A DNA stretch of 64,000 nucleotides, from NCBI RefSeq assembly GCF_030463565.1, contig NC_134660.1:2679501-2743500 (forward strand), in the 5' to 3' direction. A model generated the notes under the pieces. The model was not told where the DNA came from. It saw nothing but the letters and a program-made list of their open reading frames with translations, and made no database searches. How positions within the stretch are numbered: the first letter of the stretch is position 1; every line of letters begins with the position of its first letter. The position numbers and the translations under genes are program-made. Of the stretch, positions 1-64,000 are shown one piece after another. The DNA is from Pelecanus crispus (lineage: Eukaryota > Chordata > Aves > Pelecaniformes > Pelecanidae).

Positions 1-119
1 GAGGGTGGGAGCTGATGGCCTCTTGCTCCTGAGAAAGTCTGAGCTTGAAGTACTCACTACGAACAAAGAGAACCCCGTGGCTCCAGAGAGTCAGCGCAAG
101 GGAAACCTGAGGGAACAGG

Positions 120-1477
120 CAGATGAGGACAGCTCCTTTTTATTGAAGAAAGCTTAAGTAAAAACACTTTTATTACATAAATATTAAAAAGGACAGAAAG
201 TCAGGACGAGAAGAAAAACACAGAAAACATTTACACAGACAGTCAAGAAATATCCCTCAATGCTATAGAAACGGCTCTACGAAGAGCAAAACGCAACGAG
301 ATAAATACTCCGGTGAAGTACTTCGAAGGGGAAGGGGAAGATGACGCTTCCCCGCTTCTGCTGAGGAACCCGAGCGCTGGAAGTGGCATTGAGGTGACAA
401 ACCAGCCTCACCTCGCAGTGCGCTGCACTCTTCGTGCAGTCGGGCACGTAGAAGCTGAGGGGAAGTTCTTCGTCCCTGGGAACAAACCGGCGGGAGAAGT
501 TTCACGCCGTCGAGCTGCCGCTCTGCACAAGCCTTTTCTAGCGCCAAGTATGGCGGCAGAGTGGCTCAGCACGGGGGGAACCTGCCGCTTTCCAACACGT
601 GCATTGGAATAACCGACCGGCTTTCCTGCAAGTTCGCACGGATCAAAGATGCTTGGATGGCGAACGTCTGTCCTGCCTCTGTCCTCCTCTCCGTCCATCT
701 CGCTCAGCTGGCACCGCAGAGACGCCCGCTGAGCTCTTTCACAGCACAAGGCACTGGCAGGCACAAGCATCTCTTACCTGAAGATGACCTCTGGGCTGAA
801 CTAGCTGAACACGGGGTTTCTTGGCAGCCAGACAGAAGATAAAACTGCCAGCGCTGAGCACAGTGGGGAGACAAGTCTGCACAAACCCCCATTACTAAAT
901 CTGAATTTAAAAAAACCCAAAGGCTAAAACTCAACACGGCAGAGGTTGAGCAACAGGGGCCTGCACAGGCATAAAGGACTGCAAAACAGAAAGAAAAACA
1001 CCACCATGGAGTTCTAAATGCCTACACCTCACTTGTTAACGTCTCTATGGTTGTGGAGTTAAAAGCTTATATATTTTATTATTTTTTAAGATATCTAAAG
1101 AGGAAGGTACCTACGTGAGAGGGTATTTTAAAGGATTTCATATGTTCTAAAGTCTACCTGAACATTAAAATGACCACAAAGTGTCAAAAGATTCCAGCTA
1201 GCTAATAGGTAAGAGGGAGTGCAACAACGTGGCACATGGCTCCAGTGTTCACAAGAAAGGGGGGAACGTTCCTGTTTAAACAAACCTAACTTATTTAAAA
1301 CCAAGAAAAAAATAGAACTGTATTCACTTGTAACAAACATTTTTGGACTAGCTTAAATTCAGTGAAAAAGATGTCCTAGTCGGAGATTAAGTTCTTTGGT
1401 GACAGCTCGTCAAGAGCTCTGCTGAAGGCTAGTTTGTAGATCAATTTGGATCAGCAGTTTAAAATCTTCATAAAAAT
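120..1477 (-). other. TOP2A: TOP2A 3' UTR
   Basis: AT-rich untranslated sequence follows the TGA stop at 1478-1480. Minus-strand AATAAA signals lie at 1075-1080, 169-174 and 139-144. Use of the last pair would give a UTR of about 1.35 kb; the first would give about 0.4 kb. The cleavage site itself cannot be read from sequence alone. Confidence 0.6.
139..174 (-). terminator. Two AATAAA polyadenylation signals for TOP2A
   Basis: On the minus strand AATAAA occurs at 174-169 and again at 144-139. Cleavage would be expected 10-30 nt further on, near 110-130. The remaining 5' edge of the window (1-110) shows nothing recognisable. Confidence 0.5.
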
Positions 1478-4400
1478 TCAAAACAGATCATCCTCATCGG
1501 ACTCCTCCAAGTACTGGACAGGCTTTTTGAGACGTCCAGGCCTGGTACGGGGCACGGCTGCTACGGGGCTGTGCGCACGAGCAGTTGAATCAAGAGTGAA
1601 GCTATCATCGTCTTCCAGCTTGGATTTCTGGAGGGAAAGCATAGTCAAGAAGTGAATCATGAATCTGAGCATAAACACGGAACACAATTAGCATAAAACG
1701 CACCACTGTGCCACGGGTAAGGTGGTTGTTGGGACTGATGAGACCAAACCAACAATCTGGGCTAAGGACGTGTGCCCGGGCCCCGCTTCTCCCCCACCTT
1801 CCCCACACCCAGCAATAAGGAGGAGCTTCTACCTCTGCCACGCTTTTCCTGCCAGAATAACCCACACCACACTTGTGGTACCCCCTCGGCTCTAACGGGT
1901 GGCAGAGTACAAACCTTTGCTGCAACTGATTTGGAAGGCTTGGAGCCAAAATCATCTGAATCGGAATCCAAAGAGCTTGGCTGCCTTTTGGTAACTTTCC
2001 AGCCCTTGGTCTGCTCAGACTTCTTGTCACCCGCTGCTGCAGCCTCAGAATCCAGGGATCCCTCCTTCACTGCTGTCTTGCCGGATTTGGGTGCAGCCTT
2101 TTTCTTGGCTAGAACATCCATGATGGACGGCTGGTTATCTGAAACAGAACTCCGCGTTTAAACCCTTGTTTTGCTGTCTGTCTTCTCATTCGGAGCTTGT
2201 GAATTACTTCCAACACAAATACGGCTCTGCACTATACTGCGAGGTCAGCACACAGGTCGTCTCATTTTGAAGCGTGGTTTTCTAGAAAGATTGCTCTTTA
2301 CTAAGATTATGAGAAATGAAGTTGTTTATCTGCTTAGTTCCACTACATTTAGAGGATCAAATTAAAATGTACCCAAAGCAATTTACAGACTATTTTAGAT
2401 TGAAAAGTCCTGAACTCTGAAGGCTGTGTAACCAATCTTATACCTTCAAAACTTTTGCACAGGGAAGGAATGAATTTAGCATCGATACCCAACAGTTACT
2501 TGTGGAGTTCTTTCTTACCTATATTTTGACATTTTTTAACAGTGTCTTGAAGCATGTCTCCAAGTTAAGCTGAAATGAGCAGGACGTTCTTGAACGATAG
2601 AGGCTTTCTCAATTTAGAAGTGGAAGAAACAGCTATTTTGCTGGGAAGTGACATACTACTTTACTGCTGGGATCAAAACCAGCTAGTGATGGAATATGCA
2701 AAAGACTCTGGGCAGTTACGGTTAAAAAACCCGAGTCAAATGCCGTAGATTTACGAGGTCAAGCTAGCGCTAAATAGATCAAGCTACCCCAAAGAAGCTT
2801 TTCTTCTTCCTGGGAAGCAAGCTACCAAGTAGCTTTCTTCCCAAAAAGACATGAAGTAGAACATTGACTGCAAGACACAAATTCCACTCGGATTATTTCT
2901 GCCAAGTATTACATAGCACTGTAGGAAACATTCACTTTTCCTGTTCCCAAACTAAAATTCACTCCCTTCAAGCATGTCTGAGATGAACTAGAACATGATA
3001 CGTTTGGAAGCAAACTTCTTCAAAAATGACAACAATGAGGCAACCTTTGCCACAAACCTCAGATCTTTTCTGAAATTAAAACCTAAGTTATTCAGGCCTC
3101 TAAATGTCTAGCAAAATCACTCAGACTTGTTTCCCATGGGAATAATAATTGTTATCTAAAAATGATCTTACTAAACTTTGCCTTACCCTTAGTGGCACTG
3201 GTCGTCTTAGCTGTTTTTTTAGATACGGCCTTACTGCGAGGTGCAGAGACAGAAGGAACTGCAGGAGCTTGACTCACATTTTCATTAGCAACATCTTGGA
3301 CTTGAACTGAATAAAGAAAGCAGAAAGGAAGTCTAAAATAGTCAAATTATCTACTCTGGCTATAAAGATTAGAGCAGAAGGAAATAATTTTCATCCACTT
3401 TATAAAAAGAACAACTATTAAAACTGGATTAATCACAAATTCAAGTTAGAAATGGACAAAAAGTCTGGTGCACTGAAACCAGCTTGTACCCTAGCATCAA
3501 AGTTTCTTTGCAAGACCTTGTGACTAATGTCTGCCTTTGTCAGCGTTAAGCACTGGTCAGAATGCCCGGTGCACTCTCGTGGGGTTTTAGGAAAATCAAG
3601 GTTTAGAAGGTCTTGTACTCACCAGGGACAGCGCTTTGCACCGGCTTTTGCTTGGGAGCTTTAGCTGCTTTTTCAGTGGTTTCCCTAGAATACAAAACCC
3701 CAAGATTTTTTCCAACTTACAATGCACTAAACAGGTGCATTGATGAAAAAGAGCTATTAATTTCTCTATAGCGTTAACACTAGAAGCACAACTAATTTCC
3801 AGTGACTAGGTGGAGAAATACTCACTTTGGAGCAGCTCTGGGCTTGGGAGCAGGTTTTTCTTTTGAGTTTGTATCTGATTCAGTGTTGCCTTCACTGTTG
3901 CCCCGAAATTCAGAATCCTCATCTGAGCTGGAGAGATTTGCATCTGAGTCCGAACTGATTACGGTCTTGACTTTGGCTGATGAAACGACACAGATGTATT
4001 ATTTTACACATTTGGCAATATGCAGCTCAGTTTCTTTTTCAATATTTTAGCTGCAGGTATTAAAAATTAAAGATCTGAATAAAAACAAGCAGATACTGAG
4101 ACTGCCAGTGAGAAGACTCCAAATCACAAGTATATTCTGGGCTCGCTTACGAATGACACATTTGATTTGCCAAGACAGTTGTGGAATTAAGACCAATAAC
4201 CTTATTTCTCTAGTTGCCCATTTCTGCTTTTCCTTGAAAAGCATTGTGAAAATCTGCTCAAATGGCAGAAATATTTAGTTGTTATATACAGTAAAATAAA
4301 TAAGCCTCTTAAAAATTATTTCTGACTGAGATCTCAGACTGTGGGAGCTCTCTAAACAGTCTGTTCAATTTTCTCCTCCACAGACTGCCCCTCTTCTGCA

Positions 4401-4958
4401 TTTGTGTCGTCACTCACCTGCTGCTCGGCGAACCACTCTCTCTCTTTGAGGAGGTGCTTCAAAATCAGACTCTGAATCAGACCCTGTGTCAGACCAAGGG
4501 TTCCGTTTCTTCGTTTTCTTTAATGGCTTAAATGGTAGAGTGGCCTGTCTCTTAGCACCTGAAAAATATTGGGAGGCAGGATGAACCAGCAAACTTCCAT
4601 GTGTACTTCAGGTTCAGCAGTTCAAGCTCAACTTAGAAACACATCACTAAATTCAGAGGATTCTGGCTTAAACAGAAAAGAGAAATAGTAATCTATCCCG
4701 CTTGACTGTTATCCAGGATCACTTTCTCATCTTGCCTAGTTTTTCCAAAAATACTGATCCTAGATGTTACTCACCACCTTCAGGAAAAGGTCAGATAACC
4801 AAATTTACAACCCTTCCCCTCACTTTCCATTGATGGAAAAACACGTAAAAGTGTTTACCTCGCTCAGTATTAAACTTCTGCGCTAATCTCTGCTTAAGAC
4901 CTGAAGACTCTTTGTCTCCTGATGTGTTTTCTTCTTGACTCTCATCATTTTTTTCACT
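1478..4958 (-). other. TOP2A: TOP2A C-terminal regulatory tail exons (29-35)
   Basis: These seven exons encode the disordered, Ser/Asp/Lys-rich C-terminal domain used for chromatin retention, nuclear import and phosphorylation control. Acidic serine clusters (for example SDSDSDDF in exon 34) alternate with basic KKTKKR-type stretches in exon 30. This part diverges fastest between species, so assignment rests on splice-phase continuity and the conserved terminal motif. Confidence 0.88.
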
Positions 4959-7900
4959 CTGAAGATACAAGCAGATATCAAATAGTGAGTCAGCTCTCAC
5001 CATTAGAAGAGGCACACAGAGTAATGTAGAAAGGGGCTGCTTATTTTAGATGTATGAAAGTTAGTGATACAAGAAATCTGAGTTTGTGAAACAGACTGCG
5101 TGTAAAATTGATTACAGCCAAGTAAATCAGACATGATCTGTCCCCAGATCAGGTGACTTAAAATGCAAAATCCAACATTAACAAAAACAGGAACTTTGTC
5201 CCCATTCCTGAGAGCGCATTGGTACCGCCTTTGTGTGCTGATGGTACTGCTCTAGGGAGTGTTGAGGATGCAGAATTGAACAGGGTGGGTTAAAAACAAC
5301 AGTGCAAGTTATTTGGAAAAACTGTTAGTTGGAACCATCTGTAGGAAAGGAGCAATATGTCCTGGCTTACAGGTCAAAACAGGTGAGGGGATATTTTGAT
5401 TTTCGATGTTGCAAATGGCATAATTTCAACTAGCCCTATAAAAAGAGTTAAATCTTCTTTATCTCCTTCATATCGAGAACAATAATGGCATGAAGTGGCT
5501 GAAAGCATTACTGGAAATGCAAAGGCTGTCCTAGAGAAGTGAATTTACTAGCTACTTCCTGCCCCAAGACACCTAGAACAACCTTACTTGCATCTACCTT
5601 TTCATTTCTAAGCTGCCGGCCCAGCTCTGACATTGTGATTTATGCTCTTGCCAAAAGATTTCCCTCTAAGCCATCTCCTGATGCGTTAGCGAATCTGTTC
5701 TCCTTTAGACTGAGAAACATCCATTTCCAGTGTTCCCCATGTCCTAAGATTCTGTCCCTCTCCCCGAACAGCTGCTTCATCAGGACAAGTTCAGCTAACA
5801 AGAACTTGCATTTCTTTAGGACTGTACTGAAGAGGATGTAAAGATTAAGCATTTGGAATGTTCCTTTTTACCTTTATTTTCTTTTTAGTTCTCTTCTCTG
5901 CCTCGGCCTTCATCTCTGCAGTTATCTGAGGAACAACCCTCACGCCATGAGGTGATGGCATCACTTCCGTCAGTTGCGCCTTCTTCACCTTCGTTTTCCC
6001 TCCTTTCACCTTTAAAGGTTTACCAGCAAACCCTGCCATCTCATCCTGAATTTGCTTGGCTTCCACTGCCTGCAGAGGTGAGCATAAAATAATACAGCCA
6101 TGAGAATACCAAAGAAACAAGGTACTACTGAAAAAACCCCACCATCACAGCCCTTGCAGTAAAGCACTCTATACTTGCTGATGGATTTCCTACCATCAGT
6201 TTACATGAAGCTTCCCACTCTGCCACCGATTTGCACATTTTCAAGCAATGATTTAAGCCAGAGCTATAGTCTGGTTACTTGAGGAGTAAGAAGAGACACA
6301 GGCAGTGACCAGGTGTGATAGTGCACAGACACTGGCCCACAATTTGGGCTCTGTTCAGTAAAGTCCAGCTCCTCCCTCACCTTTTCAGTGTCCAAAAAGC
6401 CCTTTGATCTACATCTCCTCAGACTATATCCTAGTATGAGTTTTCTCTCAAGCCCTCCTAAAACTCCACTATTCAGACTGGTAATTGACCTCCTTCCAAT
6501 GGCCACCTTTGTGGTTTGACTGGCCCAGAGCAGTGCTACTCCTATCCAAGCTAGGAAGGGGAAGAAAGCTTTCATTCTCCTTAATGAGTGCAAGACATAG
6601 GAGTTATCATTTTTAGTTTCCTTGTTATGACAAAAAAGTCAATAAAGAGCCGGCAGATAAGACTACAAGGGAGTCAGTCATCTGCACTTAATGCTGACAT
6701 ACATCAAGTTCTTCAACAAAGACAGCAAGGTCTTCCTTCCACAGATCAGAGGCACTCTTGCACTTAAGGTTTTCCAGCTCCTTTTCCTAAAGGGAATCAC
6801 AGTTGATAATCATTAGTCACATACTTTAATCCACCATTAAAAAAATACATTATATAATATTGCTTTTCTAAGAAAAGGAAGGAACATACTTTGTTATCTC
6901 TCTGCTTACAGAGCTCATCTTTCTTCTCTTTAGTCAGATACCAAAGGGGCATGTTCAGCAGATAGTTGAAGTCTGGTCCGGTAGCTGCAACTGATTCTTT
7001 CTCACTCTCTTCCTCCTCCTCCTCTTCTTCCTGAGACATGGATTTAAAACAAACATTGTCAACAAAATATTGACATACAAGGGTAGGGCTATTGACCAAA
7101 TTTGGACTGCCTCACAGGTATTCCATGTGCTTATGGTGTCCTAGACTCTTCTAGAACAATTCAGAATTGGAGAGAGATAAAGTTATGCTTCTTAAAGCCT
7201 CAGCTGCTATTGCACAGAGGAATCCATCTGCAAAAATAATTCTCCAAATCTCTTTTGCTCTACTCCATTTGACCTCTCTGTCTTGATAGTTCAGATTGTC
7301 TCCTAGGCTACTTAAACCCACCATCTTCCTCACAGCCCTTCCACAACTGTGTCCCACGGGCAGAAGGAAACCTTTAAAGAACAGCAGAAATTGCTGTGGC
7401 AGGAGGACGTGACCTGACAGGCTCAAACCTGAGACTAGGTCTCAGTGCCTTCTGAACAACAGACTGGATTTTTGCTTGTTTTATGATTCCTATCACAGAC
7501 ATACCAGACACGCAGGCCCTTGAATCCTACAAACTGAAAAGCAGCTTGGGCTTCTTCCTACAAATTATGAAGCTTCAGAGAGAGGGGCCAGTCTGGATCT
7601 ATTTAAAGAGGATTATGGAAACACTACCTTGTTTTGCGATTCCTTCCAAGCCTTCACTGGATCCGATTCGTATCCTCTCTGGATAAGAACTTGAATCAAC
7701 TCTTTCTTGGGTTTGTTTTCTGTAAACAGACATTTCAGGATTGTCGGTTAGTGACCACTACCACTTCAGTGTTAGGAAAGACAGATGAGCTTTAAATTTT
7801 GGATCCCATGGTTCTAGCAGCTCAGCATTCTATCGGGCTCTAAACCAGCCTTTCCTCATCAGAGGTGGGACATGTGGAAGAGCCTGAAATAACACCTAAA

Positions 7901-10900
7901 AAGTTCCTACTTAGCAGGCGATTTGTCAGGTCAGCATTGCTCCTATACCCATCAGGAACACCTGCCAGAGCACTGTAAATATTTTTCTTCTTCATTTCCA
8001 TATATGCTTTTCCCCTGCCCTAAGTAGTTGTTGAACTTGGAAAAAAAGGTGTGACGGTATCAAAAAGGTTTCACGATAACAAGCAGGCAGGTGGAGGCCC
8101 CCCCATCCCCGATAGCACTCAAAGGCTTTGATATAGCTTGCACCTCATTAGACTTCACCTGGGCAATTTATGCTAGAAGTGCCCCAACCAATGGAAATGC
8201 TTCAGCAGGAATTTGCTCCTTTTTAAGATATCAGAAGCAATCAGCCATGAGACACAAATACAAATGAAACCAGCTCTGTCAGCCTTGGAACTGCTTATTA
8301 CAAAACCCCAAGAAAATGCATTTCAAGGGAATTATTTCTGTTCCTGAGTCAAGTCAAACAGACACAGGGATTATTGGGCTGCCCTCAGACACAAACCACA
8401 AAGCATCTTATGACACTTTGTCTAGCTGCACCCTCCATGAATGCGAGTGAAATACAGACTGCCTTTTAGACTGAGGTGGAAAAGTTGATTGAAAAATTTG
8501 AATGCTAGGAACAAAGACCTGTTTCTTTTTCTAGCTCATGATTCTCAGATGCTGCTAACTTGAGTATCTTCTAAGTCTGAAACCCCAATCCACTGAGAAC
8601 ATGATTCGGAATATTTGTGCAGAGGTTCACAAAGATAACACAGAGAGATAGGGGTACTTGAAAAGTATGCATTTGAACAGAAAACACTACCCCTTTCTCA
8701 CCCCACCAGTACTTAACTCTTATTTCCTACAGAAACAGATAGGAATTATTGCTAAGCTATTAAGAAAAAATTCTACTCTCAAAATAGTGTCGAATACACA
8801 GTAGGAAAGCTGTAGGAGTATCCCGTTTTATTTACTATGTGCATAAAGCTCTACAGACCAAGGATACTCTGTGAAACATTTTCCTCTTGTATGTTACTGG
8901 AACAGAAAGATAAGCTCTGGTGTAGTTTGTTAAGAGCCAGTCCAGGGCTGAGGGGGTGCTGACAGAACTCAAGGGAGCACCTAGTTCTTCTCCCAGTTTC
9001 ATAAACCAAGTAACCAAGAACAACGCATACCGATCACAATTTTGCCATCTATTTTCTCCAGGATGAAACGAGCCTGGTTGCTCAGTTTTGCAGACTCGGC
9101 ACCTAGCATTCCAATAAGCCATTCTTTTCTCAAGTTGTAGTATCGGAGCCTGAGTTCAAAGAACTCCTTAAGAATATCCTGGGGAGAGTCGTACTTCTTG
9201 AGAAAGCCGACATGGTCAAAAAGAACCTAGACAAAAGAACACAGGCATTATGATGATAAAACTGATTTCCAAACCCACTGAAAATTACCTACAACACAGG
9301 TGTGATAGTACAATTGAATTATTAACCAACAAATTATAAAACAGTGTTGTTTTAGAAATTACTTCAGTTTACAAGCACAGCAGCAGAGACAATTTTAGAA
9401 TTTCAAAGCTTTTGAAAACACATAGTAGGGTTAAGGTTACTTGAATCTTAAAGCGATCGGTAGGATAAACATCTTGCATCAAGCTTCACACATTGTCAGA
9501 ATCCAGACATTCAATGGCCGTGCTGTTGTCACAACAAAGGTCTCTGTGAACTGTGTGATTTCAGATCACTTTGACTCATTCAGGCAAAACCATACCACCC
9601 TGGGCCCATTCCCAAGACAGTCTCTTGACCTTTTGCAGGTACATTTAGGAAGCCGATTTAAAACCAGTAAACAGCAGAAAAATTGAAGTGAATAGGTTAC
9701 TGCAAAAGAGTATTTTTGTTACACTCAAACATCTTTGAGTTAAACCAAGAACTTTCTTCAGTAAAATCTATTACATACCATGGAGTTGCATGTTAAATTT
9801 GTTTGGAGTTTGAAGACCTTATGCAGCCCCACTGCTTTAGCTTCAGCTAGTTTTTCTTCAGTCATCTTCACTATAAACTTCACTGTGGTGTCTGTGTGAT
9901 ATTCTTTATAGTCTGTGATTAGTGGGGGTGTCTTCTCAGTCCCATTTAACATTGGCTCCAGAACTTGCTCTTTATAAGTCTGAGAAAAGAATCAAAGTCA
10001 GACTCATGTTTTCCATGGAGACAAAAAGCTCCAAACCCCCTTTTTGCTTTACAGGGCACACTATACATTCCTGGGGCAAATTCACTGTTTATTACCTGTG
10101 TCCATGTTCTGACTGGCAGCTCAGTGATCTCAATGGTTGTAGAATCAAGGATAGACACTTCACCACTTATCACATACTGATTAGGTCCCAGCTCATCTAT
10201 TGTGCCTTTGAAATTCTTGTAACTAGGAAGCTAAGCAGAAGAGAAGACCGGATTCAGCTTTGTATTGATGCTTCTGTTTTTAAGCACTTGCATGAAATGC
10301 TCCAATATGGGCTCAATAAACTGATGAGCGAGACATGGTTTTTTAAATACATTATTTACCATTGGCAATGGCTCTTCTCCATCCATCAGACGACGAATGT
10401 TATTCACAACTTCCCTGATATCAAAGTTGGGGATCTTACAGGACCAGCCAGTACCAATCCCTTCTGCCCCATTTATCAGCACCATTGGAATGATAGGCAT
10501 ATACCACTCTGGCTCCACACGTTGATTGTCATCATATAGGAACCTCAGGACATTGTCATCCATTGGTGGGAAGAGCAACCGTGCTAGAGGGCTAGAATGG
10601 AAAAGAGAACATAAGCCCAAATTCTTGTCGCAGAACAGTGACCACCGTGCAAAAGGAACCCCCCAGAAAACAAACAAAACACATAAATCAGGTTTATTAC
10701 TACCAACCAGCCTTAGCCATAGTGCTTGGCTGTCTACGTTAGGAAACGAGGCTTCTAGAGTAACACTCAAACCAGAGATGCATCTTCAGCAATCTCACCA
10801 ATCTCTACACGTTCCTACATGGGACCTTAAGCTCGTACTTTATGTAAATTAGACATTTAATGTCTGTGAAGGCTCCAGTTCTCTATACCTTGCTTTAGCA

Positions 10901-13900
10901 CAAACATACACGTGCTCAAGTAACAGATTTGACCAAGTTCAACCTGAGTGACCATTGGGTCACAGACTATAGTGCTGTACTTTCAGATACTATAACTTCA
11001 GTCTCCCAACTCAAGTTCATTTTTTATTATCCTACCCAAATTTCTCCCTTTGTTTTCTCTCCCATTTCCATATTCTCAGCTATACCTTTCTGTTGTCTGG
11101 GATGATAACAGTTTCCAGATCCGAATCTACCACCCAAATCCCACTTCAATTGTTGCTACTCTGAGTATGCAAGTAATCCAAAGTTTTAAAGGGAAAAAGT
11201 AAATTAATTTTTCATTTTAAATGCTGTAAAATTGAGTCCTGTAATACGCTAAGAATATTTAAGACCGTAAGAAATCTTTAATGCTGACCTGAGCATTGTA
11301 AATATGTATCGAGGGCTGGCAGAGTCTTTCCCACCATGCAGCCTTGTGCCAAACTGACCAATAGGCTGTAGCAAGTTGAGGTTGTTACTGCCCACAAAGT
11401 TCTGAGCTAAGTTAATAATTGTCATCATCAGCGATGCCTGCAATAAAGGAAGGTTCAAAGCTAAAAATGCAGAATTCTTCATTGAATGGACAAAGTTAAA
11501 GGCAAAATTCACACCAAGAACAGAATTGATATAGAGGATAAACTCAACTAATAAAATACTAGAGGAAACTCTTGCTGAAAGTGCATCCCAAGACCCTCCA
11601 GTCTGGATGACTAGATATACTCCAGTGACCCACGATACATTGATATCTGCTTGTTCTTGAAATCTCCAATGAAAGATTCAATCGGTCTCACAAGGGAAGC
11701 TTGTTTTAGTGCTTAACTTCTTACCAAGGTAGAAAGGCTATTAACATCTGCCTATATCTATCACAAATAAAGCAGGTTTTTCCTGTTTCCTCAGTTTTGA
11801 ATGAAATATAATCCCATAAAGTCTAGGTAGGACAGGCAGATTGACCGACCTCAGATTAAATTAATACTGAAAAATTAATAGCGGATATACAGCCACTTTG
11901 CTTTGGTGTTTAGACTCAAACATCTAATCCTGCTTTAGAGGCATCTTAACTGTCAAGTCAACAGAAGGGCTTTTTTGCCTTTCATTTAAAAAGCATTTTG
12001 CACAACCAGGACAGGTTCTTACTTCACCATGATGGTATGAGGACATCTCAGCTACAGAACCAGCCAGCTGAGCAACCTTCACCTCCCGCTTATCATTTCG
12101 TTTGAAACATGTGAAAAGAACTTTTCTTTGACCTGGCTTCAAGCCTGTATAAAAAAGAAAAGACCTTGTGATTAGAATGCACAATGTATTTCACTTCACT
12201 TCTGCTCTCTAGAGACTAAGAACTACTTATACACCTAAAGATTCTACACCAGGAGAGTAAGGTACTTGCAATAATATACCACAAAATGGACAAGACGTTT
12301 AATCCAAAGATTAAAAAACTTGGACAGCAGAAAATGGACTTTGGAACACTGACACTGAAAACTCAGCAGGTTACCCTGATTCTGATGATATGACATACAA
12401 ACACCCATTTATTAAGTTCTGGGGAATGCACTATGAGGAATCACTATCTTGAAATAACTTACCATCAACCAGTGACGGGATTGATCTTTCATTATCTGAG
12501 TTTGAGAACAGGACTAACTCCTTGTTGATGAAGTCGTTGTATGTTAGGCAATTAGTGTTTTTCCCATATAGGTATTCCTAAGAAAAACAGGTGCAAGATT
12601 GCTTTAATTTTAACAAGGTCTAATCTGTTTCTTAGCTCATACTTGGCTGATTTCACTAAAATGGAAGCTCCCTGTAAGACTAGCTAAACACAGATCAAGT
12701 GCTGACATTCTTAGCCTGGCAAAGTGAAACATCGCTTCCCATGATGCAGGCCCATTTTTTTTGAGAAATAAAGTCTTCATACAGTCCTGCTCGAGTTATC
12801 ATTTTCTATTGATAAAGTAATTTGAAAGATAAGAGTTAAACATGAAATTAGCTGTTGGACAATCGACAATGAGGCTACACTGATGAGAGAAGAAGCCGCT
12901 CTGCAAAATCCTGAGACATTTTAACTGTCCCGTAATCCAGTGACTGACTCACTGACTCTGAGCTGCATGCAGCTCTAGCATGCCAGACTGAAGGCGAGAA
13001 CAGCCCCAGGGAGAGAGAGGAAACCAGTTTCCTTCATACACATAAACCTTTTACCTCTGGCTGACCATGCAGCTTCCGTTGTCTTCTATCCTCCATGAAA
13101 TTAGTCAGCCACTCCTTTCGCTCTTCTACCTTCTTCTTGCTAAAGGCCTGTATATTACAAAATGAGAAGTAACTCAATTCGAGGACATTCTGTGGTGCAC
13201 CCTATTGGATCACTTGAGAAAAAGAAAGCATACAGGAAGAGTTTAGCATGTTATTCTCCCGGATAAACAGGCTGACTTGATAGCCCAAGAAGTGCGCTAA
13301 AAGGTTCTTGCAGCTAAAGATACTAAGAGCATAATTTCCACCAGTCTTCAGGAGACATGGTAGTTAGGTTTAAATGTATGGATTTTTAACATAATAATGG
13401 AAAACTAAAGCAGATTTGGGCAGAAGTTAATATTTTGGGGGAAAACTTGTTTTTTTGCCATTGCCTAATAGCTCAGAATACTTAAGAGTCAATGCTACCA
13501 AAGGTGAAGAAGTTCACAGAAGCAAGGACTGTTTCAATCCACCGGTGAACCATTTTGCAAGAAAATCTGGGGGAGAAAGGGGAGGTCTGACTTGGAGAAA
13601 ACTGCAGCAGAACATGCAGAAAAATGTTAAAGGAATATTTACTATTGTGTCTGAAAATGTCAATTGGTTTGTAGTGATTAGTTTGTTCTGAGCTATATTT
13701 AAAAACCATCATTAAAAGGGTACTCTTGGCCTGAGGTCTGTGGACAGATTTGCTTCTACTGGTTAGACTAAAGCCGTAGCCTTGGTAACAAAGAGATTGT
13801 CTCAAGCCCAAAGGCCTTTAAGAGCTTTTTAAGAGGAAATACGCAGCACTTGAAGCAGTAGAATACTAAAGGTAGTAAGTCAGCAATTAAATCAAGTGTT

Positions 13901-16900
13901 AGTTACCAGGGTGATTGCAGCATCATCTTCAGGCCCAGAATATTTGAAGCCAATTCGATGTTTAGCCATATCTGCAAAGTATTCTTTAGCCTCCTTCGAT
14001 GTGCTGGTACCCAAACCTGCAGAGACAGTACTAGTTAATCCTAATAACTTCTTGCTTAAATTAAGTTGCGGTTCAAAGAAATATTTCGCTATGCCTAGTT
14101 TTCTGTGATGCATCGTATAAACGTACAGCACGAAGATGACTTACTGAAAACTTACGTTACTTTAAAATGAGATGTAAGGTATCACAAAAATCACAAGAAT
14201 TACAGATAAGTGAGCAGTTGCATGTTCTACTTTTGGATTTTGTCTGCAACTCCTTTAGATATCCAAAATGATTAACTGCAAATTGGAAATGATTCCTCAT
14301 CATCCAGCCATTGTTCTGCAGCTGGCAACTTTCTTATTGCTATTAAGCAATTCTGGAGTAAGTACTCAGCTTACAGTGCTAACAGTACACAAGGACTGTA
14401 CTGTGGAAAATAGCACATAAAACCGAGCATAATTGCTTAAGAGGGCTGAAAGAATGGTTACCTACAATATTGTGGTTCCATTTTGAGAGATTTTATTGAG
14501 ATTTTATCCAGTTAGAGGTTATTGTTTCCTTACTTTTATATTTTACGTTGCATGTATTTGTAATCAGGATATCTTACAAGGGAAGAGGCCTGGGGGTCAC
14601 CCGGTCCAAACCCTTTCTGCAAAAGCAGGACTAGCTCTGAATTGAATCATGAATGCTCTTACTTGGATCATTTAATCCCACCGTATTAAGTTTTCTACAA
14701 ACCTTTATAGTACTTGATCTTCCATGAATTGTAGTTCTGTGTACTGTTTTTCCATTCTTCAAATTCAGGAATGCTGTAGAATGCAATTTCTTCTTTGTTT
14801 TTAGAGGCCTACAAAGAACAAATATTTTAACTGTGAAATGAGAGGCAGATTTGGACCAATGGATCCTTACTCATTCACCTTACCATCTACCCAACCCTTA
14901 CCTTTATGATGGGAGTGATAAATTCCTCCAGAAAGTTGTGTCTTAGAAGAGATGGCCAGTTGTGATGGATGAAGTTAATCAGCAAACCTTTGATATGCGA
15001 TCCATCTTGATCCTGATTTAAAAAGAAAAAAACCCCATATTTAACCAGTGACATGATGGAATTGACAATTGTTAGCTTAATAGCAAATGATTCTATAATT
15101 CCAGCTAACTGATCCGATTAACTTTCACTTCTAAAAAGGTGACCATGTGTTGTTTAACTACTGAAAATTAAGAGAAACAGAAAAGGCACATTCTTGGTGA
15201 GAAAAGGTATCAAGGACTGGTCAAGGACCTTGAATCAGCAGACTGGAAAGACAGTATTTAGCTATTTGGTGATGCTACTCTGTTTTGTTTTGTGGCTGAA
15301 AAGACATTATGACCCACTAAAATATAGAATGATAAAAAGAAATGAATACAGACAATTAGGTACAACAATGGCAGTGGAAGAAAGGTAGCATTTTCTTCTT
15401 TCCCCTCTATTCAAGTGCTGGTTTTTTTCCTGTCCCATTTTTCCATTTTAGTGAACCTAACCTGATCTGTCATAATCATAATCTTTCCATAGCGAAGACT
15501 CTTTAAAGATTCTTGATCTTCATAGTTCTTTTTATATTGTAAACCCACAATCTTGATGATGTTGTTGATTTCAGCATTTTCCATAATCTGGAAAAGATCA
15601 CACGGAATAAAAACTTGTCTTTCAGACTTAAAATGTAGCTCAAAAAAGTCTAAAATTATCCATAAGTATACCGTAGACTGAGCTTTGTCTTGTCAGTGTC
15701 TTTTTATAATTTCTAAACTGAAGTCTAATGCTTAAATTATTCTTGATTATCCCAAACATTTTCTAGTCCACAACACAAATACTATCCCTTCAGGCAAAAC
15801 ACCGAACCGGACTTAATCAATATTCCCGCTTAACCAGCAAGGCAGGCTGAAGATGAGACTAGACTCAGGCGTTTAAGACACTGCTCCTATGAGTTACAGT
15901 GTTCCAGATGTTCAGCTCCACTGACTCAGTTAAACCACATTGCATTACACAAAGCATACCGCGCCTCTTCTAACATGTAGACTGTAACGATTTTCCAACT
16001 AACCTGCTTATGAGTAGCTTCTCTGACGTTGAGTATTTTCCCACGAAGGGGAAATACTCCATATTTGTCTCTACCAACCACTCCCAGACCAGAGACAGCC
16101 AGTGTTTTGGCTGAGTCTCCCTCAGTCAGGATAAGTGTACATTCTAAAGAATTCTTGCTGCCTAAAAAAAAAAAAAAAAATCAAGTCAATTTTCTAATTA
16201 AGAAGTGAAATTAAAGCCTTCATACTCACAAATTGAATGAGAATAAATATCTTCTAATACAGGTTTTGTCGCACTACACGTAGTAAATTGGGATAAACAT
16301 AGCAAATGGGACTGTAAAATGGGGATAAACTATGATTACAGGTTTTTTCATTTTCCCTTAGGAGACAATTCTGTCATTTGTCTAATGAACAAGTTTTAAC
16401 TCTTTTTGAATGAATTGGTTACACAGGATGCAAAACACTTACCAGCATCATTGGCATCATCCAGCTTAGGAACACCCTTAATCTTAGTGTGTTTCACAGC
16501 TGAACATTTCTTATTCAGCTGGCTCTGAGCTTTAAATTTTACCCAGTTTAGGATACTCTCAACAATGCCACAGCCAAGTGCCTGCAGTACAAAAAATAAC
16601 CCCAAACAATTGTGGGAAAAGCCTTAACAATGACAGAATTTTAAGTTATATACTTTTTCTTTAGTTCATGACATTACTTCAAAAGTATGTATTTGTCACG
16701 TTAAATGTGAGATGCAGCTTTATAGACATCTTGATTATCCATGTATATCAGTACTTACAGCTTTAATAAATTTTTCACTCAGTTTACAGGTTGAGCCAAA
16801 GTTCTTTGCCTGCAGAGTCATGTTCTCCTTAGTCTGAGAGTCAAAGGTTGGGTTTTCAATTAAGGCATTCACGAAAAGCCACATGTGGTTCTTCACCTAT

Positions 16901-19900
16901 AGTTAAATACAACAAGCATCACACATTATACAGGCTCATCTCGGTGACAGCAGCGCATTCTGACATTTGCCTGTCAGAATCACACAGTGAGGAAAAACTC
17001 AATTATCACTGTATGTTTTTGAATTTTCAACATGTCTTGAAAGAATTTAGGACAGCTAATAACATTTGTGACAATGTTAGATGATTTGGGATGTCAAGGA
17101 ATCAACAGCGCTCAGCCTAAATAGGTGTTATCGAACAGATACGGAGTTTTAGTGCATCTACACCGACTTAGAGTGTTCTGATTACAAAATACATCAGCCA
17201 AACAAAGAGAAGATTGTTAGTTGGCTTAAACTGGACAATATGAGACTTCCATAATCAGCAATTTTATATATAATCTGTACAATGGAAATATGTATTATTA
17301 ATTAATGTAGTAATGCATTAAACTGTAGTTACAATTTGCAATAATGCTAGAGTTGTGTTTCCCGCTGAGGAAATTCTGACATTGTACCTGAAAAGGCTTC
17401 ACTCCAACTCCGTTTTTGTTCTTCTTTTTCACAACATCAATGAGTTTAGTCACAATCTGGTCAGCTACGTAATCAACGTGCCTGCCACCCTAGGGGAAAA
17501 TGGGACCAAAGACCTGGTGGTGATTCCATTGTAAAAAAAACCCCATGCATATCTATTTAAAACTTCAAGCATAGTCCTTGCAACATTAAGCAACTAAGTA
17601 TTTTTCATTAACAAACATGCATTTGAAAATAGCTAAGAATATTAATGATGAAGAATATGGCATTAGCTTGACTAAATAAACTAAAGAAGAGTTACCTTTG
17701 TAGTGGCAATGCTGTTGACAAAGCTAACTTGCTGGAAGCCTTTTTCACTTAAAGTCAAACACACTTCCCACCGAGAATTTGCTTCCTCATGAATAACCTT
17801 AAGCGCATTACCAGTTTCATCTACTTTGTCCTTCAGATAGAGGTCCACATAACTGCGGAATCCTTTCACCTGCATACAGAGGAAAGCAGACAACTCGTTT
17901 ATAACAGCTCCTATAAATACTTAATTCACATCCTCCTGAAAAGTGGGTAGAGAAATCACTCACGCAAATTTTCCCTTTACTATGTGTAATGACGTAAATT
18001 GCTTCAACAAAATCTCACTGTTTAAATGGCACAAGAAATACAGATATTACTGTTTCTTTTAAATGCTCACTTACAGGCAGCCTCTGTCCATTTAGAAAAA
18101 CTTTGACATCCTTTGTGGATCCAGCAATATCATAGGCTCTTCGAGACATTAGTGCTACAATGTCTTTGTCAAGAACTGTCATTTTGAATTTTGACAGATC
18201 AGGTTGGAAAGTGACACATGTGTAATCTTCTCCATCAAAATATTTCAGTTTCATTTCACCAGCCTTTCCCATGTTGTCTGTCCAGGTCTGAGAAAAGGAA
18301 GTTTTGTGAGTTGCAAGTCTAACGCACACAAGGAACTAGCTTAGTTTTTAAAAGCAGTAAGCTGACTTATGAGTTTTAAATAGTTTCAAATTAAAAAAAC
18401 CCCACTGGTTAAAAACTAGATTCTGATTATGCCTGCTCATTTCATTATTCATTTGAATTATATTTGGTGATACAGTAACCATGGGCCAAATTTATTCTAA
18501 TCATGATGCACTGAATGCAAGTTATGCCTAGATTTTCGGAACAGAAACTTAGGGTCTTATTTGAAAATCTCGGGTATAACCTTACTGAAATGAGAAGCGT
18601 TCATACCTGCTTGAATAACTTTTTGTATTCACGACATGCAGTTTCCACAGTAAATTTTTTGCTAAATATGTTGCACAGTTTGGCTCCGTAACCATTTCGC
18701 CCACCTGAAATTAGAAGGAAAACAGACTCGTGTTATTAACTTTGTTCAAAACCATCTAAAAGAATCCCAGACTAACAGGAGTTCAGCCACTTCAGCACAA
18801 TCCAAGTACAACTGTCAATAAGCAACAATGTCCTACAAACTCAGTACGTGACTACAAACCCGAATTTAATTGGGATTAGCGTTCAAAGAGAATTTTCCCC
18901 ATTCTCCATGTTTGTACTGTTATCACTATAAAATCAAGCATGGAGACTTCTCTCTGATGGGCTCAGAACGCCGTTTGCATGTTGCATCAAGGACCCCCTT
19001 CCCCCCCCGCCTTTAACTCAGTTCACACATTTAAACCGATCAAGCTGCTCAAAAATATTAGCACATATTTGAGAGTCTTCCCTACCTGTGACTTTCTTTT
19101 CATTGTCATCGTAGTTGCTGGATGTTAGTAGCTGTCCAAAGATCAGAGCGGGCACATAGACCTTTTCCACTTTGTGTTCAACAACTGGAATACCTTTCCC
19201 ATTGTTCCATACACTGATTGTGTTATTCTCTCTAGGAGAAAAAAATATGTGTTTTTAAGGCTGCAAATGACTGAGCTATGAAACAAGTAGTATACAAAAG
19301 CTCTGGGGAAAGGCCACCATTTCATGAAGAGCAACTCTCTGTTCAGCAAGTGCAGAAACAGCCAGCAGAGGGAGGACAAGTCAACAAAAAAATTCTATAA
19401 AACGGACCACCACACAAAAATCCTGTATCTATGCTCAGGGACAGAATAATAGGGTTGAGAGGAAGGAAAGAGGAAAACAGCCACAACAGAAAACAACAAC
19501 AAAAAAGCAGTCATGTCACCAGTCAGCACTCTGTAAGAGACCAAGGGACTAAACAAAGAAAAAGGCTTTCACAACTGGTGAGTGACGTTTGGTCTAACTT
19601 GGATCGGCTGCATCGCAGAGCCCTCCAACACTACACCAGCTCAGCAGAACAGCGCCTGAGTGAGAAAATCAAATGCGCTTCAGTTGGGAAGGCAATGAAC
19701 AAAAAATGAAATAAAACTTACACATCAATTGTAATTTTAATGCACGACATGCTTTTATCCCTCTGCTTGTTGTCTGCAGCATTGACTAGAATGGAAAGAT
19801 TATTGTTATTATATTACATTCTCAATCAAGACAAAATTATTAACTATAAAGTGTCTTCAGTAGAATGAATGCAAAAATTCAATACAATGTTACTAATAAT

Positions 19901-21002
19901 CATCTTGGTATGCAAATATTTTGCAAGTTACAAAGACGAGTACTACAAGTTAACATAAAAGGGAGAATTTGGGGCTGAATGAAATTGGTTTTGTAATCAA
20001 AACCCAATCATCCCATGAATGGCTTACTATTAAGTAGCGCTAATGGAAGGACATTAGTATCCAATATTTCCAAGCACAATCAACAAGGTACTCTGCGAAC
20101 ACCATCCATCAAATTATGCAACAGACATCACTTGGCCAACAACGCAACTAGATAAAAGTACTTGCATTTAGTTCCAGTTTATAAGACATTCAGCCCCCAT
20201 TCATAACTTGTCAATCAAGGACTCAACAGGTAGGTCACCTTACCTAGAATCTCATCAAAGATTTTATATAAGCCAGGCACAAAGGTCACATCTCTGCAGT
20301 TCAGGCCCACGTCCTCATCAAAAACCCACATTTGCTAAAAAGAAGGCAAGAAACACGTAAGTTCCCCAGTACACCTCCTCTTCCGCGCCATCGGTTTGTA
20401 AAGCAGATGTTTTGTCCCTTATGAAGGGACGCTAATGCCTCCTCACCTGCACCCAGGAGTTCAGGCGGCTTAGCCCCACAACCCCCCCTTGCCCCGGGCC
20501 CCCCGCACCTGGGTCACCAGCTCCACGGAGCCGATGTAGGTGTCGGGCCGGAGCAGGATGTGCTCCAGCTGCGTCTTCTTCTGGTAGATGTGCTCCACCG
20601 AGATCTGCTTCTTGGTGCCATCGCCCTTGGGCACCCGGAGGTTCTCGTTCGCGAGCTGCTCGGGGGGAGAGGCAGCGGCAGTGAGGGGCAGCGGGAGGTG
20701 AATTGGGGGGGATCAGGTCCGGGGGGGGGAGTTGGAGTGGGCCCGGACGGCGGGGGACCCCGACACGGTACCAGGGGCCCGAGGAGAACGTGGATGGGGG
20801 AAACCTGAGGGGAACGGGGAATCTGAGGAGACCGGGGGGACTGGGGGAAGAGGCCGCGAGGGGGGCCCGGCGGGAGCTGGGGGAGGCCCGGGACGCCCAG
20901 GGGACGGGGCGGCGGGGGAACCCGAAGCCCTGCGGGGGCAGCGGGGCGGGAGAGAGAGACGGGACGCACTCGGAGGGGCGACAGGGACTCCTGGAGCTCC
21001 AT
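1478..21002 (-). CDS. TOP2A: DNA topoisomerase II alpha, complete, 35 coding exons
   Basis: Type IIA topoisomerase: it passes one DNA duplex through a transient double-strand break in another, using ATP, in the nucleus and on mitotic chromosomes. Coding exons, 5' to 3' on the minus strand: 21002-20970, 20655-20509, 20334-20244, 19785-19722, 19231-19086, 18704-18607, 18287-18075, 17869-17696, 17489-17388, 16896-16759, 16581-16443, 16161-16004, 15587-15462, 15012-14902, 14808-14703, 14016-13907, 13147-13055, 12577-12463, 12144-12023, 11437-11289, 10591-10360, 10230-10096, 9979-9779, 9226-9031, 7719-7628, 7030-6890, 6786-6703, 6069-5872, 4958-4859, 4558-4418, 3976-3826, 3684-3623, 3306-3187, 2138-1915, 1627-1478. 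All introns are GT-AG, phases agree, and the sum is 4,662 nt, or 1,553 residues plus stop, the size expected of vertebrate TOP2A. The C-terminus ends [11 protein letters not shown] as in other TOP2A proteins, which separates it from TOP2B. The start is the first ATG before a conserved [20 protein letters not shown] block. Exact boundaries of the first two exons are the least certain. Confidence 0.97.
11289..11437 (-). other. TOP2A: TOP2A catalytic tyrosine exon (exon 20)
   Basis: The exon encodes part of the winged-helix/tower region and contains [12 protein letters not shown]. The Arg805-Tyr806 pair is the DNA-cleaving tyrosine and its neighbour (human Arg804-Tyr805). Both splice junctions are consistent, with a phase-2 end completed by the next exon. 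Confidence 0.94.
14575..14645. repeat. Possible CR1-type LINE fragment in a TOP2A intron
   Basis: The stretch reading CCGGTCCAAACCCTTTCTGC followed by a short A-rich run and GCAGGACTAG resembles the 3' part of sauropsid CR1 elements, which typically carry a GGTCCAA...TGC..AAGCAGG block. It sits in the intron between 14703 and 14016. The copy is short and degenerate. Apart from this, TOP2A introns longer than 300 bp (for example 7720-9030, 4959-5871, 2139-3186) hold nothing I recognise. Confidence 0.4.
15462..16161 (-). other. TOP2A: TOP2A TOPRIM exons (12-13)
   Basis: Exon 12 carries the EGDSA motif with acidic Glu462, and exon 13 ends at MTDQ, which continues into DQDGSH at the start of exon 14. 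This gives Asp542, Asp544 and Asp546, the metal-binding acidic residues of the TOPRIM fold that support DNA cleavage. The intron between 15462 and 15012 interrupts the acidic triad itself. Confidence 0.93.
16443..20334 (-). other. TOP2A: TOP2A ATPase (GHKL) and transducer exons 3-11
   Basis: These exons encode the N-terminal ATP gate. Visible motifs are [10 protein letters not shown], giving the catalytic Glu88 and Mg-coordinating Asn92, split over exons 3 and 4; the glycine-rich [10 protein letters not shown] nucleotide loop at about 161-170 at the start of exon 6; and the QTK loop at 377-379 in exon 10. All lie one residue later than the human numbering I remember. No catalytic residue is missing. 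Confidence 0.93.
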
Positions 21003-21260
21003 GGCGGCGGCGGACGCTGCTGAGCGGAGGCGATGGCGGCTCCAACCACCCGGCGCGTTTCAAACCTCTGCTCAGCCCGCCGAAACCCTCCGCCAATCCC
21101 CGCCCGCGGGCCCCCAGCGCGCCGCCAATCGCAGCGGGAGGGCGGGGACACGGGTCGCGCCTCTCTCTCCCTCTGGCCAGTCAGAAGGCGATCCGCGCAT
21201 TCAAACCAGCCACTCAGAAGGGACAGTTGCGGGACGGACAGTGATATCGACCAATAGAAG
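21003..21260 (-). promoter_or_regulatory. TOP2A promoter with inverted CCAAT boxes and CHR-like motifs
   Basis: GC-rich, TATA-less sequence lies directly upstream of the TOP2A start codon. The plus strand reads CCAAT at 21093-21097, 21125-21129 and 21251-21255, so these are ATTGG (inverted CCAAT, NF-Y type) in the TOP2A direction. TTTGAA, the core of the cell-cycle homology region, lies on the minus strand at 21064-21059 and 21205-21200. Mammalian TOP2A promoters are known for several inverted CCAAT boxes and late-cell-cycle expression. The nearest CCAAT and CHR are about 33 bp apart, the spacing usual for NF-Y plus DREAM/MuvB promoters. Binding is inferred. Confidence 0.7.
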
Positions 21261-21321
21261 AGCGAAGGGGAGGACACTGTGCGGCGGGGCTCAATGCCTG
21301 GCCGGTGGTGGTGCCATGCGC

Positions 21322-21613
21322 TGGAACGCACTGGGATACACTGGGCAGATCCCGGGGGCATACTGGGATACACTGGGCAGCTTCTGGGGACACGTAGGGA
21401 CTTACTGAACAGGCCCTGGGGACCCACTGGGCTGGCCCTCATGTCACACTGGGGCATACTGGGCAGGCACCGGCACTGTATTGGGCAGGTCCCGGGGACA
21501 CACTGGGACCCACTGGGCAGATCCCGGGGACATACTGGGATGCACTGGGCAGCCCCTGGGGCGACACTGGGGCACAGGACCGGCTCTTCAACAGGCGCTG
21601 GGCCCTGGCGCGT
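21322..21613. repeat. Left arm of an inverted minisatellite repeat (ACTGGG-type units)
   Basis: Degenerate short units built on ACTGGGA/ACTGGGC with CCCGGGGACA or CCTGGGGACA between them run from about 21322 to 21575, followed by a unique tail around 21577-21609 containing GGCTCTTCAACAGGC. The same unit and the same tail occur in opposite orientation at about 21811-21970. It lies between the TOP2A promoter and the 3' end of the collagen gene. No gene is seen in 21260-22075. Confidence 0.8.
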
Positions 21614-21810
21614 GCCCCCCCGTGCCCACCCCAGAGACACCGACCGGGGGGCTGCCGCCATGTGCAGGCAGAGCCCCAAACCTCCCTGCTGCTGCCCAAC
21701 CCAGCGCTGCCCGCGCACCCTTGCCTTCCTCCTCCTCTGCAGAGAGGGTGATGGTGCTTGCTTCTCAGGCGTTCTGCCTCTGCCTGCTGCTGGCACTCCA
21801 GGAGAGGCAA

Positions 21811-21970
21811 AGCCCAGGGCCTGGTGCCTGTTGAAGAGCTAGTACTGTGCCCCAGCGTCCCCAGTGTCCCCCCAGGGCCTGCCCAGTGTGTCCCAGTATG
21901 TCCCAGTATGTCCCCAGGATCTGCCCAGTGTGTCCCCAGAAGCTGCCCAGTGTACCCCAGTGCATCCCAT
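21811..21970. repeat. Right arm of the inverted minisatellite repeat
   Basis: This is the reverse complement of the left arm: it starts with a tail containing GCCTGTTGAAGAGC (21825-21839) and continues with TGCCCAGTGT/TCCCAGTATG units. Pairing of the arms would enclose a spacer of about 200 bp. The arms are imperfect, so this is an old or diverged palindrome and not a recent duplication. Confidence 0.78.
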
Positions 21971-22074
21971 TCCCCGGGCTGGCTGCAGCGTGCCCCCCCG
22001 TGCCCCTCGCTGCAGCAGGTCATGTCCTGGGTAGGGTCCCCTCCAAAACAGAGCGCTGGGTGTTATCCAAAACA

Positions 22075-22396
22075 CCAACTTTTTTGTGTCTTTTATTTCT
22101 GGGGCAGTGACAGCATTTGCTTCGCTGGAGGTGCAGGGAGGCGGCTGGGCACAGCCTGGCATCACCCTCCTGCCCCACGGCACAGGGATCCGCAGGGACG
22201 GCACAGCCGGGGACAGGCACGGCACAACCTGGCCATGGGGTTGGCGTCCTCTCAGTGCTCTTGCGCGGCTCCGACGCTGCAGTTCTCCCGTTCTCCCCCC
22301 ACCGCTGCCCGTGGGGCTCCCGGGGCTGTTTCTCCAGCCCTGCGGGATGGCGGGGGGGCTGCCTGGGGTGTGCGGCTGGGGTCACCGGTGCCGGGG
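22075..22396 (-). other. 3' UTR of the multiplexin-like gene
   Basis: Sequence after the TGA at 22399-22397, ending at a minus-strand AATAAA at 22097-22092 followed by a T/G-rich tail. The short UTR fits the compact gene. Confidence 0.6.
22092..22097 (-). terminator. AATAAA polyadenylation signal of the multiplexin-like gene
   Basis: The minus strand reads AGAAATAAAAGACAC here, about 300 nt after the stop codon. It is the only canonical signal between this gene and TOP2A. Confidence 0.6.
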
Positions 22397-23359
22397 TCAC
22401 CACATGTGCCGGTAGGGAAAGGCCACTTCCATGCAGAGCACCACCAGCGCCTCGGAACAGTTGTGCCGCTGCCCGGCCAGCAGCCTGCCCTCGCCCAGGG
22501 GGGCGGCCAGGCCCTCCCCAGGGCCGGAGCTGCGCCAGCCCTGGCAATCCCGCCTGCGGGCTTGGCCGCCCCGCGCCGTGGAGCCATGCCAGGCCAGCCG
22601 GCGGGGCCTGCGGATGGGGACAGGGGTGAGAGGGGCTGGGGGATCCCCTCTGGGGCACCTCCGGCTCTTTGCACCAGCTCCCGCATCCGTGCAAGCACCA
22701 GGGGCTGGGGGGGACCCGCTGCAGCCCCCCCACCCCTGTTCCTGGCGCGGGTGCGTTTGTTCGGGGACGCCGTGCCGGCGCCCGCCCCGCGGCCAGACTC
22801 ACCAGAGGGGATCCGTCAGGACGTTGCGCCCGTTGAAGGAGTAGATGGGGCCCCGCGGGGCGGCACCGGCTTGGCCCTCGAAGAGGGAGCTCCAGGACTT
22901 GGCCAGCAGCTGGCCCTGCGGGCACAAGTAGCGGTGCTGAGATGGGGGCTGCGGGCTGGGGGGCCGGGGTGATGCCCTTGTCCCAACCACTTGTGGGGAA
23001 TAACTTGCTCTGGGATCCTCCTGGCTCCCCAAAACACAAGTGCTGAGCATGGCCGGGGTGCAGCAGCCCCAGCGCAGGACCAGGCAAGGCTCCCCGAGCT
23101 GATGCTCACTGGGGGCCGCGGGGCTTTGCCGCCGGCAGCCCCCATGGGGGACGGGGGTACCTGCCTTCAGGTTGACAACAGGGAGGGTCCTGTCCGTCCT
23201 CTTGACGATGGAGACCAGGTCCTGGGTGGGGGCCGACAGGAATGCCCGGAAAGTGCCATAGAGCCGAGCCTCCTGGGACTGCCGGTAGCACTGCAGGTCG
23301 GCGCCGCGGATCCCGCTCATGTCGCCGGCGAGGGGCACGTTCAGGGCGGCCAGGCGGAG
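22397..23359 (-). other. Endostatin-like C-terminal exons
   Basis: Three exons (23359-23165, 22915-22803, 22607-22397) encode residues 663-834. Recognisable endostatin signatures are [48 protein letters not shown] and a tail with CSEALVVLC. The four cysteines that form the two endostatin disulfides are present (about 686, 786, 815, 823). Of the zinc ligands of human endostatin, no N-terminal His-x-His is present and the later His before VALN is replaced (LRLAALN). An N-glycosylation sequon (NCS) includes the third cysteine. Confidence 0.88.
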
Positions 23360-26300
23360 CTGGGGAGGGCAGGCATGGCAGGGGGGGAGGCTCGGGCATG
23401 GCCAGGCGTCGAGGTCTCTGCTCCCCCTTTCTCGGGAGGGTGCGAGCCTCCAGCAGTGCCGGCCAAGCATGGAGGGGTCCCCCGGGCACCTCTCCCCCCT
23501 CTCCCATGGCTGGGCCACTGTCTCCCACCCCCGGAGCCAGGGAGCAGGGCATTACTTACTGATGGGATCCGTGGGGCGATGGTGGTTAGGAGGGTCTGGG
23601 GCAGCCCTTGTCCCTTCTCCTTCTGGACCTGGAACAACACGGCTCAGGTCAGCCCAGGGACATCCATCCCAGTGGCATGGGTGCCATGGGTGCAGCACCC
23701 TCGCCAATCCCAACACAATCCCAGGCTCTGCGTGTGCCGGGCCGGCGCTGCCCTGCCAACAGCCTGTCTCCCCGGCACGTCCCTCCCGGCGTGACCAGAC
23801 TGGCAGCAGGGCTCACCAGTGAGTCTGTCGGGGTCAGTGCGGGCGGCCCCGTGTTGGGACCTCTCATCTGCACCCGCTTTGCCTCCTGGATGGAAAGGAG
23901 AGGACAGTCCTGCAAGGGCCTGTCCCCCCTGGCAGGCAAAGGAGGGCTCTGTCCCCTTGCTGGGATGTGAGCAGACCCGGCAGCTGCCTGCACCCCTCAC
24001 CTGGTACCGTGGGGTGGAGGCGGAGGGGTCGTCACCGGCAAAGAACGACTCCGAATCCTCCAGCTGCCCAATGCAACAAGAGGGATGGGTTAGGGGGGAA
24101 CCAGCTCCTTCCCTGGGCTCTGCTGCCCCAGCACCAAATCCAGCCCGGTGCCGGCTGCCAGGGCTGCAGCCCGGACCCCCCTCCCTGCGAGGGACCCCGA
24201 GGGGCATCCTCGGTGCACGGTACCAGGAGGCGGCTCCAGCCGGTGGGGGTTCGGAGAAAGGCGCTGCTCCCTTCCCGCACATAGACCAGGCTCCCCTCGG
24301 GCACGGCGCTGCCCGACTTCAGCATCAGCTCCTTGGACTGGAAGACCCACGTCTGGCGCTGGGGGGGATGGAGAAGTTCACGGCCCAGCTGTGGCGTGCG
24401 GGGCAGCCGGACAGCCTGGGGGTCTTGCCCGCGGCCGCAGGCAGGACGCACCCGGAGATCGGCGCGGGAGTCCGGCGGCTCGGTCCGAGGGATGTCAGCA
24501 TCTGGAGAGCCCAGAGAGGGTGGGGGGTCACAGGGCACCCCGGCGCAGGGGCTAGATGCTCCCGCGGGAGCTGGCCCCGCAGGGATGTGGGGGGGGCTGG
24601 GTGGGAGAGCCAGTTGCCGTGCCGGGGACCCGTGCAGGGTGGCAAGGCCCCGGCGCCCGGGAAGGGAGGCAAGACTTCACAAAAGGTGTTTCCAAGGAGG
24701 CTGGAGCCCCCAAAACACCCGAGAAATGCCCTTACCTGTTGCCCAGCCTGCGTCGGCGGCTGCCTGCAAAGGCAAGCGGAGCCTGTTACTGCCGCCGGGC
24801 ACAGGGACACCCTTCCCAGTGCACGGGGAGGGGACAGGATCTCCCTCAGGGACCTCGAGGCTTACCGGCTGCTTGCAGGGTGGCTGGGCACGGATGGGGT
24901 AAACCCTCTGGAAGCAAAGACAGGAAGGTTTGTGGGGAGCGTCTCGTGCTGTGCATGCTCACATGTGTGCGCGCTGTGGCACAGGCATGTGCACAGCCCG
25001 TGCTGGGCCTTACGTTGAGGTAGAGGAGACCTGGTGCTCCGGGGGGGCCGGGGGGCCCAGGGGGGCCAGGGTTCCCAGGGGGACCTCGCAGACCCTGCAG
25101 TGGAGCAGTGTGGAGATTGGACTGAGCTATTTTGGTGCTGCCTTTTGGGGTGGCAGCTATAAGCCACCCCACTGCTGTCCCTCATCCTTCCCACTCCGTT
25201 TGCCTCCCAGGGCTGAACCTCCCCGGGCCGGGGCAGCGCGCAGGCGCGAGCCAGGCAGTGTCTCTCACATGGGGGATGATCGCTCCATAAACCTCCGGCT
25301 CCTCTTTGCCGCCCTGCAGAGAAAGAGAGAGAAGATTGGGAGTGATCTCCATCCTCCCCCTCTCCATCCTCCATCCCTCCATCGCAGCTGGGGCTGTGAG
25401 CCCTGCGGGGCTGCCGGTGGGGTGAGCCGTGGCGTGGGGCACGCAGAGCTGCCTGGGCTCTGGCAGCAGGGTCCCCAAGGCCAGGCTGGGGTCCCCGGGC
25501 ACCCCTCACTGTGACGGGGCCCCACGAGCCCTGAGGACTCACCGTTTGGTACCCGCTGATGGGCACCCAGGAGCCGGACTGGCTGCCGGTGCTGGGGAAG
25601 GGGAGGTGGCCTGGTTTGCACCCGTGTTCCCCGTAGCAGCACCCCTGGGTGAGCCGCAGAGAGAGGCACAATTAGAGCCTGCGCTGGGTGGTGGGGATGG
25701 GTGCGTGCGCTGTGTGTGTGCACGGGCGCGCTGCACGCTTGCATGGGTGTGCACACGTGTGTGCGCTCCCTGCGTGCATGGGTGTGTGTGCACATGCGCA
25801 TTTGCATGTGCTGCAGGGGATGGTGTGAGTTGCCACCCACCCACCCCGTGCCCCAGCCCATTTTGGGGACTCTGGCAGTGCCACCGGGGTGAGGTGAAGG
25901 CTGGGGCTGCCCTGGCACGGAGAGGGTGGTGGGGGAGCAGAGGCAGCACACGGGGCTCAGGGGTTCACACTCAGGCTGTGGGAATGGGCCCCCCCCGGCC
26001 AGCTCCCCCCATGCCGGTGCTCGTGGCTACAAACCCGCTCTCCGGGGTCGCCCTTTTCTCCCTGGAAGGAGAGCAGAGAGGTCCTGTCAGTGCCTGGGGT
26101 TCTGCGGGTCCCCAGGCACTCCCGTCCCCCGGCACAGCGCTGTGCCTCACTCCACGGGGTAACCCCCGCCATGGAGCTGTTTGGTTTTGGCACGGGCACC
26201 GGGAAGTGGCCACGGCCGATGCTGTCCCCGTGCCCTCGCTGCCAACACCCGCCGCCCGTGGTGCCTGCTCCCCCGGCTCACCTTGGGGCCGGGCGGCCCC

Positions 26301-29221
26301 GTGGATCCGCGGTGCCCTGCGTGGCGCGAATCGCACTGGAAGGAGAGGATGTGCCGGGGTGAGCGCAGGGGCTGCCCCCCACACCCGAGCACCCGCAGCC
26401 CCAGGACCCCCTACTCACCCTGTAGTCCCCCGGCGGCCCCGGCGGCCCCATGGGACCGGGCATGCCTGGGGAGCCCATCTCTCCGGTCCGGCCAGGGCTC
26501 CCCGGCATGCCCGGCAGCCCGTGTTCGCCCTTCTCACCCTGTCGGCACACGGCGCACGGGGTGGTGAGCACAGGGGGTCAGCACCCCGTGTCTCCCTGGA
26601 CCCCGCAGCGGCAGGGCTGGGGCAGCCCCGGAGCCCTCCGACGGGCTCGGTGCCAGGGCAGAGCGAGCGGCTGGGGAGCCCAGCTGCTCCATCCCCACCC
26701 CGCTGGCGCTGGTCTGGCCCCAGGGCCATGGATGGGCTGGGCTGGGACCCCCTTACCTTTAGTCCAGGGAATCCTGGCTCCCCTCGGAGCCCTGGTTTGC
26801 CAGGGAGCGATGCAGGTCCTGCAGGACCGGGGGGTCCTTCGTGCCCAGGCACCCCGGGGGGACCTTGTGGGCCTGGGATCCCTGGTGCCCCCGGGGGTCC
26901 GTCTGGCCCAGCTGAGCCTGGAGACCCCAGGGGTCCTTCAGCTCCAGGGAAACCGGGTGGTCCCACAGCCCCTGGCGGGCCAGGGGGTCCTGGCTGCCCC
27001 TCCCGCCCGGGGACCCCCGGGGGGCCTTCATGGCCTGGGTAGCCAGGGGGTCCAGGCAGGCCAGGTGGCCCGGGGGGACCTGGGGGTCCTGGGTTCCCCA
27101 TAGGGCTGGACGCTCCCAGCTACATGTCGGGTTGGAGGCAGAGAGGAAAGAGAGAGCAGAGTCGGTGAACGGCCGCGTCCCATCCCCTGGGCCCCCTTCC
27201 CTGGGCTGCCCACCCCCGGGCTGCCCACCCCCATGGTCCCATGCCCCAGCCCTCCACGTCCCTGCCAGTCCAGCCAGGGATGGACACCGCAGCCAGTGCC
27301 ATCACCCACCAGCCCTGGCATCGCCCACCTGTGCCCCCCACCCTGGCACTCACCTCATTCTCCGATCCCTTGGGGAGGGCGGCAGACACGGGTGGGCTCC
27401 TGGCTCCCCAGGTGCCTGGTGGTCCCGGGGGCCCCGGTGGTCCCGGAGGACCTGGGGGGCCCCGGGGACCCTGGTGACCTGGCTGCCCTGGGCTGCCGGT
27501 CTTCCCTCTCTCCCCAGAAAATCCGGGCTGGCCTCGGTCCCCTGGGGACCCTCGGTCGCCTTTCTCCCCCTGTCAGGGAAAGACAGAGCCTGGCTCCTGG
27601 CTCCCGGCTCCTGGCGCTTTCCTCTGCTGGCACCAACCATGGGGACAAGCTGCCCCCCTGGCAGGGGACACCTGAGTTGTCCCCCCAGCCCAACCCCTGA
27701 AGTGAGAGTCCAAATCCTGAGCAGAAAAGATTTTGCACGGCCAAAAGAGCCAAGCGATTTCACCCAGCGGGACCCCGCGCCTCTCCCCAGGGGGGACCAC
27801 CGAACCTTTGGGCCGGGAAGGCCGGGAGGGCCGGGGCGCACGGGGCAGACGCAGCCGGAGCCGTTGTGTATCTGGAGAGGGAGAGAGCGGTGAGCGGTGG
27901 GACAAGACCCCTGGCTGCCAGGGACTGGCATGGGTGCCCTGTGCCCACCTCTCACCTGCAGAGCAGGGTCCGTCTTGGGGGCCAGGGGCACCTGCTGGGG
28001 CAGCCCCTTCGCCGTGGTCTGTGATGAGGAGAGGAGGGGCTGAGCGGGAGACCCCCCCCGAGCACTGTCCCAGTCCCCTGCAGCACCATCCCTGTCCTGC
28101 CCTGCCAGCCCGCGTCCCCCGGAGCCCCTCGCCTGGGTGCCCATCCCGGGCTGCCCCTCGCAGCCCTCCCAGGGATCAGGACCCCTCCACCACCTTGATC
28201 TGCAGGAACTCCTCTTCCTCCGCGCTCCCCTCGAAGATCTCCGGGGCGGCCGTGTGTCGGTGCTGCTGGGACAGATGGGGAGAGCTCAGTGCGGGGCTGG
28301 GGGGAATCTCAGGGGACCCACAGGAGCCTCCCGCAGCCATCGCTGCCCGCAGCCCGGGGTGGGGGCTGAGCCCCAGCGCTGCCGTGGGGCTGCGCCGTGC
28401 CGGGGGACGCCGGGAGCTGCCGCGGCTCCTTTCCAAGGGGCCAGAGGCGGCTGAGCCGCGGCTCGGGGCTGGAGCAGGGCACGCTGCCCTGTCCGAGCTG
28501 GTGCGGCTGTGCGGGCAGGGCACAGATAAGGGGAAGGACGTGGCGAGGGGCCCGGCAGCCGCTGGGGAGTTTCGGGAGGGCTGGGGGAGTGGGGGGTGGA
28601 TGCTGTCCGGGGAAAGGCACCTGGCCTCGTGTGCGCGGTGGGGCACGGCCCGGGCCCTTCGCTGCCCCCCTGGCAAGGGGGTCCCGGCGCCTGGGGGCCG
28701 TCGCCAGCGGGGGTTTGTTCAGCAGCACCTTCTGCGTGGGCTCCACGCCGCCAGCATCTCCGTCTACAGGAGCAAAGGGGCGATGGGGCGGGAGGCGGCA
28801 GGGCTGGAGGGGGACGGGGATGGCACAGCACTCCCAGCTCCCGGCACTCACCGCAGCTGCAGCGGTGCCACCAGCAGCCCCAGGTCCCGGCACTCACCGC
28901 AGCCGCAGCGGTGCCACCAGCAGCCCCAGGTCCCGGCACCCCACACCTCACCCTCCAGCCTTACGCTGGAGGCGTCCCCTCCTCGCTGCGGTGCAGGAGC
29001 TGGGGCTGCCAGGGAAGCCATGCCCCCGCCTCACCGTGCCTACCTTCCTCCCTGTCCAGGGCGGTCACCGTGGTGGCTGTGGGACCGGTGCTTGGATCTG
29101 GGGTGGTGTCCTCCGAGCCCAGGGGGTAAAACCACTGGGCCGTGGCGGGGGGCAGGCGCCCGACCAGCACCGAGAGGATGCAGAGCGTGCGGAGGAGGTG
29201 CTGGGGGCTGCCGGACCCCAT
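22397..29221 (-). CDS. Compact multiplexin-like (collagen XV/XVIII-type) chain, complete, 23 exons
   Basis: Predicted secreted collagen. Coding exons 5' to 3': 29221-29044, 28763-28621, 28265-28194, 28018-27956, 27871-27806, 27569-27354, 27119-26757, 26538-26419, 26335-26282, 26061-26035, 25644-25543, 25313-25269, 25094-25014, 24907-24866, 24763-24736, 24501-24452, 24358-24224, 24063-24001, 23885-23817, 23628-23560, 23359-23165, 22915-22803, 22607-22397. The sum is 2,505 nt, 834 residues plus stop, with all phases closing. Order: signal peptide (about 1-28), acidic Ser/Thr-rich segment (to about 152), interrupted Gly-X-Y stretches (about 160-434), a Cys-rich non-collagenous exon (435-468), a last short Gly-X-Y block (484-506), trimerization-like segment (551-595), hinge, endostatin-like domain (663-834). 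Mammalian XV and XVIII are far longer and have a thrombospondin-like N-terminal domain; none is visible here. I know of no named orthologue at this locus. Weakest points are a GC-AG intron, the weak donor at 28193 and the choice of N-terminal exons. Confidence 0.85.
24224..24358 (-). other. Trimerization-domain exon of the multiplexin-like gene
   Basis: A 45-codon exon whose product includes [26 protein letters not shown] and GWSRLL. This follows the pattern of the small NC1 trimerization fold in collagens XV and XVIII (a TF-x-K-EAML start, VPEG-x-L-x-YV middle, GW-x-x-VL end). This domain nucleates triple-helix assembly in that family. Confidence 0.82.
28840..28943. repeat. 46-bp tandem duplication in the multiplexin intron 1
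   Basis: Two nearly identical 46-bp copies start at 28840 and 28886 (one C/T difference seen), with a partial third copy at 28932. Each contains, on the minus strand, a strong donor-like sequence GGTGAGTGCC. No acceptor is seen that would make it an exon. Confidence 0.8.
29044..29221 (-). other. Signal-peptide exon of the multiplexin-like gene
   Basis: The exon begins at the ATG on 29221-29219 with a short polar stretch, then a hydrophobic core (LCILSVLVG) and a likely cleavage after PPATA before QWFYPL. A second in-frame ATG 17 codons upstream (MSQAPL) is possible but would push the hydrophobic core inward. The exon ends in phase 1 at GTAGGC and joins exon 2 to make an aspartate codon. Confidence 0.75.
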
Positions 29222-31340
29222 GCCGCTGCCTCTGGGCCAGGCTGCCCAGGACAGGGGGGCTTGGCTCATCCCTCTCGCCTGTGCCGTCTGCTCCCGCGGC
29301 CCTGGCGCGGCCCCCGCTGTTATCACGGCGGCCCCCGTGCTGCCCGACACGCCCCTCGCCCGCCCCGGCACCCGCGCCCCACGGGCCGCATCCGGCAGGG
29401 GCTGAGCACCAGGTCACCGCCTGTCCCGCCGGCCAGGGGCAAGGAGGGCAGCCAGGAACTGTGGGGAAAGGAGCCAGGACCAGGAGCTGCTGAAACAGAG
29501 GCGAGGGAGGGCTGGGGAGGAGATGCTGCCTGGAAATGGGGAGTAAAACCAGCGAGGAGGGGAGCGGAGGAAGGGGCTGGCTGAGAGCAGGGGGCATTGG
29601 CCATGGAGACAGCAGCCGGGTGCTCCATGGGGTCTGCCCGGCCACCGGTGCCCAGTGCCAGGAGGGGACGGAGACCGGCTCATGGTTCGGCCGGGCTGAG
29701 CCCTAGGGACGGGGTTGCGAGGGCCCAGGAGGTGTCGGCGTCCTGCAGCGCGTGCAATACCCGTGCCCTGCGGTGCGTGCAGCCACCGTGTCCCGCAGCG
29801 GGAGCAAAGGGCTCTGCATCTTGCCGGCTCCGTCAGGGCCACCCTAGGCTGGGGGTCTCCAGCCGTCTCTGATCCCCAGTCCTCTTTCTGCCCCTGCCCT
29901 GCGCTGACCTGCAGCCTCTCCCCAGCCTGAGCCCTCATAGCCTCAGGAACCCCAAACAGCCACCGAGGTTGGGAAAGACGTGCTGGGACCCCACAGAGCC
30001 CTGGGGCTGGGAGCACGGGGCTGCCCCGTCACAGGCGGGGGAGCTGGGCTGCACCGAGCACCGTGCACTGAGCACCCTCCTCGGCTGCAGGGCTGTGATC
30101 ACGAGGTGGGGGGCCGCACGGCTGCGGGGTGCGCCAGCCCTGGCCCCCTCTCTGTCTCGCAGGATGATGGCTGGGACGGGGACCCGGAGGAGCCATGCCT
30201 GGCCAGAGCGGGGGGACAGCCCCTGGGGCTGCGCAGCGAGCGCGTCCCCGCTCCCTGCGTGCCACGCCGGCCGCCAGCACTGCCGCGCTGCCTGCGCCCG
30301 CAGACACAACAGTCTCCCCAGCGGGCGCTCAGTGCTGCCAAGGCCTGATAAGGTGCCGCGGCCTGAGCGGGGCTGGGCACCTGTTTGGGTTTGGTCCCCG
30401 CTTGGACACCATGTCAAGGCTGGCGCCTCTGCCCCGAGTCACGGCCACCGCACGGCAGTGCCAGGCAGGGCAGGGGCTCCGGGGCAGTGCTGGATGCCGA
30501 TGCTTTGCACGGTCCTGTGCCGGCTGGGAGGGGAGAAGGGGGGCTGGGGGCCGTGGGGGACATGGACCCCACCTGCCCGCCCAAAGTCCTACCCGCCTGC
30601 CTGTGTCCTGCCTGCACGCTCAGTGCTGCCCAGCTCACCTGCGCAGGAGAGAGGAGATGGTCCTGGGAGTCCCTGTGGCTGGGGCCACCAGTGCTGGCAC
30701 TCAAGCCTCAAAATGCCACTTTGAGCACTAGATGTGCTCACCCGTGAGATAAGTTTGGGGTTCTCAGCCCCGGCCCTGCGTTACAGGCTGGCTCTGCTCT
30801 TCTCGAGGGGGCTGCGATGTGCTGAGCCCTTTCTGTGTGTGGCCAGGCTGAGGCACCCTGGGGAGGTGGCTTTTTGACCACTTGCTGCTCTGCACCTTCC
30901 TCCCTCTTGCCTGTTTAATCAGGGCAAATGAAACAAGTGACATCCAGTATCGCACCCGCACAGGGCCCTGTGCCTGCTCCTGTCCCTCTGTGCTGCATTA
31001 AATTCCTGGGGTCAACCAGAGCTGGGCCCTGGTGTGACCCCCCCTCACGCCTCTGTCATGGAGCAGCATGCTGAGCCCTGCCACTGGAGCTTGGTGACTG
31101 GTCTGCCCCACGGCGAGTGGAGTTGGGGCAGGAGCTGCAGGAGCTGCAGGAGCTGCGGGCTGCTGCTGCGCTGGGGCAGGATCCCTCCGGGGCAGCCCAG
31201 ATTGCATCCCCTCATACACCACCGCAAGGCAGCCCCCACCTCCTGGGGCCCCTTTGAAGCTTTGCCCACCCCCAGGAGGCTGCCCCACGTCCCACCCGCT
31301 GCACAGAGCCCCACTCCAGCGGGGCCCAATGTCTGAGTGT
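29222..31340. other. Upstream region of the multiplexin-like gene, no gene recognised
   Basis: GC-rich sequence that should hold the 5' UTR and promoter of the minus-strand collagen gene close to 29222-29450. I see no TATA box and no exon with recognisable protein similarity. A short tandem repeat of the GCAGGAGCT type lies at about 31131-31160. Confidence 0.5.
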
Positions 31341-31379
31341 TTACAGACCCTTAATATCCTTGAAAGCAGCACAGAGCGC

Positions 31380-31660
31380 AGTCACAAACCCCCGCGGCTC
31401 CCGCTGCTCAGCTAAGCCCTCGGCAGGGCCGGCGCAGGCCCTGCAGGACGTGGTTGCTCCCCACAACGTTGTGCTCGCCCCGCAGTGCTGCACGGGGCCG
31501 GGCTGGCTCCCCGCGTCCCACAGGGTGAAGGTCACCTTCGTGACGGGCTGCCTTGTCTCCCCGTTGGTGCCGGTTGTGGTCATCTTGCCAGTCTTTGCGC
31601 AGCACAGGGTGGTGGTTTTGCCGGCGTTGACCAGGGCCAGCCGCTGGTGTGCCGGCGTGT
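31380..31660 (-). pseudogene. Possible ARF-family small GTPase relic
   Basis: One minus-strand frame reads LVNAGKTTTLCCAKTGKMTTT and a little later VTFTLWDAGSQ. This follows ARF-family order: P-loop GLDxAGKTT, a Lys-x-Gly run into the TT of switch I, then FTVWDVGGQ. The frame is open for 112 codons, but beyond this no NKQD motif, N-terminal MGN start or rest of the G domain is found, and the switch I block is altered. It would be a truncated processed copy. Chance resemblance in GC-rich sequence is possible. Confidence 0.33.
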
Positions 31661-32690
31661 TCCTGTGCGTGCAGGACAAAGCTCCCTGCGGTGCGCAGCT
31701 GCTCCTCGTCCCATGGCATGAGTTCAGCCAGTCTCTGCCTTACCCCCGGCCACAGCAGATCCTGTCCTGGGGGCACGGAGAGGTGCTCTCTGCCCCCTCG
31801 CTGCCCCCGCAGCGAGCCGGGTGTGTGTGGGACAGCCTGTGCAAGGCCTGCCCAGGTGCCGCAGCATCTCACGCAGCGCAGGGTCAGCGAGGCTGAGCTT
31901 GTGCCGGGGCTCATCGCACCCCGGGCTGTGTCCAAGACCCCCCTGCCGCACCCAGGCGTGTCCCCCCGGCTGCCCGGAGCCCTGATCTGGCTGAGGTGCC
32001 CCTGGGCGCGGGTCGCAGCTCACCAGACCCCGGGGTGATGCTCGGCGACCCGTCCCCACGGGCGCAGGGGCTGGGCCCTGCCGTCTCCCGGCCCCCCGCC
32101 CTCCCGCGCTGCTGCCCGGCCGCCCCTGCCCGGGTGCTGCGGGGACCGGCGGGGCGGGAGCCGCGGGGAGGGATGCTCGGGCTCCGCGCCCGCCTTCCTC
32201 CCGATTTTCCGAAATAGCCACTAGGTGCCGGCAGCTTTCAACTTATCACGGGCCGGTGCGGGGCCGGGGGGGCGCGGGGAGCCGGCGGGTGCGGGGCGGG
32301 GGGGGTGCAGGGAGCCGGCGGGGCCTCCCCGGGGCGTCCCCGGCAGCCCGGGGCTGAGCTGCCCGTGGTGCTGTGCTGCCCCGGCAGTGCTTTTGCTCCC
32401 ACCGGGGACCCCCCGCACCCGGGACCCGGAGCCCGGAGCCCACCCCGGGCTGCCCCACGCAGGGGGGTCTTGGCCAAACAGCCCCCGCGATGCGGCCCCG
32501 CATGCTTCCCACCCTTCCCAGTTCATCCCAGTGGCTCTCAGGAGAGGGCGGGCGGCGGCGGGCCAGGGTGTCGGGGAGGCTACCGGGGGGTGCGAGGGGG
32601 TGGCGGGTGGTCTGCGGGGCGGGGGAGCTGGGGGGGGGGGGGGCAGGGGCGGGGGTCTCCGGGCTGCCCGGCGCCGGAGAGCAGCTCCGC

Positions 32691-32750
32691 CGGTGCTGAA
32701 GCCGCCCTCCCCGGTGCTGAAGCCGCCCTCCCCGGTGCTGAAGCCGCCGC
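32691..32750. repeat. 21-bp tandem repeat upstream of IGFBP4
   Basis: CGGTGCTGAAGCCGCCCTCC units start at 32691, 32712 and 32733, the last one partial. They are almost identical. Confidence 0.85.
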
Positions 32751-32850
32751 CGTCGGCGGGGAGCGGCTCTCCCCGGTGGCTTGCCGGTGGCGGCGGGGGC
32801 GGCCCCGCCGGTGGCCCCGGTGGCGGCGGCGGCGGGAGGTGTGGCCAGGG

Positions 32851-32900
32851 GCCGCATAAAGCCGCCGCCGCCCCGCACCCGCCGCCAGCCGAGCGCCGCC
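32851..32900 (+). promoter_or_regulatory. IGFBP4: Putative TATA-like element and start region of IGFBP4
   Basis: CATAAA at 32855-32860 in an otherwise GC-only stretch, about 130 bp before the start codon. If used, transcription would begin near 32885-32890, giving a 5' UTR of about 100 nt made largely of two tandem repeats. Mammalian IGFBP4 is reported to have a TATA-type promoter; the assignment here is by position. Confidence 0.45.
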
Positions 32901-32906
32901 AGCAGC

Positions 32907-32979
32907 GGGCCGGGCCGGGCCGGGCCGGGCCGGGCCGGGCCGCGGAGCAGCGCGGAGCAGCGCGGAGCAGCGCGGAGCG
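32907..32979. repeat. CCGGG and GCGGAGCAGC tandem repeats in the IGFBP4 leader
   Basis: A 5-bp CCGGG array at 32907-32942 is followed at once by a 10-bp GCGGAGCAGC array to about 32979, ending eight bases before the ATG. The first can form stable GC hairpins in RNA. Confidence 0.85.
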
Positions 32980-32987
32980 GGGCCGCC

Positions 32988-35900
32988 ATGCGCGGGGCCG
33001 CCGGGCGCGCTCTGCCGCTGCTGCTGCTGCTGCTGGCGGCGGCGGCGGGGCCGGGGGGCGGCGAGGAGGCGATCCAGTGCCCGCCGTGCTCGGAGGAGCG
33101 GCTGGCGCGTTGCAAAGCTCCGCAGGGTTGCGCGGAGCTGGTGCGGGAACCGGGCTGCGGCTGCTGCGCGACCTGCGCCCTCGGCCGCGGGACCGCCTGC
33201 GGCGTCTACACCGCCCGCTGCGGCGCCGGGCTCCGCTGCTACCCGCCCCGCGGCGTGCCGCGGCCCCTGCACACCCTCATGCACGGCCAGGGCGTCTGCA
33301 CCGACCTGGCCGACGTCGAGGCCATCCAGGAGAGCCTCCAGCCACCAGGTAAGGCCGGTTCTGGGTGGCCGAGGGGCGAAGGGTGGGTGCTGGCTTGCCA
33401 GCGGCGCCCCCCGCCCCGCCCCGAGCAGCCCACCTTCGCGCCGGCCTGCGCCCCGCTCGCTTGGCGGGAGTTGGGGCCGCGGGGTTCAGCGGGGACCCTG
33501 CGGTGCGGCGGGATGGGGGAGCCCGGGATGGGTGTGCACGGTGCGTGTCCCGGGGAGGGAGCAGCACTGAGCTGCGCGGGCTCCCGCAGGTGGGTACCGG
33601 CGGGTCGTGTTTGCGCCATCCTCATCCACCGCCGGCACAGCAGTGGCACAGCTGGTGGCACCGTGGATGCTGGAGTGAGGTGCTTCGCAGGGACGCGTCA
33701 CCCGCTGGGCCCCGGCTACGGAGTGCCCCTGGACGGCAGGGCAGCCCGCGGTCCCGCAGGCATCCGTGGCCTCTCAGGATGGACGGGTCCCAGCTGCCGG
33801 GGAAGCTCCCGTTGCATGGTGACCCCTGCACTGCCGCTTCCCCGGGATGCTGCCGGCAGCCCTGCCTGCACGGCCAGGAGGAAACAGGAAAGAGGCCTCG
33901 GGGCACCTGCTTCCCTCACAGGCAGGTCAGGCTGGGCTCTGTGCCGGGACTTTGCCAAGAGCTGCGTCCTTCCCGCAGCCGGGCAGGGTAGGGGGGTGTG
34001 GGCATCAGGCAGGGCCAGGCTGGAGAAACCCCCTGCCTGTAGGCTCTGCTCACGCCTGTCTGCCCCAGGAGCCTCTTGCGGGTGTTGATCGCGGCCCCCT
34101 GTCACCCCCGTGGTGTTTGGGCAGGGCCTGGGGGCCGGGAGCGGAGCCGGCGGTGCGAGCCCAGCCCCAGAGCTGCACAGGTCACATCGTGGCTTTGACA
34201 GTGGGAGCAGAGCCGCTCCGGGGGGCTGAGTGTGGAGACCTGGCCCGTGGGGCTGGCCTGTCAGTGGGTCTGGATGCCACGCTCCCCCCTTCCCCATCCT
34301 GTGGGCTGTGATGGGGACCACGTCCCCCAGAGCTGGGGAGCAGCATCCTGCCACGGGACGGTCCACAAACTGGCCTGGCCCTGTGTCCCTGCGCGGGGTC
34401 ACCCGGAGCTCCCCAAGGGGCAGAAGGGGCCGGAGCAGTGTCCATCCCTGCCCACGCCGAGAGCTGGATCCCGGCTCCATTCCCTCCTCACATGGCTGGT
34501 CCACGGCAGCTCCACCGGTGTCCCCACGGTGAGGAGGGCCCTTCATGGATGGGCCCCTCCATCCGCCCCTCTCCAGGGACAGGAGTTGGCCGCGAGTTCT
34601 CGGCATGGGGTCTGTTGCAGAGACCCCCTGCCCTGCCTGTCTGTCCTTATCCCACATCCTGCAGGAACTGTCTGGGCTCCCTGGCCCGGCGCTGCGTTGG
34701 GCTGCCAAGGCCTGTTGGTTTTGGCCGTGCCCTGTGTAACGCAGCATTTTTTCCCAGAGCCTTTAGGAAACAGACTTGCAGTTTTTTCCCTTCCTTCCCG
34801 CGGTGTTTTGGCCTTGCTGGGGATGGGTGGGTGGCCGTGGGAGCCGGGCTCACCCGCCCGGCACCGTGCCTGCCTGCAGCGTTGCAGGTGGCAGGACGGG
34901 GGAGCGGGCAGCGGCGAGCCCCTTAGCCCAGGACAGCCCGGCAGGACGCGGGCAGGACCCCCCGCAGCACATTGCTTGGTGCAGCCCTGGTGGGAAGGTC
35001 CCGGTGGGACGTCTGAGCCACGGGTCCCTGTCCCGCTCTGGCAGCCCGGAGCCAGTGGGAGCGTGGGGCTGGGGGATGCAGGCTCCATCGCTCCCGCCAC
35101 AGCCCTGCCTGGCACAGCGAGGGCACCCCAGCATGGCCAGTGCATCCGGCGGGTCCCCTCTGGGCAAGCAGAAGGAACTCAAATGCCTATTTAGGGGCAG
35201 GGGCGTGCGGAGCAGGTGCCCCCCTGGCTGCACCCGCGTCCCTTGGGGCTGAGCCCACGCGGGTGCTGGGCGAGCAGAGGCTGCAGCGGGCGGGCGGCTG
35301 GGAAGCGGTTAACACAGTAAACACTTTGTCTGGGGGCTCTGCCGAGGGGGGGGGGGCTCCGCATTCCAGGGAATAGGCTGGGATCGGCGGGGGCTGGGCT
35401 GAGGCTGGGCTTTCCGAGAGGCTGGGTGATGGCTCCCAGCCCCATCACCAGGAAAGAGCCTCTCGGCTCTCCCAGGGCTCACAGCACCCACGGGACGGGA
35501 CTTTCTAGGAAGCAAGGGAGCGGGTGGCCGCTCTCGTGACCCTCGTGGCTGCGGGTCTGGGGACCTTGTGTGCGGATCTGCGGATCTTGTGCAGGACCCT
35601 GGTCCCTGCCTCCTGCTCCCAGCCCTGCTAGCTCTGAGCTGGCTCCCGGGGCATCCCGCTGCTTGGGCTGGGAGCCCTGCGATGGGGCCAGCCCTGGGAG
35701 GTTCCAGCCACAGCTTTCCGGCACAGCCTGCGGGTGCCTGGGGGAGGTGATGGCTGAACCCATGTGTGGCAGCCGGGAAGAGGTGAGGACATTTTCCCCA
35801 GCACACATGACGAGTGATTTAATGCTGGGTAAATAATTGTGTCTGGGAAAAACTGACCTCGTGGGAGCTGCGTGCATCCCGCGTGGTTGCTGTAAGCAGT

Positions 35901-38900
35901 GGCTGGGACGGATCCTGTTCCATTCCCACGTGCAGTGACCGGGAGGCATGGCGGTGGCCAAGCCCCGGCTGGATGGTGCACAGGCAGTGAGGACAGGCTG
36001 GGTTTAGCCCCCGATGGCGTCCACCCCGCATGCATCCATCGCTGCCCCTTTCCACCCGGTCAGGGGGCCAGGCGAGGCTGTTGCCCTGTCCCAGCTGTCC
36101 CCCGGGATGGGGTCTGGCCTTCGCCCATGCTCGGGTTTCTCCGGGCCAGGCGTTGCTCCTGACGAGGCTCTGGTCCCTACAGGGAATCATCGGCATCTGC
36201 ATCCCTCATTCCCTCCCCTGCATCCCGACCTCTCCTCCATCGGGCTCACGTTAGGTGCCGAACCGGGAGGCGCAGATGTGCTCAGCGGTGTTTGAGCACG
36301 GCAGGGCTCAGCAGCGTGTCCCAGTGGGATGGGGACGGGCCAGGCTTCCCAGCTGGTGTCCCTGGCCAAGGGGCTGTAGGTGCCTGGTGCCTGCGCCCCA
36401 GCCACCCCCGTGCCCCGGCTCCCTGCGCTCCGCCGGGACCAGCACTCGGCAGGACGAGCGCAGACTTCCCTGCGCCGGCACCTGCCAAGTCGAGACCCTG
36501 GCAGCCAAGAGAGCCGGTGCTGCGCCGCAGCCCTGCCAGGACCACCCGCAGGCAGCACCGGGGGTGCTGACCGGGGCAGCGGAGGGTGCTGGGACCCACT
36601 GGGGCTCACGTGTCACATCGGCCACAGACACGTGGATGTGTCCCCTCTGGCCCGTGGGGCACGTGGGGTCCTTTGTGCCTGGGCTGGCGGGATGGGGGGA
36701 GCGGGGCTGGAGCTGTGGGGGCCCCTGACACTTGTCCCTCTCCCACGGACACACGCACGCTTCCGAGGCTTCGCTTGCTGCCCCGGCTCTCCTCCCGTGG
36801 GAGCCGTGCGGTGGAGCCCGGAGCCCTTCGCTGCTCCCTCGGGCTCAGCGCCGTGAGTCACAAGTTCGGCACGTGACCAACCTCATTTGCAGCTCCCGTT
36901 AATTGAAGGCGACGCTGAATGACTCGTTTGTGTCTTCTGTCCGTGGGCCGACCAAAAGGCTGGGCAGAAACGCTCCTCCTGCTGGGATGGGGTGGCTGGT
37001 CTGCGCGGCCGGTGAGGGCAGCGCCCATTCCCATCCCCTTGGCACCCGCTGCCATCCCAAACTGAGCGGAGGGACTTCTCCCAGCCCTCAGCCAAGCAGG
37101 CACCTCCGCCTCCGCTCTGCCCGTCCTCCCCTGCCACTCGGAGACCTCTCTCTGCCGGCACGGCCCCGACCGCGACTGGCAGCACCAGGGTGGTGGTGGC
37201 CGGTGCCCTGCATGGCCAAGGCTGCCAGGTGGAGCGGGACCAGGGGGGAGAGGTGTGAGGAGGCTCGGGGACACCCCACAGGCACCGGTGCTGCCGGGGC
37301 CGGCATCCAGACGGTGCTTCCCAAGGGGTCGGGGCAGAGCGGGCTGCACCGGGAGCGGTGCAGGGGGGGCCGGTGTGTCAGGGGCCTCCGGGCTCCACAG
37401 AAGTTGCTTTTTCCATGCCTTTGTGCACGAGTGCGAGGAGTTTCCTCATCCAGCTGGTGCAGGAGGATTGCCAAGGGAGGTGAGAGGCTCCTTGAGCTGC
37501 CGCACGTCGCTTAGCGGGTGGGAAAGTCACAGCAGCAATCCCTGCCGCGGGGAGCGATCCCGGAGCTGGTGTGCGAGCTGGGGGACCGCGGGTCCCAGAG
37601 CTCTGTCCGCAGAGCTGGGCGCCGGGCGAGAGCCGCCTCGCTGCCCGGAGGCACCGATGTTTCATGTGACCTTATGAAAATGTTATTGGCATCTGGTTTT
37701 GTTTAAGCCGAGAGATTTGACACTCTGAAGGCGGCTGGCAGGGGGAGAAGGGGTGTTTGTCCGTGCCGGGGCTGGGTGAGGGCTTCCCCCGGGCAGCGCG
37801 GGCAGCGGCCGGTGCCTCCTGCTCCTGCCTTTCCATGGCGCGGGAGCAGCGCATGGAGGTGCCGGGACTTTGGCCAAATCTCCTGCCCAGCTCTTCCTTG
37901 CATGTCTCCCCGAGGAGGTGCAGGGGGGAGGCAGGGGAGGGAAGGAGCATCCCTGCCCGAGCCCCCCGAGCCCCCGGCTGGGCTCCGCCGCCAGCGCCCG
38001 CGTTGCGCCACAGCCCCGTGGTCGGTGCCGCTGGGGCTGGCGCGCGCCAGGGCTGGCATCGCTCTGCGCGGGGTCCTGGAGACTTTGGGTTTGTGTTTCA
38101 AATTTCAAGGGCATGAACCATTTCCTGGAAAAAATTGACAGATTAAACAAAAAGCAAATAACACGAATGAAGGAGAAGGATTTGATCGGGGCTTTGCTGT
38201 GAACTTTAACCAGGCTGCTGGGAGCCCATCCAGGAGCCCTTCGCTGCAGGGGAGCTTCCGTGTGAGGTGCCGATGGGAGACCAGGGATCCTGCGGGGACG
38301 TGGCGGGCAGGAGGCCGTGGCTCCGACCCCGCTGCCTGCCTGCTGCCTGCCTGCTGCCTGCCTGCGGGCAGGGCCGGTGCCCGGCATAACCCCGGCAGCC
38401 TCCATCCCTGATGCTGGGAGCCCCTGGGTGCTTCCACCCACGCTGCACCGTGACTGTCCCCTGCCTGGTTTGGGAAGGTTTTTCCCATTGCCGGCTGCAA
38501 TATTGATTAGTATAAGCCCAGCCCCGGGATAAACTCGGGCAGGGAGCCCTGGCCGCTTTCCTCTCTTACCGCCCAGGCGGGTTGGGAGTCAAAACGCTGC
38601 TTGGGCTGCGCCTGACACAGCTCCGAGCGCAGGTGGAACCCTGGCTCCCTGGGGCGTCCCCCCTCCGCAGAGCATTAACAGGCCCCAAACCGGAGGAACC
38701 GGCAGCTTTTTAAAAATAAAGTCGCACCGAGAGCTCGGGTCTCATGATGCTCCCTCCAGCTGCCAACATCTGGGATCACAGTTTGGCTGCGCTCCTGGCG
38801 CAGGCGAGGATGCCAAGCGCCGCCTTTTGAGATTGGCCCTGTGGGAGATTAACTTTCTTATTCCAGGAATTTCTTCTTTCATGTCTTTGCAGGGGCTGTG

Positions 38901-40504
38901 CCCTGTGGCAGAGCATGGCTCTACTCCCGGCTGCGGCACCCAGTGCCACCCTGGGCCTGGCGGGTGCTCAGCACCACCCCGGTGCAGCCCCGGTGCCCCC
39001 ATTCCTGCTGCAGCTCCTCAGAGGCAGCTTTTTGGGGGTTCTGGGGTCTTCCTGGGGCTCCCTGGCTGCGCATCCCAGCATCACCTTCGAGCTCCGTGGG
39101 TCCGGTGCTGTGGGTGAGCACCCAGTGCCTGGCAGCACGTGGCTGGCCAGGGCAGAGCCAGACCCTTGTGCCGTGCAGCACACCGGAGCAACTGCCCGGC
39201 GCTCTCTCAGCATGCATTTGCAATCCTACAATAACAGACGCGTGGCAATCAGCCCGTGAATCGTGGCTAATGAGTCATAAAAACTCCCAGGAGCCTTGCC
39301 CAGTGCTGCAGGGAGAGCTCAGCCCAGTGTGGTGGCAGGGGCAGGAGGGGACCCGGGGCTGGGGGTGACGCCTGTGGGGACCGGGGAGGGCGGTGAGGGC
39401 TCCGGCAGCACCAGCTGCACCGTGTGCCCGGGGGTGCAAGCCGCTCCGCAGGGCCCGGGGCACGGTGGGGGGCGCCGCCATCCCCGCGGGGCTGCCCTGC
39501 AGCACTGAGCCCCCTCCGGTCCGTGTCCTTGCAGAGAAGGAGGAGATCGACCACCCCAACAACAGCTTCAGCCCCTGCAGCATCCACGACCGCAAGTGCC
39601 TGCAGAAGCAGCAGGCGAAGCGGGTCAACCACGGCAACAAGATGCGCAACAGCGGGAGCCCGTACCACCGCGAGGAGACGCGGCCCATAGTGAGCACCGC
39701 GCGGCACCGTGGCGGGCGGCTGGCGCTGGGTGCCGGGGCGGCGCTGGGCTGGGGAGGGCAGCATGGGTGCTGAGCACCCCTGGGCCGTTCTCCAGCGCCG
39801 GCGGAGCCCAGGGCAGGAGCGGGGGGGTTTGATGCTGGTGCTTGTGGCACAGCCCCAGGAGTCGGGGTCCCGGGGCGCTGGGGCGGGGGCACGCACCAGC
39901 CCCGCTGCCGGCTCAGCCCCACCTTCCCGCAGGCGCAGGGCTCGTGCCAGAGTGAGCTGCACCGGGCGCTGGAGAGGCTGGCCGCCTCGCAGACCCGCAC
40001 GCACGAAGACCTGTACGTCATCCCCATCCCCAACTGCGACCGCAACGGCAACTTCCACCCCAAGCAGGTAGGACGGGCTCTCGCCCATCACGGGGGGCTG
40101 GGGGAGCTGCTCGCATGGGGTCCTTTTGCAGAGCCGGGAGCGGGGATGGACAGACGGATGGACAGGCGGGTGCCGGGGCACAGCAGGGCACCTGCAGCTC
40201 CTGGTTTGGGTGGGAATCACCCTTTGGGTGTTGTGGGGTCCCTTGCAAGAGCCCTGGGGTGTGACGGGGGTGGCAAAGCCCCTGTGAGAGCTCCTGGTCG
40301 CCCCAGCCAGGCAGCCTGCGGGGATGGGGCCGTGGGGGCCAGGCTGGGCGCCCCTCACCCAACCCGTCCCCTCAGTGTCACCCGGCGCTGGACGGGCAGC
40401 GGGGCAAGTGCTGGTGCGTGGACCGCAAGACAGGGGTGAAGCTGCCGGGCTTCCTGGAGCTGAAGGGGGACTTGGACTGTCACCAGCTGGCGGACAGCAT
40501 GTGA
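32988..40504 (+). CDS. IGFBP4: Insulin-like growth factor-binding protein 4, complete, 4 exons
   Basis: Secreted protein that binds IGF-I and IGF-II and limits their receptor access; pregnancy-associated plasma protein A cleaves it to release IGF. Exons: 32988-33348, 39535-39689, 39933-40067, 40376-40504. The sum is 780 nt, 259 residues plus stop (human 258). Exon 1 gives a Leu/Ala-rich signal peptide and the N-terminal IGFBP domain with QCPPC and the GCGCC signature, then YPPRGV and [11 protein letters not shown]. Exon 2 is the variable linker with [10 protein letters not shown], including an N-glycosylation sequon, and a Lys-Met-Arg site matching the human Met-Lys cleavage position. Exons 3 and 4 are the thyroglobulin type-1 domain with [17 protein letters not shown] and CWCVDRKTG. 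The ATG has a GCCGCC context. The C-terminus HQLADSM differs slightly from human. Confidence 0.97.
33349..39534 (+). other. IGFBP4: IGFBP4 intron 1 (6.2 kb) with candidate regulatory islands
   Basis: The longest intron of the gene. Against GC-rich background a few less GC-rich islands stand out. 36850-36960 has an AP-1 site TGAGTCA (36854-36860) and a CACGTG E-box (36870-36875). 38090-38210 is AT-rich. 38821-38880 has a STAT-type TTCCAGGAA (38861-38869). 39200-39290 has TTGCAAT and TGAGTCA (39271-39277) followed by ATAAAAA. I see no exon. Enhancer function is inferred from composition and motifs only. Confidence 0.45.
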
Positions 40505-43200
40505 GCGTGACCGCGGCGGCCCCGCGCCGCGCCGCGGCCAGGACACCTACCGGGGCTGCGTAGGAGAGGAAGAGAGGGGACATGACCGTCAAGCACCTCC
40601 CTGGTGATGGGGGACCCCAGCACGTGCCCCGGATCGCCGCTGTGCTCTGCGCCACGGGCTGCCCACGGCACGGGGCACGGCACCGCGACCTGCACCGTGA
40701 CCACTAGCCGCCGCTGCCGAGGGGTCCCCGGCAGTGCCAGCGGCACGGACGCTTGCTTGGGCAGATGCCGCCCTGGGGTTGGTGTCAGGCTGCCCGGGTG
40801 GAGTGGATGGAGAGCACCCACGATGCTGTCGCCCCTCGGTGCTGCTCCCGCAGCCGCTGCCGCTTTGCCCGCCCCGGGGTGCTGCCCCGGCTTTTGCCCC
40901 GGCCCCTCTGTGCTGGCCAGGGCACCCGGAGCCTGGCGGCTGTGGCAGAGGCTCCCCTGCTGCCCCGGCCCAGCCTGGCCCCGCAGGCAGCCACGGACAC
41001 GCCGGTGCCTCGTGGGGTGCCGCGGCGGCAGCCCTGCCTGCAGTGCCTTGCCGTCCGCGTCCACGTGCGGCAGCGGGAGAAGTGCCTCGTCCTGCCCTCC
41101 CTGATAGCGGGATGCTGCCCAGGCCAGGAGCGGGGGGTGCCTGGAGAAAGCCCCCCCACCAGCGCCTGCCTGGGGCCCTCCCTGCCTCCATCTCCCCCAA
41201 AGCGTGTGCGTGCGATGGGCGTCGCGGCCACACAGAGCAATAAGAGACCTTCCCCCTCCCCGCTGCAGCCCCCCGGCCCGGGAACCGCCTGCCCCCCAGC
41301 CTGGGTACCGCCTGCCCCCCGGCCCAGCCCCACCCCGCTCCCTGCGCAGGGACAAAGCTGGCGGCCGCAGCGTTTTCCTCCTCTCCGTCCTGTCTCCCCC
41401 TGCCCCGTCCCCAGCCGCCGTCCCCAGGGCTCGGGCGCTCGGGCACCCCAGGGGTGCTGGGTCCAAGGGGAGGGTGGGGGGGACGAGGGATGCCCAGGAA
41501 ACGCCTCCCAGCAGGAAGGGTTTCTTTTGGTGGTGGGTTGTTTTTTTTTTTTTTTCCTTCCCCAAAGATTTTTAATATTTAAAAAATGTCGTTGGTGGGA
41601 TCTTAAAATCAACCGTGTGGCCCCTGAGGCTGAAATCCTCCATCTCCGCGGAACGGGGCACTGCCGGCGATGGTTTCTGACTTCTCTTCTTCCAACTTGG
41701 CCAACGTGACAAAACCGGGATGAATTTCTGGAACGTCTCAGTGACGGGATCTGCAGATTTCGCCAGCACAAAGTTCTCAGCTGAGAAATTGTCACTATTT
41801 TTGTAGCTATTTTTTTTCTTCTTTTTTTTTTTTTAAGCTGGGCTGGAAATTTTTTCACCTAAATGTCATTTAGGTGAGAAATGGATGTGCTGGCTGCCAT
41901 GGCAAGTGTGCCAAAGACGCAGGGGATTTTGCTGATCCCCCCCCCGCCGTGACCCACCCCCTGGCTCCATGGCCGCAATGGGAGGTTTTGGTTTTCCATG
42001 TGGATTTGCCCCATCCACACCAGCGGGTGCCAAGGCCCCTGATGGGAACGAGATGTTTCAGTTTTAGTGAAACACGCTTCTGCCCGCCCCCGTTCCCGGC
42101 AGCTCCCCGGCACGGCATAGCATGGCAGGGTACGGCATGGCACGGCATGGCACGGCAGCTCCCTGGCACCCGCGGGGACGTCCCCGGGTGGGGACGGGGA
42201 TTGGCAAGTGCTGCCATGCCGCTGGCCAGGGCTGGCTGGACAGTGAGGATGGAGCGAGCCGGGACGAGGGCTGGCACTGGGCTCAGCTTTGCAGCTCATC
42301 GGCACGGCTTCTCCTGGCTTCTCCTCCGGGTGACGGTGTTCCCGTGTCACATCCCGCATTCCCAGGTGCACGTGTCCCGCTGTGGCCCCGGCACCTTCCA
42401 CCGCGTGTCCCGCGGGGCTGTGCTGCTGCCCCTGCCCCGCTGCAAACCGCTGTCCCTGGCAGGGTCCCGCGGAGCTGTCGAGCCGCCGGCTGCATCCCTG
42501 GCCGGGCTCCTGCCGAAATCCCCTGCCTGCCCTGCTCGGAGGAGGCTGCGTGCACCTTCTAAACGGAGTCAGTTTGCCAGGATGGTGGTTGGTGAGGATG
42601 GGGGTCCCTGCCCCTTCCAGAGCCCCTGGCTCCCCGGTGCCACCACGCAAAGGATGGGTTTCCTGGGGCGCGGGGAGGTGCCGCTGGGGACCACGGCCGA
42701 TCACGGTGCCGGTCCCATGCGGCCGCGCCGGCAGCACCGTGGTGGGGTGCAGGATGCAGTGGCATCCCGGACCCTCCCCGCACGCAGGCAGGGCAGTGCC
42801 GGCGGATCCGGCGGAGCCTCCCCTGGTTTTGGGGTGGCCAGTGAGCGGCCGGGCAGGGGCCGGAGATGCCGGCGTTCACCAGGGTGCATTCTGCGTCCAG
42901 CTCAGAGGGCTCCAGTGTTTTATATCGTCTCTCCTGTAGTTTAAGGCTGTATTTACACATGATCATATACCAGCGTAAGGCTCCCCAACCCCAGCGGCGT
43001 TTTTCCACGCCGATGTGATTTCTGTCAGTTCCTCCTGGGCCAAGCCCGTCCCTTCGGACTCCCGTGTAGCACCGACCCTCTTTTACAGTAAACTTGAACC
43101 TTTGTATCGTCAAAAAGAAAAAATAAGGTAATTACTGTATTTAATTTTCCCTGTTATTTAATGTGTTTCTGTTGAGTGTATTTTATCTTTGCATTGCTTC
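40505..43200 (+). other. IGFBP4: IGFBP4 3' UTR (probable, long)
   Basis: No further coding sequence follows the TGA at 40502-40504. Two T-runs at 41541-41555 and 41821-41834 and a perfect hairpin at 41856-41876 are seen. The AT-rich, UTR-like block at 42895-43200 is the likeliest 3' end. No canonical AATAAA is present there; AATAAG occurs near 43125 and an ATTAAA at 43333-43338. The true end is uncertain, and a shorter transcript is possible. Confidence 0.45.
41856..41876. repeat. Perfect 10-bp inverted repeat with 1-nt loop
   Basis: CACCTAAATG and its exact reverse complement CATTTAGGTG are separated by one T. It lies just after a T-run, probably within the IGFBP4 3' UTR. Confidence 0.85.
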
Positions 43201-46200
43201 AAAGAAAAGGAGAGAGGGGAAGCAAAGCAGAGGAGGAGCGAGGGGTCTGCAGGGATCCCACCCAGCTGGGCGCTGCGTTCCTGCGGCACCCATGTGTGCC
43301 GTATGGAAACGCTCCCCTTCCAAACCAGCCAAATTAAACCAGAGCCTGCCCGCAGCCTCGGCACCCACCCTGGCAGAGGGTGCAGGAGCAGAGGGTGCAG
43401 GAGCAGCGGGTGCAGCCTTGACCCCCAGGGAGGTTCAGCTGCTGGGCTGTGCTGCCAGCCTGCCCCAGCTCCAGACCCCCGCAAACCACATCCCTGGGGA
43501 CCGCCGCTGGGACCAGCCCTGGCTCCTCCACCCTTGGAAGTGCCAGTGCCAGCGGTGGGAGCAGAGGATGCCGGATCCGGCCGGTGCTCCAGGATGAGTG
43601 GTTCGAGGTGTGCACCCCTGAAAGCCTGGCTGGGGACTGTTTGCTGTAGCTATGGGGGCTGGCGGCCGAGCGGCTGCGGGTGGCTGCGGCTCTGAGCTGC
43701 CAGCAAAAATATTTGATGGTTTCTTTTCCGCCTGCCAACGGGGACGGGTGCTGGGGAGAGCGGCGTGGCTGCACTGGCTGCCAGTGGGGCGAGCGGGGCG
43801 GGATCCTCGGTGGCAGCGAGAGACATCGCCCAGGAGCACCCGCGGGTCCCTGCTCCCCAGGAGCCCCCTCCGCTCCCTTCCCCCGGGTGCAGCTCGGCGC
43901 AGGCTGGGCTTTGGGCTGCTCCTCACACCCACCGGGCAGGGACCCCCTTTGGCCACCTCCGAAGGCACCTGCCTTGCCCTCTGCCAGGGGCCGTGGGCAC
44001 GGCCGGCTGCGGAGCAGGATAAGGGAAGCTGGGGGAGCTGGGGAGGGCGGATGGCTGGATTGCGGCGGCTTGGAAGTGGAAAAAATGCCTGAGCTGAGAG
44101 CATCTGGTTTGTAGATCCTGGGACTGGACTGCGGGAGCGAGGCCAGCGCCTGCCTGCGCTTGGCAGCATCCGCAGCCCGCGGGGCGCAGGGGCCGGCACG
44201 GGGCACCCCACCGGTGTGGGGACAGGCTCAGCCGTGCCGTCCCTGCCTGGGCAGCCAGTACCCCCAGCCTGGGGGACACCACGCTGGGTTTGGGGTTCAG
44301 CAGCCCTGAAAACCCAGGCAGAGTGGGGTCCTGAAAAGCCTCAGGAAGAGCTACGCCGAGCAGGGATGGGGTGGGAAGCAAATGATTTCATGCCTCCTCA
44401 TGAGTCCCAGCTCAGCCTCTGCTCTGTGCCATTGCAAGGGCAGCGAGGATCCTCGCCGCCGATCGTCACCGCCGGCCCTGCACAGCGGCACAGAGCAGCG
44501 GCACAGAGCAGCGGTGGGGCCCAGAGACAGCGCCAGGCTGGAACGAGACGCTGGATGGACTTCGAAGGTCAGGGGAGGACAGGGACAGGCACCGGCTCGC
44601 GCCAGGGTGACGTGCTCGTGGCCAGGCAGTGCCGCCGGCCTCACAGAGCCGCAGCCCACGGCATGTGTGCGTGTGCCGCTACGCACCGAGCATCACCAGC
44701 TCCGCTCAGTGTTTTGGGAGGGTTTCAGGGGACCGGCAGCTGAGAGATGCCCAGGCACGGGAATGCCAGCGGCTACATGCCTCCTGGCTGCCCGGCGCTC
44801 CTGGCCATGGCTCGGCTTTCTCATGGTGTTTGCAGCAAACGTGCTCACCAGGGCAGCTGGCAGGCAGCATCGCCTGCGGTCACGTCGCAGGAGGACCCTG
44901 GGTCTCCAGCGTCACGGCTCCCCGGGGCTGGAGGTGTCGTCTGGGGCCGGTGCCAGCCCGCTGCTCCGGTTACTGGAGCTGCGCGGCCGGCGGTGCTCGG
45001 GGTTGTGCAAACACCCTGGAGGAGCCGGGCCCGAAGGCAGCCGTCTGCAGCCAATGTAGACAAGCACAGTAATTTGCTGGCGCAGCAGACCGGCAGCCGG
45101 ACCAGGGAAGACGCCAGCTCTCCTGGAGCCCAGCCCAGCATCCCGGCCCCGTGTCGATGGCTGCCCAGGGCTGGGGCTACCCCGGCTCTCCTTCAGGGCC
45201 CCTGTCCAGTTGCCCCCGGCCCTGCCAGCTGCGGGGGCACCGGGCTGGGCTCGGTTACTGATTTGGCTGGAGAAACGCGTGCGTGTGTTTGCATTTGGCA
45301 GAGCCGCTGCTGGGCTGCTGGGAGTGCGGGGGCTGGTGCCACGGAGTCCGGGGGTCATTTGCCCCTTCCCGTGACGCTTGCAGACCCAGGGGCACCCGCT
45401 TCCCCCCGGCTCCCCCGTGTGCTGCTGCTCCTCCCTGTCAGCCGAGGGAGGGCTGTGGCTCTTCCCCTCTTCTGGAGGTCGTCAGGAAGCCGGTGACAAG
45501 AAGCAGCAAACCCTCCTGCGCCCAAAAGTGCTGCCGGGCAGGACCCCCGGGCAGGGCTGCGCCGGGCAGCGGTGGCAGGACCCCGCTGTGTCGGGATGGG
45601 GAGGCAGGCGGTGATGCTGGCCCCCGGCAGTGGCCGGTGGTGGGTCTGGGTCCTGGGTGAGCCCATCCACGTCTCATCGGGAGGCAAAGCTCTGCACCTT
45701 CACCTGCGACAGCCGGCGGCTCCCTGTCCCCTGTGCAGGGCAAGGACGTTTCTGTGCAGAAACCCCTGTGGCCACCACGCTGCCACCAAGGCTTTGTGTG
45801 TCACCCGCGCAAGTGCACACGTGTCCGTGCACCCACACGCATGGTGGGCGGTCACCGGTGCGATCCGTGTCCCCGTCACCAGGGACAGCCTGGCCCCACG
45901 ACGCAGCATCGGTGGCTTTCGGGGTCTTGCTGTGGTTGGGGACACGGGGCATCACCCGCTGGCGGCAGAGGCTGCTGGGATCGAACCCCTGAGCCCGGCC
46001 AGGACAGGGGTTTGTTACAAAATGGCTGGAACTGGACCCAGGAACCAAAACCAAGAGCTGCGCTTCCAGGAAGCCTGGGACAAACTTTGGAAGCCACGAG
46101 GAGCTCAGAGAATTGTTTGTTTTTTCGTGAATCCAGGTGGTTTTGGCTGAACTGTCTCCATGGTGTCTGGGCCTGTGCTCCAGCTACGCTGCACTGGAAA

Positions 46201-46556
46201 AGGGTTTTCAATGAACTAAAAATTCCACGTGTGGAAGACGGCGCTTGGTGATGGGCCCGCTCCCCATCCCCAAGTGGTCCTAAAGCGGGGAAAAGCAGCC
46301 ATTGCCCCGTTCCCAGAAGAGGAACCTTCCCGGTTGCGGCTGGAGTTCTGCAAAAGGGAGCTGGATTTGATGACGCAGGGGAGCAGCGTGCAGGGGCCTG
46401 GGCTGGGGGGGGGGGGGCAGCAGCGTGATCCCCCCAAAGCACCGCTTGGAGCCAAAGCCTTTGAACCTTCCTATTCCCTTCGTGCTTATCGCTGCTGTCC
46501 TGAACGGCATCGCGATAAACACGGCGGAGTAAAGCAGCGCTGGTTTGCGGGCTGCA
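43200..46556. other. Intergenic sequence between IGFBP4 and TNS4, no gene recognised
   Basis: GC-rich sequence between two convergent genes. Frames are open by composition but match no family I know and lack consistent splice context. A short GCAGAGGGTGCAGGA repeat is at about 43378-43412 and a small GGCACAGAGCAGC duplication at about 44484-44510. Confidence 0.5.
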
Positions 46557-46775
46557 CAGCCCCCAGGGTCCCTGGGCTGGGGTCCCTGGGCTGGGGTCCT
46601 TGGGCTGGGGTCCCTGAGCTGGGGTCCCTGAGCCGGGGTCCCTGAGCAAGGGTCCTTGGGCTGGGGTCCATGAACCGGGGTCCCTGACCAAGGTCCTTGG
46701 GCTGGGGTCCCTGAGCTGGGGTCCCTGAGCTGGGGTCCTTGGGCCGGGGTTCCTGGGCAGGGGTCTCTGGGCTGG
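46557..46775. repeat. 15-bp minisatellite (GGGGTCCCTGAGCTG-type)
   Basis: About 14 units by length of a 15-bp motif GGGGTCC(C/T)TG(G/A)GC(T/C)G with scattered substitutions. The 15-bp period keeps one frame in phase, which creates Pro-rich open frames on the minus strand. Confidence 0.9.
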
Positions 46776-46857
46776 TGCAGCGCTAATTAAGTGTTGGTTA
46801 ATGAAAATAGCTCTGTGTGCACCACCGGCTCTGCCCATATTTACGGCTCCCAGCAGA

Positions 46858-48128
46858 CGGGCAGGGCACAGGCAGGAGGCAGGAGGCAGGCAGGAGGCAG
46901 GCAGGGCACAGGCAGGGAGCAGGCAGGGAGCAGGCAGGGAGCAGGCAGGGAGCAGGCAGGAGGCAGGCAGGGAGCAGGCAGGAGGCAGGCAGGAGGCAGG
47001 CAGGGAGCAGGCAGGAGGCAGGCAGGGCGCAGGCAGGAGGCAGGCAGGGAGCAGGCAGGAGGCAGGCAGGAGGCAGGCAGGGCGCAGGCAGGAGGCAGGC
47101 AGGGCGCAGGCAGGGAGCAGGCAGGAGGCAGGCAGGAGGCAGGCAGGAGGCAGGCAGGGCACAGGCAGGGAGCAGGCAGGGAGCAGGCAGGGAGCAGGCA
47201 GGAGGCAGGCAGGGAGCAGGCAGGAGGCAGGCAGGAGGCAGGCAGGGAGCAGGCAGGAGGCAGGCAGGGCGCAGGCAGGAGGCAGGCAGGGTGCAGGCAG
47301 GCGCAGGCAGGGCGCAGGCAGGAGGCAGGCAGGAGGCAGGCAGGAGGCAGGCAGGGAGCAGGCAGGAGGCAGGCAGGAGGCAGGCAGGAGGCAGGCAGGA
47401 GGCAGGCAGGGCGCAGGCAGGGAGCAGGCAGGGCGCAGGCAGGGAGCAGGCAGGAGGCAGGCAGGGCGCAGGCAGGAGGCAGGCAGGAGGCAGGCAGGGC
47501 GCAGGCAGGCGCAGGCAGGAGGCAGGCAGGAGGCAGGCAGGAGGCAGGCAGGGCGCAGGCAGGAGACAGGCAGGGCGCAGGCAGGCGCAGGCAGGAGGCA
47601 GGCAGGAGGCGGGCAGGAGGCGGGCAGGGAGCAGGCAGGAGGTAGGAGGCAGGCAGGGAGCAGGCAGGAGGCAGGCAGGGCGCAGGCAGGAGGTAGGCAG
47701 GAGGCAGGCGGGGAGCAGGCAGGTGCAGGCAGGGCGCAGGCAGGAGGCAGGAGGCAGGCAGGGCGCAGGCAGGAGGCAGGCAGGGAGCAGGCAGGTGCAG
47801 GCAGGAGGCAGGAGGCAGGCAGGGCGCAGGCAGGAGGCAGGCGGGGAGCAGGCAGGGCGCAGGTGCAGGCAGGGCGCAGGCAGGGCGCAGGCAGGGTGCA
47901 GGCAGGCGCAGGCAGGAGGCAGGCAGGAGGCAGGAGGCAGGCAGGGCGCAGGCAGGGCGCAGGCAGGAGGCAGGCAGGAGGCAGGCAGGGTGCAGGAGGC
48001 AGGAGGCAGGCAGGGAGCAGGCAGGAGGCAGGCGGGGAGCAGGCAGGGCGCAGGTGCAGGCAGGAGGCAGGCAGGGCGCAGGCAGGGTGCAGGCAGGCGC
48101 AGGCAGGAGGCAGGCAGGTGCAGGCAGG
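46858..48128. repeat. 11-bp minisatellite (CAGGCAGGGAG / CAGGCAGGAGG / CAGGCAGGGCG)
   Basis: About 1.27 kb of G-rich plus-strand repeat, on the order of 100 units by length. Three main variants of an 11-bp unit are interspersed, with rare shorter units such as CAGGCAGGTG and single changes. No unit contains a stop triplet in any frame on either strand, so open frames of several hundred codons appear on both strands; none should be taken as protein. Confidence 0.95.
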
Positions 48129-48690
48129 GCTGGACGGTGTGGTGCTGGGGCCCCTTGCCGGCTGCAGCGCGCACTGCAGCGGGTCCCATCCTGCATACCC
48201 CGTGGGGGGCCGGGGGTCCTGCGGGGCCAGGGATGCACAAGCCCGGGGCGCTGGGGCTGCGCTGCGTCCCCCCGAGCCGCCCGTGACCTTGGGGTGCCGC
48301 GTTCCCCTGGGTCTGGGGGTTGATGCTTTGCAGCGCGACGGGGACGGCACAAGGGGTGCAGAGCCCGCGGGGTCACGGGCTCGCCCAGCCCGGCCCCAGG
48401 CTGGGTGCTGGGTTTTGGCTGAGCAGGGCTTAGGGCAGGGAGACTCGGGGGGGGACAAAGCCATGAGTTTCTCATCCTGGAGCCGGGCGCTCCCCCCGCC
48501 CCACGCGGTAACTCCAATATCTGCTTTTATCGCTGCCAAAGAGCTGTTGCAGCTGGATGCCGTTACGCGGTCTGGCTGGAGGAGAGCGACTTTGTATGTG
48601 CAACGCATGCAGACGCGTTGCCGTTTGAGAGAGCAGAGCAATGTATTTCAGTTGCTAACGTCTCCGCAGTGTTTGCAGTGAGATAAACAA
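48129..48690. other. Sequence between the minisatellite and the TNS4 3' end
   Basis: GC-rich up to about 48500, then more balanced. No gene recognised. A canonical polyadenylation signal for TNS4 lies at its right edge. Confidence 0.4.
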
Positions 48691-48698
48691 TCCGCTGC

Positions 48699-48991
48699 TT
48701 TATTGAAAATACCCCTAAGGAGGGTTTGTTAGCGCAGGGTCCGAAATTAAAACAACGTAGAGGCACCAGGTAAGCGAGCGCTAAGGGAGACGGCTGTATG
48801 GTGGACTCGGAGCCGCTCTACTCCACTCTGAGATTACGGCAAGAGCTGAATCTTCAGCTGGTGTAAATCACGGCAGCACTGATTTCCACGAGGGTGCGCC
48901 AATTTACGTCATCTGAGGATCTGGCCCAAATTCATGCAAGTCATTTCCAAAAACCCAATGTTTTACTGTCATGAAAATGTCAACATTTATT
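48699..48991 (-). terminator. Two AATAAA polyadenylation signals of TNS4
   Basis: Canonical hexamers on the minus strand at 48991-48986 and 48704-48699. Either or both may be used. Confidence 0.5.
48845..48935. repeat. Old amniote interspersed-repeat-like palindrome
   Basis: CAGCTGGTGTAAATCACG is mirrored by CAATTTACGTCATCTG, followed by AGGATCTGGCCCAAA. The same TTTACACCAGCTGAGG-ATCTG-CCCA phrase returns at about 55048-55075. I recall this phrase from many reptile and bird loci; family name not assigned. Confidence 0.45.
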
Positions 48992-49715
48992 TCTCAGCTT
49001 GCCGCGATGTCTGGAGGTTGAGCTAGCCTGTAACCCCGCTTTGCAAAAAAAGGGCAGGAGAATTTACCAGCACCAGGCAAAAATAGGTTGCCTTTCGATG
49101 CTTCTGCTCTTTGAGGGAAGCAGGATTTTTCAGCAGGGTCTAGTGATTTTATATGCTTTGATTTGCAAAACCGCCTCCTGAGGCCGGTCTATGGCCAGGG
49201 AGGTGAGTTCCCCCCTGCCTGCACCAGACGTCCCCTCCCGCGGCACTGGGGGGTCGTTAGGGCCGAGTCCCCGAAGGTGGGAGCTCAGCTCCACCGAACA
49301 CGCCTCAGCTTGGACACCCCGAGTGCAGGCATCCCCTGCTGCCAGTAGAAATCTCAGCCAGAGTATTTCGGTCTTCCAGAGAAAAGCGAAGGGTGCATGC
49401 CCGGTGAGGGAGGCAGCGGTTCCGTACGGTAAGCACAGCTCCCGTCCCGCAGCTCTGCTCCCAGCCCGGCACAGCTCCCCATGGGCAGCCATCCTACAGC
49501 GGCGAGCGCTGCCACGCGATGCCCCGTGGAGGGTCTCGGAGGAACACCTCATCCCACCAGCGCATGAAATCTTTAACTGAGACTCTTGACTTGACGGTAC
49601 GTAACAAAAAAATATAAATACGAGCTGTTGCCAAAATGCAGGAAAAGGTGAGCAGTAGAAGCTTGGCAGCGTCTGGGCAGCTGCCAGCCCTGAGCTGTCC
49701 CGGCGTTTCTGTCCT

Positions 49716-51448
49716 CTACGGGCCCGGCAGGAGCTTGCACAGAAGGTCGATGACAAGCGACGCTGGCTGCACAGTGTCGTACTCCGCAAACAGGTGACAG
49801 AGGTTCTCCGAATCTGTCTGGCTTTTGGCCACAAACCCAAAGATCCTTTGAAAAAAGGAGAGAGAGCCTTATGTAGTTTGCATCCAGGAATCCAAAGGAA
49901 TACACTTAAACTAGCCCCAGCCACAAAGCAAAATCCCGGTTCCAGCAATTCTACCTTGGCCTGCTCCCCAATCACGTTTACTTGGAAGCAAAACAGCCGG
50001 GAGAAGTGTTTCTGGCAAGGCTTCCCCAGCTGTGAAAAGTTTCTTGAACGCAAGGTAGAGCCAGATATAAACTCACTTCCTGAGCCCAGAGCAAGCGAGT
50101 CACTGGGAAGGCTGATGGATTTGGACGGGGGCTTTCGACACGAGGGGATGCGGGGAATCGGGCGTAGCCAAACCTCTCATCCAAACCTACAGAGCAAAAC
50201 TCCCCACAAAGCTTCACCCATCTGTCCCACATCTCATCGTGCCACCACGTTAGCTTTTATCGCATCCCCCTCTTCATTCTTAAGCTTTGATTCCTTGCTG
50301 CTCAGCAAAGCTTTGCAATGCACCCGCTGGAGGCGTCTCCCCCCCGATTTCCACCGGCATGCTTCGGCTGCGGGAGGTCCCTGCGCAGGCCTTACCTCGA
50401 GGACTTGCAGTACTTCTGCCACCTGAGGGAAGAACAGAATTGGATTTGCTCAGAAGAGCGACATTTAACTCACTCCATCAGCTGCAAAGTCAAGGTTTAT
50501 ATTTAGCTAAACCCAGCGTATTAAGCCCAGGGCAGGGGCTGCACAGCCGACGGTTGGGATTTGGGATTTTAAGCTGTGCAGAGATGGGAGCAGCGGAGCC
50601 GGGCTGGGAACCGTGGGGAAGCGAACGCTGCGCGGCGGCTCTGACCGGCACGGACGCCCTCATCCCGCAGAGCGGCCGATAACTCACTTTCTGTTCTCGG
50701 GATCCATCCCGCAAAACCTGATGGCAGCCAAGGGGTAGTGTCGCCTGAAAAACACCCTGTCAGGGGGAGGAGGAGAGCCCGGCGTTAGAGGAGGAAGCGC
50801 CCAGACGGAGCTGGTGGCAGAAACAGGCATTTGCAAATTCAAGCCCTTCTCAAACTGTTGTGGGGGGTGGGAACAGGGGGTATGGGGGACGGGGAGTGGG
50901 GGTCCCGCTCCCCGGGGCCGGCCGCTGCGCTGGCAGCTGGCAAAGCGCAGGCAGCTCGTGGGTTCAGCCAGCTCCTGCCTCCCACCCGAGAAGTTGCCAC
51001 AAGCGTCACATAAAGCAGCATCGTGCCCTGTGCTGTAAACAGACGGGATCGAGTCCACCCCTGGATTGCAACACGGATCTGTCCTAGCAGGCCAGTTTTT
51101 CTGGCCGCGCTGCAGATCAGCGCGTTGGCAGGCTGAGAGGCAAGCAGAGAGCTGTGCGGTCACGGGCGAGCTGCATTTCCATGAGCATTTAACATCCCCC
51201 CTGCAGCTTGCCACCAGTGAGCCCTCGGCCGCGGCAGCAGCCCGGCACCCTGTCCTGACCCTCCCCAGGCAGCTCTTACTTTCTCTGGATGTCGGTCAGC
51301 GTGACTCCCTGCTCGGTCACTCTGAAGTGCACGAGGGTGGGTGTGGGCAGCATCTCCAGCTCGAAGGTGGACGAGACGGCTTTCTGGATGGCCGGGGCTC
51401 CGGTGAGCGTCTCCAAGTTCACCGAGTTGAGGTACAAGACGTTGCACA
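49716..51448 (-). other. TNS4: TNS4 PTB domain exons
   Basis: Four exons (51448-51280, 50756-50688, 50422-50396, 49845-49716). Landmarks are [61 protein letters not shown], and FGFVAKSQ with CHLFAEYD. The 27-nt exon at 50396-50422 is confirmed by phase on both sides. Confidence 0.92.
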
Positions 51449-54400
51449 CTGCAAGGACAGCACAGAGCCCGGCTCAGCACGGGGCCGGCGTCACGCCGGC
51501 ATCTCGTTGCGCTGAGCGTGTGCAGCGCCGAGCACAGCGGTGCCGGGTCCAGGGCCAGGTCCCAGGCATCATCCTGTAGAACCGGATGCGTGTATGTGGG
51601 TCAGATTTGTTTTGATGACAATTAAAGATTTGGTGACTCAGAAATTCTTCACAAATTTATTTTGGTTTACTTTAATGCTTTGCACTAATTGTTTTAAAAG
51701 TCAGAGTATTTAATTTCCGGTTTCTGAATGTCAGATTTGGATTTTGTTTTCTGTTTATTACATATTTCCTTTAATGAAAAGCAGAAATACCCCAAGCCAA
51801 CTAACAGCTGAAGGCCAACCTAAAACATGACATTTCAGGCTGATTGAGCTGTTCTGGGTCAAACTAAACTTTTCAGCTTGCCAACTTATTTTTCAGAGTT
51901 TCCAGCAAAACAAAGCAGTTCCCAACTCCCCCGAGCGCGCCGTGACCCATCCGCGCGGTCCCCCGTCCATCGCGCTCTGCTCTCACCTGGAGCCCACCCA
52001 CCGCTGCACCCAGGCTGGGGGGACCTGGGTGCAGAAGAGAAGCAAAGACCCTTCCCCGTCCTGCTGTGCAGTTTCCATGCGTCTCCCATAAGGTCCCTCA
52101 GCAATTTAACCAGCCCCGACTGCCCCATCCCTCTCCTAGGAACTCCGGCTGTTCAATGCCCAGCAGTTCAATACCCTGGTTGAGGCCAATCAGGAGAGAC
52201 GCTTAAAAATCAGGGGCTACTTAAAATTGTGGGAATTGTGCGTCTTTTATCAGCCTTGGGACCTCAAGAACTGTCTTTTCAAACTTCACTATCGTGAGGA
52301 CCAAGAGTCTCCTTTCTTTAAAAATTTCAGATTCCCTTGTAGGCCCATGATCTGAGGATGTGAAGAAAATCCGCAGGTGTCTCCAACCTGGTGCTAAAGC
52401 CAGGAGGGGGACATTGCACCGGCACCCACAGATGCACCGGGGTGACCTGCGGTTCTGCACAGGTCCAAAGACAGCGCCGGCTTTTCAGCTTCTGCTGTGA
52501 ATGGTGTCCGAACGGATGACATAAAAAAAATAGAGCCCTGTGGTTGATCCGTAAGGACTGAAGCCCAAAGCATGGGTGCATGCCCAGAGCTCTAGCTATT
52601 GGAAACTCGACTGTCCCCTGGTGCCAGCAGCCTGCTCCTTTCCTCACCAGCAGTTTTCTTCAGCAGGGATAGTGCGGATTCAGGAGCGCAGTCAGGGCTG
52701 TCTTCTCCATCAGCAAGATCTGCACAAAGGACAAGCAGGAGCACTGATGTCCACAGGTCAGGTTGCTCGGCTCACCACTCTGGGTGAAATTCCTTCTCTC
52801 GCAAGAGGCCCAAAGGCCCAGGACCACTTAAATTGCAGGGGTTTAGAGCAGTAATTCATTTAATTGTGCTCCATTTCCCTCTCCTGGCTCCATTCATCTC
52901 TGACCTCCCCGCTCCTCCTTTCCTTGCCCACCCTCAGTGGTCCCCTGCTCCCCGCTGCTTTGCTGACCGCCCTCCATCCCCAGCAGAAGCAAGTCCCCAC
53001 CATCTCGTACTCGAGTCAGCTCTTGCAGGTCCCTGCTCCTCCTACGGCCAGGGCAATCAGCCCCGTTGCAGGGGTGCCTGGCTGATTTGGCCCCCTCCCC
53101 GCTGCAGGACCGTGCCCATCTCCCCAGACGGGCAGGAGGGACCGCTCGGAGCATCTCTCCTGCCCCAACACCTACCTCGGGTGGGGATGCTCAGCTTGCA
53201 GGGCAGTGCCAGTGGGGTGATGGCGTGCTGATACACAAAGGCAGAGAGGCTCCCTGCAACACAGAACCGTGAGTCGGGGGGGCCCTGGTACCTGAAACCT
53301 CCCACCCATGCACCTCCGGCCCCTCAACAGTGTCCCAGGGACCTCAGAAGGAGGGAAGGGGGGGGCTAAGCTGGACTATTTGGGGTCTCACAGTGACAAA
53401 AATGGGTTTTCCAACCCCCACCCCATGTTCTTGTTTTGGAGACTGCTCCCACAGTCTCAGTGGCAGAGAAGTGCGGGCAGGAGCCAGGGGCTGGGGTCCC
53501 TCATGCTCACACACTCACTGCAGGGCTGTGGAGCGGCCCCGGTGCTGGCCGGTGCTTCGAGGGGCTTTTGGAAACAGCTCCTGGGGCTGCCAGGGCTGCT
53601 GCGGGTGATGGCACCGTCCTTACCAAAATACAGCTCCTCGCTGGCCCCTTTCAAGTGCACCCCTTTGGCAGACGACTCGATGAGGAAGTGCCGGATGAAA
53701 TCACTGCTCTCATCGCCTGCGAGTGGGATTGAAGACAATGTCAGCACTGGCACAACCACGGCTATTTCGCCCCTGCCCTCCCCTGCCCGCCCCGGGGCCC
53801 GTCCCAGGGCATCCACCGGAGCTTCTGCTCTGCGCGGTGAGCGCGGTGCCAGCCCCCCGTGCGTGAGGATGGGCATGCACATCCCTTGGGTGGGGATGCT
53901 CAGCTTGCAGGGCAAGCTTGCTTTAGTTTGACTGGTTTCAGTTAAATCCCTGAAGCAAACCCCACCTTTCCGAGTGAGTCCCTGTACCTGTCTGGCTGCC
54001 GGATGGAGAGACGGGAACCTTCATCGCCAGTCCGAAAGACCCGCGGTATGACGTGCTGTCGCGCACAACGAATGTGCCTGGCTCCTTGTCCTTCAGCAGC
54101 TGGATTGCTGTCAAAGCACAGGCGGAGGCTCAGCCAAGCAAAACAGGTGGAACCTCCCCACGTTGCGTTTTGCGTCCAGCCGATGCTCTCGCGGGGAGTC
54201 GTTCCTTGCCAGCAGCGAGGAATCATCAGGAGCATTTGCTGAGCATTTGCACGTCCCTCGTGAGGGTACCAGCTGCAGGGCACCTGCAGACTGAGGGGCC
54301 CTGGCTCGGTCCCGTGGGTCCCTGCGGTCCCCAGGACAGAGTCAGCCCCTGCCTGGGCCATGCTGAGTAGCAGCAGAGGCAGGAGAAGGTTTTTCTGGAG

Positions 54401-57400
54401 CTGAGGGGGACACAGAGGGGCCGTGGCACAGCCCGTGTTTCTGAGCCTTCCCCCTAGACCTGTGAGCGGGTCTCTCCGTGCCCATCAACCCCCAGTATGC
54501 CTTGAATTGCCATCACCCAGTGCCCACAGGGCCTCAGCACGGGCAAGAGCTGGACTGAGGCGCTGCGGGGAGGCAAACGCCAGCCTGGGGAACAGGCAGC
54601 AGTCCTGCAGACCCCCAGAGAGCAAGTCTGAGCTGGCGTTATCCCAGAAGAGACGCTTATTGCCTTACCTTGGTCCCTGCTTATGCTCGGCTTGAACCAG
54701 TATTTCGATGTGTCCATCACAAACTTCATGGTCGGCTGCCCAGCCCTGAGGGGACCTGCAAAAGACCTTGCGGTGTCAAGGCCAGCGTGGGACCTGACAG
54801 ACCTTCACAGCAGACATCACTGAGCAGGACAGAGCCCTAGCAAAGATATTTCTTTTTCAGGCTGGCCAGAGTTGAAGTGTTTCTTCAATGCTTTTGACCA
54901 GAGCTTCCTCCCTACTCCTCAGAATAATTCATTCTCCACGTAATTATCTCTCTTGGCAGGCTGCGACAGAGCGCAGAAGGGCAGCACGTGGAATCTCCCA
55001 GCAGTGCCAGTCTGCCCAGCCCTGCACAAGTCCACTGGACCGTAGGGGTTTACACCAGCTGAGGGATCTGACCCACAAAGCCCTCCTGCTATTCCTATAA
55101 GAATCCCAATTAAAACCCTCTGCCCCAAGAGCTGCCTCTGCTTATCTCCTCCAGAGCACAATAGCCTCATTGTCTACCCTTGAATGAGGGACCTTATGAA
55201 CTCTGGTATCTTTAGATGTCCTCCAGAGCAAACTGGAACCCTAATCCCTCCTCCCCACCCATTCTGAGCCCACAAACAAGTACGAAATGACAGAATTATG
55301 GTTCTAATTCTCAGGTGCTATAAATACGTGTATCTGCATCTCCTTGAGGGGACCAGAGCGTTTCTGCCTGCTGAGGACATGCCCCAGGACCCTGGTGGGC
55401 AAAACACCATGGCTAATGCAGGGTCATCAGCAAAGAGCTGGAGACCACCGCAGAGCCCTGCAACCCAATGTGGAGATACATCAAGGGTTTCTAGCTCCAG
55501 CAAGGACCCCCTGTCCTTCACGTCTACAACCCACAGATAAACCAGAGCAGAAAACGGTGTTTGCTCCCCCTTTCCTGGTAGCTGTTGGGCTCTACAGCTG
55601 CTTCCCCACCCCAGACCTGCCCTGTGGCGGGGAGGTGACTTACTGTCGGAGACGCAGGAGAGCACTGGTGCCGACAGCGCGTTGTTCAGGCCACCGAGCC
55701 TCAAGGCTGGGCTGCAGCTGGGAGGGGGGCTCTGCTTGACAGAGGCTGGGGGAACTTTGGCCAGCCTGGAAGATGCATCTCCTTGTTCCAGGCACCCGTT
55801 CACCAGCAGCACCGGGATGTCGGCTGCGGAGTTGAGGATGGAGGGGGGACAGCTGCTGGCCTGTCCCTTCTGGGATGGGGGGGTGTTGGCCGTGGTGCAG
55901 CAGGCTGCCCTGGGCTGCTGGGGACTCAGGCCAAAAGCTTCTCCAGAGTGAGATCTGATGCTCGGGGAAGGTGGGCAGGGGCTGCCCAGGGAGCTGGCAG
56001 GGGACGGGCAGTCAGCGGAGCAGCGGGCAGCAGGGTGAGCATCCGAATCGTCGTTGTGGAGCGAGTGGGTGCTGCTGCAAGAGGGAGACAGAGAGCAGAA
56101 GATCAGCGGGGTTGTTTCACCAGGATGGGATGCACACCCCAGAGACCCAGCCAGCCCCGCGGGGCATTGACTCCCAGCCTGAGGAAGGAGGTCTTGGGCA
56201 ATGGGACTTGGGGTAACTGTGCCGTGCCCCTTCCATCCCCATCACCACCCTGAGACTGGGACACAAGGCGGCATTTACCTTCCAAGGATGTAACTGGTGT
56301 CTGAGCCGGGGCTTGTGGAGAGCAGGGAGACCCAGCTGCCCCTCTGCTGGGCCCTCACCATGTGCACGGGCTTCAGCAAATTGTCAAAGCCCGGGGAGGT
56401 GCCGAGAGCCCTGGGGCCGTAGGAGATGCTGTCCGTCTGGCCGGCCGTGCACTGCTGGGGGACAGCGATGCACTTGGATGCTTTGCTGCAGGTCGGGGAG
56501 GCAGTGCAGCTCGGGGTGGCTGACCGGGGGCTTGCAGGTCCGGGTGGGCTCGAGAAAACCACGCTGCCACTGGTGCTGTAGTTGCCTCTGAGTCCCCCTT
56601 TTTGGGGCAGGAAGCCATTGCCCTGGGGGGACCTGGAGAACAGCGTGCCCGAGGGGCTGGGGGAGCCCTGCAGCAGCTCGGGACATACGGCTCTGCCTGG
56701 CGTCATCTCTATGTATTTAATGTCTGGAGGAGGAAAGAGGAGGTTGTTATCGGTTCAGTGTTCGAGTCGAGTTTGTTAGCTAAGCTCTGTGGGGGACATG
56801 CGTCTCTGTTCTTCTTGCTATTAATTTTGGCTCCAGTTTGCATGCCCTGCAGGGCTGCTGGGCCCAGGGGAGAACCCCTGGGCTCTGCAGGGAGACCCCC
56901 ATGGCCTAACGCTGGCCTTTGTTAAGACCCTGTGAGGGCTGATTTCTTCATGGCCACCAAGTCACGGTGACCCACCGAAGTGCAGGCGGGCTCCCAGGCA
57001 AGAGGAGTTACATGCGGTCATGTCTGACTGCACAGACCCCCCGCACCAGCATTGCACACCCGGTGCTTGCCGAGACCTGCAGCGAGAGGCGGGTGTTTCC
57101 TCCAGCAGCTGCTCTGTGTACCTGACTCAAGAGAAAAACATCTGGCTGCTCCCCCCAGGGATGACATCAGGCTCGGAGGGTGCCCACGGCAGCAGGCGCG
57201 TGGCCCTGCACACCCTCTGAGCTGGCTGGGTGGAGGAGCACGGGGAACATCACCTGGCCCCCAGGCACCGCTGGACATCTGCGCCATCCGCGCCGTGGCT
57301 GCGGAGCGGGAGGCAGAGGGAAGCCGTGTGGGACAAGGCTCAAGGTGTCAGCTATGGGACCGGGCGTGCCAGCAGCGAGCGTGCAGCCCAGGGCAGGGGC

Positions 57401-60400
57401 CGGCTGCTCTCCCCCTTCCCTCTTCCCATCCTGCACAAGTCTCGTTAAAGAAATAAATTCCAAGGCAGTTTCTGTGCCCGTGCCCTGCTGTGTGTTTCTT
57501 CCTGCTCTTCCATTCATGCTCAGGGCAGTAGGGCATCTCCTAGCCCCTTTGCTTGCCATTATTGATAAGGTAACACATCTGACGGAGCACCACTTGCTCC
57601 AAGACCTTCAGTGAAACCTCACAGCCAGGGCAAGGGGATGCCCGGCTCCCAGGTGCCCGATGCACATCAGTCACTGGGTTCCTTGAAAAAGACCATAATT
57701 TCTGGCTGAGCTAGAAGATGCCTTTTAGCAAGAGACACTCAGACTTGATTTAAGGGCTTGCAGCGATGGCGAATTCATCACCTCCCCAGGGAAGCTGTTC
57801 CAGTGGTTAATCGCCTCCACTGCTAGAAGCGTGCGCCTCCTTTCTAGTCTGAACGTGCCCAGCTTTGTTTTCAGCTCCTGGTTCTTGCCCTGCCATGGAG
57901 TTTAGGAAAGCTCCCCTTCTTAAGGGTGTTTCTTGGAGAGAGAAAACCCTTTTTGCTGCAGCAATGAAAACCTGCTCTTAGCAGCCCTGAGCTCCCTGGC
58001 AGTTGATGTTATGTGCCCCGTTCCTGCCCTGGGACCCGCCGGTGAGGGCAGCTGGCCGGGGCAGAGCAGCCGACTCCAGACTGCCGAGCACTGCAGACCC
58101 TGTTTACTGCAAGGAACAACCAGACCTCTGGGGCATAAAGCTTGACAGGCGGGAAAAGCACAAGTCTGTACAAAAGTTACTCTCTGAGCCCCTTCTCTAT
58201 GCCAATCCCAGCGCGGGACTGGGTCGGCACGGCCAGCGGAGAGCCGCCGAGGAGGCGCCGGGGAAGCCAGAAGGGCTGGTCCCCAGCGGGGACGCAGCTG
58301 GACCGTGCACAGGGAAGGAGCCAGAACCGCAGCCTCCCCCCTCCACACCCTTGCTGCCACTGGCAGCCAGCAGCCTCCAAAGCCCATCCTCGGAAAGGCT
58401 CCGGAGCCACGTGGTTCTGGTATCAGTGTGCAAACCCTTACAGCAAGCTCTTGGCCAGATGCTTTTTGTCAATGTCTCCCTCAAAAGAGAAAAAGAAATG
58501 AGGTTTTTAATTGTCCTTTAAAGAAATAACTGAAAAGCATCTGCACCCTGAGCTAACGAGGCCCTTTGCCTCCTACTTTTCTGCCTTTGCTCCTGCTTAT
58601 CAGGTGTGGCTAAACCTCAAATATTTGCTCAAGACCTTGGCAAGTTCTTCAGCATCAAGGAGTGGCAAAAGTGCCACAAACACGGAGCCCAGCTGTCACG
58701 CAAGCTGAGAGACTCTCCTCTTCTCCAAGAAGCAGCAAGTACCAGAGGGAGTTAGTCACTGTCATGAACGTGTCTCCGATTGCTACAGCATCTATTACAT
58801 TAAAAGCCCTCCTCATGGCTTCCACTAGACATGAACAGGCCCCTCTCGTGGACTCTGGGCACCATCAGTCTCCTGCCAGCCTGCACATCAACAGACCATG
58901 CTTGCAGGGAACCCACACCTTGGGCAGAAAGGTGGGACGTGGAAATTATTCCGAAAGCGCAAGGGGGCCCTGTGCAGCCCTTCCCTGCGTGGCCAGGGGA
59001 GGAAAGGGAGGCAGGAGCCTAACGGGAGCGTTTCCACGGGGCCAGCTGGCGTGAGACGGGAGCAGCGGTGCCTGCAGAGGTTGCATGGCTACAGGAGGAG
59101 GTGGGTGAACAGGGATGCTGTGCAGCAGTAGGAAGTTTGCGTAAAAAATAAGAGCTGTTAAAAGAAAATGAAAGCTGAAGTGAGGCTTTTCCCACTGAAT
59201 TCAGGGCCAGATTTCCAGATGTTCAGTTCCACACTTGGAGCCAGATTTTCAAAACCACTAGCATGCTACCTGCTGAGCTGCTCGGGACTCCAGCCCTCGA
59301 GTGATGCCTGAATGCCTCCAAGCACTCGTCTGAGGAGCCAAGAGCTGAACTTGCACTTTGTCTTGGTACTTTATTTGCAAGGCCACCCCCTTCCCCCCCA
59401 GTGGGAAGCAGGGACGCTGTCCGCTCCAGAATCGCCCAAGCCCCGCAGCGTGCTCGCGCCGCTCCGACCCCTGCGCTCCCTGACTCTGCCTTTGCTGCTT
59501 CCCCGTTGGAGCACCGGGACCCTCGCACCCGGCAGGGCTGCAGTTCAGTGCACTTGCAGACACGCACCGCGTCCTCCTCCAACCCCGCGTTCCTCATGCA
59601 GACGTTTGCATGGGGGCTCCAGGGAGAACAGAATTTTTTTCATGCCTTTAACATCCTCTCATTTGACCTTCCTCTTGAAAGAGGCCTAGGGACAGATTTT
59701 CAAGGTATTTCCGTGACTGAAGACACAGATAAGCAATAAGGCTTTTCAGAAGCAGTGAGACTGTATCTTTAGGCACCTAAACACATCACAGATCTGTCCT
59801 CTGGTGCACCAGACTGCTTGCAGCGGCGTGCAACACGCCGTCTGCTTGTGTTTCCCTGCGCAGAGTGTGTTGAGCAGCTAACACGCTGCAAAACAGCCAC
59901 AGGCAAAGAGTGCTTGGATCAGAAGCAGCACACACAGCACAGCTTTGGATTGCAGGGATGACAGAGAAGTGTTGCAAAAGGGTTCACGTAAGGCACCCAG
60001 GCATGAGAGCAGAAAGAGGGGGTTGGTATGTGCTGCTGATGTTCTGCCTTGTGTATGCCAGGTATGCTGCTGGAGGAGCACACAAGCCCTGAAAAAAAAA
60101 TTTCCCTGGCAAAATGATTGGGAACATTTAACTGGGATGGTTGTGTAACGATCGGTACCTTAGCCCAAGGCTTTGGAAATCTGGCTGCAAATCCTTGTGC
60201 TTCCACAGGTCAAGCATGACCCTGGGAAAGGCTCTACTGCCCTTTGGTAGAGGGTGCTGCGAGGGTGAGCACGCTCCAGACATCGCATCCAGAGGTCAGC
60301 GCCTGTCCCTAGTCATTGATGGCAATAACTTGGATTAGGCATTTTCTGAGAGCTACAAGTCCCATTTCTAATGAGAAATGTTTTCTCCAAACACAGGGAA

Positions 60401-61321
60401 ACAAACATCAGGTTGAATTAAGGCTGTTCTCCCTGTTTTCTTTTGGATCCTGTTGAGCCAGCTGGACGCGAGACATTTCAAAAGTGGTCAGGCTGGGGCC
60501 ACCTAAGCAGGCGAGTTAGGCAGAGAGCCTGGATACACAATCTGTCCTGCTGCTCCTTTATATGAAGCCCTGATGTCAGTAGCCAGTATCCCACACTGAT
60601 CCCCCTGGGGACGGTGGGGGATGTCACCGGTGCCCATTGCCAGCCCTTCGCAGGAGCACAGGACCTCATCCTGCCCACAGCAGAGGGGCTGAGGCTGGTG
60701 GGTGGCCAGCCTCTCTGCCCTGCACTTTCACTCTGCCTCTTGCAAGTGGTTTTCACTAGGTCTGGGCTGCGCTGGCTCCACCGCACGACCAGCACCTTTT
60801 GCCTCACCTATTGCCTCCGGATCTTGCTTCCTGGTGGCAGCGGCGTCACCCTGAGAAGCAGGTTGGACCGCATCCTTCACCGGCTTGCACGTGAGCGGCT
60901 GAAAGGTCGGATCGATTTCTAGGATCAGCTGGTTGAGACTCTCTATTGATATGTCCAAGGTAGGAGACACCAGGTGAGCCTCAGGATCCGTGCCAGTGTT
61001 CTCCTCCTCCTCCTTTAGCTGATAGGGGCCAGCGGGTCTCTCCAAAGAGGTATCCTGCTGCCCCTTCCCCTGGGCATGAGCAGCCACGTGCTCAAACACG
61101 GGGTGGGCTCCGTACAGCCCTCCGCCGGGAAGCAGGCGTGCATTGGCGTGCACCATCGCAGATGGGTCAGCCCAGCCCTCCGTTGAGTAGTAGGCGTACT
61201 TCATCGGCAGCGCGGAGCAGCCCGGGTACCCCACCGGGTGCAAGCTCTTGCTTTCCTCCTGCGAGGAAACACACACGGTCTGTCCAACACGCAAGACGTG
61301 GTTTTGTATGACCTGTGACAT
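49716..61321 (-). CDS. TNS4: Tensin 4 (cten), complete, 12 coding exons
   Basis: Focal-adhesion adaptor that binds integrin beta tails through its PTB domain and phosphotyrosine proteins through SH2, but lacks the actin-binding half of other tensins. Coding exons 5' to 3': 61321-60808, 56723-56279, 56074-55644, 54755-54669, 54107-53988, 53716-53624, 53253-53176, 52719-52648, 51448-51280, 50756-50688, 50422-50396, 49845-49716. The sum is 2,235 nt, 744 residues plus stop (human 715). The start MSQV and the early [19 protein letters not shown] match the human N-terminus; exon 2 begins DIKYIE as in human. The middle is Ser/Pro-rich and poorly conserved. SH2 covers about 474-590 and PTB about 613-740. 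The shorter C-terminus ends at LLPGP. Exons and phases are consistent throughout. It is convergent with IGFBP4. Confidence 0.95.
53176..54755 (-). other. TNS4: TNS4 SH2 domain exons
   Basis: Four exons (54755-54669, 54107-53988, 53716-53624, 53253-53176). Landmarks are [37 protein letters not shown] with phosphotyrosine-binding Arg508, [17 protein letters not shown], and ALPCKLSIP. All fit the tensin SH2 pattern. Confidence 0.93.
55040..55076. repeat. Second copy of the TTTACACCAGCTGAGG-type repeat
   Basis: GGTTTACACCAGCTGAGGGA followed by TCTGACCCA, within a TNS4 intron. It matches the right half of the palindrome at 48845-48935 with a few changes. Confidence 0.42.
57690..57930. repeat. Ancient CR1/L3-like LINE 3' fragment
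   Basis: GATGGCGAATTCATCACCTC, then GGGAAGCTGTTCCAGTGGTT and AATCGCCTCCACTGCTAGAA, then a CTTTCTAGTCTGAACGTG block. This succession is the one seen in amniote CR1/L3 3' regions (gap between conserved GTTCCAGTG-TTAAT-CCCTCACTG and the TCTGAATTTG block). It is strongly diverged, so orientation is left open. Confidence 0.6.
59690..59790. repeat. Possible old interspersed repeat (CAGATTTTCAA...TAGGCACCTAAA)
   Basis: ACAGATTTTCAAGGTATTT at 59693-59711 and TTTAGGCACCTAAACAC at about 59768-59784 resemble the ends of a short palindromic repeat common in reptile genomes. A related phrase CCAGATTTTCAAAACCACTA is at 59242-59261. Family not named. Confidence 0.35.
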
Positions 61322-64000
61322 GGCTTGGTTTTCTGATTTGATGCGTTAGAGTCCAGGGGAAACCTCCTCCTCGCCTCCCTTTCTTCACCAGGGACCTCAG
61401 ACCCCTTCTTCAATCCAGCGTCTCCAGCGGAAGAAGAATCTAAGGAATGCAGAGAGAGGAGCGGTTACACAGGCATGCCCAGGGCAGGAGCAGACTTCAG
61501 CGGAAAAGTCTATAAAAATGGGGATTTGGAATGCAAAGCAGGAATTCAGCTCATAAGAAAACAAGTCATCCTGTATTGCTTTTCCACCCCCCTCCAGCCT
61601 CTGCTCCCAGTGCCACAGTGCATTTGGGCAAGTGCAAGGAGGATTAATTTGCAACAGCTTTTTAGGATTCAAAGGCCTAAAAACTCCATTCTGTTTTATT
61701 TGCACAGTGCTTATTTTTTTTGGTTAAGAATGAAACGAAGTATCCGTCTAACAACTTTTGCATGGGATCCTGACCCTCAGAAGCCATCTGGAGAGGCAAT
61801 GGAGCCGTATTGCCAGAGCAATGTTCTGCAAGTGGGTGTACATTTAATCTGAGGGTTTATTTTGCTGGTACAACATGAGCCGAGCCCTGGGAGCCCATGT
61901 ATGTGGCTGCTTTCTCAGCCGAGGCGCTGCTCTAGGAATCTGATAGCTATTAAATTTTGAGTATTCTCTGGCTTCGCTTTAGATAGAAAGTATTTTTGAA
62001 TTCGCCATGAAAAAAACCCCATGGCAGAACGTAGGCTTCCCTTGGGGGGTTCTGGGCAAAAGGTCTCAGGACACCATTTGGAGGTGGGGAAGTCATCCAA
62101 CTGCATCGGGAACAAGTGGGGTCCCCCCAGCTGCTGCTCTCCCTCGTGCTCGTCTGCGCGCCAGCACGGTGGGAGCCACCATTCGCTGCCACCAAATGCA
62201 CCAGGAGAACTTCGCTGATTTGTCTCAGGATGAGGAAAATAAGCCTGTCCCCTCCATACCCTCTCTGCCAGCCAAAGCTCAATGTCTTGGTGCTTGGGGA
62301 CATAAAAGCCAAGCACATTCCCCATGCCTGCGCTGCGCGGGAACGTGCCCGACCTCTCTGGGCAGCACCGGTGGGGACCACGGGATGTCCGGAGAGTCGG
62401 AGCCAAAGGCTCACCGACAGGAATTGATCCTACAGCTCAGAGCTCCTTCCTCCGTACCCTGTGCAGGTCTGGTGTGTCATACAGACAAACAGCGGGCTAC
62501 GCTTATTAACACATTTGTCCTTTCCTGCATCAGTCATGACTGACTGACTTATTTACTCGCCTATCTCGGATTGATTAACTATGGAGTCACAGGATTAAGG
62601 AAGAGACACGTTGCTCTTGGGCAGCTGGTCCATAGCCCCCCCGCGGGTGAGGGCAGGAGCGCTGGGCTGGCGCGGTACGTCATGTCTGGTAAGCGGTGAC
62701 TAATTGCAGCTCTGGGTGTTGAGAGCTGTTACGGAGGTGGCTCAAAACAGGCCGGCTTTGCCCTCCATGAATTATATAACCTGGAGAAGCCTCTCCTCTT
62801 GCTGGAGAAAGAGACACCCAGAATAGCACAGGCTCACGAAGATTAGCGAATTAGAAGCAAAACATTGCTGCTGCCTGCGGCTGCTCACGGCGTACGGCAC
62901 TCGGCGCGGTTATGGGTCATGAGTCACACCAGCCAACGCTCTCAAAAGACCTAGGAGATGTTTTTAAGGACTGCAGAAATGAATAAATACTTTGAACCCA
63001 TTAAGCTTCCTCCCAGCCCAGACCCCATTGTGTCTCCTGAGCCTCTGATAGATTTTATTTACAGGACTGGCAGCCCGGTCCATAAGAAAGGCCCAGGAGA
63101 AAGGACGTGTCCTGCACCACGACCTGTGCTGCAGAAAAGAAAGCACCTCTGGCAGGCAGCTGTTGTGCCTTTAGTTGCAAATTAGACAGGCACATGGCAT
63201 CTCTGAACTGTAACGAACCGATTAACGCCACAGCCGGGAAAGACACGCAGCCCCGGCTGGACCTCCAGGCATTCCGGGCTCTGCTCTGCAAGGCAGGTCT
63301 GTCCCAGCCCCGACAGGAGACGGACAGAGTCTGGAGGAGGTTATCCCTACGGAGGGCCAGCTGTGAAGGGATCTGTCAGGAAATGGGTGGGAAGAGCTGG
63401 ACCTCAGGGTAGCTGCTCCCCAGGCTCGGGGGGCAGGCGGGCGAGATGCATGGGCTGCACGTGGTGGGGACCCACCTGCGAGCCCGCGAACCCGTCCCAG
63501 CCCGCCGTGCCACCGCCAGCATCTGTGCGTTGCTTTTCCTCGGCATTTCTGGACCCAAACCCCAAGGCGCAGAGGATGCAGAAGTGGGCTGGGACCCGGG
63601 TTCCCCTTCCCCTCTGGCCAGCCGGGCTGGCCGTGCCTGGCTGCTGCCCGCAGAGCTCCCGTTGCCTCTGATCCCGGTCACAGCGCGGCTCTGCCGTGCG
63701 GTCAGCCGGATCACAGGTGAGCGGTCTGCCCACTTCTGCTCTCCTGCCTTGGAGCACGTATGTGCCATGATGCCGCAGGCACCGCCATGAGAAGTGCAAC
63801 ATGGTACAAGGCTTGGAGGGAGCGTTTGTTAAATATAAAAAGAAGAGTCATTCCAGGTCAAAAACACAAGCTAGATGGGAGTGAAAATTCGATTCTCCCC
63901 TGGGGAGAAGAACTGCCTGGCTCCAGTCAGCGTCCGCAAGACAAGGCTGGTTTTAATTTAAGTAGGTACAGAAATAACGTGCAGTATGCATGAACCAGGA
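61322..64000. other. TNS4 5' flank and right edge, no gene recognised
   Basis: Should contain the noncoding first exon(s) and promoter of TNS4. A TATATAA element, which reads TTATATAA on the minus strand, lies at about 62773-62780. An AP-1 motif TGAGTCA is at 62920-62926. In human the next gene is CCR7; no seven-helix receptor exon is visible up to 64000. Confidence 0.45.
62770..62782 (-). promoter_or_regulatory. Candidate TATA element of TNS4
   Basis: GAATTATATAACC on the plus strand is close to symmetrical, so it could serve either strand. It is about 1.45 kb upstream of the TNS4 start codon, which would require a noncoding first exon. Assignment is tentative. Confidence 0.25.

Follow-up and report, generated by a model that had tools for sequence, protein, structure and literature searches.

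A candidate third multiplexin collagen gene between TOP2A and IGFBP4 in the genome of Pelecanus crispus

Collagens XV and XVIII shape basement membranes, vessels, eyes and muscle. Their endostatin has been studied for its inhibition of vessel growth, and in endostatin XVIII the histidine of the LHL motif is a zinc ligand. According to the accessible part of a review (PMC7852327), fly (Mp) and worm (cle-1) possess a single multiplexin gene each, with five collagenous domains in the fly form and three in the worm form, fewer than in mammalian XV; the same source names XV, XVIII and several zebrafish paralogues of both. Within the partial coverage of the open-licence literature available to us, no description of a third multiplexin in vertebrates, the fish duplicates apart, was found. 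Here we analyse a stretch of 64,000 nucleotides of Pelecanus crispus DNA (the window), situated on a contig of 9.3 Mb (C18). It is probable, in our judgement, that it carries an intact coding third multiplexin, most likely specifying a secreted trimeric short collagen that, like COL15A1 and COL18A1, goes back to the early genome duplications of vertebrates.

The gene model comprises 23 exons on the minus strand, from 29221 to 22397 (Table 1), and re-splicing returned exactly the coordinates, exon number and 834 residues of the sequence-only reading (2505 nt, that is, 834 codons and one stop). The perfect phase claimed in that reading has to be qualified: the frame is kept open across all junctions, but intron 21 requires a GC donor, and those of introns 3, 5 and 17 agree with the consensus at no more than 4–5 of nine bases. 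The remaining 21 of the 22 introns are GT-AG. The GC donor (AAG/GCAGGT, the slash marking the junction) is placed exactly as the GT donor of the COL15A1 and COL18A1 genes in this genome. Stops are found in the other frames of the joined exons (12 in frame 1, 6 in frame 2; 5, 13 and 8 in antisense), and 1000 base shuffles gave a mean of 14.1 and a minimum of 4. Donors fit CAGGTAAGT at a mean of 6.2 of 9 positions versus 3.7 when the 265 GT sites in the region are taken together, and acceptor tracts are 79% pyrimidine versus 49% at all 460 AG sites. Since the exons were picked with open frames and splice signals in view, these figures are not independent proof, and the independent evidence for the gene is homology, which also rules out a chance reading frame. 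The gene occupies only 6.8 kb because its introns are short (83–390 nt, about 200 in the middle); the G+C content of the region is 68–72%. An alternative in-frame ATG is possible 16 codons upstream, at about 29269.

Table 1. Exons and associated features of the window gene
Feature	Position	Strand	Content	Basis
Exon 1	29044..29221	-	start codon, putative signal peptide (hydrophobic stretch, by eye), N-terminal non-collagenous region begins	
Exon 2	28621..28763	-	non-collagenous N-terminal region	
Exon 3	28194..28265	-	acidic, non-collagenous; start ambiguous by 3 nt (CAG/CAG)	
Exon 4	27956..28018	-	non-collagenous	
Exon 5	27806..27871	-	Cys-X-Cys, then first Gly-X-Y triplets	
Exon 6	27354..27569	-	collagenous, 216 nt	
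Exon 7	26757..27119	-	collagenous, 363 nt	
Exon 8	26419..26538	-	collagenous	
Exon 9	26282..26335	-	interruption with Cys, then collagenous	
Exon 10	26035..26061	-	collagenous, 27 nt	
Exon 11	25543..25644	-	Cys-rich interruption	
Exon 12	25269..25313	-	interruption	
Exon 13	25014..25094	-	final collagenous block	
Exon 14	24866..24907	-	non-collagenous	
Exon 15	24736..24763	-	non-collagenous	
Exon 16	24452..24501	-	non-collagenous	
Exon 17	24224..24358	-	trimerization domain (residues 555-598 mainly here)	Pfam PF20010 3.1e-8 and own-genome search
Exon 18	24001..24063	-	hinge/linker	
Exon 19	23817..23885	-	hinge/linker	
Exon 20	23560..23628	-	hinge/linker	
Exon 21	23165..23359	-	endostatin module part 1; GC donor at end	
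Exon 22	22803..22915	-	endostatin module part 2; phase 2 end, as in COL15A1 and COL18A1	
Exon 23	22397..22607	-	endostatin module part 3 and stop codon	
Poly(A) signal AATAAA	22092..22097	-	about 300 bases below stop	read in sequence

The assignment to the multiplexin type, also proposed earlier, is borne out by three Pfam families and by the intron positions described below. Endostatin (PF06482, 7.8e-53) covers residues 663–828, Collagen_trimer (PF20010, 34 bits versus a cut-off of 23.8) sits before the hinge, and Collagen (5.6e-40) matches five stretches. Five Gly-X-Y runs of at least four triplets are separated by interruptions in which cysteines are present. Among solved structures, endostatin XVIII of mouse and human and the XV domain of mouse come nearest to the endostatin module, with E values between 1.3e-46 and 9.4e-45. 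All four endostatin cysteines (C24, C124, C153 and C161), invariant in a five-row alignment, are kept. Compared by description, the protein resembles fly Mp and worm cle-1, as far as their accessible accounts go, in having fewer collagenous domains than mammalian XV.

A search of the same 1.31-Gb genome returned at least nine endostatin matches, all nine falling in three genes, located at 44.46 Mb on contig C5, at 70.41 Mb on contig C2 and in the window. Identity to PDB chains shows that the C5 gene is COL18A1 and the C2 gene COL15A1. Three of four trimerization-domain matches pass the cut-off and lie in these same three genes; the fourth, at 171.67 Mb on C2, contains one stop and falls below it (E 0.571). 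Three introns, two within the endostatin module and one directly ahead of it, occupy the same places and phases in the window gene, COL15A1 and COL18A1, which rules out a retrocopy. Among the viral contigs, genome contigs and phage records searched, no outgroup or contaminant orthologue of the window gene was found.

With COL18A1, the gene shares an endostatin with four cysteines and the GIRG (Gly-Ile-Arg-Gly) motif, a trimerization domain, an interrupted triple helix, and the endostatin introns. The two differ, however, in several respects. The endostatins are 47.0–49.4% identical, the LHL histidine is an arginine in the window module, and three small linker exons stand where bird XVIII seems, by eye, to have one long exon. 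COL18A1 of the same genome also has an N-terminal TSPN (laminin-G) domain, a feature of long multiplexin forms, whereas none was found in the window gene with human and bird XVIII queries; the same queries were blank in a 110-kb COL15A1 stretch, which may not reach TSPN. Likewise, Pfam detected no TSPN in six of ten minus-strand frames of at least 150 aa between exon 1 and 33.5 kb, nor in one shorter piece, a search that would miss short exons. With COL15A1, the gene has in common its endostatin introns and a trimerization module followed by an endostatin module; its trimerization domain is also nearer to human XV. In contrast to bird and mouse XV, it keeps GIRG, and its endostatin is 46.9–49.4% identical to XV. 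The latter range also holds across all five COL15/COL18 modules compared, to be set against 79.3 and 81.7% (XVIII) and 75.8% (XV) between bird and mammalian orthologues, and 60.0% between bird XV and bird XVIII. At the 18 columns that separate XV from XVIII, the window module agrees with XV at seven, with XVIII at seven and with neither at four. The linker bears, by eye, no clear likeness to that of XV or XVIII.

Matches to solved structures on both flanks, from which the neighbours were named, agree with the location between TOP2A and IGFBP4 given in the sequence-only reading. A TOP2 exon at 16051 (minus strand) is closest to topoisomerase 2-alpha, albeit by a small margin (7.4e-24 versus 1.1e-22 for 2-beta), and IGFBP4 lies at 33 kb on the plus strand (1e-40 versus 4.9e-23 for IGFBP5). 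A PTB-domain gene at 51270–51446 (minus strand) is taken, from its place, to be TNS4. This order agrees with the human one, TOP2A-IGFBP4-TNS4. Pfam searches of twenty single open frames gave no family in any of them.

From the TOP2A-IGFBP4 linkage we infer that C18 is the HOXB contig. Four HOX9 matches were obtained, on C2 (38.66 Mb), C5 (25.92 Mb), C18 (1.14 Mb) and C32 (2.75 Mb); of these HOX-bearing contigs, C2, C5 and C18 each carry a multiplexin as well. IGFBP genes have been published on all four human HOX chromosomes (PMC2566581); the words collagen, COL15 and COL18 are absent from the accessible part of that paper. In the pelican, pairs of IGFBP-domain matches occur on C2 (63.95/63.98 Mb) and C5 (17.61/17.71 Mb), IGFBP4 being the counterpart in the window, among 19 IGFBP-domain matches in total that include others on C2, C5 and elsewhere. 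PTB-domain genes are found near the IGFBP genes on C2 (64.59 Mb), C5 (18.35 Mb) and in the window (51.3 kb), and all three are taken as tensins; the 11 PTB-domain matches fall also on C1, C6 and C17. On the fourth HOX contig, C32, neither the IGFBP nor the PTB search of the genome gave a match. The five TOP2 matches are on C2 and C18. On C18, the distance from the window gene is about 1.6 Mb to HOX9 and 4 kb to IGFBP4. On C2 (176 Mb), 32 Mb separate COL15A1 from HOX and 6.4 Mb separate it from the IGFBP pair; the corresponding distances for COL18A1 on C5 are 18.5 Mb and 27 Mb. The length-weighted chance of finding the two other multiplexins on two different HOX contigs is 1.8% (4.3% for any HOX contigs), in a test planned after the multiplexin contigs were already known. 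The presence of three multiplexins on three of four HOX contigs makes an origin in the early genome duplications likely, though not proven. We would lean, by a little, towards a scenario in which these duplications left vertebrates with three or more multiplexins, three HOX chromosomes bearing one each; the small HOXB copy, perhaps devoid of TSPN, would have survived in birds and been lost or overlooked in mammals.

Alternatively, the gene might be a copy of COL15A1 that arose within the bird or sauropsid lineage, evolved fast and moved to its present microchromosome. Unrooted trees were built from the endostatin rows, from these with the trimerization domain added, and from these with a human XV row. 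XVIII rows grouped without the window module with support 100/100, and joining it with bird XVIII was rejected (AU p 0.0225, 0.0169 with the trimerization domain and 0.0121 with the human XV row), which rules out a recent COL18A1 duplicate. The branch attaches instead near COL15. The first two trees join it with mouse XV (support 55/29 and 56/26) and the third with bird XV (40/36); its union with bird XV was not rejected (p 0.504, 0.446), nor was a XV group without it (p 0.318, 0.467, 0.381), although XV was grouped in this way in only 12–17% of bootstrap trees. The third lineage suggested in the sequence-only reading finds support in the domains, the placing of the introns, the divergence, the diagnostic residues and the chromosomal setting, but the trees alone would allow a long branch from within COL15A1. 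Such a duplication would also suit the trimerization domain, closer to human XV (E 0.0064) than to XVIII (E 0.39), and the 38 columns at which bird and mouse XV differ, where agreement with bird XV at 10 and mouse XV at 6 amounts to a slight lean towards the former. The end branch of the window module is, however, very long (1.73–1.97 changes per column versus 0.05–0.17 for bird XV), so that its placement is unsure and a COL15A1 duplicate would have had to evolve at a rate far above that of bird XV. At the level of residues, the retained GIRG, absent from bird and mouse XV, and the XVIII state at as many diagnostic columns as the XV state appear to speak against an origin within COL15A1, as does the position on a HOX contig next to IGFBP4. 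We therefore regard a COL15A1 duplicate as unlikely and favour a third endostatin-type collagen whose lineage is probably older than the divergence of birds and mammals.

It is still less likely that the locus is what remains of an ancient third multiplexin, in decay or not expressed. Its fast divergence and the GC donor of intron 21 would suit such a fate; however, 834 codons without a stop or frameshift, usable splice sites throughout, and conservation of 56 of the 83 endostatin columns that are invariant in the other five modules, including all four cysteines, argue against it. A different matter, which concerns novelty and is compatible with an intact third multiplexin, is whether the gene already figures, perhaps unpublished, in public bird annotations as a 'collagen alpha-1 (XV or XVIII) chain-like' entry. 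Automatic annotation would probably pick up a gene of this kind, whereas we found no account of it in the partly covered open-licence literature, and we put the chances at about even.

If the third multiplexin is expressed, its product would possess a signal peptide, a non-collagenous N-terminus, a few Gly-X-Y blocks with cysteine-containing interruptions, a trimerization domain, a hinge and a C-terminal endostatin. Three chains are predicted to come into register at the trimerization domain and to fold into a homotrimer with an interrupted triple helix, which, once secreted, would be located in or near basement membranes, probably like collagens XV and XVIII, and would present its endostatin-like module or release it by proteolysis. 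As to possible glycosaminoglycan chains, eight Ser-Gly pairs are present in the protein, by eye outside acidic surroundings. As the copy on the HOXB chromosome left by the early vertebrate genome duplications, the gene would extend the history of the multiplexin family on HOX chromosomes and enlarge the set of genes possibly missing from mammals. The calculated pI of the endostatin module is 10.3, as compared with 7.2–9.1 in the five other modules, and this very basic module could bind heparan sulfate, a role that its greater basicity fits. Since arginine replaces the LHL histidine, zinc binding as in endostatin XVIII is unlikely. A third natural endostatin, less than 50% identical to both known forms and devoid of this histidine, would reveal which residues matter.

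IGFBP4 and the collagen gene are arranged head to head, approximately 4 kb apart, and intron 1 of the latter holds a tandem repeat (window 28826-28939; 2.5 copies of a 46-base unit).

Features of IGFBP4 in the window
Feature	Position	Strand
N-terminal domain	33078-33239	+
Thyroglobulin-type CWCV motif	40409	+

Between IGFBP4 and the tensin-like gene, a minisatellite of about 117 copies of an 11-base unit (consensus AGGCAGGGGGC) occupies window positions 46877-48129, within a region of strong strand skew. Elsewhere in the pelican's own genome, the contig that carries COL15A1 (C2) contains, at 171666235-171666324, a weak match to the trimerization domain (E 0.571), which is interrupted by one stop and scores under the family cut-off.
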